The notes under the pieces were generated by a model. That model did no database searches. It worked only from the letters and a program-made list of their open reading frames with translations, and was not told the DNA's origin. The position numbers were made by a program, and so were the translations under genes. 64,000 bases of DNA from an uncultured Geobacter sp. GTDB taxonomy: Bacteria > Desulfobacterota > Desulfuromonadia > Geobacterales > Geobacteraceae. This document shows, piece after piece, positions 1 through 64,000 of this stretch (position 1 is its first letter; each line of letters opens with the position of its first letter). The DNA lies in contig CAIYDQ010000095.1 of assembly GCA_903925075.1 (NCBI GenBank), positions 1 to 64,000 of the forward strand, in the 5' to 3' direction.

Positions 1-88
<88 letters not shown>

Positions 89-100
89 AATTTAAATGAA

Positions 101-137
101 AAGCCCCCACCCGGGAAACCGGGTGGGGGCTTTTTGC
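101..137. terminator. Bidirectional rho-independent terminator
   Basis: A long perfect stem of GCCCCCACCCGG paired with CCGGGTGGGGGC closes a four-base loop. It is flanked by a T-run on the plus strand and by TTTT on the minus strand. It can end the rRNA operon from the left and the fdn-fdhE-mobA transcript from the right, because mobA stops at 160. Confidence 0.9.
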
Positions 138-159
138 TTTCCGCACTGCCTGCTTCAAA

Positions 160-813
160 TTACCCGCGCTCTCTCCTTGCGGCGGCCGACTCTTCGAAGG
201 CGTTATTCTCATCTTCCCGCAGCTGATAATACTCTTGCGGTGTGTTGATGTTGCTGAACGAGGCAAAATCCGGATCGAACAACTTGATCTCTTGAGGGGT
301 GAAGTCCCGCACCTTGACCTGATCGGCAAAGCCCAGAATCTTTCGCCTTCCCTGCCGCAGGCAGCTTTCCATCGCCGGCAGACAGCGCTTGCCGTACAAG
401 GCATGCAAAGGCTCGAAGCCGGCATCGGTGCGCGGCAGGACGACGTCGAACCCCTTGATCTCCTCCGCAAGTTTTCCGATCAGCTCATCGTTTAGATACG
501 GCATGTCGCAGGCAACCGCGAAAATGACCGGGTTGGCGCTGTGGTGCAACCCCGCATGGAGACCCGCCAGCGCCCCCATGCCGGGATATATGTCCGTTAC
601 CTTCTTGCAGGGGAGAAATTGGTACTGTTCCGGAGAGTTGGTGACCAGCACTACCTCGGTAAAGAGCTGCCGCATCTGCCGGCAGATGGCTTCGATGAAT
701 ACGCCTCCGCGATAGGGGAGCAGCGCCTTGTTGCTCCCCATTCGATTTGAAGCTCCACCGGCCAAGATCACCGCGGTAACGCCGGCTATCTGACGCGATC
801 CCCTTAGCTGCAT
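160..813 (-). CDS. mobA: Molybdenum cofactor guanylyltransferase MobA
   Basis: MobA transfers GMP from GTP to molybdopterin to make the bis-MGD cofactor used by DMSO-reductase-family enzymes such as the formate dehydrogenase upstream. The 217-residue product begins with the nucleotide-binding signature VILAGGASNRMGSNKALL (about residues 9-26) and has ACDMPYL near residue 100, where the Asp should bind the metal. The length fits the family. The chosen ATG has AAAGGAG 6 bases upstream; a longer in-frame opening to 960 overlaps fdhE and has no recognisable N-terminus. It is the last gene of the fdn operon, 17 bases after fdhE. The C-terminus is Glu/Arg-rich and has no known role. Confidence 0.9.
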   Translation of the reverse strand: MQLRGSRQIAGVTAVILAGGASNRMGSNKALLPYRGGVFIEAICRQMRQLFTEVVLVTNSPEQYQFLPCKKVTDIYPGMGALAGLHAGLHHSANPVIFAVACDMPYLNDELIGKLAEEIKGFDVVLPRTDAGFEPLHALYGKRCLPAMESCLRQGRRKILGFADQVKVRDFTPQEIKLFDPDFASFSNINTPQEYYQLREDENNAFEESAAARRERG

Positions 814-830
814 ATACACTCCTTTACTCA

Positions 831-1673
831 CTATATGCCTCGTTCGAAGCCTTCCTTGCTCGCCACAAGATCGAGGTGGATGGTCGCCAGATCCTCGGCG
901 TCCAACGGCACGCCGGCATGCCCAAGCCGGGAGTCCCGCGTCTTCAGATACCGGCTGCACTTGCGGCAGACATCCACTCGGGTAGGACCTTCCCCTACGC
1001 TGAAATAGGAAAGCGCCTCGTGGTCCTCATTGCTGCAATACGGGCATTTCATCCTTTTGTAGGGCCATTTGTAAAAGCAGGTCGAGCAGCTAAGCTGCCG
1101 CTTCCCTTCCTCTCCGGTCAACTCGCCCATCCCTGCGCGCGACCCGCAGATGGGGCAGTACCCTTCCTGCCAGCCTTCGGCGCACGACGCGGGCATCGTT
1201 TCGGAAAAAGTCTCCAAGGCGGTCTTCAGCACCGGTTCCAGCGCAAACTCCAACAGCGGCGAGGACATGCCGATCGCCGCGGCGGCTTCTTCCAAAGTCC
1301 TCCGGTCCCGCGCCAGGCAAGCAGCCAAGACGGTGCGCAGATCCAGCTTGTCGGAGCCGATCGCCTCTCGCAGCAAACAAAGTTCGTCGGCTCCGTCCTT
1401 AACCATCGGCAGCAAGGCATCGATGATCGTGGTTAGAAAATGGCCCGTCTTGATCGGATCGACCTGCATCGAGTCGGGTTGAAGCAAAGGGAAGCCGTCG
1501 GTTACTCTCTGCGCCGCATATTTTTCGCAAGTGGCGAAAAAAATGCCGGTTTCTCCCTCGCGCCCTTCAATCGTTGCGTAGAGTTCCTGAAAAAGCGGCA
1601 AGATCTCGGCGTACTCGGGATTCTCGTTGACGGTCGCGCGTAAAAATAGCAACTTTTCTGCTGTTTGCGGCAT
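831..1673 (-). CDS. fdhE: Formate dehydrogenase accessory protein FdhE
   Basis: FdhE is a cytoplasmic, rubredoxin-like iron protein needed for maturation of respiratory formate dehydrogenases before Tat export. The 280-residue product carries the family's four CxxC motifs in its C-terminal half: CPIC near 175, CSTC near 198, CPYC near 213 and CRKC near 238. It follows fdnI by 63 bases, in the usual order of enzyme subunits then maturation factor. A GC-rich hairpin lies just ahead of the start. Confidence 0.92.
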   Translation of the reverse strand: MPQTAEKLLFLRATVNENPEYAEILPLFQELYATIEGREGETGIFFATCEKYAAQRVTDGFPLLQPDSMQVDPIKTGHFLTTIIDALLPMVKDGADELCLLREAIGSDKLDLRTVLAACLARDRRTLEEAAAAIGMSSPLLEFALEPVLKTALETFSETMPASCAEGWQEGYCPICGSRAGMGELTGEEGKRQLSCSTCFYKWPYKRMKCPYCSNEDHEALSYFSVGEGPTRVDVCRKCSRYLKTRDSRLGHAGVPLDAEDLATIHLDLVASKEGFERGI

Positions 1674-1683
1674 AGGGTCTCCT

Positions 1684-1712
1684 GGCCGCCGGGCAAGTTC
1701 TGTCCGGCGGCC
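1684..1712 (-). other. GC-rich hairpin between fdnI and fdhE
   Basis: GGCCGCCGG and CCGGCGGCC form a perfect 9-bp stem around an 11-base loop, in the 63-base gap between the stop of fdnI and the start of fdhE. There is no T-run on the minus strand, so it is not a classical terminator. It may adjust expression of fdhE-mobA relative to the structural genes, by mRNA processing or stability. That role is inference. Confidence 0.5.
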
Positions 1713-1736
1713 GTCGGTTTGTAGAAAACAATGATG

Positions 1737-2348
1737 TTATTTGCCGCTTAACTCTTTAAACCATTTCGGATGATGCTTCTTCGCCCAGATTTTGCGCACG
1801 TCGCCGTAAAGCATGGCTTCCAGCGTGCCGGGATTGCCGATGGTCGCCAGATAGACGTGGGCGACGACGAACATCGCGGCCAGGACGAACATCAACCCGT
1901 GCATCATAAGCGATAGCTGCACCAAACCGCGAGGAAAAGATTGCGGCCCCCAGATAATTATCCCGGTTACTCCCAGAACGAGAGTCGCGACTCCGGTGAA
2001 AATGGCGAAGATCTTTTGCCCGGGATTGTACTTGCCCACGTTGAAGTGAGCCTCGTCCCGCGACAGGTAACCGCCCCTTTGGGCGATCCATTCCTTGTCG
2101 TCCGCGTCGAAGGTGGTCATGTCTTTCTTGTGGTTGAAAAACATGAAGGCCGAGGCGCAGAAGAACAGCACGCCCGCTATCTTGTGAAACACGATCGCCT
2201 GCTTGCCGCCGCCGAAGACGCTGAAGTAGCCGTTGAACAGGGTTGAGTACAGTCCCAGCCCCGACAGCAGCAGGATGAAGAAGGCGATGCTGACGAACCA
2301 GTGCAGCACTCGCTCGCTGGTCCGGAAACGCTCGATATAGTTACTCAT
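1737..2348 (-). CDS. fdnI: Formate dehydrogenase-N cytochrome b556 subunit (gamma)
   Basis: The membrane anchor of the formate dehydrogenase passes electrons from the FdnH iron-sulfur clusters to the quinone pool through b-type hemes. The 203-residue product has about four hydrophobic segments (near 17-37, 52-70, 112-134 and 150-170). It has His residues placed for heme ligation, including LHWF near 15, VFHKI near 53 and MMHGL and VAHVY in the last helices. The start overlaps the stop of fdnH by 8 bases, so translation is probably coupled. The basic C-terminus should face the cytoplasm. Confidence 0.92.
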   Translation of the reverse strand: MSNYIERFRTSERVLHWFVSIAFFILLLSGLGLYSTLFNGYFSVFGGGKQAIVFHKIAGVLFFCASAFMFFNHKKDMTTFDADDKEWIAQRGGYLSRDEAHFNVGKYNPGQKIFAIFTGVATLVLGVTGIIIWGPQSFPRGLVQLSLMMHGLMFVLAAMFVVAHVYLATIGNPGTLEAMLYGDVRKIWAKKHHPKWFKELSGK

Positions 2349-3123
2349 GGCGATCTCCTCCCCGATCCTCGGCAGTTTCTTCCAGCTTTTTCGGTCCGAC
2401 CGAGACGTAGTGAATGAGCATGGCGCCGATGCTCCCCCAGAATCCGAAGATTCCCAACGGCTTGATGACGTCCTTCCAAAGGAAAATGGCGGGCGGGATC
2501 GACGGGTTGTAGGGGAGCCCGTACTCCTCCGGTTTTCCCTCCAAGGCGTACACCACGCCGGTTCCCATCAGGGAGTTTTCGCCGTACAAGGTTTTCTTGG
2601 CGGCCTTGGCCTTGGCGATCAGCTCGGCCCGATTGCCGAAGTTGAGCGACTGGGTCGGGCAGGCCTTGGCGCAGGCGGGGGACATGCCGCCCGCCACCCG
2701 GTCGACGCATAAATTGCACTTGGCCACCTTGTCGTCGGCTCCGTAGCGCGGCACGTTGAAGGGGCAGGCGCTCACGCAGTACTTGCATGATATGCACTTC
2801 TCCTTGTTGTAGGCGACGATGCCGTCCTTGGTCCGGTACAAGGCGCCGGGGGAAGGGCAGACCTTCATGCAGCCCGCGTCCCCGCAGTGCATGCAGCGTT
2901 CGTTGAAGAACTTCCAACTCACCTGCCCCTTGTCGTCGGCTTTCTCCACGAATTTGATGCGGTTGTAAAGGTTCGGGGTCAGATCCCGCGGGTTCTCGAA
3001 GGTGCCCTGGTTGGCGGTTTTGTCCGCGTCCGTTTTGTTCCACTGCTTGCAGGCCACCTGACAGGAGCGGCAGCCGATGCAGCGCGAGGTGTCGATCAAA
3101 AATCCTTTTCTAGTCTCTGCCAT
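2341..3123 (-). CDS. fdnH: Formate dehydrogenase-N iron-sulfur subunit (beta)
   Basis: This is the electron-transfer subunit with four [4Fe-4S] clusters. The 260-residue product has four Cys groups: CIGCRSCQVAC near 15-25, CMHCGDAGCMKVC near 77-89, CISCKYCVSAC near 109-119, and CNLC with CAKACP near 136-154. A single hydrophobic segment close to the C-terminus (about 224-242) matches the transmembrane anchor of FdnH. A ribosome site (AAAGGGGTGA) precedes the ATG, which lies only 6 bases after the stop of fdnG. It should be carried to the periplasm with FdnG by the Tat system, since it has no signal of its own. Confidence 0.93.
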   Translation of the reverse strand: MAETRKGFLIDTSRCIGCRSCQVACKQWNKTDADKTANQGTFENPRDLTPNLYNRIKFVEKADDKGQVSWKFFNERCMHCGDAGCMKVCPSPGALYRTKDGIVAYNKEKCISCKYCVSACPFNVPRYGADDKVAKCNLCVDRVAGGMSPACAKACPTQSLNFGNRAELIAKAKAAKKTLYGENSLMGTGVVYALEGKPEEYGLPYNPSIPPAIFLWKDVIKPLGIFGFWGSIGAMLIHYVSVGPKKLEETAEDRGGDRHE

Positions 3124-3129
3124 GGCCGG

Positions 3130-6100
3130 TCACCCCTTTCTCTTGATCCCGACCATAAACGCCTTGGTTTCGGGAATCATAGTATTTGCGTCTCCGGCGG
3201 TCGGGGTGAGCAGGTTGGCCGCGTCTCCGACTCCGGGGGTGAACCAGCCGAAGCACCACGGCAGGCCGATTTGATGCACGAGCCGGTCGCCGATCTTGAA
3301 CGGCTTCATGCGCAGGGTCACCATCGCCACCGCTTCGATGCTGCCGCGCGCCGAGTTGACCTCGACCACCTCGCCGTTTTGGATCCCCTTTTCCTTGGCG
3401 AGCTCCTGGCTCATCTCCACGAACTGGCGAGGCTGCAACTCCAGGAGCCACGGGGTGTTGCGGGTCATCACCCCCGTCTGCCAGTGCTCGGTGACGCGAT
3501 AGGTGGTGCCCACGTAGGGGAAGCGCACGTCGCAGCTGGCCAGCACGTCCTCGGGTGTGCCCGCTTCGGAAAAGATCTTCACCGCCGGGTTGGTCAACTG
3601 CTTCGACATGTAGTTTTCCGGGACCGGGCACTCCATCGGCTCGTAATGCTCGGGGAACGGGCCGTCTTTCAGCCCCGGACCGAAGAGCGCGCCCAGGCCG
3701 TCCGCCCGCATGATGAACGGCTTGCGCCCCTCCTTGGCGTCGGACATCGGCGGCCAGGGACCGTCCGGGACGTCCCCCTCCCATTTGCCCATTTTGCCGT
3801 CGGGAAGGATCGCCGCCGCGTTCCAGTACAGCACCGCTTTCTTCACGTTGAACGGCTTGCCGTCCAGGTTCACCGAGGCGCGGTTGTAGATGATGCGCCG
3901 GTTCACCGGCCAGCACCAGGACCACTCGGGGAACATCCCCAGGCCGGTGGGATCCTTTTTCACCCGGCGGGCCATCATGTTCCCCTTCTCGTTGTAGCTT
4001 TGGCAGTAGATCCAGCAGCCGCAGGAGGTGCTGCCGTCGGCCTGCAGCTTGGCGAAGCCGTCGGAGAGCTCCCCCTTCTTGCCCAGAAGCTTCTTCGCCG
4101 CCCAGGGTTGCGCAGGCGCCGGCGGCGGATCGCCGGGCTTGAGCTTGGGCTTGTCCTCCACGTCCTCCAGATAGTAGCCGTTGATCTCCTTGGCCACCGC
4201 GTGGATGTCGACGCTTTTGGCCGTGCCGTCGGCCCGCTTGAAGCCGTAGTTCCAGGTGAGGTTGGCGAGCTGCTCCGGGAGAGCGCCCCCTTCCTTGGCG
4301 TAGAGCCCCTTCAGCTTGAAGAACAGGTCGTTGATGATCTCCGCGTCCGGTTTGCTCTGGCCGAGCGGCTTTACCGCCGCATAGCGCCACTGCGCCCAGC
4401 GCCCGGAGTTGCTGATCGAGCCTTCTTTTTCGAAGGAGGCGGCGGCCGGCAGGAAGAACACCTCCGTCTTCACCTTGGCGTGGTCCATGCCGGGTCCCTT
4501 CCAAAAGGAGGCGGTCTCGTTGTCGAACAGGTTTGCCGTCACCATCCAATCGAGCTTGCCCAGCGCCTTTCTCACCTTGTTGGAGTTGGAGCCGGAGCAG
4601 GCGGGGTTTTGCCCCCAGGCGAAAAAGCCCTGGAATTTCCCCTTGATCATGTTGTCGAAGATCATCAGCCAGGAGGCGTTCATCCCCGGATCGAGCTTGG
4701 GAAGCCAGTGGTAGCCGAAATCGTTTTCCTTGGTCCCCTTGGCGCCGTAGATCGCCTTCAGGTAGCTGGCGATGTATTTGGGGTTGTTCTGCCCCCAGTT
4801 GGCGCTTTGCGACTCCTTGGTTTTCGGGGTGTTCTTCTCGTTGTAGGCGGCCAGATCCTGCAGATCGGCCGACGGCACCGGCAGGTAGCCCGGCAGGATG
4901 TGAAAGAGCAGCCCGTGGTCGGTCGAGCCCTGCACGTTGGATTCGCCGCGCAGCGCGTTGATCCCGCCGCCGGCCACGCCCATGTTCCCCAACAGCAGTT
5001 GCACGATGGACATGGCGCGGATGTTCTGGGTGCCGACCGTGTGCTGGGTCCAGCCCATGGCGTAGAGCGAGGTGCCCGCCTTGTCGGGAGCGCCGGTGGA
5101 GGCGTACAGCTTGTAGACGTCGATCAGGGTTTCCTTGGGAGTGCCGGTGATCTTGGAAACCAGCTCCGGCGTGTAGCGTGAGTAATGCTTCTTCAGCAAC
5201 TGGAAGACGCAGTTGGGATCGGCAAGGGTCGGGTCCGTCAGCAGCTTGTCGTCCTTGTCCTTCTGGAAGCCCCAGGATTTCTGGTCATAGCCGCGTTTCT
5301 TCTCGGCGTAGCCCGAGAACAGGCCACTCAACTCGCCGGGCATCTTGAAGTCGGCGCTGACCAGCAGCGGGGCGTTGGTGTACTGCTTCACGTAGTCGTC
5401 GAAGTAGAGCTTATTTTGCAGGATGTAGTTGATCATCCCGCCCAAAAAGGCGATGTCGGTGCCGGAGCGCAGCGGCGCGTAGAGATCGGACTTGGCCGCG
5501 CTGCGAGTGAAGCGGGGATCGACGCAGATCACCTTGGCGCCGGCGTCCTTGGCCTTCAGTATCCAGCGGAAGGAGACCGGGTGGTTCTCGGCGGGGTTCG
5601 CCCCCATGATCAGGATTACGTCGGAATTCTTGAAATCTATCCAATGGTTCGTCATTGCACCGCGTCCAAACGACTCTGCCAGAGCCGCTACAGTTGCGCT
5701 GTGTCAAATGCGTGCCTGATGTTCGATATACACCAGGCCCAACCCCCTTAGAAATTTTTGGTACAGGTAGCATTCCTCGTTGTCGAGAGCGGCGCTCCCC
5801 ACCGATGCCATCCCCATGGTGCGGTTGACCGTCGCCACGATATCCTTCTCCACCTCGGCGCTTCCCTGCTTTTGCTTGATCTTGATCTTGCTGGTGGCGA
5901 CGAAGCTGGCGTCGCGGGATTTCTTCACCCTCTTGGCGATCTCGTCCGTGGCCCACTCCCAGCTCACCGTCTGCCATTCGCTGGCGCCGGCCGCGCGGTA
6001 CATCGGTTTGGTGATCCGGGCCGGATTCTCGCGCAGCTGATAGACCGACGCCCCTTTGGGGCAGAGCGATCCTTCGTTGATCGGATGGTCGGGATCCCCC

Positions 6101-6303
6101 TCGATGTTGACGATGTTCCCCCCCAAGGTGTGCACGATCATGCCGCAGCCGACCGAACAGTAGGGGCAGATGGTGGTGGTCTCCTTGGCGTAGCGGATTG
6201 CCAATTCCTCCGCCTTCGCCTCCACCGGCGCAAGGTTCAGCCCCAGCGACCCCGCCAGGCCCACGCTCGAGATCTTGAAAAAATCCCTTCTTGAAACAGC
6301 CAT
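3130..6303 (-). CDS. fdnG: Formate dehydrogenase-N catalytic subunit, selenocysteine-containing (alpha)
   Basis: This is the molybdenum (or tungsten) bis-MGD enzyme that oxidises formate to CO2 in the periplasm. One gene of 1057 residues is interrupted by an in-frame TGA at 5704-5706, read here as selenocysteine at residue 200. The context QARI-Sec-HSATVAALAESFGRGAMTNHW is what is expected around the catalytic Sec of this family, and a SECIS-like hairpin follows directly. The N-terminus has a Tat signal (SRRDFFK) and a [4Fe-4S] motif CPYCSVGC followed by CPKG. The start at 6303 has ACGGAGGT 7 bases upstream; an ATG 24 bases earlier has no ribosome site. Simple gene callers would split this into two genes (3130-5655 and 5704-6327). 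Expression is probably sigma-54 dependent. Confidence 0.95.
5658..5706 (-). promoter_or_regulatory. UGA selenocysteine codon and bacterial SECIS hairpin
   Basis: The TGA at 5704-5706 is followed at once by a two-part stem. The lower stem pairs CACAGCG (5703-5697) with CGCGGTG (5664-5658) with one A.G mismatch. The apical hairpin at 5672-5686 pairs GGCTCT with AGAGTC (one G.U pair) around a GGC loop whose centre is about 24 bases after the TGA. Position and shape match the SelB-binding SECIS of formate dehydrogenase mRNAs. The host should therefore carry selA, selB, selC and selD elsewhere. Confidence 0.85.
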
Positions 6304-6395
6304 AGTCAAACCTCCGTTAGCGAACATAATCTTCTGACAAACAACGATGTTTTATGTTATGTATGCAGTGCCAGCCAAGCGACTGCGCTATGATG

Positions 6396-6411
6396 AGCAA
6401 TGGCTGTGCCA
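6396..6411 (-). promoter_or_regulatory. Sigma-54 (-24/-12) promoter of the fdn operon
   Basis: On the minus strand this reads TGGCACAGCCATTGCT, which matches the RpoN consensus TGGCAC-N5-TTGC exactly. The predicted transcript start is near 6384, leaving a leader of about 80 bases before fdnG. The divergent gene at 6567 encodes a sigma-54 activator, which supports the call. Confidence 0.88.
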
Positions 6412-6511
6412 TTTGGGGCTGATGCCATGTGATTTGATAACATACTGTTTTATAACCGCCGGTTCAAAGCCGACGCCGTGGCGGCGGTGGGCGCCGGTGG
6501 GCGCATTGTAT

Positions 6512-6541
6512 ACATTTGTCCGGCCTTGTGACATTTTGTCC
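6512..6541. promoter_or_regulatory. Candidate enhancer: two direct repeats ACATTT(T)GTCC
   Basis: ACATTTGTCC (6512-6521) and ACATTTTGTCC (6531-6541) are direct repeats whose TTTGTCC cores are 20 bp apart, close to two helical turns. They lie 100-130 bp upstream of the fdn -24 element and just ahead of the activator gene. GACA-TTT-TGTC also gives the second copy dyad symmetry. Spacing and place fit an upstream activating sequence for the neighbouring sigma-54 response regulator. No binding evidence is available. Confidence 0.55.
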
Positions 6542-6566
6542 AAATCGAGCTGCGGGGGGACGCGCC

Positions 6567-7940
6567 TTGTTCGAAGGGAAAATCATTATCTGCGACGACG
6601 AAGAAGAGATGCGGCGCTACCTGAAAAGGATGCTGCAGTCCTACGGGCTCGCCACCGAGGCCTTCGGCGACGGGGCGGGCCTGCTTCGCTATCTGGAGAA
6701 AAGCGAAGGCGGCGAGCCGAACCTGCTGCTCTTGGACGTCAGGATGCCGGACTTGGACGGCATCGAGGTGCTGAAGCGGGTGCGGCAGTTGCGGCCCGGC
6801 CTGCCGGTGGTGATCATGTCCGCTTTCGGCACCATCGATTCCGCCGTCGAGGCGATCAAACTGGGCGCTTACGACTACATCACCAAGCCGTTTCCCAAGG
6901 AGAAGGTCCTGGGTGTGCTGGAAAAAGTGCTGGAGCGCGAGGTGCTGATCAAGGAAAACCTGGTCCTGAAGGAAGAGTTGAGCCGGCAATCGGCGCCGGG
7001 AGACATCGTCTTTTCCAGCGGCAAATTCCGGGAGGCCTACCAACTCGCCCTGCAAGTGGCCAAGAGCAACGCCAACATCCTGATCCAGGGGGAATCGGGA
7101 ACCGGCAAGGAGCTGATCGCCAAGGCGCTGCATTACCACAGCCCGCGCCGGGGGCGGCGCTTTCTCTCCCTCAATTGCGCGGCGCTCACCGAGACGCTTC
7201 TGGAGAGCCAACTGTTCGGCCACGTGCGCGGGGCGTTCACCGGGGCCATTAGCGCCAAGAAAGGTCTGGTCGAGGAGGCGGAGGGGGGCACTCTTTTCAT
7301 GGACGAGATCGGCGACATGAGCGGGGCGCTGCAGTCGAAGATCCTGCGGGTGATCCAGGAGCGGGAATTCATGCCCGTGGGCGGCACCAAGTCCAGGTCG
7401 GTGGACATTCGCCTGGTGGCGGCCACCAACAAGACGCTGTCGCGGGAGGTGAGCGAGGGGAGGTTTCGGGAGGACCTTTTTTATCGGTTGAACGTGATCA
7501 CCATCGCGCTCCCCGCGCTCAGGGAGCGCAAGGAGGATATCGAGCCGCTGGCCAGGCATTTCGCCCGGGCCTTCGCCCGGAGCCTCGGCAAAGAGATCAC
7601 CGGCATCGACGACCGGGCCATGAAGGCGCTGGCCGCCTATGATTGGCCGGGGAACGTGCGGGAGCTGGAGAACGTTTTGGAGCGAGCGGTAATCCTTGCC
7701 CGCGGCGAGCGGATCACGGTCGACCTGCTGCCGCTTTGGGGCGCCGACACGCCGGCCACCCTGCGTTCAGAGGTCACCTCGCTGGAGCAGGTCGAGCGCG
7801 AGCACATCGCCCGCGTGCTGAGACGAACCGGTTATCACAAAAGCAGGACCGCCGAGCTTTTGGGCATATGCCGCAGAACCCTGGACCGAAAGATCGCGGA
7901 GTACGACATGGTGCTTTCCGGCGGGGCGGCGGACGTTTGA
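6567..7940 (+). CDS. Sigma-54-dependent response regulator (NtrC/AtoC type)
   Basis: The order is receiver, AAA+ activator domain, Fis-type helix-turn-helix, 457 residues in all. The receiver has DDEEE at the N-terminus and the phospho-acceptor Asp57 in LLLLDVRMPDLDG. The AAA+ domain shows the Walker A GESGTGKE (near 175), the sigma-54-contact loop GAFTGA (near 219), and the arginine-finger region near FREDLFYRLNV. The HTH lies at about 420-445. A TTG start is chosen because GGGGGGA precedes it and the receiver begins immediately after; the frame is open upstream to 6516. The cognate kinase follows 13 bases later, and the divergent fdn operon with its -24/-12 promoter is the obvious target. 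Confidence 0.9.
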   Translation: MFEGKIIICDDEEEMRRYLKRMLQSYGLATEAFGDGAGLLRYLEKSEGGEPNLLLLDVRMPDLDGIEVLKRVRQLRPGLPVVIMSAFGTIDSAVEAIKLGAYDYITKPFPKEKVLGVLEKVLEREVLIKENLVLKEELSRQSAPGDIVFSSGKFREAYQLALQVAKSNANILIQGESGTGKELIAKALHYHSPRRGRRFLSLNCAALTETLLESQLFGHVRGAFTGAISAKKGLVEEAEGGTLFMDEIGDMSGALQSKILRVIQEREFMPVGGTKSRSVDIRLVAATNKTLSREVSEGRFREDLFYRLNVITIALPALRERKEDIEPLARHFARAFARSLGKEITGIDDRAMKALAAYDWPGNVRELENVLERAVILARGERITVDLLPLWGADTPATLRSEVTSLEQVEREHIARVLRRTGYHKSRTAELLGICRRTLDRKIAEYDMVLSGGAADV

Positions 7941-7953
7941 GAAGGCGAAGACC

Positions 7954-9984
7954 ATGCGCATGCCCGCCATTTCCATCAGACTCAGACTGACCCTCGGGGC
8001 GCTCCTGCCGCTTTTCGTGGCTATCTTGTTCTGCTCGCTGATCGGCGTCTACATCATCAATTCCCAAATCGCGGCCCAGGCCCAGGACAAGGTGAGGACG
8101 GACCTCAACTCGGCCCGGGAGGTGTACCTCAACGAAATCGCCCATATCCGCGACGTGGTGCGACTTTCGGCCAACTCCCTCAACGCCGCCAAAGCCATGG
8201 ACAATGGAGACCGCGCGGCTCTCGCTCCGCTGCTCCTGACGCAACTACGGCACGAGCAACTGGACATACTGACCGCGGTGGATCTCCGCGGACGGGTCAT
8301 TTACCGGGCGGGCAACCCGTCCGCTTTCGGCGACAAGCCGCTCCCGGGCAGATTAGTGAGCCGGGCGTTGGCCGGGGAACTGTCGGCCGGCTCGGAAATC
8401 CTCAGCGGGGCGGAGCTGGCGATGGAGGGAGAGCGGCTTCTCAAACAGGCGACCATCCAGGTGGTGGCTACCCCCCGCGCCAAGACCAGCCTGAAAGTGG
8501 TGGAACAATCCGGGATGGTGTTGCTGGCTTCGGCGCCGATAACGGGGAGCCGCGGCCGGATCGTGGGGGCGCTCTACGGCGGCGTGCTGCTCAACGGCAA
8601 CAACGCGCTGGTGGACAAGATCAAGAGGATCGTTTACGAGGGGATCAGGTTCAAAGGCGAAGACGTGGGCACCGCCACCATCTTTTTGAACGATCTGCGC
8701 ATCAGCACCAACGTGCAGACCGCCTCGGGCCAGCGGGCCATCGGCACCCGGCTGTCGGCGGAGGTGTACGACCGGGTGCTGGTGCGCAAGGAAAAATGGG
8801 TGGACCGGGCCTTCGTGGTCAAGGATTGGTACTTCTCCGCCTATGAACCGATCCTCGATTTGAGCGGCAAGGTCATCGGCTCTTTGTACGTCGGCATGTT
8901 GGAGCGCCCCTACGCCGCGGTGCAGCGGAAGGTCACCTGCTATTTCGGCGCCATGCTGCTGCTCGGCTCTTTGCTGGGTTTGGCGGTCTCCGGGTATATC
9001 GGCACTCGTTTGTCCCGCCCCATCAGGGAGCTGCAAAACCTGGTCAAGCGCTACTCCGCGGGCGAGCGGGGCGTGCAGATCGCGGTCACCGCCGAGGACG
9101 AAATCGGGGAGCTGGCGGCGGAGTTCAACGCCATGACCCGCGAGCTGACAGCACAGGAAGAGGAGATCCGCTGCCTGAACAGGGATCTGGAGCTGAAAGT
9201 TCGGGAGCGGACCGCGGAACTGGAAGAAAAAAATCTGCTGCTGATAAAGACCCGTGAGGAGTTGGTGCGCGCAGAGAAATTGGCCGCGGTGGGAGAGTTG
9301 GCGGCCGGCGTTGCCCATGAAATCAACAACCCCATGGCCATCATACGCGGCAACGCCGAACTGCTGCGCATGGAGCTTCCGCCTGAGGACCCAAGCCTTG
9401 AGGAGGTGGAGATCATCTGCCGGCAGGTGAGCCGGGTGGAGCGGATCGTCGCCAAACTCTCCCATTTCGCCAGCCGCGAGCAGAAGCAACTCGGCCTCAC
9501 CCCCCTCGGGCCGCTCTTGGACGAGATCCTGGGCCAAGTCGGGCACCAGGTTCCGCTGCAAGGAATCACGGTGGTCAAGCGTTACCGGGAGTTGTCGCCG
9601 GAATTGATGGGCGACGGCGAACAACTGCGCCAGGTGTTCACCAACCTCATCCTGAACGCCGTCCAGGCCATGCCGCAGGGGGGCGAGCTGAGCGTTGCCG
9701 CCGCGGCCGATCCCTTGGCCGACGAGTGCGCCGTTTCCATTACCGACACCGGTTGCGGGATTCCCCGGGAGAACATGGAGCAGATTTTCAATCCCTTTTT
9801 CACTACCAGGGCTAGCGGCATGGGGCTCGGATTGTCGGTCTCGTATGGGATCGTGCGCGATCATGGCGGGCGGCTGGAGGTGGAGAGCGAACCGGGGAGG
9901 ACCGTCTTTCGGGTGTTGCTGCCGCTTGGCCTGCGCGGCCCTCATGCCGGCATTTCACCCCAGCCCGAACTGCTGTTGAGTTAA
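7954..9984 (+). CDS. Membrane sensor histidine kinase (Cache-like sensor, HAMP, HisKA, HATPase)
   Basis: This 676-residue kinase begins with a transmembrane helix (about 12-34). A periplasmic sensor of about 290 residues follows; it looks like a fused single/double Cache domain with repeated VIGSLYVGML-type strands near its end. A second membrane helix lies near 330-350, then HAMP, coiled coil, HisKA with the phosphorylated His455 in GVAHEINNPM, and the HATPase with N-box NLILNAVQAM, G1 DTGCGIP and G2 GMGLGLS. It forms an operon with the preceding response regulator. Cache sensors often bind small organic acids; formate or a related carboxylate is a reasonable but untested ligand, given the fdn operon next door. 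Confidence 0.9.
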   Translation: MRMPAISIRLRLTLGALLPLFVAILFCSLIGVYIINSQIAAQAQDKVRTDLNSAREVYLNEIAHIRDVVRLSANSLNAAKAMDNGDRAALAPLLLTQLRHEQLDILTAVDLRGRVIYRAGNPSAFGDKPLPGRLVSRALAGELSAGSEILSGAELAMEGERLLKQATIQVVATPRAKTSLKVVEQSGMVLLASAPITGSRGRIVGALYGGVLLNGNNALVDKIKRIVYEGIRFKGEDVGTATIFLNDLRISTNVQTASGQRAIGTRLSAEVYDRVLVRKEKWVDRAFVVKDWYFSAYEPILDLSGKVIGSLYVGMLERPYAAVQRKVTCYFGAMLLLGSLLGLAVSGYIGTRLSRPIRELQNLVKRYSAGERGVQIAVTAEDEIGELAAEFNAMTRELTAQEEEIRCLNRDLELKVRERTAELEEKNLLLIKTREELVRAEKLAAVGELAAGVAHEINNPMAIIRGNAELLRMELPPEDPSLEEVEIICRQVSRVERIVAKLSHFASREQKQLGLTPLGPLLDEILGQVGHQVPLQGITVVKRYRELSPELMGDGEQLRQVFTNLILNAVQAMPQGGELSVAAAADPLADECAVSITDTGCGIPRENMEQIFNPFFTTRASGMGLGLSVSYGIVRDHGGRLEVESEPGRTVFRVLLPLGLRGPHAGISPQPELLLS

Positions 9985-10001
9985 GCTCGGCCCTGGTAGT
10001 T

Positions 10002-10090
10002 GTAGGTCGTGTTGAGGAACGAAACGCGACGTTGCCATGGTGGCGCCGGCGCAACGTTGCGTTTCACGAAAACCGTTCAACGCAACCTAC
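10002..10090. repeat. Dispersed palindromic repeat, family A, copy 1
   Basis: This is a nested inverted repeat with outer arms GTAGGTCGTGTTGA and TTCAACGCAACCTAC, and inner arms GAAACGCGACGTTG and CAACGTTGCGTTTC around a GGTGGCGCC centre. Related copies lie at 14084-14174, 46285-46395 and (half) 51276-51321. It sits between the kinase and the convergent gene at 10140. Confidence 0.85.
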
Positions 10091-10139
10091 CTCGGTGAAT
10101 TTCCCACCCGCCGCCACGATGTTCCCGCGTCGGCGCCAT

Positions 10140-11636
10140 TTACTCTTTCTCGCGCGGCTTGCCGCCTTCTATCCGGTCCAACAACTGTGCGATGGAGTTG
10201 GACAAATGACAGCCGGAGAGTACTTCGGCGAAAGATCGGTCATTGGTAATGACCCGATCTCTGACGCTTTTGAACTCGCTTTCCTTGAGCAGGTCCTCAA
10301 TCAGGGCGCGGATGGTCGTCCCTTTTTGCATCACGGCTACCGGATGCCCGCAACCGGATTCGTCGATGGCGGAGACGTACCACAGCCGTAGCGGCGGCTG
10401 ATGCGGATCGGATTCGAACTGTCGACTGTGCTTGACGAAGGCCAGCACCTTCTGAGCCAATTGCAGCTTGGCCAACTGATAGGTGCTTTCATCCACGATG
10501 TTGCCGTGCTCGAAGAACGGAATGACGTGCAGCCAGGGAGCTTTTTTGACCTGGTCCAGCGCCGGCTTCGCGTCCCGCCCGACGACAAACATCGCCCAGA
10601 CGTAGGCCGTATAGAATAGACTGCTCCCCGTCGGATTGCCGATGATGGTGTGGCTTTTGTATTCTAGGATGAAGGCTTCCCGGTCCGGATTCAACAACTC
10701 GTGCTGCGCCCCGCAGATATCCCCCTGCACAAAACTGCTCGGCGGCCAGAGCCTCCCCGTTATGCTGGCATGCAGCGCCGGATAGGAGGCGCTCGCACGC
10801 GCTGCCGTCAGTCGGTTGAACTCCGCCAGCAGGCTCTCCTTGGTCGCGTCCCGTACCCGCACTCTCACCGAATTGTTCTCGTCGCCGAATCCGTACTGAA
10901 ACGTGACCGGCCCGGACCACTGGTCGCAACTGCAAATCGGCACACTTGGCCCCCACAGCAGCCAGAGGTTGAAGATGGAGATCTGCTGACTGGAAAAACT
11001 GTCCGACGCCATCTGGCTGTAGGAGGAAATGATCGGGTCCCAGTCGTCGGAGAAGCGCGACATCAGGCCGGCCAAGAGGTTCAGCGGCAGCAGGAATCCC
11101 TCGTTGACCTTCACGTCGCACAGAAAGGAGGCTTCTTCGTCGGAGGACAAATCCAAATCGGCGACCGCCAACAGGTAACATTTGATCTTGCGCTTGGTCG
11201 CCTCGTCATTGAGGCGAAAAACGTCGCGCACCTCGATAACCGGTTCCGTCTCCTTGATTTTCAAGGCTCCGAATTTACTGCGGATGCTTTTTTTCCAGAT
11301 TGCCAGGGAGCGGCGGTAGGCCAGGTCGTCGAACTCCAGGCGGTAGCGCTTGCTCGCCTTGTCGAAGTACCAGCCCGGCTCCTGCTGCGGTTTTGGGTGC
11401 AAGATGCGCAGTTCAAGCCACAGGCGCATCTGCTTATGGAATATTTTCGGCTTGAGCGGCCAGGTCGATTCCTTGCACGCCCGCAGGGTTTTCCAAAGCG
11501 GAAAGCGCTCTTCCAAAGAGAGGCAACGCCAGACGAGCCGTATGGCCGGCAAATAACACCACAGGAGATAGAAGAAACCGGTCGCGACAAAGAGAATGAG
11601 GGTAGTTACTTCTTTATAAGCGACAAGATATCTCAT
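10140..11636 (-). CDS. Membrane-anchored protein of unknown function
   Basis: I do not recognise this 498-residue protein. One strongly hydrophobic segment near the N-terminus (about 12-34) anchors a large, probably cytoplasmic, soluble part. No known catalytic motif is evident. It is rich in Trp and aromatic residues, and a central part with ILEYKSHTIIGNPTGSS precedes a second mildly hydrophobic stretch (LFYTAYVWAMFVVG). The start has a ribosome site (GGAGCTCTCG). It stands alone between a palindromic repeat and a LysR gene. Membrane-associated sensing or envelope roles are possible but nothing in the sequence decides. Confidence 0.7.
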   Translation of the reverse strand: MRYLVAYKEVTTLILFVATGFFYLLWCYLPAIRLVWRCLSLEERFPLWKTLRACKESTWPLKPKIFHKQMRLWLELRILHPKPQQEPGWYFDKASKRYRLEFDDLAYRRSLAIWKKSIRSKFGALKIKETEPVIEVRDVFRLNDEATKRKIKCYLLAVADLDLSSDEEASFLCDVKVNEGFLLPLNLLAGLMSRFSDDWDPIISSYSQMASDSFSSQQISIFNLWLLWGPSVPICSCDQWSGPVTFQYGFGDENNSVRVRVRDATKESLLAEFNRLTAARASASYPALHASITGRLWPPSSFVQGDICGAQHELLNPDREAFILEYKSHTIIGNPTGSSLFYTAYVWAMFVVGRDAKPALDQVKKAPWLHVIPFFEHGNIVDESTYQLAKLQLAQKVLAFVKHSRQFESDPHQPPLRLWYVSAIDESGCGHPVAVMQKGTTIRALIEDLLKESEFKSVRDRVITNDRSFAEVLSGCHLSNSIAQLLDRIEGGKPREKE

Positions 11637-11838
11637 CGAGAGCTCCTCACTCGGCAGACTGTCAACCGGATCTGAGTTTCAGTTATGGGCTTTTGTCTTT
11701 GAGGACCCGGGCCATGTCATCTAGTGATATGGGGTGTGATTGAGCGTCCCTGCGGTTGCAGCGGCGAATCGTCTCAGTCTACTTTTTGATTGGCGTTTGT
11801 CAATGAATGGCGGTGCTATCAGGGGAGGCTCTGCTTGC

Positions 11839-12702
11839 TCAGAGAGTGCGCAAGAACTCCAGGAATGCCCTGGTCGACTTCGATAGGTAGGCGTGCTTCT
11901 TCCAAACAACTACGGCTTCCACGAATAAAGGCGGATCGAACGGTATGGCCGTCAACTCCGGCTCGTTCGCCGCCATTCTCAGCAGGGTGGTGACTCCGCC
12001 CCCTCCGGCCACCACCGTTTTCAGCAACTGCACCAAATTCGTTTCAAAAACCACGTTGGGCTGCAACCCCGCCAGCGCCATGGCTTCGTTCAGATATTGC
12101 CTTTGGAAAAAACCCTCGTTGAAGAGAAAGAGCGGTTCCGCCGATATCTCCGCGATGGTTATGGAGCTCTTGCCGCTCAGCGGGTGACTTTTCGCAACGC
12201 AGGCAACCATTTCATCCCGGATGAGCGGCTGGCAGGCGATCGATTCGGGGAAATCCGCTTCGGCGACGATCCCCACGTCCAGTTCGCCGGACTCGACCAG
12301 GGCCTGAATCTTGTTGGCGCCGTCCGAATAAACCGAAAGCTTCAGATGCGGATATTGCTTCCGGAACTGGGCGATCACCGAAGGGAAGAAATACACCCCG
12401 AGCATCCCGGGGATGCCGACCCTTATTTCCCCCCTCTCCAGCCCCCTGAACTCCTCCATCTCATGCACCGTCCCCTTGACCAGCTCTTCGATCTGCCTGG
12501 CGCGCGCAAAGAAGGCGCGTCCCTCAGCGGTCAGGGTGATCTTTCGTTCCTGGCGATTGAGCAGGGTGACTCCCAACTCGTCTTCGAGCTTTTGCACGGC
12601 GACGGACAGCGAGGGCTGGGCAATGCCCAGCGACTCGGCGGCGCGGGTGAACCCTCCGCAATTGACGATTTCCAGCAGGTACCTTATTTGGCGAAATTCC
12701 AT
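11839..12702 (-). CDS. LysR-family transcriptional regulator
   Basis: The product is a typical 287-residue LysR regulator. The winged HTH lies at residues 1-60 (MEFRQIRYLLEIVNCGGFTR, then AAESLGIAQPSLSVAVQKLE), followed by a linker helix and a periplasmic-binding-protein-like effector domain (about 90-285). It is divergent from the methyltransferase at 12804; the 101-base AT-rich gap contains an inverted repeat that fits a LysR operator. It probably controls the methyltransferase-thioesterase pair and itself. The effector is unknown; the CbbR/CysB-like ligand pocket cannot be assigned by eye. Confidence 0.92.
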   Translation of the reverse strand: MEFRQIRYLLEIVNCGGFTRAAESLGIAQPSLSVAVQKLEDELGVTLLNRQERKITLTAEGRAFFARARQIEELVKGTVHEMEEFRGLERGEIRVGIPGMLGVYFFPSVIAQFRKQYPHLKLSVYSDGANKIQALVESGELDVGIVAEADFPESIACQPLIRDEMVACVAKSHPLSGKSSITIAEISAEPLFLFNEGFFQRQYLNEAMALAGLQPNVVFETNLVQLLKTVVAGGGGVTTLLRMAANEPELTAIPFDPPLFVEAVVVWKKHAYLSKSTRAFLEFLRTL

Positions 12703-12731
12703 CGGTTACTCCATAGATAGTAACTATGATA

Positions 12732-12761
12732 ACTATAAAAATAATATATTTTATTTATAGT
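12732..12761. promoter_or_regulatory. Candidate LysR operator in the divergent promoter
   Basis: ACTATAAA and TTTATAGT form an 8-bp perfect inverted repeat separated by 14 bases, in a very AT-rich 100-base gap within a GC-rich region. Shorter direct repeats TAACTAT (12721-12727) and TAACTAT (12730-12736) lie next to it. LysR proteins bind interrupted dyads in such divergent regions. Confidence 0.55.
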
Positions 12762-12803
12762 CCTGATCTGTGGTAAACATCAATCATAAACAGGGGGTGA
12801 GCC

Positions 12804-13556
12804 ATGCCGCAGCAGTTTAAGGACCATTTTTCGCAGGTTTCCCAAGCGTATCGGGCTTTTCGTCCCGATTATCCGGAAGAGCTTTTTCAGTGGCTGGCCG
12901 AGATCTCGCCGCGGCGGGAAGCGGCACTTGATTGCGGTTGCGGCACCGGGCAGGCCTCGGTAGCCTTGGCGCGGCACTTCGCCACAGTCTGCGCGCTGGA
13001 CCCGAGCGCCGATCAGATCCGCAATGCGACACCGGACGAGAAGGTGAGCTATCTGGTCGCTCCGGCTGAGGCGACGGGGCTGCCGTCGGCAAGCCAGGAC
13101 CTGGTGATCGTCGCCCAGGCGCTCCATTGGTTCGATCTGGATCGATTCTACCCGGAGGTGCGCCGGGTCGCCCGGGAAGATGCGGTCTTCGCCGCCTTCA
13201 GCTACGGGCTCATGACCGTCGGACAGCGTGTAGACGAGGTTATCGGCCATCTTTACCGCGAAGTGCTCGGCGACTACTGGCCGCCGGAGCGGCGCCATGT
13301 CGATGAGGGATACAAGACCCTGCCGTTTCCCTTCCGGGAACTGACCCCGCCCCCCTTTTCCATGACTGCCGCCTGGCGGCTGGACCACCTGGTCGGCTAC
13401 CTGGCGACCTGGTCGGCAGTAAAGGAATTCAAAACCAAGATGGGCGAAGATCCTCTGGCGGCGATGGAGGCCGAGCTGCGAGACGCGTGGGGCGACCCGG
13501 AGGAGACCAAACCGATTGCCTGGCCGCTGGTCATCAGGGCGGGGCGCATCAACTGA
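12804..13556 (+). CDS. Class I SAM-dependent methyltransferase
   Basis: The 250-residue product has motif I ALDCGCGTGQASVALA near 42-57, the acidic end of strand 2 (ALDPSADQI) and motif II/III around ASQDLVIVAQALHWFD near 100. The pattern resembles the UbiE/TAM group (trans-aconitate-type methyltransferases) common next to LysR regulators. The ATG has AGGGGGTGAGCC upstream. It is followed 32 bases later by a small thioesterase, so the two may be co-transcribed. The substrate is unknown. Confidence 0.88.
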   Translation: MPQQFKDHFSQVSQAYRAFRPDYPEELFQWLAEISPRREAALDCGCGTGQASVALARHFATVCALDPSADQIRNATPDEKVSYLVAPAEATGLPSASQDLVIVAQALHWFDLDRFYPEVRRVAREDAVFAAFSYGLMTVGQRVDEVIGHLYREVLGDYWPPERRHVDEGYKTLPFPFRELTPPPFSMTAAWRLDHLVGYLATWSAVKEFKTKMGEDPLAAMEAELRDAWGDPEETKPIAWPLVIRAGRIN

Positions 13557-13588
13557 AGGGAACGAAAAGGAACCAAAAGGAGAAAGCC

Positions 13589-14005
13589 ATGAAAGACACG
13601 TTGTCAGCAGGCTTGGAGCACACGCACACCTATTGCGTGCCGAAGGAAAGAACGGTGCCGTTTCTCTATCCCGAGGCCGCCCCTTTTCGCGTCATGCCCG
13701 AAGTCTTCGCCACCGGCTACCTGGTCGGGTTTATCGAATGGACCTGCATGGAGGCGTTGGCGCCATACCTGGAGGAAGGGGAGCGCACGGTGGGCACCAT
13801 GATCGCCATCACCCACGAGGCGGCCACCCCTGCGGGGATGGAGGTGTCGGCCACCGTTCGCCTGGTTGAAATCGACGGCAAAAAGACCGTCTGGGAAGTG
13901 GTCGCGCGCGACGAGGTCGAAGTGATCGCCCGCGGTAGGCATGAGCGCTTCGCCGTGAATTTCGAGAAGTTCTCCGCGCGGGTGGCGGCCAAGGGGAAGA
14001 AATAG
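13589..14005 (+). CDS. FlK-like hotdog thioesterase
   Basis: This 138-residue single hotdog-fold protein resembles the fluoroacetyl-CoA thioesterase (FlK) family, which hydrolyses acyl-CoAs. Family-like features are TVPFLYPEAAPFRVMPEVFA near the N-terminus, the helix GFIEWTCMEALAPYL, and the strand with THEAATPAGMEVSATVRLVE, where the His probably belongs to the active site. Start: the ATG with AAAAGGAGAAAGCC upstream; the open frame begins earlier but overlaps the methyltransferase. The specific acyl-CoA is not known; detoxification of a stray acyl-CoA is plausible. Confidence 0.85.
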   Translation: MKDTLSAGLEHTHTYCVPKERTVPFLYPEAAPFRVMPEVFATGYLVGFIEWTCMEALAPYLEEGERTVGTMIAITHEAATPAGMEVSATVRLVEIDGKKTVWEVVARDEVEVIARGRHERFAVNFEKFSARVAAKGKK

Positions 14006-14083
14006 CGGCGGGCTCGCCAGAGGCGCTGCCGCTATTTTGAGGAAAGGTAGCCATTCACCCATCAGCCAGCAACTTGCACATTC

Positions 14084-14174
14084 GTAGGTCGTGTTGAACG
14101 GCTTCATCGTGAAACGCGACATTGCCACCGTCGCGCCGTTGCGACGTCGCGTTTCGTACCTCAACGCGACCTAC
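14084..14174. repeat. Dispersed palindromic repeat, family A, copy 2
   Basis: The copy runs from GTAGGTCGTGTTGAACGG to CTCAACGCGACCTAC, with inner arms GAAACGCGACATTG and CGACGTCGCGTTTC around the centre CCGTCGCGCC. Layout and length match copy 1 at 10002. Confidence 0.85.
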
Positions 14175-14184
14175 AGGGCTTTTC

Positions 14185-14229
14185 ACCCTCTCCCCAGCCC
14201 TACACCCGTCAAGGGAGAGGGGGCTTTTT
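14185..14229 (+). terminator. Rho-independent terminator-like hairpin
   Basis: CCCTCTCCC pairs with GGGAGAGGG across a loop of about 18 bases, followed by GGGCTTTTTG. It would end the methyltransferase-thioesterase transcript. The arm resembles the C-rich family C repeats seen at 18290 and 32679, so it may be a repeat used as a terminator. Confidence 0.65.
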
Positions 14230-14786
14230 GACTCACCCGATCATTAACTTAACGGCAGTGCCCTTCCGGGGGGAGGGCACCGTTGGTGCGTGGTCGGGGC
14301 GAGGAAGGGCCTTTTGATCCCCTACCACATTGTGGTTAACCACATATGTGGCTATTTCCCCGCAGGCCGCCTCCGCCGTTGATGCCAACCGACCGGAAAC
14401 GAATGCTTTTCCCACGCCGCAAAAACTCTCTTCTTCGTCTGTCTCAGCTATTCAAACCATCATTTAACCACTTATGTGGTAGTCGGTTTCTGTAATAGCT
14501 TTTACACCATAATATATTTCAAGAACCTGTAATTGTTATAGACACGTCGACTTTTGTTTGATCGGCATGCTTGATGCTGCATGGCCGAATACATCTAATA
14601 ACATTCATGCATTACTATGTGTTTGTGCTCATGTTTAAAGAGTGGAGAATTGATTCATACTATACCTCGAAAACGGGGAATAAAACTGCAAGATCGCCGG
14701 AGTAGGCATGTTCGAGTCTCCGCGGTTGGTTAAATGCAGTTTCATTAATGCAGCGTATTCAGCAACAAAACCAAAGGAGACGACTC
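14230..14786. other. Long non-coding stretch ahead of the chemosensory operon
   Basis: No gene is supported in these 557 bases. It holds a hairpin at 14251-14284 (AACGG-CA-GTGCCCT with AGGGCAC-CGTT) and the CCACA palindromes listed separately. From about 14450 to 14690 the base composition turns AT-rich, as expected for a promoter region. The leader just before the MCP start contains GGAGACTCG-like arms (14700-14725, CCGGAGTAGGC and GTCTCCGCGG) that could fold weakly. The main promoter of the 13-kb operon should lie here; no clear -24/-12 or -35/-10 pair was found. Confidence 0.5.
14324..14480. promoter_or_regulatory. Three CCACA...TGTGG palindromes, candidate operators
   Basis: Palindromes are ACCACA-T-TGTGGT (14324-14336), CCACATATGTGG (14340-14351, perfect) and ACCAC-TTAT-GTGGT (14467-14480). 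The first two are 16 bp apart and the third about 130 bp downstream. Repetition of one dyad ahead of a long operon is the pattern of a dimeric repressor or activator with looping. The factor is unknown. Confidence 0.5.
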
Positions 14787-16706
14787 ATGGCGCTTGTGAA
14801 GAAATCGACCACCACGTACCAACCCTCTTCGGCTATTGAAGGGAAAAGTTCCGCCGTTGCCACCCGCGAGGCGGAAGCTCAGCGCAAGAAGGCGCGCACC
14901 ATGGCCAAGCAGCAGCAGGCGGCGGAGCGGATCGCTGCCGCCACCGGACAACTGTCCGCCGGCATCAACGAGGCGGCCTCGGCCGCGGAGGAGTTGAAAC
15001 GCTCCACCGACCAGATCGCCGCGGGCGCGGAAGAGGCGTCCGGCGCCGCCCAGGAATCTCTGGCCGCCTTCAAACAGGTGGGCCTGGCCATCGCCCGCCA
15101 GTTGCAATTCGCCGACATCAGCCAAACCAAGGCGGAGGGAACCCAAGCGCTGGCGGCCAAGACCGCTGCCGATATAGCCCAGATGGTGACCACCGTCGGC
15201 CTTACCGCCCAGCGCCAAGCCGCTTCGGTGCTGCTGGTGGCGGAACTGGAGAAGCAGGCCGCCAACATAGGCGACATCATCAAGGCCGTGGTGAGGATCG
15301 CCGACCAGACCAACCTTTTGGCCCTGAACGCCGCCATCGAAGCCGCGCGGGCCGGCAAGCACGGCAAGGGTTTCGCCGTGGTGGCGGACGAGGTGAGGAC
15401 GCTGGCCGAAACCTCGGAGAAGAGCGCCAAGCAGATCTCGGACCTGGTGGGACAGATCCAGCAGGAGGTGCAAGGGATCGCCGAAGGGATCGGCAATTCC
15501 GCCAAGACGGTCGAAGGCGAGGTTGAAAACGGCAAGACCATCACCCTGCAGCTGGAACAGATCAGGATCGACGTCGTGGACATCGTCAAGGGGGTGTCGG
15601 AGATCGCCACCGGCGCGTCCCAATCAAGCGTGGCCGCGGATCAGGCCCTCAAAGGTTCGGAGTCCATCGCCTCGGCGGCGGAGGAGCAGTCGGCCGCAGC
15701 CGAGGAATCGGGCAAGACCGTGGCCGAGCAGACCCTGGCCCTGGCTCAGTGCGAACAAACGGCGCAGAACCTGACTGAGCTGACCGAAGACCTGAAAAAC
15801 TCCACCGACGTCGCCAAGAGCGCCGAGGAGGTGGCTTCGGCCGCCGAGGAACTCTCCAGCGCGGTGTCGGAAATCAACCGCTCCGGCGCCCAGATCATGG
15901 CCGCCATCGAGCAGATCCGCAAAGGGGCCGAAGTGCAGTCCTCCGCCGCCGACGAGGCCGCCGCCGCGACCGCGCAGATAGAGAAGGGGGTTGAGATCGC
16001 CCAGGTGCGGGCCACCGCCAGCGGAGAGAAAATCCTCGCCATCAAGAGCCTTTTGGCGGTCAACAAGACCTCCATCGACGGCTTGATCGCCGGCGTGTCG
16101 TCGGCTCCCGACGCCTCGCGGGTGAGCATCAAGCAGATCAAGGCCCTGGAGCTGGTGTCGCGGCGCATCGACAAGATCGTGGACGCCATCACCACCGTTT
16201 CCATCCAGACCAACATGCTGGCGGTGAACGGCTCGATCGAAGCGGCGCGGGCCGGCGAATTCGGCAAGGGGTTCGTGGTGGTCGCCACCGACATCCGCAA
16301 CCTGGCCCACGATTCCGCGGAGAATGCGGACCGGATCAAGGACCTGGTGAAGGCGGTCCAGGATCAGATCGCCCTGGTAGGGCGCGACCTGGAAGAAATC
16401 GTGGCCACCGCCCAGAACGAGGTGGAAAAGGCGAAGGTCTCCTCCGCCAACCTGGTGCTGATCGAAACCGATATCGCGATTGTGGAGAACGGCGCCAAGG
16501 AGATCCTGGCGGCCTCCAACGAGATCGCCGCCGCCGTCGGCCAGGTGAAAACGGGGATCGAGCAGATCTCCGCCGCCGCGCAGGAGGCCGACAAGGCCGC
16601 CACCGAGGCGGCCGCCGCCGCCAAGCAGCAGTCCCAGGGCGCCGAAGAGCTGGCGGCCGCCATCGAGGAGATCGCTTCTTTAGCCGACGAACTGCAAAGC
16701 GCCTGA
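14787..16706 (+). CDS. Soluble methyl-accepting chemotaxis protein with two signalling modules
   Basis: The 639-residue protein has no transmembrane segment and no recognisable ligand domain. It has two MCP hairpin tips: one near residue 171 ([20 protein letters not shown]) and a second near 471 ([20 protein letters not shown]). Each is embedded in Ala/Glu/Gln-rich coiled coil. Canonical MCPs have one tip per chain. The second tip is degenerate (MLAVNGS for LLALNAA). The ATG is chosen for AAAGGAGACGACTC upstream; the open frame starts 39 bases earlier. It is first in the cluster, 13 bases before the CheW gene, and probably nucleates a cytoplasmic array. Confidence 0.88.
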
Positions 16707-16719
16707 CAGGAGCGACAAA

Positions 16720-17682
16720 ATGACGACGGAAATTTTGGAAGAACAGGCGGCTCTTCGGCCCGCCGATGACGACGCGCTCGACGCGCAGGAATCGGACACC
16801 CGCATGTTTGTCACCTTCATCGCCGGCAACGAGGTGTTCGCCGTGGACATGGCGCCGGTGCAGGAGATCATCCGGGTGCCGGAAGTCGTGAGGGTGCCGC
16901 TGGCGCCCCCCTCGCTCGAGGGGCTGGCCAACCTGCGCGGCAAGGTGCTCCCCATCATCTCGCTCAGGCGCATCTTCGGCTTCGACGAGTGCGAGTACAA
17001 CGACGCGACCCGCGCCGTGGTGATCGACATCGGCCAGCCGCTCGGCTTCGTGGTCGACCGGGTCGCAAGCGTAGTGGGCGTGGAGCCGGGCAAGATCGAA
17101 GGGGTGGAGGCCATCCGCTCCACCGTGAACACGGATCTGCTTTCCGGCTTGATCAAGGACGTCGGCGGGCACGCCATGATCATGGTGCTCGATTTCCACA
17201 AGCTGATCGAGCAGGAATTCGCGCAAATCGCCGCCGTCGCCAGGAGCGGCGCCCTGGCTTCCGGCCTTGCCGCCGGCGGCGAAGCGGACGAGGAGGATAC
17301 GAGCGACGAGCTGCAGTTGGTCAGCTTCGAGGTGGCCGAGCAGGAATACGCCATGGCCATCGAGGAAGTGCAGGAGATCGTGCAGATACCGGAAGACATC
17401 ATCCATGTGCCCCATTCGGCGTCCCACGTCATGGGGATCATGACCCTCAGAAACCGCCTGCTGCCGCTCGTGAACCTGCGCCGCATGTTCGATCTCCCCT
17501 GCCGGGGCAACGATGACCACAGCCGCATCGTCGTGGTCTCGCTCGGCTCCTCTTCGGTCGGTATCGTGATGGACAGCGTCAACGAGGTCTTGCGCGTGGC
17601 GAAATCGGACGTGGACTCCATGCCCGAACTGCTGGCCCGCGACGGGGACCTGGCCGAGATCTCCGGGATCTGCCGGCTGTAA
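16720..17682 (+). CDS. cheW: CheW adaptor protein, N-terminal two domains of an interrupted triple-CheW gene
   Basis: CheW couples receptors to the CheA kinase. This 320-residue part has one CheW domain at about 27-165 and a second at about 194-320. The second domain stops at CRL, where family members continue with a Gly-Lys-rich turn and the last strand. Right after the TAA (17680-17682), in the same frame, the missing end follows as NGKRLVSIISAGNLF and runs straight into a third CheW domain (17752-18285). A single base change such as GAA to TAA would explain this. See the finding; a sequence error, a real nonsense mutation or readthrough are all possible. Confidence 0.85.
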   Translation: MTTEILEEQAALRPADDDALDAQESDTRMFVTFIAGNEVFAVDMAPVQEIIRVPEVVRVPLAPPSLEGLANLRGKVLPIISLRRIFGFDECEYNDATRAVVIDIGQPLGFVVDRVASVVGVEPGKIEGVEAIRSTVNTDLLSGLIKDVGGHAMIMVLDFHKLIEQEFAQIAAVARSGALASGLAAGGEADEEDTSDELQLVSFEVAEQEYAMAIEEVQEIVQIPEDIIHVPHSASHVMGIMTLRNRLLPLVNLRRMFDLPCRGNDDHSRIVVVSLGSSSVGIVMDSVNEVLRVAKSDVDSMPELLARDGDLAEISGICRL

Positions 17683-17751
17683 AACGGCAAGCGTCTGGTC
17701 TCCATCATCTCGGCCGGCAACCTGTTCCGGCATTCCGCCGTAAAGGAGGCA

Positions 17752-18285
17752 TTGACGACCGTGGCGACCCTGCAAGAAGGCGACAAGCGCGACCTCGACG
17801 ACGATTCGGACGAGGAGGCCTCCGACGACGACGAGCAGGTGGTGGTGTTCCGGCTGGACAAGGAGGAGTTCGGGGTTCCCATCGACAGCGTGCAGGAGAT
17901 CGTGCGCGTCCCCGACGAGCTGACCCGCGTGCCCAAGGCGCCTCCCTTCGTGGAGGGGGTCATCAACCTCAGGGGCGCGGTGCTGCCGGTGATCGATCTC
18001 AGGCGTCGCCTGGGGATGGCGGCGGTGGAGCGCTCCGACCGGCAGCGCGTGATGGTGTTCCTGATCGCCGGGCTGAGGACCGGGTTCATCGTCGATTCGG
18101 TGGCCGAGGTGCTCATGATCCACAAGAGCGCCATCGAGATTGCTCCGCAGCTCTCCAGCGAGCAGTCGAAGCTCTTGGCGCGCATGGCCAACCTCGAGCG
18201 GCAAAAGCGGATGATACAACTGATCGACCCGTTGCACCTGATCGAAGGGCGGGATCTGGCCGGTCTGGCGGATTTGGCGGCGTAA
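17752..18285 (+). CDS. cheW: CheW domain protein, C-terminal part of the interrupted triple-CheW gene
   Basis: The 177-residue open frame has an acidic linker (about 8-26) and then one complete CheW domain (VVVFRLDKEEFGVPIDSVQE onward, with VINLRGAVLPVIDLRRRLG). It is in the same frame as the gene at 16720 and separated from it only by the TAA at 17680. It may still be made separately: AAAGGAGG precedes the TTG at 17752 by 2 bases and the GTG at 17761 by about 10. The intact protein would have 521 residues and three CheW domains. Confidence 0.8.
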   Translation: MTTVATLQEGDKRDLDDDSDEEASDDDEQVVVFRLDKEEFGVPIDSVQEIVRVPDELTRVPKAPPFVEGVINLRGAVLPVIDLRRRLGMAAVERSDRQRVMVFLIAGLRTGFIVDSVAEVLMIHKSAIEIAPQLSSEQSKLLARMANLERQKRMIQLIDPLHLIEGRDLAGLADLAA

Positions 18286-18287
18286 GG

Positions 18288-18370
18288 CCGGGGGTGGGGG
18301 AAGGCGCCGCGTCAACAGATGTGGGTAATTCCCCCACCCCCTGACCCCCTCCCGCAAGGGGAGGGGGGAC
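18288..18370. repeat. C-rich dispersed repeat, family C, copy 1
   Basis: GGGGGTGGGGGAA (18290-18302) and TTCCCCCACCCCC (18329-18341) are inverted arms. They are followed by a second hairpin CCCCCTCCC-GCAA-GGGGAGGGGG (18345-18368). A related unit lies at 32679-32750 and a shorter one at 14185. It separates the CheW gene from cheB and could reduce read-through. Confidence 0.75.
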
Positions 18371-18441
18371 TGTTTTGCTGCAATGTTCAAGGGAGAGGTG
18401 GCTTTTTTTAAACGTACCACCGCACCTATTCGGGAAAAGAC

Positions 18442-19506
18442 ATGATCAAGCTGCTTATCGTGGACGACTCGGCGCTGATGCGCCGTCATCTGAACAACCT
18501 GTTCCAATCGGCGGGCGATTTCCTGGTTTACCAGGCGCGCAACGGCCGGGAGGCGGTCGAGGCCAACCGCGACTTCCAGCCCGACGTGGTGACGCTGGAC
18601 ATCAACATGCCGGAGATGGACGGCATCACCGCCCTTTCCCTGATCATGGCGGAGCGCCCCGTGCCGGTGGTGATGGTCTCCTCCCTGACCGAGAAGGGCG
18701 CGCTGTCGACCTTCGAGGCCATGCATCTGGGCGCGGTCGATTACGTGACCAAACCAGGCGGCACGATCTCGCTCACCATCGACGAGATCAGCAGGGAACT
18801 GCTGACCAAGGTCCGGGGCGCGGCACGCGCGAAGCTCAAGGTCAACACCGTCCGGGGATTGGCCCAGCGCCTGCGCGAGGAGCGGGAAAAGCCGGTGGCG
18901 CGCCCTGTGCCCGTGCGGCGCGGAGCGGTCGAGGAGGGGCTGGTGCTGATCGGCGTGTCGACCGGCGGCCCGCGCACGCTCGAGGACATCCTGCCGCTGC
19001 TCCCCGAGGATTTTCCCTGGCCGATCCTGGTGGCCCAGCATATGCCCCCTTCGTTCACCCGCCCCTTCGCGGAGCGCATGAACGGCATGTGCCGTCTGAA
19101 CGTGGTGGAAGCGGCCCAGCCGATGCCGGTCGAGCCGGGCAAGGTCTATATCGGCAAGGGGGGGGCCGACATGGTGCTGGGGCAGCGCAACGGGAAATTG
19201 ACCGTGCTGGCCAAGCCGGAAAACAAGGATTTCATGTGGCACCCGTCGGTGGAGTTGATGGGGCGCTCCGCCATCGAGTTCTGCGACCCGGCGCGCCTGG
19301 TGGCGGTCATGCTCACCGGCATGGGGTACGACGGGGCCGACGCCTTCGCCGAGATAAAAAAACTCGGCGGGCGCACCATCGCCGAGTCCGAGGCCTCCGC
19401 CGTGGTCTTCGGCATGCCCGCCGAGTTGATCAAGCGGGGGGGCGCCGGCGTGGTACTACCGTCGGAAAAAATCGCCGGCCAGTTGAACGCCTGGGCCGGA
19501 CGCTAG
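18442..19506 (+). CDS. cheB: Chemotaxis methylesterase/deamidase CheB
   Basis: CheB removes methyl groups from MCP glutamates. The 354-residue product has a receiver (1-120, Asp53 in TLDINMPEMDG) and a C-terminal esterase (about 165-350). The catalytic triad is visible: Ser in GVSTGGPRTL, His in VAQHMPPSFT and Asp in LTGMGYDGADAF. It pairs with cheR in the same operon, so the receptors here are adaptation-competent. A repeat of about 80 bases precedes it and no clear ribosome site was seen beyond CGGGAAAAGAC. Confidence 0.94.
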   Translation: MIKLLIVDDSALMRRHLNNLFQSAGDFLVYQARNGREAVEANRDFQPDVVTLDINMPEMDGITALSLIMAERPVPVVMVSSLTEKGALSTFEAMHLGAVDYVTKPGGTISLTIDEISRELLTKVRGAARAKLKVNTVRGLAQRLREEREKPVARPVPVRRGAVEEGLVLIGVSTGGPRTLEDILPLLPEDFPWPILVAQHMPPSFTRPFAERMNGMCRLNVVEAAQPMPVEPGKVYIGKGGADMVLGQRNGKLTVLAKPENKDFMWHPSVELMGRSAIEFCDPARLVAVMLTGMGYDGADAFAEIKKLGGRTIAESEASAVVFGMPAELIKRGGAGVVLPSEKIAGQLNAWAGR

Positions 19507-19520
19507 CGAGGGGGGACGAC

Positions 19521-20144
19521 ATGCCGATTGTAAAAAAAGCGCCGGCCGCTTCGAGAGACCAGGATGAAAGGGAACTGCAGCGGGACTGCGCCAGCCTGGT
19601 GCTGCAACTCGCCGACGGCGATCCGACCACGCGCCGTTGGGCGGCCAAGGATCTGGTGGGCTGCCCCGATGTCTCGGCCGCGCTGATCGGGCGCTTGCGG
19701 CAGGAGCGGGATCCGAGCGTGCGGGAGATAATCCTCACCGCGTTGACCCAACGGGCCGACGCCCAGGCGGTAGCCGCCCTGGTGGAGTGCCTGCGCAGCG
19801 AGGACGTCTCTTTGCGCAACGAGGCCATCGAGGCGATGAAAACGCTTCCCGACGAGGTCGCGCCCATCATGGGCGGACTTTTGGGCGACGCGGACCCGGA
19901 CGTGCGCATTTTCGCCGTGAACGTCCTGGAATCGCTGCGCCACGAACTGGTGGAGCAATGGCTGAAAGAGGTGATCGAGCGCGATCCGCACGTCAACGTC
20001 TGCGCCACCGCGGTGGATCTGCTGGGCGAGGTCGGCACGTCCTATTCCCGGGAGGCCCTGGAAAAACTCAAAGAGCGCTTCCCCGACGAGCCTTACATCC
20101 GTTTTGCGGCCGACATCGCCCTGAAGCGCATCTGTTCCAACTGA
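19521..20144 (+). CDS. HEAT-repeat protein in the chemosensory cluster
   Basis: The 207-residue product consists of alpha-helical pairs with the HEAT/PBS-lyase repeat pattern: DPSVREIILTALTQ, DVSLRNEAIEAMKTLPDE, DPDVRIFAVNVLESL and DPHVNVCATAVDLLGEVG, at about 31-residue spacing. Such scaffolds bind proteins; a role in holding Che components together is likely but unproven. It lies 14 bases after cheB and 6 bases before cheR. The ATG with GAGGGGGGACGAC upstream was chosen; the frame is open far upstream, only as a shadow of cheB. Confidence 0.85.
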   Translation: MPIVKKAPAASRDQDERELQRDCASLVLQLADGDPTTRRWAAKDLVGCPDVSAALIGRLRQERDPSVREIILTALTQRADAQAVAALVECLRSEDVSLRNEAIEAMKTLPDEVAPIMGGLLGDADPDVRIFAVNVLESLRHELVEQWLKEVIERDPHVNVCATAVDLLGEVGTSYSREALEKLKERFPDEPYIRFAADIALKRICSN

Positions 20145-20150
20145 GGCGTC

Positions 20151-20993
20151 ATGGCTGAGATAACCATAGGAAAGGAAGATTTTCTGAAGTTCCGGGAGTT
20201 TTTCTATCGAAAAACCGGGATTCAGTTCGACGACGCCAAGCGCTATTTCGTGGACCGGCGCCTGGCCGAGCGCATCGAGGCCACCGATTCCCGCTCTTTT
20301 CGCAACTATTTCATGCTGCTGCGCTTCGAGGCCTCCGGCGAGGAGCTGCAGACCCTGACCAACCTGATGACGGTCAACGAGACCTATTTCTTCCGCGAGG
20401 AATACCAGTTCAAATGCCTGGTCAACTCCATTCTGCCGGAGATAACAACACAGAAGAAGGACTCGCGTCCGATCCGCATCTGGTCGATGCCCTCCTCGTC
20501 GGGCGAGGAGCCGTACTCCATCGCCATGTACCTTTTGGAGTACTGGCCCGGCATCGAGAAGTGGGACGTCGAGATCATATCGAGCGACATCGACACCAAG
20601 ATCCTCGGCCAGGCGCGGCGGGGACTCTATTCGCCCCGGTCGGTGCAGCACCTTCCCAAGAACCTCCTGGCCAAGTATTTCAAGGCGGCCGGCGACGGCT
20701 TCCAGGTGAGCGAGGAGCTGCGGGAGGCGGTGGAATTCACCAGGGTCAACCTGATGAACCAGGCCGACGTGCGCGCCTACCGGGAATTCGACGTGATCTT
20801 TTGCCGCAACCTTTTGATCTATTTCGACGACCTGTCGCGGCGCCAGGCGGCGGACACCTTTTACGACGCGCTGCACCCCGGCGGATTCCTTTGTCTTGGA
20901 CACTCGGAATCCATGAGCCGCATCTCGTCGCTCTACAAGGCCCGCAAATTCGCGGATTCGGTCGTCTACCAAAAACCCAAGGAGGCTCGATGA
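20151..20993 (+). CDS. cheR: Chemotaxis methyltransferase CheR
   Basis: CheR uses SAM to methylate receptor glutamates. The 280-residue product has the N-terminal all-alpha domain and a Rossmann domain with IWSMPSSSGEEPYSIAMYL (near 103-121), where most CheRs read WSAGCSTGEEPYS; the SAM-binding loop is thus slightly divergent (SMPSSSGEE). The motif VIFCRNLLIYFD lies near 215-226. The ATG follows the HEAT gene closely. Its TGA overlaps the ATG of the next gene (ATGA). Confidence 0.93.
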   Translation: MAEITIGKEDFLKFREFFYRKTGIQFDDAKRYFVDRRLAERIEATDSRSFRNYFMLLRFEASGEELQTLTNLMTVNETYFFREEYQFKCLVNSILPEITTQKKDSRPIRIWSMPSSSGEEPYSIAMYLLEYWPGIEKWDVEIISSDIDTKILGQARRGLYSPRSVQHLPKNLLAKYFKAAGDGFQVSEELREAVEFTRVNLMNQADVRAYREFDVIFCRNLLIYFDDLSRRQAADTFYDALHPGGFLCLGHSESMSRISSLYKARKFADSVVYQKPKEAR

Positions 20994-21364
20994 AACGAGT
21001 CCTGATCGTCGACGACGCCGCCACGGTGCGCATGTATTACCGCTTGATCCTGGAAGAGGCCGGCTACCTGGTGGTCGAGGCGGTGAACGGCGTCGAGGCC
21101 ATGGAAAAATCGCTGCGGGAGAGCTTCGACCTCTACATCGTCGACATCAACATGCCCAAGCAGGACGGCTACGGCTTCCTGCGCGAGCTGCGCGGCAGGG
21201 ACGAGCTTCGTCAGGCTCCGGCGCTGATGGTCTCCACCGAGGCGGCCGACCATGACCGCAAGCGCGCCTACGCCGCCGGGGCCAATCTCTATCTCGTCAA
21301 ACCGGTGAAGCCGCAGGAACTGCTGGTCAATTGCCGGCTGCTGCTCGGGGAGGTCCGCCCGTGA
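20990..21364 (+). CDS. cheY: Single-domain response regulator, CheY-like
   Basis: The 124-residue receiver has DD at 8-9, the phospho-acceptor Asp52 in YIVDINMPKQDG, a Ser/Thr switch (MVSTEAA) and Lys in LVKPVKP. It overlaps cheR by four bases and cheA by four, so the three are translationally coupled. It is one of two CheY-type proteins in the cluster. Confidence 0.92.
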   Translation: MKRVLIVDDAATVRMYYRLILEEAGYLVVEAVNGVEAMEKSLRESFDLYIVDINMPKQDGYGFLRELRGRDELRQAPALMVSTEAADHDRKRAYAAGANLYLVKPVKPQELLVNCRLLLGEVRP

Positions 21365-24204
21365 ATCCACTGCTTGAACAATTTCTCTCCGAAACGCGCG
21401 AGTCGCTGCAAGGGATCGGCGAAAAGCTCATGCAGCTCGAAAACGAGCCGGAGAGCGCCGAGCTGATGACGGAGCTGTTCCGTTTCGTGCATACCCTGAA
21501 GGGGAACTCCGGCCTGTTCGATTTCCCCGAACTGACCCGGGTACTGCACGCCGGCGAAGACCTGATGGACGCGGTGCGCGACGGCAAGGCCGCGTATTGC
21601 CTGCCGATGGCCGACCTGCTCCTGGACGCCATGGATTACGTCGGCATGCTCTGCGACGAGATCGAGAACGACGGCGTCTACGCCGCCGCCCACGCAGGAG
21701 ATTCGGTCCGGCTGGCGGAAACGCTCAGGCGGATGATCGGCGCGCCGGCCGACGCCCCCGGCGCCGCCGGGGCGGTTTCGCCGTCGGCCGCCGATCCGGG
21801 GCCGAGCGCCGAGGTGCGCTCGCTGCTCTCCGGCATCCCGGAGCGGATCAGGATGGACGCCTACCGCGCTCAGACTTCCGGCGGCCTGCACTGTCTGGTC
21901 TACAGCCCGGTGCAGGATTGTTTTTTCCAGGGGGACGATCCATTTTTTCAGGCCCGCCGGACGCCGGGGATCGTCTGGGGGGGGATCGCGGCGCGCGAGG
22001 CCTGGCCGGAACTGGCCGAGATGGACGCCTACAACTGCGTGCTCGATTTTCACGTCCTGTCCGAAGCCCCTGCCGAGGAGTTGAAGGAGTATTACCGCTA
22101 CGTCTTCGAACAGTTGCAGATGACGACGATTTCGCCCCGCTGCCTGATACTTCCTCAGGGCGACCCCAACGGCGGACCGGTCTACGAAGATTTCGTCGGC
22201 GACGCGCTCGGGCTTTTGCGCGGCGGCGACATCGACGCGCTCCGCCGCGCCGCCCGCAGCATGCTGGAGCTCTCCAGTCGGGAGCTGTGGTTTTCCTCGG
22301 CGCTGCGCTGGCTGCTGCTGGCGACGGAGGTGGAGCCGGAGAACGGTGTGGTCCTGGAGGCGATCATCACCTCGCTGCGCACCCTCGCCGCCCCCGAATG
22401 GCACGTCTTGGCCGCCGCTGCCGGTCCGCAATCGCCCGCGGCAACCGGTGTCTGCGCAGCAAAAGAGTGCGCGGTCCAAGAAGGCGCGGTCCAAGAGAGC
22501 GCGGCTAAAGAGAGCGCGGCTAAAGAGAGCGCGGTCGGCGAAGCGGGACTTCTCCGAGAAGAGACGGGCGCCGCCATCCGGGCTATCGTCGATGTCCAGC
22601 GCGAGATCCTCTCCCTGCCGGACGAGGTCGCCTGGATCGCCGGCAGGGTCAAGGCCGCAGCCGCCTCGCTGGAAGGCTGCCTGCGCAGCAGCGGCTCGCT
22701 CGACGCGCTTCCCGGCTTGCGGCTGGCTGCTGAATCCTCGGTGGCGCTCCTTTCCGCCGCGCCGCTTCTGGCCTGGGTCGAGGAGTACGCGGAGGAAATG
22801 GCCGCTGCGCCGCCGTCCTCGCCAAATGCTGCGCCAAATGCCGCGTCAAATGCCGCGCCTAATGCTGCGTCAGAGGCTGCGCCTAATGCCACGCCGGCGA
22901 CTTGCCAAGCCGAAGCCCCGGCGGCGCGGGAGCCGAGCGCCGAGGCGAAGCCAAGTCCGGCGGCGGCTGCGGCGCCGCAGCCGGAGAGCGAGGTGAAGTT
23001 CGGGCGCCGCGTCGAGGACGTCTACGCCGCGGCCAAGAGCATCAAGGTCGATCAGGTCAAGATAGACCGGCTGATGAACCTGATCGGCGAAATGGTGGTG
23101 GCGAAGAACGCTCTCCCCTATCTGGCCGGACGCGCCGAGAGCGTCTTCGGCGTGCCCGAATTCTCCCGCGAGATCAAGGCGCAGTACGCCGTGATCAACC
23201 GCATCGCCGAGGAGATGCAGGACTCGATCATGCAGGTGCGGATGATGCCGGTGTCGTTCGTCTTCCAGCGCTTTCCCCGGCTGGTGCGCGACACCTCCAA
23301 CAAGCTCGGCAAGGAAGTGAACCTGGTGCTGGAAGGTGAGGAGACCGAAGCCGACAAGAACATCATCGAATCGCTGGGCGACCCGCTGGTGCATATCGTC
23401 AGGAACAGCCTCGACCACGGCATCGAGTCCCCGGAAGCGAGGATCGCGGCCGGAAAGCCCGCGGCCGGCACCCTGGTCATCCGCGCCAGCCAGGAAGCCG
23501 GCCGGGTGGTGATCGAGATACGGGACGACGGCAAGGGGATCGACCCGGCGGTCATCAAGCGCAAGGCCTATGAAAAGGGGCTGATCGACGAGGACCGCCT
23601 GGAGCGGATCACCGACCCCGAGGCGGTGAACCTGGTGTTCGCCTCCGGCTTTTCCACGGCGGAGGCGGTCTCGGATCTATCCGGCCGCGGCGTCGGCATG
23701 GACGTTGTCAAGACGGCCATAGAGAAGGTCAACGGCACGGTGCATCTGGAGAGCGAAAAAGGGAAGGGGACACGCATCCGCATCTCCCTGCCGCTTTCCA
23801 TGGCGGTGACCAACGTCATGATCGTCGAATCGAACCGGCAGATCTTCGGGGTGCCGATGGACGCGGTGGTGGAAACGGTGCGGGTGCCCCGCGCTGCCAT
23901 CAAGACCATCAAGAAGAGCATGGCGACGGTGCTGCGCGGGCGCATCGTTCCGCTGAAGGCGCTCAACACCCTGCTGGGGCTCGCCGCGCAGCAGCGGGCA
24001 AACGAGGAGGACGAGCTTGCCGTGCTGGTGGTGAACGTGGGCGACCAGCAGCTCGGCATCCTGGTGGACGACTTCCACGAAACCGTGGACATCATCCTCA
24101 AGCCGATGACGGGCGTCCTCGCCGGCCTGGCCGCCTACGCCGGCTCGGCGCTGTTAGGGGACGGCTCCGTGCTCATGGTGCTCAACGTCAAGGAGGTGTT
24201 GTAA
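21361..24204 (+). CDS. cheA: Chemotaxis histidine kinase CheA
   Basis: The 947-residue kinase starts with an HPt domain (phosphorylated His44 in FRFVHTLKGNSG). A long middle region of about 400 residues follows, with a BLUF/antirepressor-like or unassigned alpha/beta part (about 155-290). The linker after it is Ala-rich and contains tandem AKESA- and NAAP/NAAS-type repeats (residues about 370-400 and 480-510). Then come the dimerisation domain, the HATPase (HIVRNSLDHGIES, RDDGKGIDP, GRGVGMDVV) and a C-terminal CheW-like domain. The GTG start has GGGGAGGT upstream and overlaps the cheY stop. Gene length exceeds the usual 650-750 residues because of the middle region. Confidence 0.93.
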   Translation: MNPLLEQFLSETRESLQGIGEKLMQLENEPESAELMTELFRFVHTLKGNSGLFDFPELTRVLHAGEDLMDAVRDGKAAYCLPMADLLLDAMDYVGMLCDEIENDGVYAAAHAGDSVRLAETLRRMIGAPADAPGAAGAVSPSAADPGPSAEVRSLLSGIPERIRMDAYRAQTSGGLHCLVYSPVQDCFFQGDDPFFQARRTPGIVWGGIAAREAWPELAEMDAYNCVLDFHVLSEAPAEELKEYYRYVFEQLQMTTISPRCLILPQGDPNGGPVYEDFVGDALGLLRGGDIDALRRAARSMLELSSRELWFSSALRWLLLATEVEPENGVVLEAIITSLRTLAAPEWHVLAAAAGPQSPAATGVCAAKECAVQEGAVQESAAKESAAKESAVGEAGLLREETGAAIRAIVDVQREILSLPDEVAWIAGRVKAAAASLEGCLRSSGSLDALPGLRLAAESSVALLSAAPLLAWVEEYAEEMAAAPPSSPNAAPNAASNAAPNAASEAAPNATPATCQAEAPAAREPSAEAKPSPAAAAAPQPESEVKFGRRVEDVYAAAKSIKVDQVKIDRLMNLIGEMVVAKNALPYLAGRAESVFGVPEFSREIKAQYAVINRIAEEMQDSIMQVRMMPVSFVFQRFPRLVRDTSNKLGKEVNLVLEGEETEADKNIIESLGDPLVHIVRNSLDHGIESPEARIAAGKPAAGTLVIRASQEAGRVVIEIRDDGKGIDPAVIKRKAYEKGLIDEDRLERITDPEAVNLVFASGFSTAEAVSDLSGRGVGMDVVKTAIEKVNGTVHLESEKGKGTRIRISLPLSMAVTNVMIVESNRQIFGVPMDAVVETVRVPRAAIKTIKKSMATVLRGRIVPLKALNTLLGLAAQQRANEEDELAVLVVNVGDQQLGILVDDFHETVDIILKPMTGVLAGLAAYAGSALLGDGSVLMVLNVKEVL

Positions 24205-24443
24205 TGGCGATCGTCTACACGAAAAACAAAGCGGTATTCAGCGACGCGGCGGGAGCGGAGGAGGCCGAGACGCTCCTGGAGTGGCTCGGCAAGCATCCCA
24301 AGGGGAAGATAGACCTCGGGGCCTGCGTCCACCTGCACCCCGCCAACCTGCAGGTGATGATGGCGGCGGGCTGCCTGGTGACCGTGCGCAGCTCGGACCA
24401 AGATCTGGCGGCCTGGATAGACTCGGCGCTGAAAACGATATAG
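24204..24443 (+). CDS. Small STAS-like protein of the chemosensory cluster
   Basis: The 79-residue product has the outline of a STAS (anti-sigma-factor antagonist) domain: a central strand and turn [19 protein letters not shown] in place of the usual DLSxVxFIDSSGL. The Ser or Thr normally phosphorylated in that turn is missing here (HPAN). The start overlaps the cheA stop (TAATG). STAS proteins work by partner switching; the PP2C phosphatase at the end of the operon is a possible partner, but lack of the phosphosite argues for a purely structural or binding role. Confidence 0.7.
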
Positions 24444-24454
24444 GGGGATACAGC

Positions 24455-24829
24455 ATGGCAAAGACCATTATGGTGGTGGACGACTCGGCAACGATGAGGC
24501 TCAGCCTCAAATCGGCGCTGGAACTGAGCGGCTTCAAGGTGGAATGCGCCGGGGACGGCGTTCTGGCTCTGAATCAACTGAAGTTCGGCGTCAAACCCGA
24601 TCTGATCATCACCGACATCAACATGCCGAACATGGGGGGACTGGAGTTCATCAAGACGCTGCGCACCCTCCCCGGCTTTCGCTTCACCCCGGTGTTGGCG
24701 CTCACCACCGAGAGCCACCAGGAGAAGAGGGACGAGGCCAAGAAGCACGGCGCGACCGGCTGGCTGGTGAAGCCGGTGACCGGTCCCGACCTGGTGAAAA
24801 TCATCAAGCAAGTGCTGCCGGGGGCGTGA
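24455..24829 (+). CDS. cheY: Single-domain response regulator, CheY-like (second)
   Basis: The 124-residue receiver has DD at 9-10, Asp54 in [12 protein letters not shown], the TT switch in ALTTESHQ and Lys in LVKPVTG. This is closer to flagellar-type CheY than the copy at 20990 ([15 protein letters not shown]). It may act as output or as a phosphate sink. It lies 11 bases after the STAS gene, with AGGGGGATACAGC before the ATG. Confidence 0.92.
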
Positions 24830-24849
24830 CCGGCATGCGGGGGACCTCT

Positions 24850-26124
24850 ATGAAAATCGATCTGAACCTGCCGGGCAAGATTCTAGACTCCACTGAGAGT
24901 CTCGCTCGAAATCTTGCAGTGATGGTCTGCGTCGTGGCTGCCATCTCGGCTTGCGCCTACTTTCTCAGTCCCTGGCTCCACCTGCTGAGTCTGTCCAAAG
25001 GACTGGAGGCCGTTCTCGCCGCGTCGCTAACCTCCTTTGCGACCTACGCGCTGGCCGCTGCCGCCCACAGAAAGCGTTTTTCCAATGTCAGCTACAACAC
25101 CTGCGAGATACACGAGCGCTGCTCGGCCCAGCATTTGTCGATCAGGGATAACTATCATCAGACCGTGTCCGATCTTTCCCAGTACAACGCCGTGCTCTGC
25201 AACCAACTGCGGGAAGCGATCGGGCAGACTGAGACGGCGGTGCTGGGGGTGGTCGGACGAATGGTGAACATTCACCAGCAATCAAGCTTTCAGGTCAACC
25301 AGATCGGCACTTCTTCCGAAAAAAGCGGCGAGCTGATCGCCATCACCCGTGAGCAGGTGCGCAAAAACCAGCAGGTGATTCAGGCTCTGAACGCCTTCTC
25401 CGACAGCCAGTCCGAACAATTGCGGGGCAACCTCGACCGGATTCAGCGGCTGTCCGACGAGATGGAGCAGATGCGGCCCCTGGTGGACGATATCGCGGAC
25501 ATCGCAGACCGAACCAATCTGCTGGCGCTGAACGCGGCCATCGAAGCGGCCCGCGCAGGGGAGGCCGGCAGAGGATTCGCGGTGGTGTCCGACGCGGTGC
25601 GCAACCTTTCCAACCAGTCCAACAAGGCGGCGCACGAGATCGCCGACCGGATCACGCGGGTGGCCAAGCATGCCGCCGCCGAGACCGAGAACGCCAAGCG
25701 CTCCATCGCCTGCAACGAGGATTCCCAGAAGTTCACCAGTCTGGCCGACAATCTGTCGAACATCGAAGGAAGGTTCAAAACCGCCGCCCTGCACCTGGAA
25801 GAGATCATCAAGGGGATCGACGAGGCCAACGGGGTCATCGTCGAAGAGGTGTCCGTCGTTCTGGGCGAAATACAGTTCCAGGACGTGGTGCGCCAGCGTT
25901 TGGAGCACGTGAACAACGGCCTCGACTATCAGAGCGAATTCGCGCTAAAGACGCTGCACTGGCTGGAGGGAAAGGGAGAGTCTCCCGAGAAGCAATTGAG
26001 CGAGCATCTTGACGAATTGAAGGAGAAGTACGTCATGCACGAACAACTGACGGCCCACAACGCGGTGTTGGGGGTGAGCGCGCCCGCCGCGGGCGGCTCC
26101 AACTTGAAGATCGAGCTCTTCTGA
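24850..26124 (+). CDS. Membrane methyl-accepting chemotaxis protein without a periplasmic sensor
   Basis: This 424-residue protein has two closely spaced hydrophobic segments (about 22-40 and 48-68) with almost no periplasmic loop. A cytoplasmic coiled coil and a signalling tip [20 protein letters not shown] (near 218) follow. The C-terminal part [19 protein letters not shown] resembles the CheZ-like/MCP-like proteins that carry a QFQD(xx)RQ helix, which in CheZ-type phosphatases contains the catalytic Asp/Gln pair. That likeness is inference. The second ATG was chosen for the GGGGGAC before it. The TGA overlaps the ATG of the ParA gene. Confidence 0.85.
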
Positions 26125-26915
26125 TGAGCGGCCCGGCGGAAATAGTGGTGGTGACCAATCGCAAGGGAGGCACGGGCAAGACCACGACCTCGGTCAATCT
26201 TGCCGCCGAATGCGCGGCGCTCGGCCAGCGGGTGTTGCTGATCGACATGGATACCCAGGGGCATTGCGCCGTGGGACTGGGGATCGTCCCGGCAAAGGAC
26301 GCGCCCACCGCCCACAGCCTGTTCCTTTCGGCCGAGGCCCGTCTGGCCGACGCGATTCATGCGACCGCCTGGCCCAACCTGGACCTGGTCCCCGCCAATC
26401 CCATGTTCGAGCACGACTCGGGGGCGGGCGAACCGACCCGCTTGGCCGACGCCCTGCGCGGAGAGGGGCTGATCGAGCGCTACGACCTGATCCTCATCGA
26501 TTCACCCCCCTCGCTCGACGGGTTGCTGATGAACGCCCTCTGCGCGGCCAAAAGGGTGCTGGTTCCCTTTGTCCCCCACCACCTTTCCGCGGAAGGGGTG
26601 CGCAGCCTGGCGCGGGTGCTTTTCAAGGTGGCGTCGGGGCCGAACCCCGAGCTGAAGCTGCTGGCGTTTCTGCCGGTCATGCTGGATCGCCGTATCGGGC
26701 AGCACCGAAGCGTCTCGGAGGGGGTGGCCCGCCAGTTCGGACAGGAGCGGCTGTTAACCGGGATCCGCAACGACATCAAGTTGGCCGAAGCCTTTGGCAA
26801 GCGCCGGCCGGTGCGCGCCTACATGCCCGGTTGCCGGGGCGCCGAGGATTACGCCCTGGCCGCCCGCGAGATCGGCGAGCGCTTGGCGGCGCTGGCGCAA
26901 CGAAAACAAACCTGA
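26124..26915 (+). CDS. ParA/MinD-like ATPase of the chemosensory cluster
   Basis: The 263-residue P-loop ATPase has the deviant Walker A KGGTGKTTTSVNLA (near 13-26), Walker A' DMDTQGH and Walker B LILIDSPPS. ParA homologues in che loci (ParC type) place chemoreceptor arrays at cell poles or mid-cell. No parB is next to it, which fits that use rather than DNA partition. It overlaps the MCP upstream by one base and is followed 13 bases later by the receiver-phosphatase gene. Confidence 0.9.
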   Translation: MSGPAEIVVVTNRKGGTGKTTTSVNLAAECAALGQRVLLIDMDTQGHCAVGLGIVPAKDAPTAHSLFLSAEARLADAIHATAWPNLDLVPANPMFEHDSGAGEPTRLADALRGEGLIERYDLILIDSPPSLDGLLMNALCAAKRVLVPFVPHHLSAEGVRSLARVLFKVASGPNPELKLLAFLPVMLDRRIGQHRSVSEGVARQFGQERLLTGIRNDIKLAEAFGKRRPVRAYMPGCRGAEDYALAAREIGERLAALAQRKQT

Positions 26916-26928
26916 ACGAGGAGAATTT

Positions 26929-27708
26929 ATGTTTCCTGAAACCAAGGTGTTGGTAGTCGAAGACGACGAGATGAGCCGGGACATGCTGTCCGCGGCGCTT
27001 GGCGGCAAAGGGGCGCTCTGCACGGCGGCCGCCAACGGCAGGGAGGCCCTGGAGGTGCTCGAATTCAACCCCGACCTCGACGTCGTGCTGTTGGATTTGC
27101 ACATGCCGGTGATGGACGGCTTCGAGGCGCTCGCGCAAATCAAGGGCAACCCGTACTTGAGCGACATTCCGATCATCGTCCTGACCACCGACCACAAGGA
27201 AAAACTGAAGTCCCTCAGGCTTGGGGCTGACGATTTCCTGAGCAAACCGTACAACCTGGAAGAGTTGGAACTGCGCATAAGCAAGCTGGTCGCCTCCCGC
27301 CGCAAGGCGCAAAGCGCCCAGCGGGCCAAGAAGGAATTCATCGCCGTTGAAGTGGCTGGACGGCGGCCTGCCGTTGGCCGCGAAGTTTTCGGTTCTCTCC
27401 CGTCCGAAGTTCGGCGAGAGCCTCTCCGGGGACGCCTATTTCATCAAGCACGTCCACAACGGCATATTTCTCTGCGTGATCGACGCCTTGGGGCACGGCA
27501 GCGAAGCCAACAAGACGGTGGTGACGGCGCTTGCCATCCTGGAGAACTGCTACATGGACGATCTGGCCGACATCGCCGCGACCTGCCACCGGGGGCTCAA
27601 ATACACCCGCGGCGTTGCGCTCGGTATGTGCAGGGTCCGGCTGCAAGAAGGGATCGTCGAGCACCTATCCGTCGGCAACGTGGAATTGCGCGTCTATCAG
27701 GGACTTAA
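26929..27708 (+). CDS. Response regulator receiver, N-terminal part of a frameshifted receiver-PP2C gene
   Basis: Residues 1-130 form a clear receiver (EDDE at 11-14, Asp56 in VLLDLHMPVMDG, TTD switch, Lys in LSKPYN), and a short helix RRKAQSAQRAKKEFIAVE follows. After about position 27345 the frame runs on to 27708 with an Arg-rich, meaningless product, because it overlaps the phosphatase in another frame. The real protein almost certainly continues as the phosphatase at 27347, one frame away. The likely intact gene is 26929-27943. GAGGAGAATTT precedes the ATG. Confidence 0.75.
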   Translation: MFPETKVLVVEDDEMSRDMLSAALGGKGALCTAAANGREALEVLEFNPDLDVVLLDLHMPVMDGFEALAQIKGNPYLSDIPIIVLTTDHKEKLKSLRLGADDFLSKPYNLEELELRISKLVASRRKAQSAQRAKKEFIAVEVAGRRPAVGREVFGSLPSEVRREPLRGRLFHQARPQRHISLRDRRLGARQRSQQDGGDGACHPGELLHGRSGRHRRDLPPGAQIHPRRCARYVQGPAARRDRRAPIRRQRGIARLSGT

Positions 27709-27943
27709 AGAGCAGCACACTATCTGCTTCAACGGCACTCTCGGCATGGAAACCGAACGCTACCATGTTTCCAGCTACCCCTTCACCCCCCAGACCGCCC
27801 TGGTCATGTTCAGCGATGGGATTTCAGGGAAATTCAAGCTTTCCGAGTTTTTACTGGAGAAAACGCCGGTCGAGGTAGCGAGTTACGTCTTCAGGAATTT
27901 CAGCCGAGAATACGACGATGCGACGGTGCTGGTCCTGAAATAA
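27347..27943 (+). CDS. PP2C/SpoIIE-type serine phosphatase, C-terminal part of the frameshifted gene
   Basis: The 198-residue product is an RsbX/SpoIIE-like phosphatase core. Metal-binding Asp residues sit in SLSGDAYF, VIDALGHGSEA, FSDGIS and the terminal YDDATVLVL. These enzymes dephosphorylate STAS-domain proteins. It opens at a TTG without a ribosome site, in the +1 frame relative to the receiver upstream, which suggests that it is normally fused to that receiver. The same operon encodes a STAS-like protein. A two-gene model with overlap is possible but leaves the receiver without a sensible stop. Confidence 0.8.
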   Translation: MKWLDGGLPLAAKFSVLSRPKFGESLSGDAYFIKHVHNGIFLCVIDALGHGSEANKTVVTALAILENCYMDDLADIAATCHRGLKYTRGVALGMCRVRLQEGIVEHLSVGNVELRVYQGLKEQHTICFNGTLGMETERYHVSSYPFTPQTALVMFSDGISGKFKLSEFLLEKTPVEVASYVFRNFSREYDDATVLVLK

Positions 27944-27972
27944 AGCGGGATAGTTGTCGGTGTGTCGGTGGG

Positions 27973-28524
27973 CTAAGCCAGGTGTTCCGCGGTTTCGTTG
28001 CTTTTTCGCAGCCGGGAACTCAGCAGCCTGGCGATCTGCAGCACGAGCTTTCCCCAGATGAGGGGGTAATCCTCGGAAAGTTTCATGAAGTAGCTGCGCG
28101 TCATCACGAAGAGCACCGTCTCGCTGGCGGCGCAGGCAAAGGCCGAACGGGGCTCGCCGTCTATCAGGGCCATCTCTCCCACGGTGTTCTCCGGGCCCAG
28201 GGAAGCGATAAACTGCGCCGGCTTTTTGTCGTCGTTTTGGAAAATGTGGACCCCGCCCGAGCTGATCAGGCACATGAAGGATTCCTCGTCTCCACGATTA
28301 AACACCACGGCGTCTTTGGGACCCCGGTAAGGTATCAGGTAATCGGCGAGCTTGGTCAGTTCATTCGCATCCACGCCCAGAACCTTCGGCCAGTTGTTTT
28401 GCGCCAGCCTGTCGGCCCTCTCGTCCTTTGTCAATTGGAGCTTTTCAAATCCCTGTAGAAATATCAGCCGCTCTCTATGCACCAAAGGCCTCCGCTTGCA
28501 ATCCTGGTTGATTTGCTTTGTCAT
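27973..28524 (-). CDS. Cyclic-nucleotide-binding domain protein
   Basis: The 183-residue product has a single cNMP-binding (CAP_ED) domain at about 55-175, with the phosphate-binding cassette GEMALIDGEPRSAFACA. No DNA-binding HTH follows, so it is not a Crp-type regulator. The N-terminal 50 residues are basic and helical. It is convergent to the chemosensory operon with a 29-base gap and may sense a nucleotide or act as a membrane-associated regulatory subunit. Start uncertain: no good ribosome site is present. Confidence 0.82.
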   Translation of the reverse strand: MTKQINQDCKRRPLVHRERLIFLQGFEKLQLTKDERADRLAQNNWPKVLGVDANELTKLADYLIPYRGPKDAVVFNRGDEESFMCLISSGGVHIFQNDDKKPAQFIASLGPENTVGEMALIDGEPRSAFACAASETVLFVMTRSYFMKLSEDYPLIWGKLVLQIARLLSSRLRKSNETAEHLA

Positions 28525-28787
28525 CGGCAGTTATAAGGGAAAGATTTTGTGATTTCAAGCATTCTTCCCGCGCCGAAGCAATTATCGCCCCCTCCTACAC
28601 CCTCTTTATAGGTAAACTCCCTACCAACTATCGTTGCTCTCAACGATTTCTCCTCATTCTCTTCGCGCGCAGTTGATTTTCGGGATAAATGTTGTATCAG
28701 ACATACTGGCCAAAAAAGCCGGCACCAAGTCCAGCTTGATGTCTCGGGCAACGGTTCAGCGTCATCTGCCCGTGCGATTTGCTTACC
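28525..28787. other. Intergenic region without a supported gene
   Basis: Open frames here (for example 28634-28840) are short, cross into the repeat at 28788, and have no recognisable domain or ribosome site. The region probably holds the promoter of the cNMP-binding protein on the minus strand. Nothing else was recognised. Confidence 0.4.
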
Positions 28788-28853
28788 GTAGGGTGAACCT
28801 TGTGTTCGCCCTGGTTCCAGCGAGCGAAGAGGGCGAATAAGGTTCGCCCCTAC
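28788..28853. repeat. Dispersed palindromic repeat, family B, copy 1
   Basis: An imperfect inverted repeat runs from GTAGGGTGAACCTTGTGTTC to AATAAGGTTCGCCCCTAC, with inner arms GTTCGCCCT and AGGGCGAAT. Three partial copies of the same unit are found at 61483-61592. Confidence 0.8.
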
Positions 28854-28912
28854 CAAATCAAGTCACCGATTCCCCGATTCCTTGATCGAGGCAAACCCCC
28901 GGAGATGCGTCT

Positions 28913-30034
28913 GTGACCATCCTTGTCTGCATATGCGGCATAGCCCTGATCGCTGTGGTTCTTTGGGAAGGCTTCGAGACCATCATCCTGCCGCGCCGGG
29001 TGACCCGACGCTTCCGTCTGACCCGCCTCTTTTACCGGCGCAGCTGGCTCCCCTGGGCTTGGTTGGTGGCATGGTTGCTCCCCGCCCGCCGGCAGGAGAC
29101 CTGGCTGAGCTTTTACGGCCCGCTGTCGCTGCTGCTCCTGCTCAGCCTCTGGGCCGGCGGGCTGATCGTCGGCTTCGCCCTGTTGCACTGCGCCGTCGGC
29201 GCCACCATTTTGAGCCGCGGCGACAGCGCCGGGTTTCTCGCCGACCTTTACCTGAGCGCCACCACCTTCTTTACCCTTGGTCTGGGAGATGCCATTCCCG
29301 GCAACGGCGTCGCGCGTTTTCTGGTGGTGATCGAGTCGGGCATGGGCTTTGGTTTTCTCGCCCTGGTGCTCGCCTACTTCCCGGCGCTCAACCAGTCGTT
29401 TTCCCGCCGCGAGACGAGCATCTCGCTTTTGGACGCCCGTGCCGGATCGCCTCCCACCGCCGGGGAAATGCTGCGCAGGCACGGGCACGAGCATGGCATG
29501 GAGGCGCTCCGGCAGCTCCTTCACGAATGGGAACGCTGGTCGGCGGATTTCCTGGAAGGGCATCTTTCCTATCCCGTTTTGGCCTACTTCCGTTCGCAGC
29601 ATGACAACCAATCGTGGCTAGCGGCCCTCACGGCCATCCTCGACACCTGTGCGCTGGTGATGGCCGGGGTCGAAGGGGCCTGCGAGCGCCAGGCGGAACT
29701 TACCTTCGCCATGACCCGTCACGCGCTGGTCGATCTCTCGCTGGTTTTCAGGAGCAAGCCTCAACAAAGAGACGATCGCCTGTCGCCGGAGCAGTTGGCC
29801 GAGTTGCGGGAAGTTCTGGCGGCGGCGGGGATCAAGCTGCGCGAGGAGGGGGCCGAATTGAAGCTGGCCGAACTGCGCAGGATGTACGAGCCTTACGTCC
29901 AGACGCTCGCCTCCTACTTCAGGTTGGCGGTCCCTCCCTGGGTGAGCGAGCGAAATATGGACAATTGGCAGGCGAGCGCGTGGGATTCGACGCCCACAGG
30001 CAAACAGCCGGTCGGAAAACCGAAGCATTTTTAG
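28913..30034 (+). CDS. Ion-channel family membrane protein (two-TM potassium-channel-like)
   Basis: The 373-residue product has hydrophobic segments at about 3-20, 62-85, 93-115 (pore region) and 120-145. The pore signature TTFFTLGLGD replaces the usual TxxTxGYGD selectivity filter. The C-terminal 220 residues are soluble and helical, with no RCK/TrkA_N nucleotide-binding signature. The start is a GTG with GGAG 9 bases upstream. GLG in place of GYG is known in a number of bacterial channel-like proteins; ion selectivity cannot be told from sequence. Confidence 0.82.
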   Translation: MTILVCICGIALIAVVLWEGFETIILPRRVTRRFRLTRLFYRRSWLPWAWLVAWLLPARRQETWLSFYGPLSLLLLLSLWAGGLIVGFALLHCAVGATILSRGDSAGFLADLYLSATTFFTLGLGDAIPGNGVARFLVVIESGMGFGFLALVLAYFPALNQSFSRRETSISLLDARAGSPPTAGEMLRRHGHEHGMEALRQLLHEWERWSADFLEGHLSYPVLAYFRSQHDNQSWLAALTAILDTCALVMAGVEGACERQAELTFAMTRHALVDLSLVFRSKPQQRDDRLSPEQLAELREVLAAAGIKLREEGAELKLAELRRMYEPYVQTLASYFRLAVPPWVSERNMDNWQASAWDSTPTGKQPVGKPKHF

Positions 30035-30180
30035 CAGTCGGGTATGACAACGGAGCGGGTAGGATGCGGTGAGGTACGAACCGCATCGGTCTGGGAATGA
30101 TGGAGAATGATAACGGAGGCTCGGGAGTTTGGGAACACCCGATGCGCCAAGACGGGGTGCGCCCCTTACCGGAGGTCAGC

Positions 30181-31089
30181 ATGGATACCATACGCAAGAT
30201 CAGCAAGGTCTGGAAGAGCAAAGCGACTATCGAGGGGGCGGGGGTGCACCTGAAGCGCGCCTTTGGCTATTATCAGGTGCCGCTTTTCGACCCTTTCCTG
30301 CTCTTGGACGATTTTCACTCGCCGAACCCGCCGGATTATCTAAAAGGGTTTCCGTGGCACCCGCACCGCGGCATCGAGACCATCACCTACGTGCTGAACG
30401 GCCGGGTTGACCACGGCGACAGCATGGGCAATCAGGGGGTGATCGAGTCGGGCGATGTGCAGTGGATGACCGCCGGCAGCGGCATCATCCATCAGGAGAT
30501 GCCGCGCGGCGACCAAGCCGGCCTGATGTGGGGCTTCCAGCTCTGGGCGAACCTCCCCGCCTCCCACAAGATGATGGCTCCGCGCTATCGAGGCCTGGTC
30601 GCGGCGGAGATCCCGGAGGTGACCTTGCCGGGGGATGTGCGGGTGAAGGTGATCTGCGGCGCGGCCGGGGGCGTTCACGGACCGGTGCGGGACGTGGTGG
30701 TCGATCCCGAGTATCTGGACGTGACCGTGCCAGCGGAGACGACGTTTACCCATCCCATCAAAAGCGGCTATACGGCCCTTGCCTATGTGGTCGAGGGGGA
30801 AGGGTATTTCGATCCGGAGAGAAACGCCTTCTCGCATGAGGTGGTGGGTAACAACTATTTCGATTTTCATCGTCAGTGCGCCTGCAGCGCGGAAAACCTG
30901 ATCCTGTACGGGGACGGCGACGCGGTGACGGTGACGACCCAGGCGCGTCCGGTCCGGTTTCTCCTGGTATCGGGAAAGCCGATAGGTGAGCCGGTAGCCT
31001 GGTACGGTCCCATCGTCATGAATACCCAAGAGGAACTGCGAGTGGCCTTCGAAGAATACGAGAATGGGAGCTTTATCAAGAAACTTTGA
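30181..31089 (+). CDS. Pirin-family bicupin protein
   Basis: The 302-residue protein has the pirin N-terminal cupin with the metal-binding set: His-59/61 region PWHPHRGIETITYVL, the HGD motif, and GSGIIHQEMP with the next His and Glu. The C-terminal cupin (pirin_C) runs from about 170 to 290. Pirins include quercetin-type dioxygenases and redox-sensing regulators; which applies is unknown. The ATG has GGAGGTCAGC upstream; the open frame begins 84 bases earlier without support. Confidence 0.9.
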   Translation: MDTIRKISKVWKSKATIEGAGVHLKRAFGYYQVPLFDPFLLLDDFHSPNPPDYLKGFPWHPHRGIETITYVLNGRVDHGDSMGNQGVIESGDVQWMTAGSGIIHQEMPRGDQAGLMWGFQLWANLPASHKMMAPRYRGLVAAEIPEVTLPGDVRVKVICGAAGGVHGPVRDVVVDPEYLDVTVPAETTFTHPIKSGYTALAYVVEGEGYFDPERNAFSHEVVGNNYFDFHRQCACSAENLILYGDGDAVTVTTQARPVRFLLVSGKPIGEPVAWYGPIVMNTQEELRVAFEEYENGSFIKKL

Positions 31090-31100
31090 ATCAAAACTGC

Positions 31101-31225
31101 TGGCCACGGAGAAAGTCCGAGAAAATCTGAGATAAACCTGCAAAGCGGCAAGCACGGAGCAAGCGGGTAGCGGAGAATCATGCAGCTATCAAGGTTTTCT
31201 CGGATTTATTCAGATTTTCTCCGTG
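31101..31225. repeat. Inverted repeat with CCACGGAGAAA arms between pirin and hydrolase genes
   Basis: CCACGGAGAAAGTCCGAG, followed by AAAATCTGAGATAAA, appears again in inverted form as TTTATTCAGATTTTCTCCGTGG (end near 31223). The arms lie some 60 bases apart and are imperfect. The right arm reaches into the 3' end of the minus-strand hydrolase gene (stop at 31210). It may serve as a terminator region for the two convergent genes. Confidence 0.6.
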
Positions 31226-32088
31226 GCGAATGGTTCGTCTTTCCGGCTGACGAACCGGTCGATGATGGCGAAGGTTTCCACCGGCTTTTCCTCCTGCGGG
31301 TTGTGCCCGCACTCCTCGATCACCTCCAGTTTCGATCCGGGGATGGCGGCCTGCAATCTGGTCCCTTGCGAAAGCGGCACTATCTTGTCGTGGCGCCCCC
31401 AGAGTAACAGCACCGGAAGGCTGAGCTCGCCGTAGCGCGCCGCGATCTGATCCTGATCCGGCGGCACCAGCCGTCGGCAGGTCTCAACCAGCGCCCTCTT
31501 CGCGTCTCGATCACGGTAGCAGGGGGCATAGCGGGCGATGTGCTCGCGGTCTACCAGGCTCTGGTCGTAATAGGCGACTCGCAGCCCGACCTTCACCCAG
31601 GCATCCGGAGCGTAGAGCGCGACGAAGAGCGGCCCGGCCAGCGGCATCCGAAAAACCTCGGCGATAATGGGGAGCCGCTGGAGGTATCCGGGGCCGGCCA
31701 TGATCACCATCGAGCTGAGTAGATCGCTCTTGCCGGCGAGCATCGCCTCGATGGCGGCAAGCAGCACTACGGCCCCGCCCAAGGAATGCCCCACCAGCGT
31801 CACCCCCGAGAGCGACTTTTGTTCCAGGAAAAAAAGGAGCCTTTCGCTGTGCGCCCGGATGGAATAATCCGCTCTTTTGGGCTTGGACGATTCCCCGGAA
31901 CCCAGGAGGTCAAGGAGGTAAAGGGTGTAGCTATCGGCAGGGAACAAAGGCACCAGGTCCGTCCACTCCTCGGAGCGGGAGGCGAGCCCGTGCACCAGGA
32001 CCAGCACAGCCGGGCCGTTTCCGTAGATGCGGTAGCGGAGCGTCTCGTTTGTCGAGATAGTGCATTCATAAAGGGGCAGGTTTTTCAT
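31210..32088 (-). CDS. Alpha/beta hydrolase
   Basis: The 292-residue product has the alpha/beta-hydrolase fold with oxyanion HG (LVHGLASRSEEW), nucleophile Ser in VGHSLGGAV (near 101), Asp in WGRHDKIVP and His in ECGHNPQEE. No signal peptide. The substrate is unknown; ester, lactone or C-C hydrolase are all possible. It ends inside a repeat arm. The gene is divergent from the CYTH gene at 32205. Confidence 0.88.
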   Translation of the reverse strand: MKNLPLYECTISTNETLRYRIYGNGPAVLVLVHGLASRSEEWTDLVPLFPADSYTLYLLDLLGSGESSKPKRADYSIRAHSERLLFFLEQKSLSGVTLVGHSLGGAVVLLAAIEAMLAGKSDLLSSMVIMAGPGYLQRLPIIAEVFRMPLAGPLFVALYAPDAWVKVGLRVAYYDQSLVDREHIARYAPCYRDRDAKRALVETCRRLVPPDQDQIAARYGELSLPVLLLWGRHDKIVPLSQGTRLQAAIPGSKLEVIEECGHNPQEEKPVETFAIIDRFVSRKDEPFATEKI

Positions 32089-32204
32089 GGACGGCAGTGT
32101 AGCAGAAAGAACAGTAAATGGGCCAGCAGTAAGCCGGCAAATTGTGATAGGCTAGCCGCCTGTTGTTCTATTTACCAAGCGAGTCGAGAGGGGAGGATCT
32201 GGAA

Positions 32205-32675
32205 ATGGGCCAAGAAATCGAGCGAAAATTCCTGGTAAATGGCGATGAATGGCGGTCGGGCAAGGTAGCTCATACCTGCCAAGGTTATCTCGTTACCGGC
32301 AATGACACCACCGTCCGGGTCCGGTTGAAGGACGACAAGGGATATCTGACTATCAAAGGCAAGGCCGAAGGGATTAGCCGACTTGAGTATGAGTACGAGA
32401 TCCCGATCGCGGACGCCAAAGATATAATGGATCGTCTCTGCATAAAGCCGCTTATCGAAAAAAAGCGCTACGAAGTCGAGCATCTCGGCATCCTATGGGA
32501 AGTAGATGAGTTTTTCGGGGAGAACGAGGGGTTGATAGTGGCGGAGGTTGAACTCGAATCGGAAGATCAGCAGGTGGAACTCCCTTCGTGGGTAGGTAAA
32601 GAAGTCTCCGACGATAGAAGGTATAGCAACTTGAGCTTGGTCAGATACCCGTTCTCACAGTGGAAGAAAGAATGA
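32205..32675 (+). CDS. CYTH-domain phosphohydrolase (tripolyphosphatase-like)
   Basis: The 156-residue product begins with the CYTH signature EIERKF (Glu4, Glu6, Lys8). Charged strands follow at RVRLKDDKGYLTIKGKA and YEYEIP, with a C-terminal EVELES and DRRYSN. The tunnel-fold family binds triphosphates with divalent metals; short bacterial members are usually tripolyphosphatases or act on organic triphosphates, not adenylate cyclases. The ATG has GGGGAGGATCTGG upstream. ppk1 lies 8 kb away. Confidence 0.88.
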   Translation: MGQEIERKFLVNGDEWRSGKVAHTCQGYLVTGNDTTVRVRLKDDKGYLTIKGKAEGISRLEYEYEIPIADAKDIMDRLCIKPLIEKKRYEVEHLGILWEVDEFFGENEGLIVAEVELESEDQQVELPSWVGKEVSDDRRYSNLSLVRYPFSQWKKE

Positions 32676-32678
32676 ATC

Positions 32679-32750
32679 CTCCCCCCACCCCTGCCCCCCT
32701 CCCGCAAGGGGAGGGGGAGCTCTCGCAAGGGGAGGGGGAGCTCTCGCAAG
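32679..32750. repeat. C-rich dispersed repeat, family C, copy 2, with a 21-bp tandem duplication
   Basis: It starts with CCCCCCACCCCTGCCCCCCT and a CCCTCCC-GCAA-GGGGAGGG hairpin. The 21-bp unit beginning GGGGAGGGGGAGCTCTCGCA then occurs twice in tandem. The repeat is open in the frame of the downstream radical SAM gene and would add a Gly/Glu/Leu-rich leader if translation began upstream, which is unlikely. Confidence 0.75.
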
Positions 32751-32797
32751 GACGCTCCAGCGTCCGATTCCTTGCCATGACCCCAGCGGAGGAAGGA

Positions 32798-34261
32798 TTG
32801 CTCTCACGCATTTTGATCATCAGCACCAGCCGCGAACTCGCCCCTCAGCCGACCGTTCCCATCGGGGCTGCCTGGGTTGCGGAGGCGCTCCGGCTTGCCG
32901 GATTTTCCGTGAAACTCCTGGACCTTTGCTTCGAAAAGCACCCGCTGCAAGCGATCGATCGGGCTCTTGCCGGCTTTCGGCCGGACGGCATCGGCCTTTC
33001 CGTCAGGAACCTCGACAATTGCGATTTCCTCTCCCCCATCTCCTTCCTCCCCGAACTGAAACAAATCACCGATTTCCTGAAAACCAGAAGCAACGCGCCC
33101 ATGCTTTTGGGAGGCGCCGGGGTAAGCGTCATGCCGAAAGAACTTCTCGACTACCTGCAACTCGATTTCGCGGTGGTCGGAGAGGGTGAAAGGGCGGCCG
33201 TCCTGTTCTTCGCATGCCTTGGAGAGCCGGCTAAGGCGGCCCTGATTCCGGGCGTCGTTTGCAGGGGCGGAACCGGGAAAAAACAGGCGTGCCAGGAGCG
33301 ACTTTCGCCCAGCGCCTTCGTGATGCCGCGGATGCACGACTGGATCGACACCGGCCGCTACCTTGGGTTCGAGCCGGCGCTTCCCGTACAAGGGAAAAGG
33401 GGATGCGCCAACCATTGTCTCTACTGCACCTACAACAAGATCGAAGGGGCGAGTTGGCGGTTGAGGGAGCCCGGCGCGGTGGTCGAAGAAATTTCCAGCG
33501 CCATGCGCAACACCGGCGCCAGAGAATTCGAGTTCGTCGACAGCATCTTCAATCAGCCGGAAGGTTACCTCGAAGCCTTGCTGGAAGAGATCCTGAGAAG
33601 CGAATTGCAGGCGAAATTCAGCGTCTCTTCGCTTTCGCCCAAGGGACTGACCAAAGGGCAGGTGAGGCTGATGGAACGATCGGGGATGACTTCGCTGGTG
33701 ATCACCCCCGAGACGGCGTCCGATGTGACGCTCGGCGCGCTCAAAAAGGATTTCACGGAAGAAGACGTGATGCGCGCCGCCGAGTTGATCTCCTCCTCCA
33801 GCATCAAGGCTTTGTGGTGTTTTCTTCTGGGCGGGCCGAAAGAGGATGAAGGCACGCTGGTCAAGACCATCGGCTTTATCAACGGGAGCCTCGGGAAAAA
33901 AGACTCCGCCTTCATCACCACCGGGATCAGGATCTATCCGGGCACCGGGCTGCATGAATTGGCCATCCGGGAAGGCGTGGCGGCGGCCGCAGACGATCTG
34001 CTGATGCCGCGTTTCTACTTCAGTCCCGAAATCTCCCCGCAAAAGGCGAGGGAGACGCTGCGGAAAGGGGTATCGGATCTCTCGCGCTGCATCTTCTTAT
34101 CCGACACCCGGCAAAGCTCCCTCGGCGTTTGGCGCCGCATCGGCGCCATGCTCGGTCTGCCGACGCCGTTTTGGCGCTACGCGGGTTACATGAACCGGCT
34201 TGCCGGCAGCAAGCGGGTAATCAGCCGCAATTGGTCGCTCCCCCCGGCAGCGCGGAAATAA
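32798..34261 (+). CDS. B12-binding-domain radical SAM protein
   Basis: The 487-residue product begins with a cobalamin-binding Rossmann-like domain (about 1-150) and then a radical SAM core with CANHCLYC (Cys203, Cys207, Cys210). Class B radical SAM enzymes of this type typically methylate unreactive carbons or rearrange rings. The TTG at 32798 is preferred since GGAGG lies 5 bases upstream and the B12 domain begins at once (LLSRILIISTS); an ATG at 32777 lacks a ribosome site, and upstream frame is repeat. It heads the run of genes that ends with the type III PKS. Confidence 0.85.
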   Translation: MLSRILIISTSRELAPQPTVPIGAAWVAEALRLAGFSVKLLDLCFEKHPLQAIDRALAGFRPDGIGLSVRNLDNCDFLSPISFLPELKQITDFLKTRSNAPMLLGGAGVSVMPKELLDYLQLDFAVVGEGERAAVLFFACLGEPAKAALIPGVVCRGGTGKKQACQERLSPSAFVMPRMHDWIDTGRYLGFEPALPVQGKRGCANHCLYCTYNKIEGASWRLREPGAVVEEISSAMRNTGAREFEFVDSIFNQPEGYLEALLEEILRSELQAKFSVSSLSPKGLTKGQVRLMERSGMTSLVITPETASDVTLGALKKDFTEEDVMRAAELISSSSIKALWCFLLGGPKEDEGTLVKTIGFINGSLGKKDSAFITTGIRIYPGTGLHELAIREGVAAAADDLLMPRFYFSPEISPQKARETLRKGVSDLSRCIFLSDTRQSSLGVWRRIGAMLGLPTPFWRYAGYMNRLAGSKRVISRNWSLPPAARK

Positions 34262-34312
34262 TGTGTTACAATGCAACCGCGCTCACATGAGCGAGATGAG
34301 GGGGGATCTCTA

Positions 34313-35191
34313 ATGAAATCAGACGCCATGAAGCCTTGGAGCTTTTTAAATTGTATTTCCGGAAGGTCCGGTCAGGTAGCCTTTTGCCGCGGCGGAGCAT
34401 CACCGTTCACCGGACCAGTTGCCATCTCCCTTTTGTTCTTCTGCGCGCTGTTTTTCTGGTGGCGCCCGCTGCAGGCGGCACCTGTGGCGGTCCGCTTCAC
34501 CGAAGGGATGGTGCGCGGCTTTCTGATGGTGAGCGACACCAAGGGCGTCCGCATCGCGTCGGGCGATTTTCTTCAGAGCAGCCGGCCGGGGGAGGTCAAG
34601 TGCCGGACGCTGCTGCATTTCAAGGACGGCTCGCTGCACGACGAGACGGCGGTATTTTCCCAGCAGCCCAATTTTCTCTTGAAGCACTATCATCTGGTGC
34701 AAAAGGGGCCGGCGTTCGACGCCGACATGGATATCTCGGTGGAGCGGACCACCGGAAAGTATCTGGTCAAGACCAAGGCGCACAAGGACGGAAAGGAGAA
34801 GGTGTTGGAGGGGAAGCTCGATTTGCCGCTCGACGTCTATAACGGCATGGTGCCGACGGTCGCCAAGAATCTGGCACAGGGAGCCAAAGAGACCATCCAC
34901 ATGATCGCCTTTACGCCTGCGCCCAAGGTGATCGAGTTGGAGATGACGCCTTCGGGCGAGGACAAGGTACTGATCGGCGATCTGAAAAAGACGGCGGTCC
35001 ACTATGTTCTCAAGCCGAAACTGGGCGTCGTGCTCGGCATCGGCGCGGCGCTGGTCGGGCGCACCCCGCCGGACAACCACATCTGGATCATCACCGCGGA
35101 CGTCCCCGCTTTCGTGCGCTTCGACGGGCCGCTGGCCCCCGACCGCCCTGTCTGGAGCATCGAACTTACCAGCCCGGTTTGGGTTAAATAG
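34313..35191 (+). CDS. Exported protein of unknown function
   Basis: The 292-residue product has an N-terminal extension and then a hydrophobic segment (about 36-52) ending in PLQAAPVA, which looks like a signal peptide or anchor. The remaining 240 residues form a beta-rich soluble domain with no Cys-based site and no known catalytic motif. The phrasing (GDFLQSSRPGEVKCRTLLHF) resembles periplasmic DUF3108-type proteins only weakly. It sits in the PKS locus, 14 bases before the methyltransferase, and might bind a lipophilic product. Confidence 0.7.
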   Translation: MKSDAMKPWSFLNCISGRSGQVAFCRGGASPFTGPVAISLLFFCALFFWWRPLQAAPVAVRFTEGMVRGFLMVSDTKGVRIASGDFLQSSRPGEVKCRTLLHFKDGSLHDETAVFSQQPNFLLKHYHLVQKGPAFDADMDISVERTTGKYLVKTKAHKDGKEKVLEGKLDLPLDVYNGMVPTVAKNLAQGAKETIHMIAFTPAPKVIELEMTPSGEDKVLIGDLKKTAVHYVLKPKLGVVLGIGAALVGRTPPDNHIWIITADVPAFVRFDGPLAPDRPVWSIELTSPVWVK

Positions 35192-35205
35192 GGGCCGGCC
35201 CGCAC

Positions 35206-35949
35206 ATGTTCTTCGTTCCCGAGAAAAGAACCTCGCCGGAATTCCTGGATCTTTCCCCCGAGGCCTACCGCCCCGCCGAGCTTGAGGGGAGCCTGGCCGA
35301 CATCAGGGTGGTGAACCGCTATCTGGGCGACCGGCGCGCGCTTTTGAAGCACCTGTCGGCGAAGCTCGCAGCTTGCGGCTGCGCCGACCTCTCCGGGTCC
35401 TCCGGGACCGCGCCGGCTTTTACCGTGCTCGATATCGCCACGGGCTCGGCGGACATTCCCGTGGCGATCGCCGACTGGGCCAGAAAGGCCGGGCTCGCCG
35501 CCGCCATCACCGGGGTGGACATCAACGACCAGACCATCGAAATCGCGCGCAAGCAGACGGCTCGATATCCGGAGATAACGCTGCAGGTGGCGGACGGCCT
35601 TCGCCTGCCGTTTCCCGACAAAAGCTTCGACTTCGTTCTTTGCAGCAAAACCGCCCACCATCTGGACGATGCCGACGCCGTCCGTCTGATACGGGAGATG
35701 CTCAGGGTCGCCAGGCGGGGCTACCTCGTCATGGACCTGAGGAGAAGCTGGATCGCTTACGGCTTGATTTATCTTTTGACCAGGGTATTCACCCGCAACC
35801 GCCTGACCCGTAACGATGGGCCGCTTTCGGTGCTGAAGTCGTTCACCCCAAACGAGTTGGCCGCGCTCGCTGCCGGCGCGGGCGCCTCCGCTTTCACGAT
35901 AACGAGAGAACCTTTCTGGCTGCTGGTCCTTTCAGGAGAGGTCGCATGA
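35206..35949 (+). CDS. UbiE-like SAM-dependent methyltransferase
   Basis: The 247-residue class I methyltransferase has motif I VLDIATGSADIPVAIAD (near 74-90), the acidic strand-2 end GVDINDQ and the post-motif stretch LPFPDKSFDFVLCS. Its build is that of enzymes that methylate quinone or phenol precursors. The stop overlaps the start of the U32 gene (ATGA), so coupled synthesis is expected. In combination with the type III PKS it is a good candidate for ring or O-methylation. Confidence 0.87.
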   Translation: MFFVPEKRTSPEFLDLSPEAYRPAELEGSLADIRVVNRYLGDRRALLKHLSAKLAACGCADLSGSSGTAPAFTVLDIATGSADIPVAIADWARKAGLAAAITGVDINDQTIEIARKQTARYPEITLQVADGLRLPFPDKSFDFVLCSKTAHHLDDADAVRLIREMLRVARRGYLVMDLRRSWIAYGLIYLLTRVFTRNRLTRNDGPLSVLKSFTPNELAALAAGAGASAFTITREPFWLLVLSGEVA

Positions 35950-37163
35950 AATTTTCCGTCGCCACCAATTTCCAACCCGACCTGCTGGATGCCCTCGACG
36001 GCTATCCGGTTTGCGAATTGTTCGGCAAACTCCCTTCCGACAGCGTCGGCGGCGGGCGCGCTTCGTTCATGCTGGCGCCTCTTAGCAAGCGGCAATTCAG
36101 GGCGCACGTGCAAAACGCCTCCCGAAAAGGGATCGGCTTCAACTACCTGGTCAACCCGGCCTGTCTGGACAACCGGGAATACACCCGGCAGGGGCAGGCC
36201 GGGCTGGAGCGCCTGCTGGGCTTCGTGGAGGATTGCGGGGTGACGGCGGTGACCATTTCGCTCCCCTTCCTGATGCCGATCATCAAGAAAAGGCACCCGC
36301 GGCTCAAGGTGCGGGTGGGCGTGTACGCCCGCGTGGACGGCGTGGCCAAGGCCAGGTTCTGGGAGGAGTTGGGCGCGGACTGCATCACCCTGGAGTCGAT
36401 TGCCGTGAACCGCGACTTTCCGATGCTGAAGGCGATCCGGCAGGCGGTGCAGCTGGAACTGCAACTCATTGTCAACTCGAATTGCCTGATTTTCTGTCCC
36501 CTGTCGGGGCAGCACATGGTGAACCTCTCGCACGCCTCCCAGAAGGGGCACCAAAGCCGCGGTTTCATGATCGATTACTGCGCCCTCAAATGTTCCTCGG
36601 AAAAATTGGCCGACCCCTCCAACTACCTGCGCTCGGAGTTTATCCGGCCCGAGGATCTGGATTTGTACACCGATCTCGGCTTTGACTCCTTCAAGATCCT
36701 GGAGCGCGGCGCTCCTACCGGCGTGCTGGCCAAGAGGGTGCAGGCCTATGCGCAACGGCGCTTCGACGGCAACCTGCTGGATCTGATTCAGCCTTACGGC
36801 TACAAGGGGGTAGCCAAGGGGACGGCCGGCAATCTGGCGAACCTGTCGAAGTTTTTGAAATATTTCTTCAGGCCCGGCGTCGTGAAGCACGGCTCGGTCA
36901 TGCGGCTCAAAGAGCTGGCGGAGAAGCGGGGACTGATCGCGGGGATGGACTGGGACCCGGTCTATCTCGACAACAGGGCGCTGGACGGGTTTCTGGCCGG
37001 CATGAAAAATATCCATTGCCGGGAGACGGACTGCTCGGCGTGCGGCTACTGTGCTAAGTGGAGCGAGAAGGCGGTGCGGGTCGACGAGAAGTTTCGCGCC
37101 GAGATGCTGCGGCTCTATGGCGAGGTCTTCGGCGATATGTATTCCGGCAAGATGTGGGGCTAA
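35946..37163 (+). CDS. U32-family (UbiU/UbiV-like) iron-sulfur protein
   Basis: The 405-residue TIM-barrel-type protein belongs to the 'peptidase U32' superfamily. Cys180, Cys184, Cys212 and Cys216 (NCLIFC and DYCALKC) are placed like the [4Fe-4S] ligands of UbiU/UbiV. A further Cys-rich tail (CRETDCSACGYC, near 360) is an added feature. In E. coli, UbiU-UbiV hydroxylate the ubiquinone ring without oxygen; other members modify tRNA or rRNA. Its place between a methyltransferase and a type III PKS suggests action on an aromatic product. Confidence 0.82.
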   Translation: MKFSVATNFQPDLLDALDGYPVCELFGKLPSDSVGGGRASFMLAPLSKRQFRAHVQNASRKGIGFNYLVNPACLDNREYTRQGQAGLERLLGFVEDCGVTAVTISLPFLMPIIKKRHPRLKVRVGVYARVDGVAKARFWEELGADCITLESIAVNRDFPMLKAIRQAVQLELQLIVNSNCLIFCPLSGQHMVNLSHASQKGHQSRGFMIDYCALKCSSEKLADPSNYLRSEFIRPEDLDLYTDLGFDSFKILERGAPTGVLAKRVQAYAQRRFDGNLLDLIQPYGYKGVAKGTAGNLANLSKFLKYFFRPGVVKHGSVMRLKELAEKRGLIAGMDWDPVYLDNRALDGFLAGMKNIHCRETDCSACGYCAKWSEKAVRVDEKFRAEMLRLYGEVFGDMYSGKMWG

Positions 37164-37196
37164 AAGCATGTGCCTCAATCCGTGTGAGACACCTTT

Positions 37197-37202
37197 TATA
37201 AT
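37197..37202 (+). promoter_or_regulatory. Candidate -10 element ahead of the type III PKS gene
   Basis: A perfect TATAAT occurs in the 54-base gap between the U32 and PKS genes, 15 bases before the PKS start. No good -35 lies 17 bases upstream (CTCAAT). If used, the PKS would have its own promoter with a very short leader. Confidence 0.35.
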
Positions 37203-37217
37203 GTTAGATCAGGGGGA

Positions 37218-38318
37218 ATGATGCAAGAAAGGGATGACAGCCACAGGCTTGCGAACTGCATGTGCGGCGACGGCGCTTTTGTGGCCTCCATCGCCACGGC
37301 GACGCCGCCTTTCAGCGCGGATCAGAAATTCGCCGCTCAACTGATGAAAGAGCATTTCGGGGAGCGCCTGACCCAGAGAAGCCTGGGGCTGATCAGGGCG
37401 ACTTTCTCGCATCGAAGCATCCGCAAGAGGCATTTCGCGGTCGAGGATCCGGCGCAAATAATCAACGAATCCGCCGATCAGCGGGTAGCCCGCTTCACCG
37501 AGAAGTCGGTGGAACTGGCCTCGCAGGCGGTCGCCAAGGCGCTGGATCAGGCGGGGCTGGGCGTTTCGGAGGTGAAAGGTGTGGTGGTCAACACCTGCAC
37601 CGGCTATATCTGCCCCGGAATTTCCACCTATCTGCTGGAGCGGCTGGGGCTGCCGCGCAACATCCGGGTGTACGACATGGTGGGGAGCGGCTGCGGAGGA
37701 GCGATCCCCAATCTCCAGGTGGCGGAGTCGCTGCTGAAGACCCTGGGCGGTCCGGTGGTCAGCGTATCGGTGGAGATCTGCAGCGCCGCCTTCCAGATGG
37801 GGGACGATCTCAGCCTCATTCTGTCCAACGCTCTTTTCGGCGACGGCGCAGCGGCTGCCGTGCTCTGCCGCGAGCCGCGCGGCTTCGAGTTGATCGCCTC
37901 GGCGGGGCGCTACCTCCCTGAGCAGCGCGAATCGATCAGGTTCGTTCACAAGCAGGGCCAACTTCACAATCAGCTCGCCACCGACCTGCCGGACCTGGTG
38001 AGGAAGGCCGCGGCGGGAGTGGTGGAGGACCTGCTGGCGGCGGCAGCGCTGAAGCCGGACGACATCGGGCATTGGGCGCTGCACACCGGGGGCGAAAAGA
38101 TCATCAACGCGGTGCGGGACGAGATCGGCATCCCGGAAAAGCATCTCTGGGCGACTCGCAAGGTCCTCTCCAACTACGGCAACATGTCCTCGCCCACCGT
38201 CTGGTTCGTGCTGGATGAACTCCGGCAAAGCGGCATCCGCCCCGGGGAGTGGTGCGTCATGCTCTCCTATGGGGCCGGCCTTTCCGCCCACGCCTATCTG
38301 CTGAGAAAAACAGCCTAG
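37218..38318 (+). CDS. Type III polyketide synthase
   Basis: The 366-residue thiolase-fold enzyme shows the catalytic triad of chalcone-synthase-type PKSs: Cys159 in GSGCGGAIPN, His289 in ALHTGGEKI and Asn322 in SNYGNMSSPT. Spacing from His to Asn is 33 residues, as in plant chalcone synthase. The N-terminal half reads VVVNTCTGYICPGIS, as in type III PKSs rather than FabH. Bacterial homologues make alkylresorcinols, alkylpyrones or phloroglucinols from acyl starters and malonyl-CoA. GGGGGA lies just before the ATG pair. The gene is convergent with the radical SAM gene at 38315 (4-base overlap). Confidence 0.88.
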   Translation: MMQERDDSHRLANCMCGDGAFVASIATATPPFSADQKFAAQLMKEHFGERLTQRSLGLIRATFSHRSIRKRHFAVEDPAQIINESADQRVARFTEKSVELASQAVAKALDQAGLGVSEVKGVVVNTCTGYICPGISTYLLERLGLPRNIRVYDMVGSGCGGAIPNLQVAESLLKTLGGPVVSVSVEICSAAFQMGDDLSLILSNALFGDGAAAAVLCREPRGFELIASAGRYLPEQRESIRFVHKQGQLHNQLATDLPDLVRKAAAGVVEDLLAAAALKPDDIGHWALHTGGEKIINAVRDEIGIPEKHLWATRKVLSNYGNMSSPTVWFVLDELRQSGIRPGEWCVMLSYGAGLSAHAYLLRKTA

Positions 38319-39730
38319 AATTTGTGCCGGGAGCGGAACTGGTCGCCGGTGAACCAGCCGCGTATCAAATCGAAATTGTTCAGCAGCACCTTGAGCGCGC
38401 CTTTTTCCCTTCTTCTGACAAAATAATTGCCGAAAAACATATTCGGACTGAAAAATGCTTTGATGTTTTCCCAGTTCATGAGGCGGTTCAACTGGCCAAC
38501 GGTCAGGTGCTTGGTCCTCACGTTGCACATAAACCCGGTGTACCTGCTCAGGTCGTCGGGGTTGGTGACCAGGCCCGCGTCCAGCAGTTCCCGGCGGATC
38601 TGGGTTCCCGGGTAGGGCGTTACGCACTGCACGTAGGGGAGGTCGATTCTCAGCCTCTTGGAGGCGCGGAAAACTTCCCTGATCTCTTCGCGGTTGTCGT
38701 CCGGATTGCCGATGATGAAGCCGCCCATCACCCCGATGCCGTTTTCCCGCAGGCTTCGCACGGCCTGATCCGTCTTTTCCCGGATGTCCCCTTTTTGAAA
38801 GAGCTGGAGATTTTTCGACAGCACGCTCTCTATGCCCAGAAACACCATGGCGAAGTTGGCGCGTGCCAGCGCCGGTATCAATTCCGGGTCGGCGACGATG
38901 CCGGCCACCGAGGCCTGCACCAGATACTCCATGCGATCCAGGCCGTTCTCGACGATGGCTTCGGCCAGGCGCCTGAAGCGGGAGGCGTCCAGGGTGATGT
39001 TGTCGTCCACCAGCAGGACCGTTTCGGTCCCGCGCCGCCGCAACTCGGTCAGGTCCGCTATCACCCGGTCGATGGTATGGCAGCGAAAGCTGGCGCCGTA
39101 CATGCCGGTGATGGAGCAAAAGGTGCAGGGCATGGTGCAGCCGCGCGAGCTCTCCACGCAGTCCAGTTTGCGGTCGAAGTATTTGAAGTCGTCCAAGACG
39201 CGAACGCTGCGGTCGGGGAGCGGCAGTTGCCGCAGGTCGAGGAGCTCGCCCTGCGGGTTGTGCCGAAATATTCCCTCCCGCGCCCAGGATAGCCCCGGTA
39301 CGCCGGCCAGTTCCCGCTTGCCGTCAAGGGCGTCCACCAGGGCGGGGAAGGCACGCTCTCCTTCGCCGCGGATGAGAAAGTCGAAGGGAGGCGCTGCCGC
39401 TTCGGCCAGCTCCGCATAGCACAGGGTCGCATGGTAGCCGCCTACCACGATCTTCGCCTGCGGCGCGTATAACCTGCAGATGGCCATGACGGTAACCGCG
39501 CTTTGGTATTGAAAGCTCATGCTGCTGATGCCGATCAATTCAGGCCGGTACTCTTCAAGTAAGTTCTTCAGCCAGACACGGATATTCTTATGGACCAATA
39601 CCAGGTCGGCTAATTTTACTTCGTGCCCGTCAAGTTGAGCTGCGATTGAGCAAAGCCCCAAGTTGGGGACCTTTATGATGCGATGGAAGTTGTTGGCGGC
39701 ATCCGGCATGGCCACAAGCAGTATTCTCAT
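38315..39730 (-). CDS. B12-binding-domain radical SAM protein (second)
   Basis: The 471-residue class B radical SAM protein has an N-terminal cobalamin-binding domain (about 5-140, with VVGGYHATLCYAE) and the core motif CTMPCTFC near 198. It ends in a DUF4080/HpnJ-like C-terminal region with a conserved tail of aromatic residues. It lies on the opposite strand to the PKS, tail to tail, but belongs functionally to the same gene group by type. It may methylate or rearrange the product. Confidence 0.85.
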   Translation of the reverse strand: MRILLVAMPDAANNFHRIIKVPNLGLCSIAAQLDGHEVKLADLVLVHKNIRVWLKNLLEEYRPELIGISSMSFQYQSAVTVMAICRLYAPQAKIVVGGYHATLCYAELAEAAAPPFDFLIRGEGERAFPALVDALDGKRELAGVPGLSWAREGIFRHNPQGELLDLRQLPLPDRSVRVLDDFKYFDRKLDCVESSRGCTMPCTFCSITGMYGASFRCHTIDRVIADLTELRRRGTETVLLVDDNITLDASRFRRLAEAIVENGLDRMEYLVQASVAGIVADPELIPALARANFAMVFLGIESVLSKNLQLFQKGDIREKTDQAVRSLRENGIGVMGGFIIGNPDDNREEIREVFRASKRLRIDLPYVQCVTPYPGTQIRRELLDAGLVTNPDDLSRYTGFMCNVRTKHLTVGQLNRLMNWENIKAFFSPNMFFGNYFVRRREKGALKVLLNNFDLIRGWFTGDQFRSRHKF

Positions 39731-39836
39731 TGTCCAACCCTTCGGCTCTTTGTGTCAAAAGCCACTGTCACAGGAAAATTCACCTTGCGTATTATAAAGG
39801 GACTGCGCCATTAAGCAATCGCATTAACCGCAGTAG

Positions 39837-39869
39837 GTGCCGTCATCAAAGAATGAAAATCGACGGCAC
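39837..39869. other. Perfect 8-bp hairpin in the intergenic region
   Basis: GTGCCGTC (39837-39844) and GACGGCAC (39862-39869) pair around a 17-base AT-rich loop. It lies in the 306-base gap between the radical SAM gene and the pseudo-receiver gene, followed by an AT-rich tract (39870-39915). It may be an operator or a small RNA/leader structure; there is no T-run right after it. The rest of the gap shows nothing I can name. Confidence 0.4.
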
Positions 39870-40036
39870 ATAAAGTAAAGTTATTGATAATTAAAATATT
39901 TTATGCAATAAGTGCCTAATGGTTGGAAGTACTCCTGATGATGACGGCTTTCGCTTATCTCTTGGTGACTTATGCCACTTGCCAAACGTCCTGTTGACAG
40001 TCCGGTTTCTTTTGACCTTCCCGCCAGGTCCAGCGT

Positions 40037-40483
40037 ATGAAGACCATCATGCTGGTGCATAACTCGCAAGCCTTTCTCGAGCGCAACAGCAGCCTGTTAA
40101 GCCGCGCCGGCTTCCTGGCACTCACGGCCATTTCGGTCCATGAAGCCCTGCGCGTCTTGCAAGAACAACCGGTGGACCTGATTATCTCCGTGCTGCGCAT
40201 GCATGGAATGGGGGGCGACACCCTCTGCTCCATGGTCCGGAAACGCTGGCCCGCACGCCATCTCCCTTTCATCCTGGTCTGTTACCAGAGCGAAGTCGAG
40301 TTCGAGCTGGCCTCTCTTTGCGGCGCCGATGCCTGTCTGGTGAAGCCCGTGCGGCCCGAATTGCTCCTCACTCAGATCGACGAATTCCTGCAGATACCAC
40401 CGCGTCGGGAGCGCGCGCGGGAGTCGGCAACGCTCTTGTCCGGCGTACAAGCCTCCCAATGCCACTTCCTCGATTTGCCTTAG
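40037..40483 (+). CDS. Degenerate receiver-domain protein (pseudo-receiver)
   Basis: The 148-residue product keeps the receiver fold pattern and the conserved Lys (LVKPVRP). It lacks the phosphorylation machinery: the acidic pair is HN (residues 8-9), and the acceptor Asp is Val52 in IISVLRMHGMGG. It cannot be phosphorylated in the usual way, so it likely acts as a protein-binding module. The C-terminus adds about 25 residues of basic and polar sequence. It stands alone, with no kinase or che gene beside it. Confidence 0.8.
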   Translation: MKTIMLVHNSQAFLERNSSLLSRAGFLALTAISVHEALRVLQEQPVDLIISVLRMHGMGGDTLCSMVRKRWPARHLPFILVCYQSEVEFELASLCGADACLVKPVRPELLLTQIDEFLQIPPRRERARESATLLSGVQASQCHFLDLP

Positions 40484-40574
40484 CAGGCGGCGGTCTGTGT
40501 AGGATCTCTTTCGACCATGGGATTGTATAAAACCGTGATCCACGTTAAAATAAGGGGTCATTAACCGAGGCCGT

Positions 40575-40611
40575 AGCACCAGGAGCGCAGTAGCGCGACG
40601 CTGCTGTTGCT
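40575..40611 (+). promoter_or_regulatory. Leader hairpin abutting the ribosome site of a small gene
   Basis: AGCACCAGGAGCG pairs with CGCTGCTGTTGCT over 13 positions with two mismatches, around an 11-base loop. The stem ends one base before the Shine-Dalgarno AGGAGGT (40612-40618). It could control access of ribosomes to the 57-residue gene. No known riboswitch class was recognised. Confidence 0.45.
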
Positions 40612-40623
40612 AGGAGGTGAGCC

Positions 40624-40797
40624 ATGGAAGGAAACGATCGCAATCATGAAGCGGGGCCGGTCATTACCATAATGGAACGGCGCTCACAACGACAAACCGA
40701 TCTCAGCTCTGAAGAAGTGATGACCATTCTCAGGAAGAGGGCGACTTTAAGGAAACGTTCCCGCGGCCGCCCCGGTGGCGCCGACGGCGTCGAGTGA
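40624..40797 (+). CDS. Small basic protein of unknown function (57 residues)
   Basis: A strong Shine-Dalgarno (TAGGAGGTGAGCC) precedes the ATG. The product is acidic-polar at the N-terminus and ends in a basic stretch (RKRATLRKRSRGRPGG) resembling AT-hook/GRP-like DNA- or RNA-binding tails. The middle (LSSEEVMTILRKRA) looks helical. No homologue is known to me. The tail motif RGRPGG is the kind of core that binds the minor groove. Confidence 0.6.
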   Translation: MEGNDRNHEAGPVITIMERRSQRQTDLSSEEVMTILRKRATLRKRSRGRPGGADGVE

Positions 40798-41088
40798 TCT
40801 TGATTTTCGGCAAATCGTCAGCTAGTTTTGCCGATGCCAACGCCCTTGATTGTCGCAACCGTGATACCACGTGTTGATCATGATCAGGGGCTTTGCTTTG
40901 TCCCTTGCCTTTAACTCAACCCTCCAATCACTAATTCGCAGCTGCTCACTAGATAGAAATTTTACTGTCAGTAGTGACCACTGCTTTTCATCCTGATTGC
41001 CTTTATCTCGTAATGGTGTCAGAATACGGATCAGTGTGAGCATTTAGTAGACAGCAGGTGATTGAGTGTAAGCATTCGGAGATACCCG
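40798..41088. other. AT-richer intergenic island
   Basis: The 290 bases are clearly lower in GC than the flanks. A minus-strand open frame (40822-41043, 73 codons) has no ribosome site or recognisable domain; it might be a relic. The promoter of ppk1 should lie in its right part. Confidence 0.4.
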
Positions 41089-43512
41089 GTGATTGAGACA
41101 AAGACGATTAAACGGCAAGAACCACTTCCCGAACTGGATCCTATGCCGTCGCCTCCCGCAATTGAGAAGCCTAAAGCACTCAAACCCAAAGCTGACAAAA
41201 CCAAGCTTTTAAAGCTGAAGACGGCGAAGCCAAAGTCGGCAGCAGCGAAGCCAAAGTCGGCAACAGCGAAGCCAAAGTCGGCAACGGCGAAGCCAAAGTC
41301 GGCAACGGCGAAGCCAAAGTCGGTAACGGCGAAGACAAAGCTCGCAAAACTGAAGCCCGGCAAGCAGCTTTCGCCCGAGGACATGGAGACGGCGCTGCCG
41401 AACGAAGGGCAGATCGATCTTGGCGATAGCGAATGGTATCTGAACCGCGAGTTGACCTGGCTTGAGTTCAATCGCCGCGTGCTGCATGAGGCGATCGACG
41501 AGCGGACGCCTTTATTGGAGCGGTTGAAGTTCGTCGCCATCGTCAGCGCCAACCTCGACGAATTCATCATGAAGCGAATCGGGGGACTCAAGCAGCAGAT
41601 CGGCGCCGGCATGCACGACCTGACGCTGGACGGCCGCACGCCGCGTCAGCAGGTGATCGAGTGCCACGCCTCGATACGCGAGATTCATGCGCGCAAGCGG
41701 GAAGCCTTCAATCAGGTGCGCGAGCTCTTGGAACAAAAAGGGATCGTCATCGAGAGCTATCAGACGCTCACCGCCAAAGAAAAGAAGCATCTGCGCGAGC
41801 ATTACTACACCAACATCTACCCGCTGTTGACGCCGCAGTCCATCGATCCCGCCCATCCTTTCCCGTTCATCTCCAACCTCTCTTTGAACCTGCTGGTGAC
41901 GCTGCGCTACCCGAAGGCCCGCGAGGTGTCGCTTGCCCGGGTCAAGGTGCCGGTAGGCCTGGGCTCCCCGCGTTTCATCCGGGTCGGCAAGGGAGACCAT
42001 TTCATCCCGCTGGAAGAGGTGATGATGAACAACCTGGACATGCTCTTCCCGGGGATGCACATCGTCGCCTGCGAGATTTTCCGGGTCACCCGCAACGCCA
42101 ACACGGAAAAGGACGAGGAGGAGGCCGACGACCTGATGGCGATGATCGAGAGCGAGCTGAAAGAGCGCCGCTTCGCTCCCATCGTTCGCCTGGAGATCGG
42201 CGAGGGGATGGAGGCGCTGCACCGGGGACGGCTGGCTGCCGAGTTGGAACTGGACGAGGCCAACGACGTGGCCGAGGTGATCGGCATGTTGGCCATGCGG
42301 GACCTGTTCGAGCTTTCCAGACTCGACTACCCGCGCCTGCACGATCCGGCGCACCACCCGATCGATCACCCCCAGCTCCTGACCACCCGCAACATTTTCC
42401 ACACCATTCGCGACTCCGGGTCCGTCCTTTTGCAGCACCCCTACGTCTCCTTTTCCACCACGGTGGAGCGCTTTCTGCGGGAGGCGGCCACCGATCCCAA
42501 GGTGCGCGGCATCAAGATGACCCTGTATCGGACCTCCAGCCAGAGCCGCATTATCGAGGCGCTGCTGCAGGCGGCCCAAAACGGCAAGCAGGTGGCGGTG
42601 GTGGTGGAATTGAAGGCGCGCTTCGACGAGGCCACCAACATCCGCCTGGCGGAGCAGATGGAGGAGGCCGGCATCCACGTGACCTACGGCGTGGTGGGGC
42701 TGAAGACTCATTGCAAGGTGACCCTGGTCGTTCGGCAGGATTTTCAGGGATTGCGGCGCTACGTGCACATCGGCACCGGCAATTATCACGCCGAGACGGC
42801 GCGCATCTACAGCGACGTGGGGCTTATCACCTGCGACGACACCATCGCCCAGGACGTTACCGAGCTTTTCAACTACCTCACCACCGGTTTCACGGCCAGG
42901 CGCAACTATCGGGCCATCGTGCCCGCACCCAGGCTTTTGAAAAAGGCGCTCCTGATGCGGATCGAGCGGGAGGTCGCGCTGCATGCCGAAAGCGGCGGCG
43001 GGCTGATCCAGTTCAAGATGAACGCGCTTGAGGACGGCGACATCGTCAAGGCGCTCTACCGAGCCTCCATGGCGGGGGTGAAGATCGACCTTTACGTGCG
43101 CGACACCTGCAGGCTCAGGCCCGGCATCGCCGGGGTATCCGACAACATCCGCGTGGTCAGCATCGTCGGGCGTTTCCTGGAACACGCCCGCATCTACTAT
43201 TTCAAAAACGGCGGCGCGGAGGAATATTTCATCTCCTCAGCCGACGCCATGAAGCGCAATCTTGAGGCGCGGGTGGAGATTCTCTGCCCGGTGGCCGACC
43301 CGGAATTGACTCAAGAGCTGCGCAAGATTTTCGACTGCTACGACGCGGACCGGCGCTCGGCTTGGGACATGCAGTCCGACGGCAGCTACATCCAGCGCCA
43401 TCCGGCCGAGGGAGAAAGCGGCGAAGGAACGCACCAGATGCTGATTGCCCAGGCGGAGAAGCGGCTGAAGGAATCTCTGAAACTGAAGAAGAAGCCGAAG
43501 CCGCACCGCTGA
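41089..43512 (+). CDS. ppk1: Polyphosphate kinase (PPK1)
   Basis: PPK1 reversibly makes polyphosphate from ATP. The 807-residue product has the four PPK1 domains in order; the active-site His is in YVHIGTGNYHAETARIYSD and the second His in RFLEHARIYYF. It has an added N-terminal tail of about 90 residues, Lys- and Ala-rich, with five copies of a KPKSA(T/A)A heptapeptide (21-bp DNA repeats at about 41223-41340), which is not part of the enzyme. The GTG at 41089 has GGAGA 6 bases upstream; a TTG at 41062 is weaker. Confidence 0.92.
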   Translation: MIETKTIKRQEPLPELDPMPSPPAIEKPKALKPKADKTKLLKLKTAKPKSAAAKPKSATAKPKSATAKPKSATAKPKSVTAKTKLAKLKPGKQLSPEDMETALPNEGQIDLGDSEWYLNRELTWLEFNRRVLHEAIDERTPLLERLKFVAIVSANLDEFIMKRIGGLKQQIGAGMHDLTLDGRTPRQQVIECHASIREIHARKREAFNQVRELLEQKGIVIESYQTLTAKEKKHLREHYYTNIYPLLTPQSIDPAHPFPFISNLSLNLLVTLRYPKAREVSLARVKVPVGLGSPRFIRVGKGDHFIPLEEVMMNNLDMLFPGMHIVACEIFRVTRNANTEKDEEEADDLMAMIESELKERRFAPIVRLEIGEGMEALHRGRLAAELELDEANDVAEVIGMLAMRDLFELSRLDYPRLHDPAHHPIDHPQLLTTRNIFHTIRDSGSVLLQHPYVSFSTTVERFLREAATDPKVRGIKMTLYRTSSQSRIIEALLQAAQNGKQVAVVVELKARFDEATNIRLAEQMEEAGIHVTYGVVGLKTHCKVTLVVRQDFQGLRRYVHIGTGNYHAETARIYSDVGLITCDDTIAQDVTELFNYLTTGFTARRNYRAIVPAPRLLKKALLMRIEREVALHAESGGGLIQFKMNALEDGDIVKALYRASMAGVKIDLYVRDTCRLRPGIAGVSDNIRVVSIVGRFLEHARIYYFKNGGAEEYFISSADAMKRNLEARVEILCPVADPELTQELRKIFDCYDADRRSAWDMQSDGSYIQRHPAEGESGEGTHQMLIAQAEKRLKESLKLKKKPKPHR

Positions 43513-43516
43513 GCCT

Positions 43517-43571
43517 GCCGGTTGCCTGCCGGTTGGCTTCCGGTTGCCTGCCGGTTGGCTGCCGGTTGCCG
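43517..43571. repeat. Tandem 11-bp repeats after ppk1
   Basis: Five units of the form GCCGGTTGCCT / GCCGGTTGGCT / TCCGGTTGCCT stand in tandem, alternating so that the real period may be 22 bp. They begin six bases after the ppk1 stop. In reverse they encode SAGNRQ-like shadows only. Confidence 0.75.
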
Positions 43572-43634
43572 AACTGCCGGTTTTTGGGTGACAGCGCCTT
43601 CCAAAAGGGATAGCCTGTTTCTCTGGCCCTACCA

Positions 43635-43674
43635 CAGGGGACTGGCTCCGCGGAACGCGGTGCCTGTCCCCCTG
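43635..43674. repeat. Nested palindrome CAGGGGAC...GTCCCCCTG
   Basis: The outer arms are CAGGGGAC and GTCCCCCTG; the inner arms are CGCG-GAA-CGCG, with TGGCTC and GTGCCT between. It is a further intergenic repeat type, distinct from families A to C, and may act as a terminator-like structure between ppk1 and the next gene. Confidence 0.6.
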
Positions 43675-43724
43675 GATTCGAAGCCGCTTGCACGACGTTG
43701 AAAATCCGCAGGAGGATACCCGGC

Positions 43725-43988
43725 ATGGAATCCAAGGAAAAATGCATCTGCACGGAGAAGCACGACCAGCACATCTGTGTTTTGCACAGCAAAGGAATGG
43801 TTCAGGAGGTCGAGAAACTGACGGATAACCCGACCGTTACCTGCTCAATATGCCTGGTGAACGCCAATTCTCCCGACAACGTCTGTTCACCCACTACCCT
43901 TGGCGGCGGCTTCAAATACTCCGACATGCAAGGCAGCAAAAAGGTAATTTGCGACAGTTTGGCGGAACCCGACCCGGAGAAGAAATAA
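43725..43988 (+). CDS. Small Cys-rich protein of unknown function
   Basis: The 87-residue product has eight Cys: CICTEKHDQHIC near the N-terminus, CSIC in the middle and CSP and CDS later. Spacing and His content suggest zinc or iron binding. GGAGGATACCCGGC precedes the ATG. No family was recognised. It lies alone between ppk1 and the NlpC/P60 gene. Confidence 0.7.
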   Translation: MESKEKCICTEKHDQHICVLHSKGMVQEVEKLTDNPTVTCSICLVNANSPDNVCSPTTLGGGFKYSDMQGSKKVICDSLAEPDPEKK

Positions 43989-44163
43989 CCTCTGCAAAAA
44001 GGGCGATAGGCATGCCCGAGCTGTTGTGCTCCTGAAAATACCTCTCGTCTGACCTCTAGCTGAGGCGATCCGCCCTCTCTCAATCTTTACATTCAGTGCG
44101 ATTAATTCCGCTCCAGCAAGAAATAAAGCTTTATACTATATCGCTGCGACTTTGGAGGAAGCC

Positions 44164-45654
44164 ATGATGATCGATAAGATCGGGACGACCCATAGACATT
44201 GCGATAGGACCGACAAGACCCGTAGGCGGGGATCGCTCGCCGCGGGAACGATCTGCCTCGCTCTGCTGCTTACCGGCTGCAGCCTGCTCGGCAAAGGGCG
44301 CAGCGAAGTCGCCGCTCCCCTTGTCCAAGAGAGTTGCCCTACCTGCGCCCCTCGCGTGGAAATGGAAACGGAGCCGGCTGAGGCCGCTCCCCCCCTCGGC
44401 GGCCCCGAAATCCAGGATCTGCGTCGCATACCTCAGCAGTTAGACGGCCTCGCCGCGGCGGCCGGGGACCGTTTGGATCCGGGAGATCGCTGCCGGACGC
44501 AGTTGCAGGAGGAATTCCATCGGCGCTTCTTCGCCCCCTGGACCTCATCCGCTCCTCTCTTCGATATCGCGGATTCCAAGCATGTCATGAGGGAGGAGGG
44601 AGGGCATGATTGGTACGGCGTGAACAAGCGCAAGGTCGGCCGCAAGCAGATGCAGGAACTTTTTGACAACTGTGCGCTGGCCGGATTCCCGTCTCGAAAA
44701 GATGCCGCCATCGCGGTGGCTCCGGCTCATTTGCGCGGCCTGCCGAGCTATCTTCCCCTCTTCGAAGGGGCCGAGGACGAGCCCTTCGACATGCTTTCCT
44801 ATCCGCAGGTGAAACTGAACGAGCCCCTGAAGGTGCTGCACGCGTCGCGGGACGGCGTCTGGTTCTTCGTCGAAACCGGCTACTCGACCGGCTGGATCGA
44901 GGCGCGCGACGTGGCACTGGTGGATGCCGCCTTCAGAGAATCTTGGATGCAGGGGCCTCACCTGGTGATCGTCAGGGATTACACCTCGGTAGCCGACGGC
45001 AAGGGTGTCGGCACCTACCGAGCCAAGATCGGCACGATTTTGCCGGTCGTGCGCGCGGATGAAAACGGGTGGGACGTTTCCGTCGCTTCGGCGGGGGAGG
45101 GGGGCAAGGCGGAAAGCCGGATCAGCCGGATACCCCGCGAGGCAGCCGCACCCTTTCCGCTGCCGTTCAACGGCGAAAAGATCGCCATGATCGGCAACCA
45201 ACTGCTGGGGCAGCCCTACGGGTGGGGTGAAATTTACGGACTGCGGGACTGCTCGGCCATGCTGCGGGATTTTTTTCTCCCTTTCGGAATCTGGCTGCCG
45301 CGCACCTCCACCGACCAGATCGAATCCATTCCGCGCCGTCATGAGTTGGCGGCGCTGGCGCCGGAGGCGAAGAGGGAGTTGATTCGGGAAAAGGGCCGGC
45401 CCTTTCTGACGCTGCTCCACAAACCCGGGCACATCATGCTCTACGTAGGGGTGGATAAAGAGGGGCATCCGTTGGTCTTCCACGATGCCTGGTCGATCCG
45501 GGTAAAGGGCAAAGGCGAGGAGCGGACGAAGATCATCGGCATGGCGGCCGTGACCACTTTGGAGCCGGGAAAGGAGTTCGGATTGGCGCCGGGGAGTTCT
45601 CTGCTTGAGCGCTCCACGGATCTGGGCGTCATCACGGATCGCTGCCCGCAGTAG
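44164..45654 (+). CDS. NlpC/P60-family lipoprotein with SH3 domains (peptidoglycan peptidase)
   Basis: The 496-residue product has an N-terminal lipoprotein signal (LALLLTGCSLL, acyl-Cys near 39). It follows the DPP-VI-like build: stabilising N-terminal domain, two SH3b domains (about 200-330), and a C-terminal NlpC/P60 peptidase with Cys in GLRDCSAML, His in KPGHIMLYVG and a polar third residue in VFHDAWS. The enzyme should cleave cell-wall peptides between D-Glu (gamma) and diamino acid at the outer membrane. GGAGGAAGCC precedes the ATG pair. Confidence 0.88.
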   Translation: MMIDKIGTTHRHCDRTDKTRRRGSLAAGTICLALLLTGCSLLGKGRSEVAAPLVQESCPTCAPRVEMETEPAEAAPPLGGPEIQDLRRIPQQLDGLAAAAGDRLDPGDRCRTQLQEEFHRRFFAPWTSSAPLFDIADSKHVMREEGGHDWYGVNKRKVGRKQMQELFDNCALAGFPSRKDAAIAVAPAHLRGLPSYLPLFEGAEDEPFDMLSYPQVKLNEPLKVLHASRDGVWFFVETGYSTGWIEARDVALVDAAFRESWMQGPHLVIVRDYTSVADGKGVGTYRAKIGTILPVVRADENGWDVSVASAGEGGKAESRISRIPREAAAPFPLPFNGEKIAMIGNQLLGQPYGWGEIYGLRDCSAMLRDFFLPFGIWLPRTSTDQIESIPRRHELAALAPEAKRELIREKGRPFLTLLHKPGHIMLYVGVDKEGHPLVFHDAWSIRVKGKGEERTKIIGMAAVTTLEPGKEFGLAPGSSLLERSTDLGVITDRCPQ

Positions 45655-45820
45655 GGACGAAACAGGTAACTGATCGATATTAAAGGGGTGATGCGCAGTT
45701 CGGCGAGGCGGGGAGGCGCGAAAAAAGGCTGCCATTATTCGACCGATAGTATTAGCATAGGAGGAGTAAAGATCTTCACCGTAGCCGCTGATTTTCTTCA
45801 CCGACAAAAGGAGAAATATC

Positions 45821-46246
45821 ATGAAAAGGACAGCTTCAGCAGTATGGAACGGTTCGCTCAAAGAAGGCAAAGGCGTGATTTCCAGCCAAAGCGGCGTGCT
45901 CAGTGACACCGCCTATTCCTTTGGAACTCGTTTTGCCGAAGAGCGCGGCACCAACCCGGAGGAACTGATTGCGGCGGCGCACGCCGGATGTTTTTCCATG
46001 GCGCTATCGGCGGGGCTTGGCAAGGCGGGCTTTGAGCCGGCCCGAATCAGGACCGGCGCCTCGCTTGATCTGGAGAACGTCGAAGGGAGCTGGAGGATAA
46101 CGGCAGTCCATTTGGAGACTTCGGCGCGGGTACCCAAGATCTCCCAGAGCCAGTTCGAGGCCATCGCTCAGGACGCCAAGGCCAACTGTCCGGTCTCGCA
46201 GCTGCTGAAGGCCAACATCACCTTGGTAGCGAAGCTGGAAGACTGA
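45821..46246 (+). CDS. OsmC-family peroxiredoxin
   Basis: The 141-residue product has the two redox Cys of OsmC proteins: Cys57 in HAGCFSMAL and the second in ANCPVSQLL (near 125). It reduces organic hydroperoxides with thiol cofactors. AAAGGAGAAATATC precedes the ATG. Length and NPEELIAAAHAGC fit OsmC rather than Ohr. Confidence 0.92.
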   Translation: MKRTASAVWNGSLKEGKGVISSQSGVLSDTAYSFGTRFAEERGTNPEELIAAAHAGCFSMALSAGLGKAGFEPARIRTGASLDLENVEGSWRITAVHLETSARVPKISQSQFEAIAQDAKANCPVSQLLKANITLVAKLED

Positions 46247-46284
46247 GAACCGTTACGCCGCGGAGTTCTGTAGGTCTGTAGTCT

Positions 46285-46395
46285 GTAGGTCGCGTTGAGG
46301 CACGAAACGCGACGTTCCCATTGTAGCGACGGAGTTGCTGCCGTGGCTCCGGAGCAATGTTGCGTTTCACGAAAAACCCGTTCAACGCAACCTAC
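46285..46395. repeat. Dispersed palindromic repeat, family A, copy 3
   Basis: It runs from GTAGGTCGCGTTGAGGCACG to CGTTCAACGCAACCTAC, with inner arms GAAACGCGACGTT and CAATGTTGCGTTTC and a longer centre than copies 1 and 2. It lies between osmC and the terminator at 46430. Confidence 0.85.
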
Positions 46396-46429
46396 GAAAA
46401 GCAAGGCGTTTCGCCACGGAGCAAGATAT

Positions 46430-46474
46430 AAAAAAACGCGGCCCCCGATGCATCTCAGGGCCCGCGTTTTTTTG
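46430..46474. terminator. Bidirectional terminator between osmC and hcp genes
   Basis: An A-run, ACGCGGCCC stem, loop, GGGCCCGCGT stem and a T-run of seven make a terminator readable on both strands. It ends the osmC transcript on the plus strand and hcp (stop at 46493) on the minus strand. Confidence 0.85.
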
Positions 46475-46492
46475 GTTATGCGGTTTTCCGGT

Positions 46493-48127
46493 TTAGCCGA
46501 GGATCTGCTTCAGGTCGCCTTCGGCGGTGCCGATCGGGCCGATGTTGAAGTTCTCGACCAGGAAGTTCAGCACGTTCGGGGTGACGAACGCCGGCAGGGT
46601 CGGTCCGAGCTTGATGTTCTTGATGCCCAGGTGCAGCAGGGTCAAGAGGATCGCCACTGCCTTCTGCTCGTACCAGGAGAGGATGAAGGAGAGCGGCAGC
46701 TCGTTGACGCCGCACTCGAAGGCGCCGGCAAGCGCCACTGCGATCTGGATGGCCGAGTAGGCGTCGTTGCACTGGCCGATGTCCAAAAGGCGCGGAATGC
46801 CGCCGATGTCGCCGAAGTCGAGCTTGTTGAAGCGGAACTTGCCGCAGGCAAGGGTCAGGATGACGCAGTCGGCCGGCACGGCTTCGGCGAACTCGGTGTA
46901 GTAGTTACGGCCGCTCTTGGCGCCGTCGCAGCCGCCGATCAGGAAGAAGTGGCGGATCTGTCCGGCCTTGACCGCAGCGATCACCTTGTCGGCCACGCCC
47001 AGCACTGCGTTGTGTCCAAAGCCGGTGAGGATGTCCTTGCCGGGGTTCTCAGCGAAGCCCGGAAGCGACAAGGCCTTCTCGACCACCGGAGAGAAATCCC
47101 AGCCGGCGATGTTCTTGACGTCGGGCCACTGCACCAGGCCCCAGGTGTACAGCCGGTCTTTGTAGCTTTCGGCCGGGCGCTGGATGCAGTTGGTGTTGAA
47201 GATGATGGCGCCGGGGAAATCCTGGAATTCCTTGGCCTGATCCTGCCATGCGCCGCCGAAGTTGCCGGCGAGGTGCGCGTACTTCTTGAGGCCCGGATAT
47301 CCGTGGGCGGGAAGCATTTCGCCGTGGGTGTAGACGTTGATCCCCTTCCCTTCGGTCTGCTTCAAAAGCTCCTCAAGCATGCGCAGGTCGTGGCCCGAGA
47401 CCAGGATCGCCTTGCCCGCCTTGGTGCCCAGCGCAACCGGAGTCGGCACCGGATGGCCGAAACTGTCGGTGTTGGCCTTGTCGAGCAGCTGCATGGCGGC
47501 CAGGTTGATGCGTCCGCACTCCATGGAGAGGCCGACAAAGTCCATCAGTCCCAGGCTCTTGTCCAGCGTCGCCGCCAGTCCCTGATGGGTGAAGGCGTAG
47601 ATCTCGTCGTTCTCAAGGCCGATCACCAGCGCGTGGTGGGCGTAGGCGGCGTACCCTTTCATGCCGTAAATGATGATCTCCTGAACCGACTTGACGTCCG
47701 GATCGATGGAGTCGTCTTTCACGCCGTGCTGGGCGCCCAGGGCGATCAGTTCCGCGGTCGTGCCCGTAACAAAGGGCTTCGCTGCCGCGGGGACTTCGCC
47801 GGTGAAGGGGCCGCCGTTGGCCGTCTCGAAGAGCGCCTGAGCCTTGTCGCGGTTCTTGGCCGCGTCGCGCACCAGTTTGGCGATCTCTTCGGCGTCGAAG
47901 TCAACGTTGGTGACGGTGGTGAAGAGGCCGTCCAGCATGAAGCGGTCGATGCCGGTGTCTTTGGCTCCCTTTTCACGGGCCTTGTGTGCCCAAAAGGCGA
48001 TACCTTTCATGGAGTAGACCAACTGGTCCTGTAAAGCGGCCACGTCCGGTTTCTTGCCGCAGACGCCTACTTTGGAGCATCCGCCGTTTGCAGCCTGTTC
48101 ACACTGATAGCAAAACATGTTTTCCAT
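46493..48127 (-). CDS. hcp: Hydroxylamine reductase / hybrid cluster protein
   Basis: The 544-residue prismane protein begins with the [4Fe-4S] motif CYQCEQAANGGCSKVGVC (Cys6, Cys9, Cys17, Cys23; CX2CX7CX5C), and has the hybrid-cluster ligands in the later part (NTNCIQRP, GGCDGA, LACGKFR, GQCND). Hcp reduces nitric oxide or hydroxylamine and protects anaerobes from nitrosative stress. The ATG with AAAGGAGAAGAAATT upstream was chosen; the longer open frame to 48202 lacks support. A palindromic site for a Crp/Fnr-type regulator lies upstream. Confidence 0.95.
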   Translation of the reverse strand: MENMFCYQCEQAANGGCSKVGVCGKKPDVAALQDQLVYSMKGIAFWAHKAREKGAKDTGIDRFMLDGLFTTVTNVDFDAEEIAKLVRDAAKNRDKAQALFETANGGPFTGEVPAAAKPFVTGTTAELIALGAQHGVKDDSIDPDVKSVQEIIIYGMKGYAAYAHHALVIGLENDEIYAFTHQGLAATLDKSLGLMDFVGLSMECGRINLAAMQLLDKANTDSFGHPVPTPVALGTKAGKAILVSGHDLRMLEELLKQTEGKGINVYTHGEMLPAHGYPGLKKYAHLAGNFGGAWQDQAKEFQDFPGAIIFNTNCIQRPAESYKDRLYTWGLVQWPDVKNIAGWDFSPVVEKALSLPGFAENPGKDILTGFGHNAVLGVADKVIAAVKAGQIRHFFLIGGCDGAKSGRNYYTEFAEAVPADCVILTLACGKFRFNKLDFGDIGGIPRLLDIGQCNDAYSAIQIAVALAGAFECGVNELPLSFILSWYEQKAVAILLTLLHLGIKNIKLGPTLPAFVTPNVLNFLVENFNIGPIGTAEGDLKQILG

Positions 48128-48530
48128 AATTTCTTCTCCTTTGTGTGCAGCGTTAGTTGTTGGTGTCGAAAACCCGAGCCAGCTTTTGATTCTGTTCTTC
48201 ATCCAGTTCCCCTATGCCTATCGATTTATTGAAAGCGGTTATTTGTTTGCCTCATCAAAGCAAGGCGGAGTGTCCATGTTCTACGTTTGCTGCGTTCCAT
48301 GTGGCGACCTTACCTGCAATCTGGCGGCGCAACCTTGACTTATGTCATAAAACAGGAGTATCTAGCGTATATGGAGTTTATTCAGGGGAAAAGCAGCGGT
48401 TTTCTTCTGGCGGGAACCTGCTCGGGGCAAGGAGGACGGCTTTTCGGGGTTTAGTCACATTTATAGGTGGCCATGCTTAACCGTAGCATTCATACGTTTT
48501 AGACGTCAAGACGTTTAGCGGGGGAATTCA
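48128..48530. other. Divergent promoter region between hcp and the TAXI gene
   Basis: No gene is supported in these 403 bases (short open frames lack ribosome sites and domains). Promoters for both flanking genes must be here. It contains the TTGAC palindrome reported separately and, near 48498-48520, a short repeated GACGT motif just before the TAXI start. Confidence 0.5.
48335..48348. promoter_or_regulatory. Candidate Crp/Fnr-family operator TTGAC-N4-GTCAT
   Basis: TTGACTTATGTCAT is a near-perfect dyad, with one mismatch from TTGAC-N4-GTCAA. Crp/Fnr superfamily factors such as HcpR or DNR, which respond to nitric oxide, use TTGAC-like half-sites and often control hcp. The site is about 210 bases upstream of hcp, somewhat far for direct activation. 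Confidence 0.4.
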
Positions 48531-49889
48531 ATGGCAAAAAACAGATTTCAGGAGCTGGCCTCGGTCCGGCCCATGGCGCGTTTCATAGGGGTTTCGGTGC
48601 GGGACCTGCTGATCACCGCGGGTCCGATGGTGCTGATCACCCTGATCGTCATCGTGATCGCTTACCTGTTCGTCCGCCCCGCGCCGCCCGACACCATCAC
48701 CATTACCAGCGGCCCTGCGGGGAGCAATTTTCAGCTGACCGCCCAGAAGTACCAGAAGATCCTGGCGCGCAACGGGGTCAAACTGAAGGTACTCCCTTCG
48801 GAAGGCTCTCTGGACAACTTGCGCAAGCTGGCAAATCCCAAGGTGCAGGTCGACATCGGCTTCGTGCAAAGCGGCGTGTCCGAGGGGATGAACCTGGATC
48901 GGTTGGTTTCCCTCGGCAGCATGTTTCACCTGCCGTTGGCGCTCTTTTACCGGGCCGAGGCGCCGGCCAGGACCCTTGCCGAACTGAACGGCAAGCGGCT
49001 CGCCATCGGTCCCGAGGGGAGCGGAACCCACGCGCTGGCCCTGGTTCTGCTGAAGGCGAACGGCATCCAGCCCGGCGGCGCCACCCAGCTCCTCAACATC
49101 TCCGGGGACGAGGCGTCGCAGTCTCTTTTGGACGGCAAGATAGACGCCGCCTTCTTGATGGGGGATTCCGCCACGCCGCCGGTGATGCGCAAGTTATTGT
49201 GGACGCCGGGAATCCGGCTGATGGACTTCCCGCAGGCCGACGCCTATTCGCGCCGTTTCCCCTATCTGGTGAAGCTCGATCTCCCCATGGGAGGGTTCGA
49301 CTTCGGCAAGAACGTGCCGCCGCAGGACATTCATCTGATCGGCCCGACCGTGGAACTGGTGGCGCGCCATACCTTGCATCCGGCGCTGTCCGATCTGTTG
49401 ATCGAAGCGGCGCGCGAGGTGCACGGCAAGGCCACGCTCATGCAGCACGCGGGCGAGTTCCCGGCCCCCCTGGAACACGAGTTTCCCTTAAGTTCCGACG
49501 CCAGACACTTCTACAGTTCCGGCCGCAAGGACTTTCTCTACAGCGTCCTCCCCTTTGAGTGGGCAAGCCTCGTGAACAGGACGCTCGTGGTGTTCGTGCC
49601 GATCGTCGTGTTGTTGATTCCCGGGCTAAAGCTGGTGCCGGCGCTGTACAACTGGCGCGTCAGGTCGCGCATCTACCGTTGGTACGGCCTGCTGATCGCC
49701 ATCGAGAGAGCGATCCTCGCCAATCCTTCTCCGGATGAGAGGGCCGAGTTGCTCAAGCGCTTGGACGACATCGAGCTGGAGGTGAACAAGATGAAGATGC
49801 CGCTGGCTTTCGCGGAGAACCTCTATGTGCTGCGGGATCACATCAAGTTCGTGAGCGACAGGTATCGGAGGGATGCGGAGGGGTGTTGA
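48531..49889 (+). CDS. TAXI-family solute-binding protein with two membrane anchors
   Basis: The 452-residue product has a transmembrane helix at about 27-47 and a periplasmic TAXI (TRAP-associated extracytoplasmic immunogenic) domain at about 55-330, recognised by ITSGPAGSNF, VDIGFVQSGVSEG and LAIGPEGSGTH. A second hydrophobic segment (about 345-366) is followed by a cytoplasmic helical tail of about 85 residues. Typical TAXI receptors are free in the periplasm and feed a TRAP permease; none is encoded next to it. It may be a membrane-bound sensor or a partner of a distant permease. Confidence 0.85.
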   Translation: MAKNRFQELASVRPMARFIGVSVRDLLITAGPMVLITLIVIVIAYLFVRPAPPDTITITSGPAGSNFQLTAQKYQKILARNGVKLKVLPSEGSLDNLRKLANPKVQVDIGFVQSGVSEGMNLDRLVSLGSMFHLPLALFYRAEAPARTLAELNGKRLAIGPEGSGTHALALVLLKANGIQPGGATQLLNISGDEASQSLLDGKIDAAFLMGDSATPPVMRKLLWTPGIRLMDFPQADAYSRRFPYLVKLDLPMGGFDFGKNVPPQDIHLIGPTVELVARHTLHPALSDLLIEAAREVHGKATLMQHAGEFPAPLEHEFPLSSDARHFYSSGRKDFLYSVLPFEWASLVNRTLVVFVPIVVLLIPGLKLVPALYNWRVRSRIYRWYGLLIAIERAILANPSPDERAELLKRLDDIELEVNKMKMPLAFAENLYVLRDHIKFVSDRYRRDAEGC

Positions 49890-49896
49890 CGAAGGT

Positions 49897-51129
49897 TCAA
49901 CTGCGAAAGGCGCTGGGGATGGTGATCGAAGTCGCCAGGGCGCAGTCGGTCTCGGAGAGCCTGGCCAGCCGCTTGAAAAGGCAGAGCCCGAGGGCAAGTT
50001 GCGCCAGTATCAGCAACACCACCCCGTGCCAGCCGTAGGAGGTCCAGAATAGCCCCCCGGCCGTGCCGGAAACGCTGGAACCCAGATAGTAGCTGAACAG
50101 GTAGAGCGAAGCGGCCTGGGCCTTTGCCGTGTGAGCCCTGATGCCGACCCAGCTGGAGGCTATGGTGTGGGCGCCGAAAAATCCGCCGGTGAAGATGGCG
50201 ATCCCGGCGACGATAACGCCGACGCTGTGCGAAAGCGTGACCAGCGCACCCAGCCCCATGGTGCTCATGGTGACGAGGAGCATGCGGCTGCGCCCGAACC
50301 GCTCCACCTGGCGTCCTACCATGGATGAACAGAAAGAGCCCAGCAGATAAACCAGGAAAATCCAGCTCACCAGCGACTGGCTCAACGAGTAAGGAGGGGC
50401 CAGCAATCGGAAGGTGATGTAGTTGTAGAGCGTCACGAAACATCCCATCACCAGGAAGGCCAGGCCGTAGAGGCAGAGCAGCCCCGGGTCTTGCAGTTGT
50501 TTCCACAGCGAGCTGAACAGGTAGCGGGCGGCAAAGGGGCGTCGGCTGAAGTTGGCCGAAGGTGGGAGGGACTTGGCGAAATAGAGGCTCAAAACCAGGC
50601 AGAAGGCGCCGATGCTGCCGAGCGCCGCGCGCCAGGAGACGAATTCAGTCATGGTGGCGGTGAAGATGCGGCCGCTCATGCCGCCGATGGCGTTGCCGCT
50701 GATGTACAGTCCGATGGCGGAGCTGAGCGAGGCCGGAGCGATCTCCTCGCTCAGGTAGGCCATGGCAACCGCCGGCAGTCCCGCCAGCGCCAACCCCTGC
50801 AGCAGTCGGAGCGCGAGCAGCGCGTACAGCGTGTGAGTCATGGAGGTGAGCAGCGCCAGCAGGGAGGTGAGGATCAGGGAGACCACCATCACCCGCTTGC
50901 GCCCGAAGGTTTCCGAAATGGTGCCGGCGATGAGCATGGCGACCGCCAGCGTGCAGGTGGTAACCGACAGAGGCAAGCTCCCCAGCGCCGCAGGAACCCC
51001 GAACTCTTTGGAAAAGACAGGCAGCAGCGGCTGCACGTCGTAAAGCGTGATGAAAGTAACAAACCCCGCCGCGAAAAAAGCGTAGTTAATCTGCCGAAAT
51101 CTTTTGGTCCCGCTCTTGATCGATGCCAT
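49897..51129 (-). CDS. MFS transporter (YnfM/inner-membrane efflux-like)
   Basis: The 410-residue product has about 12 transmembrane helices and the MFS signature between helices 2 and 3 (ISETFGRKRVMVVS). The related loop GRQVERFGRSRML lies in the second half. The overall pattern is that of drug/arabinose efflux (DHA1/AraJ-like) proteins. Convergent to the TAXI gene with only 7 bases between stops. The substrate is unknown. Confidence 0.87.
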   Translation of the reverse strand: MASIKSGTKRFRQINYAFFAAGFVTFITLYDVQPLLPVFSKEFGVPAALGSLPLSVTTCTLAVAMLIAGTISETFGRKRVMVVSLILTSLLALLTSMTHTLYALLALRLLQGLALAGLPAVAMAYLSEEIAPASLSSAIGLYISGNAIGGMSGRIFTATMTEFVSWRAALGSIGAFCLVLSLYFAKSLPPSANFSRRPFAARYLFSSLWKQLQDPGLLCLYGLAFLVMGCFVTLYNYITFRLLAPPYSLSQSLVSWIFLVYLLGSFCSSMVGRQVERFGRSRMLLVTMSTMGLGALVTLSHSVGVIVAGIAIFTGGFFGAHTIASSWVGIRAHTAKAQAASLYLFSYYLGSSVSGTAGGLFWTSYGWHGVVLLILAQLALGLCLFKRLARLSETDCALATSITIPSAFRS

Positions 51130-51275
51130 TTATCCCCGCTTCGCCGGCAATGAAATCAGCTCCCCGTTGCGAGGGTAGGCAGATTCCCGTGCCGTGCCAG
51201 CCGCAGATTAGCACAAGTCGGGCGCGGCGGGGGCAATTAATTGTCAGATCCGTCGTTGTTCGCGCAAGTTCAATC

Positions 51276-51321
51276 GTAGGTTGTGTTGAACGGGTGTACC
51301 GTGAAACGCAACGTTTGCGCC
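51276..51321. repeat. Dispersed palindromic repeat, family A, half copy
   Basis: Only the left half of the family A unit is present: GTAGGTTGTGTTGAACGG, then GTGAAACGCAACGTTTGCGCC. The right half is missing, and the PA-rich protein gene stops six bases later. It looks like a truncated copy. Confidence 0.7.
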
Positions 51322-51326
51322 GACCC

Positions 51327-52850
51327 TCAATCGTTGTACTCCTTCCAGTACAAACCGGTCTGAGCGTTGAACTTGGTGGTGCTGTCCGAGTCATCGAGGC
51401 TGCCGGTGAAGGCGGAATCGTCATCCCAGACTATGCCTTCCGGCATTAAAATCTTGGTCACCACGGCTTTGGTTGAGACGGTCCGACTGCCGATTGCAGT
51501 TACCTTTTCCCTTGCGCTCATTTCGAATACTTTCAAGGTAAACGTCGCTTTTGCCGGCTCTCCGTGCTCTGATTCCGCGCTGAACAGGTAGATTCCTTCC
51601 CGCGTCGTCTCGATCACCGCCTCCCTTGCGTCCGGCCGAGTCTGGGCAAAAACCGGCGCGATCTTTAGCTCGCGTCGGGCCTCCGAGCGGGTTTGCACCC
51701 TATTTCTGCGCGCTTTGGGGTATTCCCTGAAGGCGACCGAGAGCTTGATGCCGCTGTTGCCTGTAATGACCACTTTGAGATCGCCATGGATGGAGGGGAC
51801 GACGATGCCCCTGGTCTCGGGCGGTTTCTCGGACGCTTTCGGTTTAGCATCGCCCTTCGCGACCAAGGGGACCTTGGCTTGGTCGCCGGCTGGGGCGGTG
51901 GCCAGGTCGCCCGAGGGGGCGGTGGCTTTGGCGGGGGGGAGGGTGGCTTTTGTCGCGGACGGGACGGCCGTTTTTGCGGCGGGAGGTGCTGCGCTGGCCT
52001 TCGCGGTTGGACGTGGAGGGAGGGCCTTTGGGGTGGGAGTCAATGCCTTGCCGCTGTGACTCTGCTGGGCTGGGGAACTCAGCTGAGCCGGGGAAGTTTG
52101 CGGCTTGGTCACTTGTCGTGCCAGTTGACGCGGTTTGGGCGGTATGAGCGGTGGTACTCGTACAGGAGCAGGTGCGGGTGCGGGTGCGGGTGCAGGAGCA
52201 GGTGCGGGTGCAGGTGCAGGTGCAGGTGCAGGTGCAGGTGCAGGTGCGGGAGCGGGTGCAGGTGCGGGAGCGGGAGCGGGAGCGGGAGCGGGTGCGGGTG
52301 CGGGTGCGGGTGCGGAGGCGGAGGCGGTGGCGGAGGAGGAGGAGGAGGAGGAGGAGGAGGAGGAGGCGCGAGACGGAGCTTTTTCCCGTGCACCATGCAC
52401 CGCCGCGGAGGCCGACTGCGGCCTCACGCGCGTATCGCCGGAATCGACCTCTTTGGCGAGCACCAGTGGTACGCGCTCAGTCGCGGCCACGGTCGCCAGT
52501 TTCATTTGCCCTACCGCATCGGCCGCTGCTATCTTGAGATCTGAGGTTGATTCCGATTTGTCTGGTGGCGGTTCCTGCCGGCCTGCAAATTCAGGCAGTG
52601 CAACAGGCGACGTTGGAAGGTCGGGGCGGGTTTTAACCTCGGTAGTGTTGACGGCGGATGTCGGTGCCGAGGGTAGAGACGATGGTGTCAGCCACAGGAT
52701 ATCCAGGCGGGCTTCGCTTCCTATCTTGAGATCCAGATCCGAGATGTCGCTCAACACAAAGATCAGCAGCGCGTGCAGCAAAAGGGAGGCGTAGAGAGCC
52801 CAGATCGGGTCGTAGCGGTCTCTATTGCAGTGCGTGCTTTGTTTGCTCAT
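51327..52850 (-). CDS. TonB-like membrane-anchored protein with a Pro-Ala spacer and Ser tract
   Basis: The 507-residue product has one N-terminal transmembrane helix (about 18-36). Next is a low-complexity span with a run of about 12 Ser (near 163-174) and an Ala-Pro dipeptide run of some 50 residues (about 182-232), and then an Ala/Pro/Lys-rich linker. The C-terminal 150 residues form a beta-rich domain without the TonB family's YP motif. Proline-alanine spacers typically bridge the periplasm. It is last in the Tad-side transcription unit, 15 bases after the GT-C-like gene. Confidence 0.7.
   Translation of the reverse strand: MSKQSTHCNRDRYDPIWALYASLLLHALLIFVLSDISDLDLKIGSEARLDILWLTPSSLPSAPTSAVNTTEVKTRPDLPTSPVALPEFAGRQEPPPDKSESTSDLKIAAADAVGQMKLATVAATERVPLVLAKEVDSGDTRVRPQSASAAVHGAREKAPSRASSSSSSSSSSSATASASAPAPAPAPAPAPAPAPAPAPAPAPAPAPAPAPAPAPAPAPAPAPAPAPAPVRVPPLIPPKPRQLARQVTKPQTSPAQLSSPAQQSHSGKALTPTPKALPPRPTAKASAAPPAAKTAVPSATKATLPPAKATAPSGDLATAPAGDQAKVPLVAKGDAKPKASEKPPETRGIVVPSIHGDLKVVITGNSGIKLSVAFREYPKARRNRVQTRSEARRELKIAPVFAQTRPDAREAVIETTREGIYLFSAESEHGEPAKATFTLKVFEMSAREKVTAIGSRTVSTKAVVTKILMPEGIVWDDDSAFTGSLDDSDSTTKFNAQTGLYWKEYND
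52163..52367. repeat. Hexanucleotide and trinucleotide simple-sequence repeats inside the TonB-like gene
   Basis: On the plus strand, about 25 units of GGTGCA/GGTGCG/GGAGCG hexamers (52163-52320) encode the Ala-Pro run, and a GGA tract of about 11 units (52332-52366) encodes the Ser run. Unit lengths are multiples of three, so copy changes alter length but not frame. Confidence 0.9.
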
Positions 52851-52865
52851 GATGTATGTGCCTGC

Positions 52866-54416
52866 CTAGAATACTGCGGGCTTTACCGTGCGGTACTTTT
52901 CGATCAACTCTCTGTATTGAGGCAGCTTTCGGACAAAAATATTGGCTACTTTGTCGGAATAAATCAGCGCCCATTTGCTGTCATTGAGCAGATAGCGCGA
53001 AAGGATGGAGTTGGAATCGAAAAAAATCCAGGTTATCCGATACTTATCGAGAATGGTTTCCCATCCTTGTTCGAAGTGAATGACCTTGTAATATTCTTTC
53101 AGCATCTCCGCGCCATACATATCCGATCTGCCGTCCATAAAGACTCTGTATGCAGGAAAACCCCGATAGATGAAATAGTCTCCAAACTCATCGTTGTTGA
53201 ACATGTTGCCGGTAATCCTTTCTTTCATCAGGAATTCACAAGCGGCAACAGCTTTGATCCGCTCGTCGAACTGGTGCGGAAATCGCCCGCTGCCTATCGC
53301 CGCCGCGACGATAATGACAGCCGCTGCCGGCCAGAAAAAACCTCTTGCCCGGGCATCAACGCGGGCCACGTTTTCCGATCGTTTCCTGAAAAAATCTGCC
53401 AGCTTGCCGCTGACCATACCCTTTGCTTCATCGGCCTTACGGGTCAGTATTGGCGCGGTGATGAGCGCGAAGAGCGGGATGTATCGGGCCGAGTACAGCG
53501 CCATGTTGGTGAATATCAGGATTAGCACCAGTTCGGTAATCTCTATGTTCTTTCTCGATGCTGCCAAAACCGCAATGAGCAGCAACAGCAGATACTTGAA
53601 CGGCATCCATTCGTGAAAATCAGGGGATAGAAATTCGCCGATGTGATCCATGATGAATCTGTCGGATACCAGTTTGAACGGGAACAGCAGGATCTTATAG
53701 CCTTGGGGATTGAGCAGGCAGGCGGCCAGACAAGCCAGTATGGTAATGGACAGTTGCTTTAGTTGCTGTCGACGGACTTCGCAATCTGCGGGAGGCGCGG
53801 ACAGCATGCTGGCCAAGTTGCCGACCAGATAAGCGCCTAAAAGGATGAAGCCGCCCAGGTATCCTCCATGCAGATTGACCCACAGGAGCATGATCGGAGG
53901 CAGGAGATAAAGTCTGTTCGTTTTGCCGCAATGCCATGATTCCAGCAGGTAGTGATAGGTGATCATCAGTAAGAATGAAGATACATGAGGCCTTGCCAGC
54001 CAGTGTATCTGTGTCGAGTTGAAGACGAGGATCATTACTACAATTGCAATCAGGATGTTCGTCCGGTATGTCCTCAATACTTTGAATAACAAATAGATAG
54101 TTAGCGACAGTAGAAAGGCGAAAAACGCGACCACGCCCGACAATCCGAACATACTGTGAATGACGGCCATGATTACTTCGGAGAGCCATTCGTGGGCTGT
54201 CCAAGGGAGGGCCGGGGTGTGGAAGGAGAATATGTCGAATTTGGGAATCGAGTGCGTGCGTATAATGTACTCGCCGGCGCGGATATGGTAGCCCGTGTCG
54301 CCGTCGCCGAGCAACCCGGATTTGCCGCAGAAAAACAGGTAGAAAAAGGTCATTACGAAGAACAGATCAGCAATAGACGGGATGAACCTTGATCCGGAGG
54401 AGTTGGTGTTTTCCAT
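52866..54416 (-). CDS. Polytopic membrane protein, GT-C-glycosyltransferase-like
   Basis: The 516-residue product has about 11 hydrophobic segments and an early loop GDGDTGYHIRAGEYIIRTHS with PWTAHEWLSE, which matches the conserved acidic first loop of GT-C-type membrane proteins (Asp near 42-44). The C-terminal 120 residues are soluble, with NNDEFGDYFIYR and FMDGRSDMYG. A lipid-linked sugar transferase or an oligosaccharide-related role is possible. I prefer the ATG at 54416; the frame opens at a TTG 90 bases earlier. It neighbours the Tad locus but has no fixed role there. Confidence 0.65.
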   Translation of the reverse strand: MENTNSSGSRFIPSIADLFFVMTFFYLFFCGKSGLLGDGDTGYHIRAGEYIIRTHSIPKFDIFSFHTPALPWTAHEWLSEVIMAVIHSMFGLSGVVAFFAFLLSLTIYLLFKVLRTYRTNILIAIVVMILVFNSTQIHWLARPHVSSFLLMITYHYLLESWHCGKTNRLYLLPPIMLLWVNLHGGYLGGFILLGAYLVGNLASMLSAPPADCEVRRQQLKQLSITILACLAACLLNPQGYKILLFPFKLVSDRFIMDHIGEFLSPDFHEWMPFKYLLLLLIAVLAASRKNIEITELVLILIFTNMALYSARYIPLFALITAPILTRKADEAKGMVSGKLADFFRKRSENVARVDARARGFFWPAAAVIIVAAAIGSGRFPHQFDERIKAVAACEFLMKERITGNMFNNDEFGDYFIYRGFPAYRVFMDGRSDMYGAEMLKEYYKVIHFEQGWETILDKYRITWIFFDSNSILSRYLLNDSKWALIYSDKVANIFVRKLPQYRELIEKYRTVKPAVF

Positions 54417-54509
54417 AAATGCTAATTCCAATGGCTTATGATGGCCGGGATTGATCCATTTCTGGCAATACCGGATTCGGTATGACAAAAATGGATGCGA
54501 TTGCAATAG

Positions 54510-54851
54510 TCAGTCAATGTCAATTACATTGCCGACAGCAGCACCTGATGCCTGCACTGTGCCCGCCGGCAACTCAATCACGCTTGCGGCCTTCAACATA
54601 ATTTTAGTTATTCGGTGTGGCCTTAGATTGACGATGGTCCCAATGATGCGGCTTTGCCTGTCCAGAAAGATGACGTCGATGGGGAACTTCATCAGCAAGG
54701 TATGAACACCTTTGCATGGCCTGATGAGCAAGCCCTCTCCACGGGAAAGGGCCTGCCTGCCGAGAAGCCCTTTTGCCCGCGACAAAAAAGTTTCCGCGAG
54801 CCAGAGGTTGCCGGCCAACTCTTTGCCGGAAGTTCGGTTAATAGCCCTCAT
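54510..54851 (-). CDS. DUF192 family protein
   Basis: The 113-residue product has the DUF192 pattern: AETFLSRAKGLLGRQAL, GEGLLIRPCKGVHTLLMKFP, IDVIFLDRQSRII, and the closing VIELPAGTVQ. Family function is unknown; many members are exported, but here no signal peptide is seen. The ATG follows the stop of the outer-membrane gene by one base, so translation is coupled. Confidence 0.88.
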   Translation of the reverse strand: MRAINRTSGKELAGNLWLAETFLSRAKGLLGRQALSRGEGLLIRPCKGVHTLLMKFPIDVIFLDRQSRIIGTIVNLRPHRITKIMLKAASVIELPAGTVQASGAAVGNVIDID

Positions 54852-54852
54852 T

Positions 54853-55464
54853 TCACCACGAGGAGCTTGGCGGGAGAATCAACCGGATGCCGAGCGTGCC
54901 GATGAAGCTCTTGGGGTCGTATTCGCCCACCTTCGTGCCTGCGCTGTTTATGTCCCCTTTGGCGGCAAGGACTCCTCTCACCTCCGCGGTGAAGGCAATG
55001 CTGCTGGTAACGAAATAGTCGACTCCGGCGCTCACATGGCCGCCCACCGTCCAGTCCATGTCATACTCGGCTCCGTTGACGGCTTTAAGTGTTCCCTTGA
55101 TGAAGTCGAGGCCGGTGCCAAAGAAGGGAACAAGGCGGTTGCCGGAGGCGAGACGATACTGCCCGCCGAGCGCCACGTCAGTGATGGTTGCTTCGAAGGA
55201 TTTCGCCCCGTTTACCGCTACATCGAGGCTCAGCGCGTGGTTCACGTCGATTTCCGCGGCGAGATTTTTGCCAAAGCCGTAGATCAGGCCGCCGCCGGCA
55301 ACGAGTCCGGGCTTCGAACCCGAACCGCCGCTGATGAAGTTGTCGTGCAATGGGATGTAGGCTCCCGCCTTGCCGGTGAAGCCGAGCCTGCCGTCCAGAG
55401 TGTCGGCCAGGGCGGTGCCTGCGACGAGAGTGAAGGTAATTGCCAAGATGATGGTTCTTCGCAT
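54853..55464 (-). CDS. Outer-membrane beta-barrel protein
   Basis: The 203-residue product has a signal peptide (cleavage near ALA-DTLDG, residue 20) and alternating beta-strands typical of an eight-strand OmpA/OmpX-type barrel. Strands such as GLVAGGGLIYGFGKNLAAEI, ATITDVALGGQYRLASGNRL and SAGVDYFVTSSIAFTAEV alternate with turns. It ends in strand-like LGIRLILP followed by a short SSSW tail, so the last residue is aromatic (Trp). AGGAGGGCATC precedes the ATG. Confidence 0.82.
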   Translation of the reverse strand: MRRTIILAITFTLVAGTALADTLDGRLGFTGKAGAYIPLHDNFISGGSGSKPGLVAGGGLIYGFGKNLAAEIDVNHALSLDVAVNGAKSFEATITDVALGGQYRLASGNRLVPFFGTGLDFIKGTLKAVNGAEYDMDWTVGGHVSAGVDYFVTSSIAFTAEVRGVLAAKGDINSAGTKVGEYDPKSFIGTLGIRLILPPSSSW

Positions 55465-55552
55465 GATGCCCTCCTGTCTTAGTGAATCCGGTTCTTATCA
55501 CATGACAACATCGTCCACATGTAACCTTAGCTTCCGTTCCCCCGCAGCCCTC

Positions 55553-57943
55553 TTATGGCGCTGTCGGAGCCTTCCCCTTGAATGTATACGTATTCCCGAC
55601 GTATGCAGTGACTGGAATAGGATCGTTGGTCACTGCTTTGAAAACTACTGCAACTGTAATAGCTCCACCTGCTGGCGGGTTCCCGACATTAATTCTTGCG
55701 TTGAATATCCCTTGACCGGCGGAGTCAGTGGTTATCGTCTGCTGCGTTGCTTCAGTTACCGGCGGAACCAGAAAATCTACTTTCACATCATCCGGGTTTA
55801 GGGTGCTGATGCTGTACACTGAGATGGTTACTGGCACTCCTACCCGCGGATTGCTGTTGGAGTCGGTCACCTTGAAGGGAATCAACTGTTGGTATTGCCA
55901 ATTCAACCCTAAGGAAGAGTCCACTTCTTCGGTCACCGGCGTAAGTATATTTACTTGGCCGCCGGGCTCTAAGCCGGCAGCGCTGGTAAACATGATGACC
56001 CCCCCGCCGCGCACGATTTGGATTGTTGTATAAGCCCGGAACGTGTCGAGTATTGGTTTGCCGTCAGTACCGATCTTTGGGTTGCCGTCAGCGTCAACTT
56101 CGCGGATGTCGGTTGATGCCTCCACGATGATATTCGTTGTCAACAGTGCATTCCCGGCGGAAAAAATTGCTTTGGCATTGCCGTTACTGTCAGTCGTTAG
56201 CGTTGACCCTACTATCGTTGCCGGCCCCCCCTCTGGATGTACAGTGAAGGTTACCGGCTGATTAGCCATATAGGACCCACTAAGGTTGACGGATTGTTTG
56301 CCGTCCGTTCGAGTAGAAAGATAGTCGCCTCCCCAGATAAGGTTCGCGTTGAGCATGACGGTCCCGTTATTGACGTCCACTTGCGACTTGTCGGCAGTTA
56401 ACGTTATATTGACGGTAGGCGGAGGCGGCACGGACGGGTCATAGCCCTTGACTTGGAACTGGGCATAATCGATGTATTCAATGCCATCTATAGTAACGGA
56501 TGCTTGAATTATTATGTTGGTTGTTGACTTTAAATTACTTGAAACCGTAAGAGTAGCAATGGACGTGCCGCTTCTATCAGTCTGCGGAGTATAATAGCCG
56601 ACGGTTACTATGTTGCCACCGGAAAGCACGGAGTATGTTACCGGCTTGCCTGTAACAGCGGCGCCGTTCTTTACGATTCTGGCTGTAGCGGTTACTGTCC
56701 CATTATTATCATAAATAGCACTGTCGGTTGTCAGAGTTAGGTTTGGCTGTGTAATCAAATTCGCCACAAGTTGGAAGGTCGCGGTAGCGTTAAGAGTCAG
56801 GCTTCCCACGGTAGACGATGCACTGACAATAACGTTGGTAGTTGATGAAACACTTCCCGTTGTTATTCTGGTAACCGCCATGCCGTTGGAATCAGTGGTA
56901 ACTGTTGTGAGCCCGGCTTCGATGGTTGCCGGGCCGTTGTTCGGCGCTACTACGCTGAAAGTAACCGAAGCACCGGAAACTGGCGCACCATTCTTGACGA
57001 TTTTAGCCGTGGCCATTACGGAACCGTCATTGACATCGTAGGCTGTGCGGTCTGTTGTCAAAATCATGCTCGGCTCGGTTGTCGTCGGGGTGCTTGACGT
57101 TACAGAATAGGCACCGGCGGCATATGCCACAACAGGGTTAGCATCGGCGGTTACTAGTTTGAAAACGATGGAATCCACAGTGGTTAAACCGGGAAAAGGA
57201 GCCGTCATGGTAACGGTTGCGTTGAAAATGGCAGTACCGTTTGAATCCGTGCTGACGGTGGGCTGGCTGAAGGCGACTGATGATGTGCCTGACTTTGTGA
57301 AGACGGATATGGTGACGGGCGCGCCCACCCGCGGGTAACCGTTTGAGTCCGTCAGTTTGACTGGAATTTGCTGTTGAAACGCGACACCCGCGGCAACGCT
57401 GGGGTCAATTGTAAAGCTCTTAACCGGGATGTCCCCAACTGCGATCACGCCGGTGCCGCGCACGATCTGAAAGGTAGTGTTGGCGGTGGTGGATTTATTG
57501 CCGATTGTGGTCGTGGCAGAGACAATCACGTTCGTGGTGGAAAGGGTGTTGCCAGTGGTAATGCGGGTGATCGCCACCCCGTTGGAGTCGGTGGTTACGG
57601 TGGTCCGCCCAGCTTCGATGGTAGCCGGGCCGTTGAGTGGGGCTACGATGTTGAAGGTGACCGGTACCCCTGCAACGGGTAGACCGTTGCAGACAACTTT
57701 TGCCGTTACCAAGACCTGGCCATTGTCCACGTCTACGGACGTGCGGTCGGCTGTCAAAGTGATGCCGGTTTTTCCGGTTGCTGTGGAAATATTGCCGAAT
57801 ATGGTCCCTGTGCCGGGGTCGGTGCTGGCCGAGCTTTTGGCGAACGGATCAGTTGCAGAGGAGCCACTGGAGCCTCCGCAACCAGCTAATGCACATATCG
57901 CGACCATCCATATCACAAACTCGACTATTTTATAGCGACGCAT
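55553..57943 (-). CDS. Large lipoprotein of Ig-like (Big_1) repeats, adhesin-like
   Basis: The 796-residue product begins with a lipoprotein signal (AICALAGCGGSSG, acyl-Cys near residue 22). It then has about six repeated Ig-like modules of 95-110 residues. Each contains ITLTADRTSVDVDNG-like strand A, a VTFNIVAP/GPATIEAG core and a TTDSNGVAITRITTG turn, as in invasin-type Big_1 domains. Such proteins extend from the surface and mediate adhesion. The ATG has GGGGGGG upstream. It lies right after the Tad genes; joint action in attachment is an inference. Confidence 0.88.
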   Translation of the reverse strand: MRRYKIVEFVIWMVAICALAGCGGSSGSSATDPFAKSSASTDPGTGTIFGNISTATGKTGITLTADRTSVDVDNGQVLVTAKVVCNGLPVAGVPVTFNIVAPLNGPATIEAGRTTVTTDSNGVAITRITTGNTLSTTNVIVSATTTIGNKSTTANTTFQIVRGTGVIAVGDIPVKSFTIDPSVAAGVAFQQQIPVKLTDSNGYPRVGAPVTISVFTKSGTSSVAFSQPTVSTDSNGTAIFNATVTMTAPFPGLTTVDSIVFKLVTADANPVVAYAAGAYSVTSSTPTTTEPSMILTTDRTAYDVNDGSVMATAKIVKNGAPVSGASVTFSVVAPNNGPATIEAGLTTVTTDSNGMAVTRITTGSVSSTTNVIVSASSTVGSLTLNATATFQLVANLITQPNLTLTTDSAIYDNNGTVTATARIVKNGAAVTGKPVTYSVLSGGNIVTVGYYTPQTDRSGTSIATLTVSSNLKSTTNIIIQASVTIDGIEYIDYAQFQVKGYDPSVPPPPTVNITLTADKSQVDVNNGTVMLNANLIWGGDYLSTRTDGKQSVNLSGSYMANQPVTFTVHPEGGPATIVGSTLTTDSNGNAKAIFSAGNALLTTNIIVEASTDIREVDADGNPKIGTDGKPILDTFRAYTTIQIVRGGGVIMFTSAAGLEPGGQVNILTPVTEEVDSSLGLNWQYQQLIPFKVTDSNSNPRVGVPVTISVYSISTLNPDDVKVDFLVPPVTEATQQTITTDSAGQGIFNARINVGNPPAGGAITVAVVFKAVTNDPIPVTAYVGNTYTFKGKAPTAP

Positions 57944-58051
57944 AACCCCCCCTAGATTGAAAGCCCCTGCTAGTGCTTCAGAAAGACGTTCGACACGAAT
58001 ATCTGTACTTTTATGAGCACCGGAGCGGTCCGGTTGATGACAGTGGGGGAA

Positions 58052-58087
58052 CCCTTGCCGGCATCGTCCAGATAACGCCGGCAAGGG
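58052..58087 (-). terminator. Strong hairpin between the miniprotein and the Ig lipoprotein
   Basis: CCCTTGCCGGC and GCCGGCAAGGG form an 11-bp perfect stem with a 14-base loop. No T-run follows on the minus strand, so it may attenuate or protect the Tad transcript rather than end it cleanly. It lies 10 bases after the miniprotein stop. Confidence 0.5.
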
Positions 58088-58096
58088 AACCTGTTT

Positions 58097-58180
58097 TCAC
58101 TTCTTCCCCTGCCTGACGTAGCTGAGGGCCAGTTGTACCGATATGACCAGCAGAATAAACGTGTTGAAATCGACTTTCAT
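58097..58180 (-). CDS. 27-residue membrane miniprotein in the Tad locus
   Basis: An excellent ribosome site (GAGGAGGTGATCCC) precedes the ATG. The 27-residue product has one transmembrane helix (FILLVISVQLALSYV, residues 8-22) with a short acidic N-terminus and a basic tail RQGKK. It has no known relative among Tad proteins that I recall. It is 59 bases after tadC and ends in a hairpin region. It could be a pilus-assembly helper or an assembly regulator. Confidence 0.6.
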   Translation of the reverse strand: MKVDFNTFILLVISVQLALSYVRQGKK

Positions 58181-58239
58181 GGGATCACCTCCTCGCGTAT
58201 AAGTTATTTAGCTCCCAAATGTCCTGTGTCTCGACTTGA

Positions 58240-59148
58240 TCATTTGAAGATCTTGCCGATCTGGATGAGTGCCGGACCTAAGATAACTACCAGCAGTGCG
58301 GGAAAAATGAACAGTACCAGCGGGAAGATCATCTTGATCGTCGTTTTTGCGGCGGCCTCTTCGGCGATCTGCCTTCTCTTGGTCCGCAGGCTATCTGCAT
58401 AGGTGCGCATCGCCTGGCTCAGACTGGTTCCGAACTTCTCGGTCTGCACCAGCATGGTGGTAAAGGATCTGACATCGTCGACCATGGTGCGCTCGGCCAT
58501 ATCTTTGAGCGCTTCTATGCGCGGTTTGCCGGCCCTGGTTTCCATGGCCACCACCCGTATTTCCTTGGCCAGCGGGTCCTGGTCGAACTGCGGGGTCTCG
58601 GTGGTCCTGATCAATGCGGCATCCATGCTCAGTCCTGCCTCGACGCACACCGTCATAAGGTCCAGCAAGTCCGGCAGTGTATGGAATATAAGCGTCTGCC
58701 GGTTTCTCTTTTTGGCATACAGCCAGTAACTCGGCAACAGATAGCCGCCAATCGCGCAGCCCGCCATGATCAGCATGGCCTCGCTGCTGAAATAGCTCTG
58801 CTGCGGACCCGCGATAAAGGCGAAATAGAGCAAAGGCAAAAGGCCGGCTAGCAGTATCTTGCCGCCGAAGAAGGCATAGACGGTTTCCTTTTTGTACCCT
58901 GCGGCAACCAGGAATTTGGTGTATTTGGAATGCTCCCGTTCCGGCAGCTTTATTGTTTCTCCAATTCGACTTAATTTGTAAGCCCATGTCCCCGATTCCA
59001 CCGGTGATGCCTTTTTAAGTTTTTGCTCCGGGAAAAGCCGCTCCAGTCTCTCCATCAATACTCTTTTCCTCAAAAGCACATGGTACAACAACGCACCGAA
59101 CAGGAGCATGGTAGAGATGAAAACAATGAATGTGATCAAATATGTCAT
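58240..59148 (-). CDS. tadC: Tad pilus inner-membrane platform protein TadC
   Basis: TadC is a type II/IV secretion-platform (T2SF) protein. The 302-residue product has about 4 transmembrane segments (near 2-20, 95-113, 118-135 and the C-terminal pair 268-295) and the conserved cytoplasmic T2SF core VCVEAGLSMDAALIRT. The ATG is chosen at 59148; the frame opens earlier but overlaps tadB. It is 8 bases after tadB, as usual in flp-tad loci. Confidence 0.9.
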   Translation of the reverse strand: MTYLITFIVFISTMLLFGALLYHVLLRKRVLMERLERLFPEQKLKKASPVESGTWAYKLSRIGETIKLPEREHSKYTKFLVAAGYKKETVYAFFGGKILLAGLLPLLYFAFIAGPQQSYFSSEAMLIMAGCAIGGYLLPSYWLYAKKRNRQTLIFHTLPDLLDLMTVCVEAGLSMDAALIRTTETPQFDQDPLAKEIRVVAMETRAGKPRIEALKDMAERTMVDDVRSFTTMLVQTEKFGTSLSQAMRTYADSLRTKRRQIAEEAAAKTTIKMIFPLVLFIFPALLVVILGPALIQIGKIFK

Positions 59149-59156
59149 GGATTCGC

Positions 59157-60119
59157 CTATATCTTGATTTTTATGATATTCCTGATCACCAATAAACCCA
59201 GCAACTGTAAGCATGCCGCGAATACCAATACGTATATTCCCATCGGCTCCTTGAACAGCGCCGATTCGTAGTCGGCATTGAGGAAGTTGAAGGCGACAAA
59301 GGCCACGATTGGCAGCACCCCCACAACGTACCCCGACATGCGCCCCTGCGCCGTGTAGACTTGGACCTGTCTGCGTATCCTGATCCGCTCTCTGATGGTG
59401 ACCGCCAGCTTATCCAGCACTTCAGAGAGGTTGCCGCCGATTTCCGAGTTGATGCCGATGACCGTGGTGAAAAATCTCAAGTCCAGGCTGTCTATCCTTT
59501 CGTTGAGGTTCGTCAAGGTGTCGGCCATTCTCAACCCCAGCAACTGCTGGTCGTATGCCATCTTGAAAAGCTCGCCGATTGGGGAGGGCATTTCCATTCC
59601 CACCAGTTGAATAGTGCTCGTGAAGGAGTGGCCGGCCCTCAGGGAGCGCGAAATCATGGACAAGGCATCGGGGAACAGTTCGGTGAATTTTTCTTTGCGC
59701 TGCTCGATTTTGAACTTTAAAAAGACGTCGGCGCACAACAACATGGCTGCAGCAGCCGACAGGCCCAATAACGCCGATTTGGTAACCATGATGGCGACTG
59801 CGGCGCAGGCAGTCGCCAGAGCCAAGGCGATCATGACGAAGACCGAAACGGTGATCTTGAGCCCTGCGTGGTCGAGCTTTTTGTCCAGATTGCGCGTAAC
59901 AGGGAGACGCGCGAACAGCCTGTCTGCCGGTTTGACCTCTCTGGTGATTTCCGCCCTCAACTCAGCCGGCAGCTCTTTTGCCCCGGACCTTGCCATGCGC
60001 TGCAGCCGCCTTTTTAACTCGGCTTTAGGCGAGGCGTTCCTTGCCACCATGGCCATGTAGATGGCAATGAAGAAGCAGAAAACGCAGAGGAATACGAGCG
60101 CCGCGATAGGGAGAAGCAC
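59157..60119 (-). CDS. tadB: Tad pilus inner-membrane platform protein TadB
   Basis: TadB is the paired platform protein. The 320-residue product has transmembrane segments near 3-22, 93-112, 115-132 and 262-312, and the T2SF core SRSLRAGHSFTSTIQLVGME with IGINSEIGGNLSEVLD. The start is a GTG with GAGGTAGCCG upstream. It is 10 bases after tadA. Confidence 0.92.
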   Translation of the reverse strand: MLLPIAALVFLCVFCFFIAIYMAMVARNASPKAELKRRLQRMARSGAKELPAELRAEITREVKPADRLFARLPVTRNLDKKLDHAGLKITVSVFVMIALALATACAAVAIMVTKSALLGLSAAAAMLLCADVFLKFKIEQRKEKFTELFPDALSMISRSLRAGHSFTSTIQLVGMEMPSPIGELFKMAYDQQLLGLRMADTLTNLNERIDSLDLRFFTTVIGINSEIGGNLSEVLDKLAVTIRERIRIRRQVQVYTAQGRMSGYVVGVLPIVAFVAFNFLNADYESALFKEPMGIYVLVFAACLQLLGLLVIRNIIKIKI

Positions 60120-60129
60120 CGGCTACCTC

Positions 60130-61437
60130 CTAATTCTCAAAAATACCGGGGGGAAGCTCATAACCGAAAACCTTGAAGCGCTGGGCGAATTGAGGTCTGA
60201 CCCCGGTGGCGCGGAATTGGCCGATGACTTTGCCTTCCGGGTCTATCCCTTTTTGGTCGTAGACGATCACGTCGTGCATGACGATGGTGTTTCCTTCCAT
60301 GCCGGTGATCTCGGAGAGCTTGACTATCTTGCGAGTGCCGTCGGAGAACCTGACTATCTGGATGACCAGGTTGATCGCCGAGGCTACCTGCTCCTTGATC
60401 GCCTTTTCCGGCAGTTCCAGCCCCGCCATGAGCACCATGGTTTCCAGCCGCGCCAGCGCGTCGCGGGTGGTGTTGGCGTGCACGGTGGAAAGCGAGCCGT
60501 CGTGCCCCGTGTTCATGGCTTGCAGCAGGTCGAGCGCCTCGCCGCCGCGCACCTCGCCGATGATGATCCGGTCCGGCCGCATCCTCAGGGCGTTTTTCAG
60601 CAGGTCGCGCTGGGTCACCTCGCCTTTCCCCTCGATGTTGGTCGGCCTGGTCTCAAGCCTCACCACGTGTTCCTGCTTCAGGTGGAGTTCGGCCGAGTCC
60701 TCGATGCTCACCACCCGTTCGCTTTGCGGTATGTACGCGGACAGGACGTTCAAAAGCGTGGTCTTGCCCGTTCCCGTGCCGCCCGAGATCAGGATGTTGA
60801 GCCTTGTTTGCACCGCTCCTTCCAAGAGCTCCGCCATTCTTTGGTCCAGCGTCCCGAGTTTGAGCAGGTCCGACATGCCGAGCGGTTCGCGTCCGAAGCG
60901 GCGTATGGAAAGCACGGGGCCGTCCAGGGCCAGCGGCGGGATGATCACGTTCACTCGGGAGCCGTCCGGGAGCCTGGCGTCGACATAGGGCGAGGACTCG
61001 TCGATCCTTCTGCCGACCTTGGAGACGATGCGCTCGATGATCTGCATCAGGTGCGCGTTGTCCCGGAAGCAGACGTCCGTCTTTTGCAGCTTGCCCGCCT
61101 TTTCTATGTAGACCTTGGAGTAGTTGTTCACCAGGATGTCGGAAATCTGGTAGTCGGCCAGTAGCGGCTCCAGCGGGCCGAGCCCGAAGGTTTCGTGCTG
61201 GATCTCCACGATCAGGCGGTCCCTCTCCATCTGGTTCAGGGGGATGCCTTCCCCGATGATCAGGCCTTCTATGACCGAGCGGATTTCTTTCAGCACTTCG
61301 CTGTTTCCCATCAAATCGATCTTCGCCAGATCGATCCTGTCAATCAGGCGGCGATGGATGCGAATCTTCATGTCCTGAAAGAATTCGTTGTCCGTTGCCT
61401 GTATGCTGGTAATTTTGAAGGGGTCACTGATGACCAT
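60130..61437 (-). CDS. tadA: Tad pilus assembly ATPase TadA/CpaF
   Basis: The motor ATPase of Flp pilus assembly. The 435-residue product has the Walker A box [13 protein letters not shown] (near 220), the Asp box, the Walker B-like [20 protein letters not shown] and the His box [12 protein letters not shown] of secretion ATPases. The ATG with AAAGGAGTGCAGC upstream is chosen. It is the third of the five Tad genes in the window. Confidence 0.94.
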
Positions 61438-61482
61438 GCTGCACTCCTTTGGCAACTATTCGGCGCATTTCACAGAGGAGGT

Positions 61483-61592
61483 CGAACACAAGGTTCGCCC
61501 CTACGAAGCAATCTCTCACTGAGGCGGGTGAACGCCAAGGTTCGCCCCTAGGGATCGCGGTGTCTGGCAGGGGCGAACCTTGTGTTCGCCCC
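61483..61592. repeat. Dispersed repeat family B, three partial copies
   Basis: GAACACAAGGTTCGCCCCTA (61484 onward) and GAACGCCAAGGTTCGCCCCT (61530 onward) are direct copies; GGGGCGAACCTTGTGTTCGC (61570 onward) is inverted. They relate to the unit at 28788. The group fills the gap between tadA and cpaE. Confidence 0.8.
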
Positions 61593-61607
61593 GAGCTGGC
61601 CCGGATG

Positions 61608-62732
61608 CTAATGTTTCACGCGCTCGGCCAGCCCCTGAATGGCCTTGCTGATCGGCGATCTGGGCAGCAGTTTCACCACCGGCATCCCCTTGTTGATGGA
61701 ATCGACCACGTCAGCGTACTCGTTGGGGATCGCCTGGTACACCGACCAGCCCAGCACCTTTTCCGCGTCCTTGATCTGGATATCCGACTTCGGCAGATAC
61801 CTGTTGATCACCAGCTTGACCCGGTCGCTGTTGAATCCTTTGCGCCCCATGGCGGTAAGGTAGCGCTTGGTGTTCTTCAGGGCGGGCAGGCTCAAGGTCG
61901 TGGTGAACAGGATCAGGTTGGAGCTGCCGAAGATGGCCAGATTGCACCCCGCCAGTTGTCCCACGCAATCGACCACCACGTAGCTGAAGGTCCCTCGCAG
62001 AAATTCCAGGATACGGCGCACCTGCTCCGGCGTAATCGACACGGCCTCGTCCACCTCGAGCGGCTCGGTCAGCACGAAGGGGCCGGAGGCATGGCGGGTC
62101 ATGACGCTCATCAGAAAGTTGGCGTCCAACCTCTCGATATTGGAGGTGACGCTGCTAAGGGTGTAGGTCGGATTGACGTTGAGGAAGGTGTTGACGTCGC
62201 CGGCGTCCAGATTCAGGTCCACCAAGGCTACCTTGGTCCCCTCCTCGGCGAGCGCCGCCGCAAGGTTCACCGCCACGGTGGTGGTGCCCATGCCGCCGAT
62301 CGGATTGTACACGGCGATGATCTCTCCGGCGGGGGTCTCCTCGGAGGGCGTTTTGAAGATAAAGCGGCCCACCTTCTGCAAGGATTGCTTGAGTTCCTCC
62401 TGCGCTATCGGGCGCAGCAGGTATTCGACCGCCCCCGCGCGCATCAGGGCCAGGATCCATTCGGAATTTTTTTCCGAGGAGCAGGCGATCACCGACACCA
62501 TCGGGTATTTCAAGGTGATGCATTGCACGTCCTTGATCCCTTGTTCGATTTCCTCGACTCCCAGGAACACCACGTTCGGCGCGTTCCTTTGCATGGCGCA
62601 GTCGCCGTCGGTGAAGCTGTCGACTGAACCTGCCAGCGATATGGAGTCGGAATAGGGCCTCAGGGTGGAAACGATGGAGTCCCCGGACAACTTGTCCTTG
62701 TCGATAACCAGTATGGAAAATTGAGAAGGCAT
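61608..62732 (-). CDS. cpaE: Tad pilus localisation ATPase CpaE/TadZ-like
   Basis: The 374-residue product has an N-terminal receiver-like domain (about 6-120; no conserved acceptor Asp: NVVFLGVEE) and a MinD/ParA-like ATPase domain with Walker A-like YNPIGGMGTTTVAVNLA, where the canonical Lys is replaced (GGMGTTT). Walker A' DLNLDAGD and B VVVDCVGQ are present. TadZ/CpaE proteins localise pilus machines to a pole. The ATG at 62732 was chosen; the frame opens earlier. Confidence 0.9.
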   Translation of the reverse strand: MPSQFSILVIDKDKLSGDSIVSTLRPYSDSISLAGSVDSFTDGDCAMQRNAPNVVFLGVEEIEQGIKDVQCITLKYPMVSVIACSSEKNSEWILALMRAGAVEYLLRPIAQEELKQSLQKVGRFIFKTPSEETPAGEIIAVYNPIGGMGTTTVAVNLAAALAEEGTKVALVDLNLDAGDVNTFLNVNPTYTLSSVTSNIERLDANFLMSVMTRHASGPFVLTEPLEVDEAVSITPEQVRRILEFLRGTFSYVVVDCVGQLAGCNLAIFGSSNLILFTTTLSLPALKNTKRYLTAMGRKGFNSDRVKLVINRYLPKSDIQIKDAEKVLGWSVYQAIPNEYADVVDSINKGMPVVKLLPRSPISKAIQGLAERVKH

Positions 62733-62850
62733 AGCTATCAGTCCCTTTGCTGCCAAGCTTACGTGCCGATCGGTTTGATCGAGGCGAACGTGTGTCAAAT
62801 TGTCCTTTGGTTGCTGGTTTCCTCTGTCTGCGGTTGGTTCTCCGGAGGGG

Positions 62851-64000
62851 TTATTTTTTCCCCAGCGGCACCCAGTCTAATTCAGCCGCTTCATCGGCGG
62901 TGAGCTTTCGGTCGGTAGGCAGGGGCGTTCTCACCCCCGGGGCGCTGGCCTGTATGATCTTGGGCGTGATGAAGAAGACCAGCTCTTTTTCGGTTAGGTC
63001 GTTTTGAGTCGAGCGGAACAGGGCGCCGAGAATCGGGATGTCGCCCAACATGGGTATCTTGGACATATTCCGGATCTGCTCTTCCTGAAGCAGACCTGCA
63101 AGGATCAGGCTTTCCCCATTGCGCAATTGCACACTGGTGTGGACGTCGCGCGTATCGATGATGGGGTAGCCGTTGACCGCCAGCGTGCCGGCGATGCTGC
63201 TCACCTCGGCGGGGTCAATCTTTATGTGGATCAGGCCGTTTTCCAGGACTTCCGGTTTGAATTTTAGCTTGATCCCCACAGTTTCGAAGACAATGGAACT
63301 GGTGGCCGCCCCTCCGGTGCTGATCAGCACGCTGTAGGGTATCCTGCTGCCGGCCAGGAAGTTTCCTTCCTCGCCGCTTTTCACCAGCAGGTTGGGTTCG
63401 GCGAGGATCTTCGCCAGGCCTTTGGTGCTCAGGGCCTGGAGCACCGCGCCGATCCCCGCCGGGAAGTAAGAGACTCCCGCCGAAAAGACATCCAGCGGGT
63501 CGAAAGAGCCCAACCCCGAGCCGGAGCCGACGATCCCCTTCATGCCGTTGGTTATGCTGTTGGTGCCAAGGGCCGATGAGGTGCTTGTGTTGCTGGGAGC
63601 TCCGGCCAGGTTGGTGAAACCTTCGGCCTTCGACCCCTTGACGACCGCGCTGATGCCGAGTTTTTTCAGGGAAGTCTTGTCCACTTGCGCGACCTTCACC
63701 TGGAGCAGCACTTGCAAGGGCGCGTCAATGCCGATGTGGTTCAGCACCTTGGCGGCGTAAGCCTTGGCGATCTCTTCGGCCTTCTTGGCGGTCAACTCGT
63801 TGGCCACCGTGCCGGAGAGGATGACGGTGTCCTTGGCATACTGCACCTTGATGGCGTCGCGCGGGGCGTACTCCCTGATCTGGGACTCGATGATCTCCTG
63901 GTCTCCCACCACCTGCACGTCGAAAAAGGTCGGCTTCTCGACGTTTTCTTCCCAGACGATCAAATTCGTTGAACCTATCTTTTTGCCGTTGATCAGCAAC
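62851..64000 (-). CDS. cpaC: Tad pilus secretin CpaC/RcpA (partial at the right edge)
   Basis: The visible 380 residues run from a BON-like domain (about 45-85) into the secretin core (about 90-365; AGSRIPYSVL, GIKLKFKPEVLENGLIHIKI, STQNDLTEKELVFFITPKII). It forms the outer-membrane ring of the pilus. The N-terminal part, with signal peptide and further N-domains, lies beyond the window. Stop codon at 62851. Confidence 0.9.
   Translation of the reverse strand, partial: LLINGKKIGSTNLIVWEENVEKPTFFDVQVVGDQEIIESQIREYAPRDAIKVQYAKDTVILSGTVANELTAKKAEEIAKAYAAKVLNHIGIDAPLQVLLQVKVAQVDKTSLKKLGISAVVKGSKAEGFTNLAGAPSNTSTSSALGTNSITNGMKGIVGSGSGLGSFDPLDVFSAGVSYFPAGIGAVLQALSTKGLAKILAEPNLLVKSGEEGNFLAGSRIPYSVLISTGGAATSSIVFETVGIKLKFKPEVLENGLIHIKIDPAEVSSIAGTLAVNGYPIIDTRDVHTSVQLRNGESLILAGLLQEEQIRNMSKIPMLGDIPILGALFRSTQNDLTEKELVFFITPKIIQASAPGVRTPLPTDRKLTADEAAELDWVPLGKK

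Follow-up and report, generated by a model that had tools for sequence, protein, structure and literature searches.

A type III polyketide synthase gene cluster of Geobacterales with a U32-family protein in the slot of a flavin monooxygenase

Gene content and organization of the locus

The window is a stretch of 64,000 nt of contig CAIYDQ010000095.1 (assembly GCA_903925075.1) from an uncultured Geobacter sp., labeled G000 below. Six genes were identified in it from the open reading frame list and a Pfam scan, all open and at the positions given in Table 1. A sequence-only reading of the same DNA had proposed this set, namely a type III polyketide synthase (PKS), a methyltransferase (MT), a U32 protein, two radical SAM proteins (RSAM1 and RSAM2) and an exported-type protein (EXP). 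All six reading frames were confirmed, as was the claimed overlap of the MT and U32 genes, which measures 4 bp. RSAM2 is convergent with the PKS gene, an orientation absent from that reading. The gene order RSAM1-MT-U32-PKS-RSAM2 is common to the window and 17 relatives. The set is thus not restricted to G000, and a chance grouping is excluded.

Table 1. Positions of the genes and sites of the cluster in the window
Feature	Position	Strand	Remarks
RSAM1, B12-binding radical SAM protein	32798..34261	+	Pfam; nearest NCBIfam TIGR04072, below cut-off
EXP, exported-type protein	34313..35191	+	ORF opens at 34271
MT, UbiE-like methyltransferase	35206..35949	+	nearest NCBIfam PRK06202
U32-family protein, proposed O2-independent hydroxylase	35946..37163	+	PF01136
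U32 codons Cys180, Cys184, His190, Cys212, Cys216	36483..36593	+	proposed first [4Fe-4S] site
U32 codons Cys358, Cys363, Cys366, Cys369	37017..37052	+	proposed second cluster
Type III PKS	37218..38318	+	Pfam domains and catalytic triad
PKS catalytic codon Cys159	37692-37694	+	
PKS catalytic codon His289	38082-38084	+	
PKS catalytic codon Asn322	38181-38183	+	
RSAM2, second B12-binding radical SAM protein	38315..39730	-	Pfam; NCBIfam BchE/HpnR below cut-offs

The synthase exceeds the Pfam cut-offs of both PF02797 (78.0 bits, cut-off 27) and PF00195 (51.9 bits, cut-off 27). Its catalytic triad, described earlier as intact, is invariant in 17 aligned orthologues. PKS and MT are located in one operon in the window and in the 17 relatives. 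The MT scores 148 bits against PRK06202, below the cut-off of 243. It is a homologue of the methyltransferases in aerobic PKS-MT-FAD loci and is 37% identical to the one of Paludisphaera (L139). EXP has no match in Pfam or NCBIfam, is present in 12 of the 17 relatives with the same layout, and is called exported-type on the basis of a hydrophobic N-terminus in the alignment. Its AlphaFold model, which consists mostly of strands, is of poor quality (pLDDT 40.9) and was left out of the fold comparison.

Both radical SAM proteins contain a B12-binding and a Radical_SAM domain together with CX3CX2C, in agreement with their earlier assignment to class B. The RSAM1 reading frame opens at GTG 32660 (CX3CX2C at residue 249 of this long ORF); the start at 32798 fits, since for most relatives the alignment begins at residue 44-50 of this longer frame. 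The best NCBIfam match of RSAM1 is TIGR04072 ('lipid biosynthesis B12-binding/radical SAM protein', rSAM_ladder_B12, the ladderane-cluster family), with 331.1 bits under a cut-off of 360; the RSAM1 counterpart in the second layout likewise matches this family best (333 bits, cut-off 360). The cluster as a whole is not taken to encode a ladderane-type pathway, as RSAM1 alone resembles that system, and does so below the cut-off. The best NCBIfam scores of RSAM2, to BchE (a named cyclase) and HpnR (a named methylase), are far below the cut-offs.

The U32 protein matches PF01136 with 33.7 bits (cut-off 22.4). Its structural model (pLDDT 83.6) has the U32 structure 5d88 as the best fold match (Z 19.0, 228 residues, rmsd 3.0), followed by a match at Z 15.5. 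The pattern C180x3C184x27C212x3C216 with His190, and a C-terminal CX4CX2CX2C in an added region, are invariant in 17 aligned members, distant phyla included. In a wider set of 28 members Cys212 is replaced in six, and all four C-terminal cysteines are kept in 27, L083 reading Ser at Cys358. CX6CX15CX3/4C is the cysteine motif of U32 hydroxylases; according to the available text of PMC6747719, UbiU (CX6CX16CX38C) and UbiV (CXnCX12CX3C) have variants. The window protein does not match this motif; its cysteines are invariant with another spacing. The 'UbiU/V-type' spacing noted earlier was therefore loosely right, but it fails in detail. As judged from the alignments, the cysteine pattern is the subfamily's own, distinct from those of UbiU and UbiV. 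When the subfamily profile was run against seven references, TrhP scored best (27.7 bits); UbiU reached 7.1 bits and UbiV -2.5 bits.

Distribution of the U32 and FAD genes

A total of 141 genomes of the window's order, identified as Geobacterales through named relatives, were compared, with locus counts taken from tblastn and profile searches. A PKS orthologue (at least 66% identity; G110 is a fragment) is present in 30 genomes. Some synthase match at E ≤ 0.001 is found in 139, mostly at 25-30% and belonging to the wider synthase family. The U32 gene (E ≤ 1e-60) is present in 24 genomes, all within the 30 with the PKS (Fisher 8e-22, kinship ignored). RSAM2 (E ≤ 1e-130) is present in 28, of which 27 carry the PKS. 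The congeners G036 and G042 are without the PKS orthologue and also without U32 and RSAM2.

Six PKS genomes have no full U32 match. In four of these a FAD monooxygenase (E ≤ 1e-20) is encoded, in each case directly adjoining the same type of methyltransferase; in the other two, U32 is cut by a contig end (G094) or the contig is only 3.4 kb long (G110). At the same threshold no FAD monooxygenase was found in any of the 24 U32 genomes, G000 included. The FAD search matched six genomes of the order, i.e., the four counted, G055 (weak, 28%) and G109 (a fragment with no PKS orthologue). The FAD gene of G119 is split over two overlapping frames. Genera g23 and g25 each contain both U32 and FAD genomes; exchanges of this kind are seen within these two genera. 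On the PKS tree the FAD rows stand at four places, at least two of them forced by well-supported branches (G110 fragment left out). Three of the FAD enzymes from Geobacterales share 33-38% identity with their counterparts in two Deinococcus loci. The FAD enzyme of G065 belongs to PF01494 (FAD_binding_3), and the GxGxxG, DG and GD motifs of the exchanging enzyme are those which we take to mark class A aromatic hydroxylases. COX1 was tried as a marker of aerobic life and did not separate the two groups: it is carried by 29 of the 30 genomes, including all four FAD genomes, and the sole genome without it, G092, carries U32.

This distribution bears on what kind of enzyme the U32 protein is. RNA hydroxylases are among the characterized U32 proteins, and TrhP is the best of the seven references, so that an RNA-modifying enzyme of the TrhP/RlhA type standing beside the cluster by chance could be considered. 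G000, however, already encodes a separate TrhP-like U32 protein (39% identical to E. coli TrhP), and a gene whose presence tracks the PKS and excludes the FAD monooxygenase is not what is expected of an RNA enzyme. Action on RNA only is unlikely, and we regard the chance placement of such an enzyme as very improbable. A role as a peptidase is likewise improbable, given that U32 exchanges with a flavin enzyme.

Outside the order, 31 genomes with a type III PKS were compared (genome-level thresholds E ≤ 1e-20 for U32 and E ≤ 1e-60 for class A FAD). U32 is present in 14, a class A FAD enzyme in three, both in none and neither in 14. The last group includes G476, G458, G145 (79% complete), G469 and G198, which have the PKS nearest to that of the window (51-72% identical). 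As 14 of 31 have neither enzyme, the hydroxylation step is not universal. In six of the 14 U32 genomes the gene is unlinked to the PKS, the match being strong in G401 and G440 and 245-266 bits in G286, G310, G356 and G398. In G356 and G398 there is also a second PKS with a weak FAD match next to it, and the absence of genomes with both is therefore limited to class A FAD enzymes. Among 34 PKS loci outside the order, U32 directly adjoins the PKS in L115, L116, L117, L118 and L180, is arranged as U32-MT-PKS in L119 and L120, and lies 3 kb from the PKS in L114. In L181, L185 and L187 its place is taken by a class A FAD gene, and no locus has both. For changes along the PKS tree the loci were labeled U32, FAD or none (L204 left out, 17 other order rows unused); the number of changes is inflated, because 'none' includes short contigs (L178, L179). 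In L199-L201, labeled FADa, the FAD match is weak and the fit to another FAD profile is closer.

In the phylum sample, all ten genomes with a U32 match of at least 460 bits (G000 included) have a type III PKS, and a weaker U32 member is present in 25 of 363 PKS-negative genomes. Some of the weaker members adjoin LuxC/LuxE-like genes, and homocitrate-synthase-like genes also occur near other subfamily members. For the members from Nitrospirota, Gemmatimonadota and Omnitrophota, the stretch read contains no match to the PKS. In the Nitrospirota locus L078, the genes after MT-U32 encode a cyclase-like protein and a KAS scoring above the cut-off for FabF. The type II polyketide synthase first suspected next to the Nitrospirota MT-U32 pair is thus a lead only (Pfam on one of three loci).

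Eleven plasmid loci, hand-picked among the top-scoring rows, were opened. PKS, MT and FAD enzyme occur together in six of these aerobic loci. Microvirga has PKS, MT and a 'NAD-binding' protein, Phyllobacterium and Sphingomonas have the PKS with an isoprenylcysteine-type methyltransferase, and L144 and L147 carry no annotation. No U32 match was found in the plasmid records. In the planctomycete Paludisphaera the overlapping genes are ordered MT-FAD-PKS, which is the order of the window with FAD in the U32 slot.

Proposed pathway and alternatives

Several known systems share part of this gene content. The pkqA-C operon of Mycobacterium smegmatis combines a type III PKS, a methyltransferase and an oxidation tailoring enzyme (PMC9927152, available text). 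It and SrsABC of Streptomyces griseus are likened to the window by gene content alone; their oxidation enzyme is a hydroxylase or oxidoreductase, whereas the window has U32 instead and adds two B12 radical SAM genes. HidABC (hierridin) and a planctomycete operon are described with the order methyltransferase - FAD oxidoreductase - type III PKS (PMC10896814, available text), as in the window, with the FAD oxidoreductase filling the U32 slot. Because U32 holds this place, the cluster is, on gene content and order, a variant of the Pkq/Srs/Hid three-gene pathway and not a member of it. UbiU-UbiV, together with TrhP and RlhA, share the U32 domain, conserved cysteines and a proposed O2-independent hydroxylation that replaces flavin hydroxylases. 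The window protein differs from UbiU-UbiV in being a single chain with other cysteine spacing, an extra CX4CX2CX2C and a very distant sequence. The system was not found described in the literature located, which lay mostly outside subscription journals and did not extend to supplementary files.

The preferred reading, to which we give a probability of roughly 65%, is that the cluster is an O2-independent version of the type III PKS-methyltransferase-oxidoreductase pathway to alkylresorcinols or polyketide quinones, with U32 replacing the flavin monooxygenase. Type III PKS enzymes build phenolic or pyrone rings that bear an alkyl chain. In the chemistry that we infer, the window's PKS would make such a ring and the UbiE-like MT would methylate it. 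The U32 protein, by means of two iron-sulfur clusters on a single chain, would hydroxylate the ring independently of O2, with prephenate as the probable oxygen donor, as proposed for UbiU/UbiV. In some relatives the same step would be performed by the FAD monooxygenase. Further changes to the product, with C-methylation as the likeliest, are probably the work of the two B12 radical SAM enzymes. The replacement of an oxygenase by U32 had been proposed from the sequence; it agrees with the co-occurrence, with the exclusion of the FAD enzyme and with the shared slot in aerobic operons, and for the cluster as a whole the proposal is partly supported. Against it stand the cysteine spacing, unlike that of characterized U32 hydroxylases, and the PKS genomes outside the order with neither enzyme.

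U32 might also act in the PKS pathway and exchange with the FAD enzyme, and yet catalyze a reaction other than ring hydroxylation, such as oxidation of the chain or of an already hydroxylated ring, or a flavin-type oxidation without oxygen insertion. The LuxC/LuxE and homocitrate-synthase-like neighbors of other subfamily members would fit this, while the exchanging enzyme, a PF01494 protein with motifs presumably of aromatic hydroxylases, speaks for hydroxylation. Expression did not settle the function of the planctomycete FAD oxidoreductase (PMC10896814, available text); the characterized U32 enzymes are tied to hydroxylation in the available texts of PMC11574389 and PMC6747719. On balance another reaction appears improbable.

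In some other bacteria, alkylresorcinols occur as lipids of the envelope or of cysts. The product could accordingly be a structural phenolic lipid or pyrone instead of a redox quinone, with hydroxylation as decoration and the exported protein placing the lipid in the envelope. Exported-type proteins within the clusters (EXP and DUF2147) are in line with this, and the exchange of U32 for FAD is compatible with it. On the other side, hydroxylation of a resorcinol ring can yield a hydroquinone, and operons of similar content yield alkylquinones that serve as electron carriers (PMC9927152, available text). A structural lipid is considered a minority possibility, slightly ahead of a different U32 reaction.

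Implications for Geobacterales

In actinobacteria, type III PKS alkylquinones are described as electron carriers at low oxygen that are made via an oxidoreductase step (PMC9927152, available text). More tentatively than the preferred reading, and with somewhat less than even odds, the cluster may represent a strictly O2-independent polyketide quinone route, in which a new U32 hydroxylase subfamily, carrying two iron-sulfur clusters per chain, repeatedly replaced, or was replaced by, flavin monooxygenases in the type III PKS operons of anaerobes. Geobacterales would then have, as a second and non-isoprenoid quinone pool or as a secreted redox lipid, a product that the B12 radical SAM enzymes decorate. 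An anaerobic version of the pathway would also offer a natural experiment on U32 function, in that one step appears to be served by two unrelated catalysts. The cluster is directly testable, because it is carried by named strains, i.e., Geomonas species and Citrifermentans bremense. If the preferred reading is true, the UbiU/UbiV principle of U32 proteins for flavin hydroxylases would be extended from ubiquinone to polyketides, and an additional redox lipid would be present in organisms studied for extracellular electron transfer.

Gene cluster and U32 protein

The assembly holding the window comprises 6.55 Mb in 368 contigs, the window being part of contig C95; named relatives are Geomonas, Citrifermentans bremense and Geobacter MAGs. 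The gene set described in the sequence-only reading was confirmed: a B12-binding radical SAM protein (RSAM1), an exported-type protein (EXP), a UbiE-like methyltransferase (MT), a U32 protein, a type III PKS and a further B12-binding radical SAM protein (RSAM2), the last encoded on the strand opposite to PKS and convergent with it. The overlap is 4 bp both between MT and U32 and between PKS and RSAM2; 54 bp separate U32 from PKS. The PKS triad C159/H289/N322 showed no variation in an alignment of 17 orthologues. Coordinates are listed in the table.

Coordinates of the cluster, its flanks and other loci read
Feature	Location	Observation
RSAM1, EXP, MT, U32, PKS, RSAM2	the window, 32798-39730	
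Pirin	the window, 30097-31089	flank; in 14/17 same-layout relatives; functional link not claimed
Alpha/beta hydrolase	the window, 31210-32088	flank; in 16/17 same-layout relatives; functional link not claimed
Polyphosphate kinase (by reading only)	the window, 41062-43512	flank; in 15/17 same-layout relatives; functional link not claimed
RSAM2 (74% identical)	L061:5271-8262	near different type III PKS and small isoprenylcysteine-methyltransferase-like methyltransferase
MT, U32, polyketide-cyclase/START-like protein, FabF-type KAS	L078:9147-13047	Nitrospirota MAG; genes in this order
Tandem pair of U32-subfamily genes	L121:2928-5326	one member without Cys212 (Pro instead)
Tandem pair of U32-subfamily genes	L122:9075-11431	one member without Cys212 (Pro instead)
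Four B12 radical SAM-like genes (blastp) ahead of U32	L083:893-11182	Omnitrophota MAG; ~9 kb
FAD monooxygenase of G119	L133:8485-9686	split across two frames that overlap, through decay or an assembly error
Another U32 protein, cysteine-rich	L087 (G000:C32:26314-26925)	ORF resembling ABC exporter (by reading only) on same 3.6 kb stretch

The U32 protein matches PF01136 at 33.7 bits and is, judged by its sequence, a remote member of its family. The subfamily profile scores TrhP at 27.7 bits, UbiU at 7.1 and UbiV at -2.5. In a confident model (pLDDT 83.6), the top structural match is the U32 protein 5d88, which covers residues 1-258 (Z 19.0, 228 residues, 3.0 Å; next best 15.5), and the C-terminal part, which carries CX4CX2CX2C, is barely covered by structure matches. 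Cysteines 73, 180, 184, 212, 216, 358, 363, 366 and 369 and His190 did not vary among 17 members drawn from Geobacterales, Nitrospirota, Gemmatimonadota, Nitrospinia and Omnitrophota; in a separate alignment of a wider set (n=28), six members have a replacement at Cys212 and one has Ser for Cys358, with all remaining positions conserved. The single chain is proposed to hold two iron-sulfur clusters, in contrast to the UbiU-UbiV heterodimer, in which each protein holds one (PMC6747719). The window's own genome (G000) encodes three further PF01136 proteins, one of them TrhP-like.

Distribution within the Geobacterales

A PKS orthologue (at least 66% identity) is present in 30 of the 141 genomes of the order. 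Seventeen of the other 29 carriers share the window's arrangement, RSAM1-(EXP)-MT-U32-PKS-RSAM2, and EXP was detected in 12 of them. Among the 12 carriers that remain, 11 have a divergent RSAM1 counterpart (35-38% identity to RSAM1) adjoining PKS, and G110 is a fragment; the one counterpart scanned has TIGR04072 as its best NCBIfam match, as does RSAM1. In this second layout RSAM2, U32, a DUF2147 protein and a PRK06202-type second methyltransferase (MTb) lie near PKS in varying part, several of the contigs being short. RSAM2 (E <= 1e-130) occurs in 28 genomes, 27 of them with the PKS orthologue; in the 28th (G072) its neighbours are a different type III PKS and a small methyltransferase that reaches 20.8 of 160 bits with the isoprenylcysteine methyltransferase model, far under the cut-off. 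RSAM2 appears to accompany type III PKSs of two kinds.

U32 (E <= 1e-60) was found in 24 of the 141 genomes, every one a PKS carrier. The six PKS genomes without a match include G094, with the first 33 U32 codons at a contig end, and G110, with a contig of 3.4 kb; the other four (G052, G065, G085 and G119) have a FAD monooxygenase gene directly adjoining MTb. This pair lies inside the PKS locus in G065 (FAD protein PF01494) and G085, ~26 kb from PKS in G119, and on a contig other than that of PKS in G052. A FAD gene at E <= 1e-20 was found in none of the 24 U32 genomes. Genera g23 and g25 are common to U32 and FAD genomes. On the PKS tree of the order the four FAD rows require four changes, of which well-supported branches force at least two; Fisher tests on these genomes ignore kinship.

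Distribution outside the order

In a phylum sample of 395 genomes, 32 carry type III PKS (PF02797, E <= 1e-8), 40 carry a member of the U32 subfamily (E <= 1e-50) and 15 carry both; ten genomes, G000 among them, have a U32 match of at least 460 bits, and all ten have PKS. At lower scores the subfamily occurs in 25 of the 363 PKS-negative genomes, where some members adjoin LuxC/LuxE-, homocitrate-synthase- and aconitase-like genes and one (L130) adjoins KAS genes, with MT also present. None of the Nitrospirota MT-U32 loci, L078 included, had a type III PKS match within the stretch read. The tandem pairs of L121 and L122 recall a UbiU-UbiV-style pair and adjoin genes that group with those of locus L123 resembling LuxC/LuxE and FAD genes.

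Among 34 PKS neighbourhoods read outside the order, U32 directly adjoins PKS in five (L115, L116, L117, L118, L180), stands in a U32-MT-PKS arrangement in two (L119, L120; U32 42% and PKS 39 and 35% identical to those of the window) and lies 3 kb from PKS in L114. A class A FAD gene directly adjoins PKS in three (L181, L185, L187), and a weaker FAD match does so in L199-L201. U32 and FAD were together in none of the 34. Counted by genome, 14 of the 31 PKS carriers that do not belong to the order have U32, three have the class A FAD enzyme, none has both and 14 have neither. U32 is unlinked to PKS in six of its 14 (G401, G440, G286, G310, G356, G398), at 245-266 bits in the last four; in G356 and G398 there is, in addition, a second PKS with a weak FAD match next to it. 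In family f6, G360 carries PKS-FAD, and G401 and G440 carry PKS with a strong, unlinked U32. On a PKS tree of 54 rows both deep halves contain the U32 label, and a minimum of seven changes is forced, a count inflated by short contigs labelled 'none'.

Several observations count against the pathway proposed below: the 14 genomes with neither enzyme, among them the five whose PKS is nearest the window's (51-72% identity: G476, G458, G145, G469, G198); the U32 members in PKS-negative genomes; the Nitrospirota MT-U32 loci; and the distribution of COX1, which did not tell U32 and FAD genomes apart. RSAM1 counterparts adjoin PKS in G476, G145, G469 and G198, so the RSAM1–PKS pairing is old.

Proposed pathway

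The aerobic form of the gene set appears on plasmids: PKS, MT and FAD genes stand together in six of 11 plasmid loci opened (Caballeronia, Paludisphaera, Deinococcus psychrotolerans, Sphingobium, Methylobacterium, Deinococcus radiodurans). The Paludisphaera order, MT-FAD-PKS, is exactly that of the window with FAD in place of U32, and its MT is 37% identical to the window's; three FAD enzymes from Geobacterales share 33-38% identity with those of the two Deinococcus loci (E 8e-46 to 8e-60). Such operons are described as alkylresorcinol makers (Planctomycetota, HidABC; PMC10896814) and as producing polyketide quinones, electron carriers at low oxygen (PMC9927152).

A literature search found no description of a PKS–U32 system. 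Type III PKSs build rings, and here PKS would supply the ring. MT would methylate the ring product and U32 would hydroxylate it without O2, with prephenate as likely donor (PMC11574389). Subsequent oxidation would give a quinone, and RSAM1 and RSAM2 probably alter ring or chain; we infer each of these chemical steps. That U32 stands in for the oxygenase, as first proposed from sequence, is supported by the U32/FAD exclusion test, which could have failed. The cluster probably encodes, at roughly two chances in three, an O2-independent type III PKS pathway with U32 in the place of the flavin monooxygenase.
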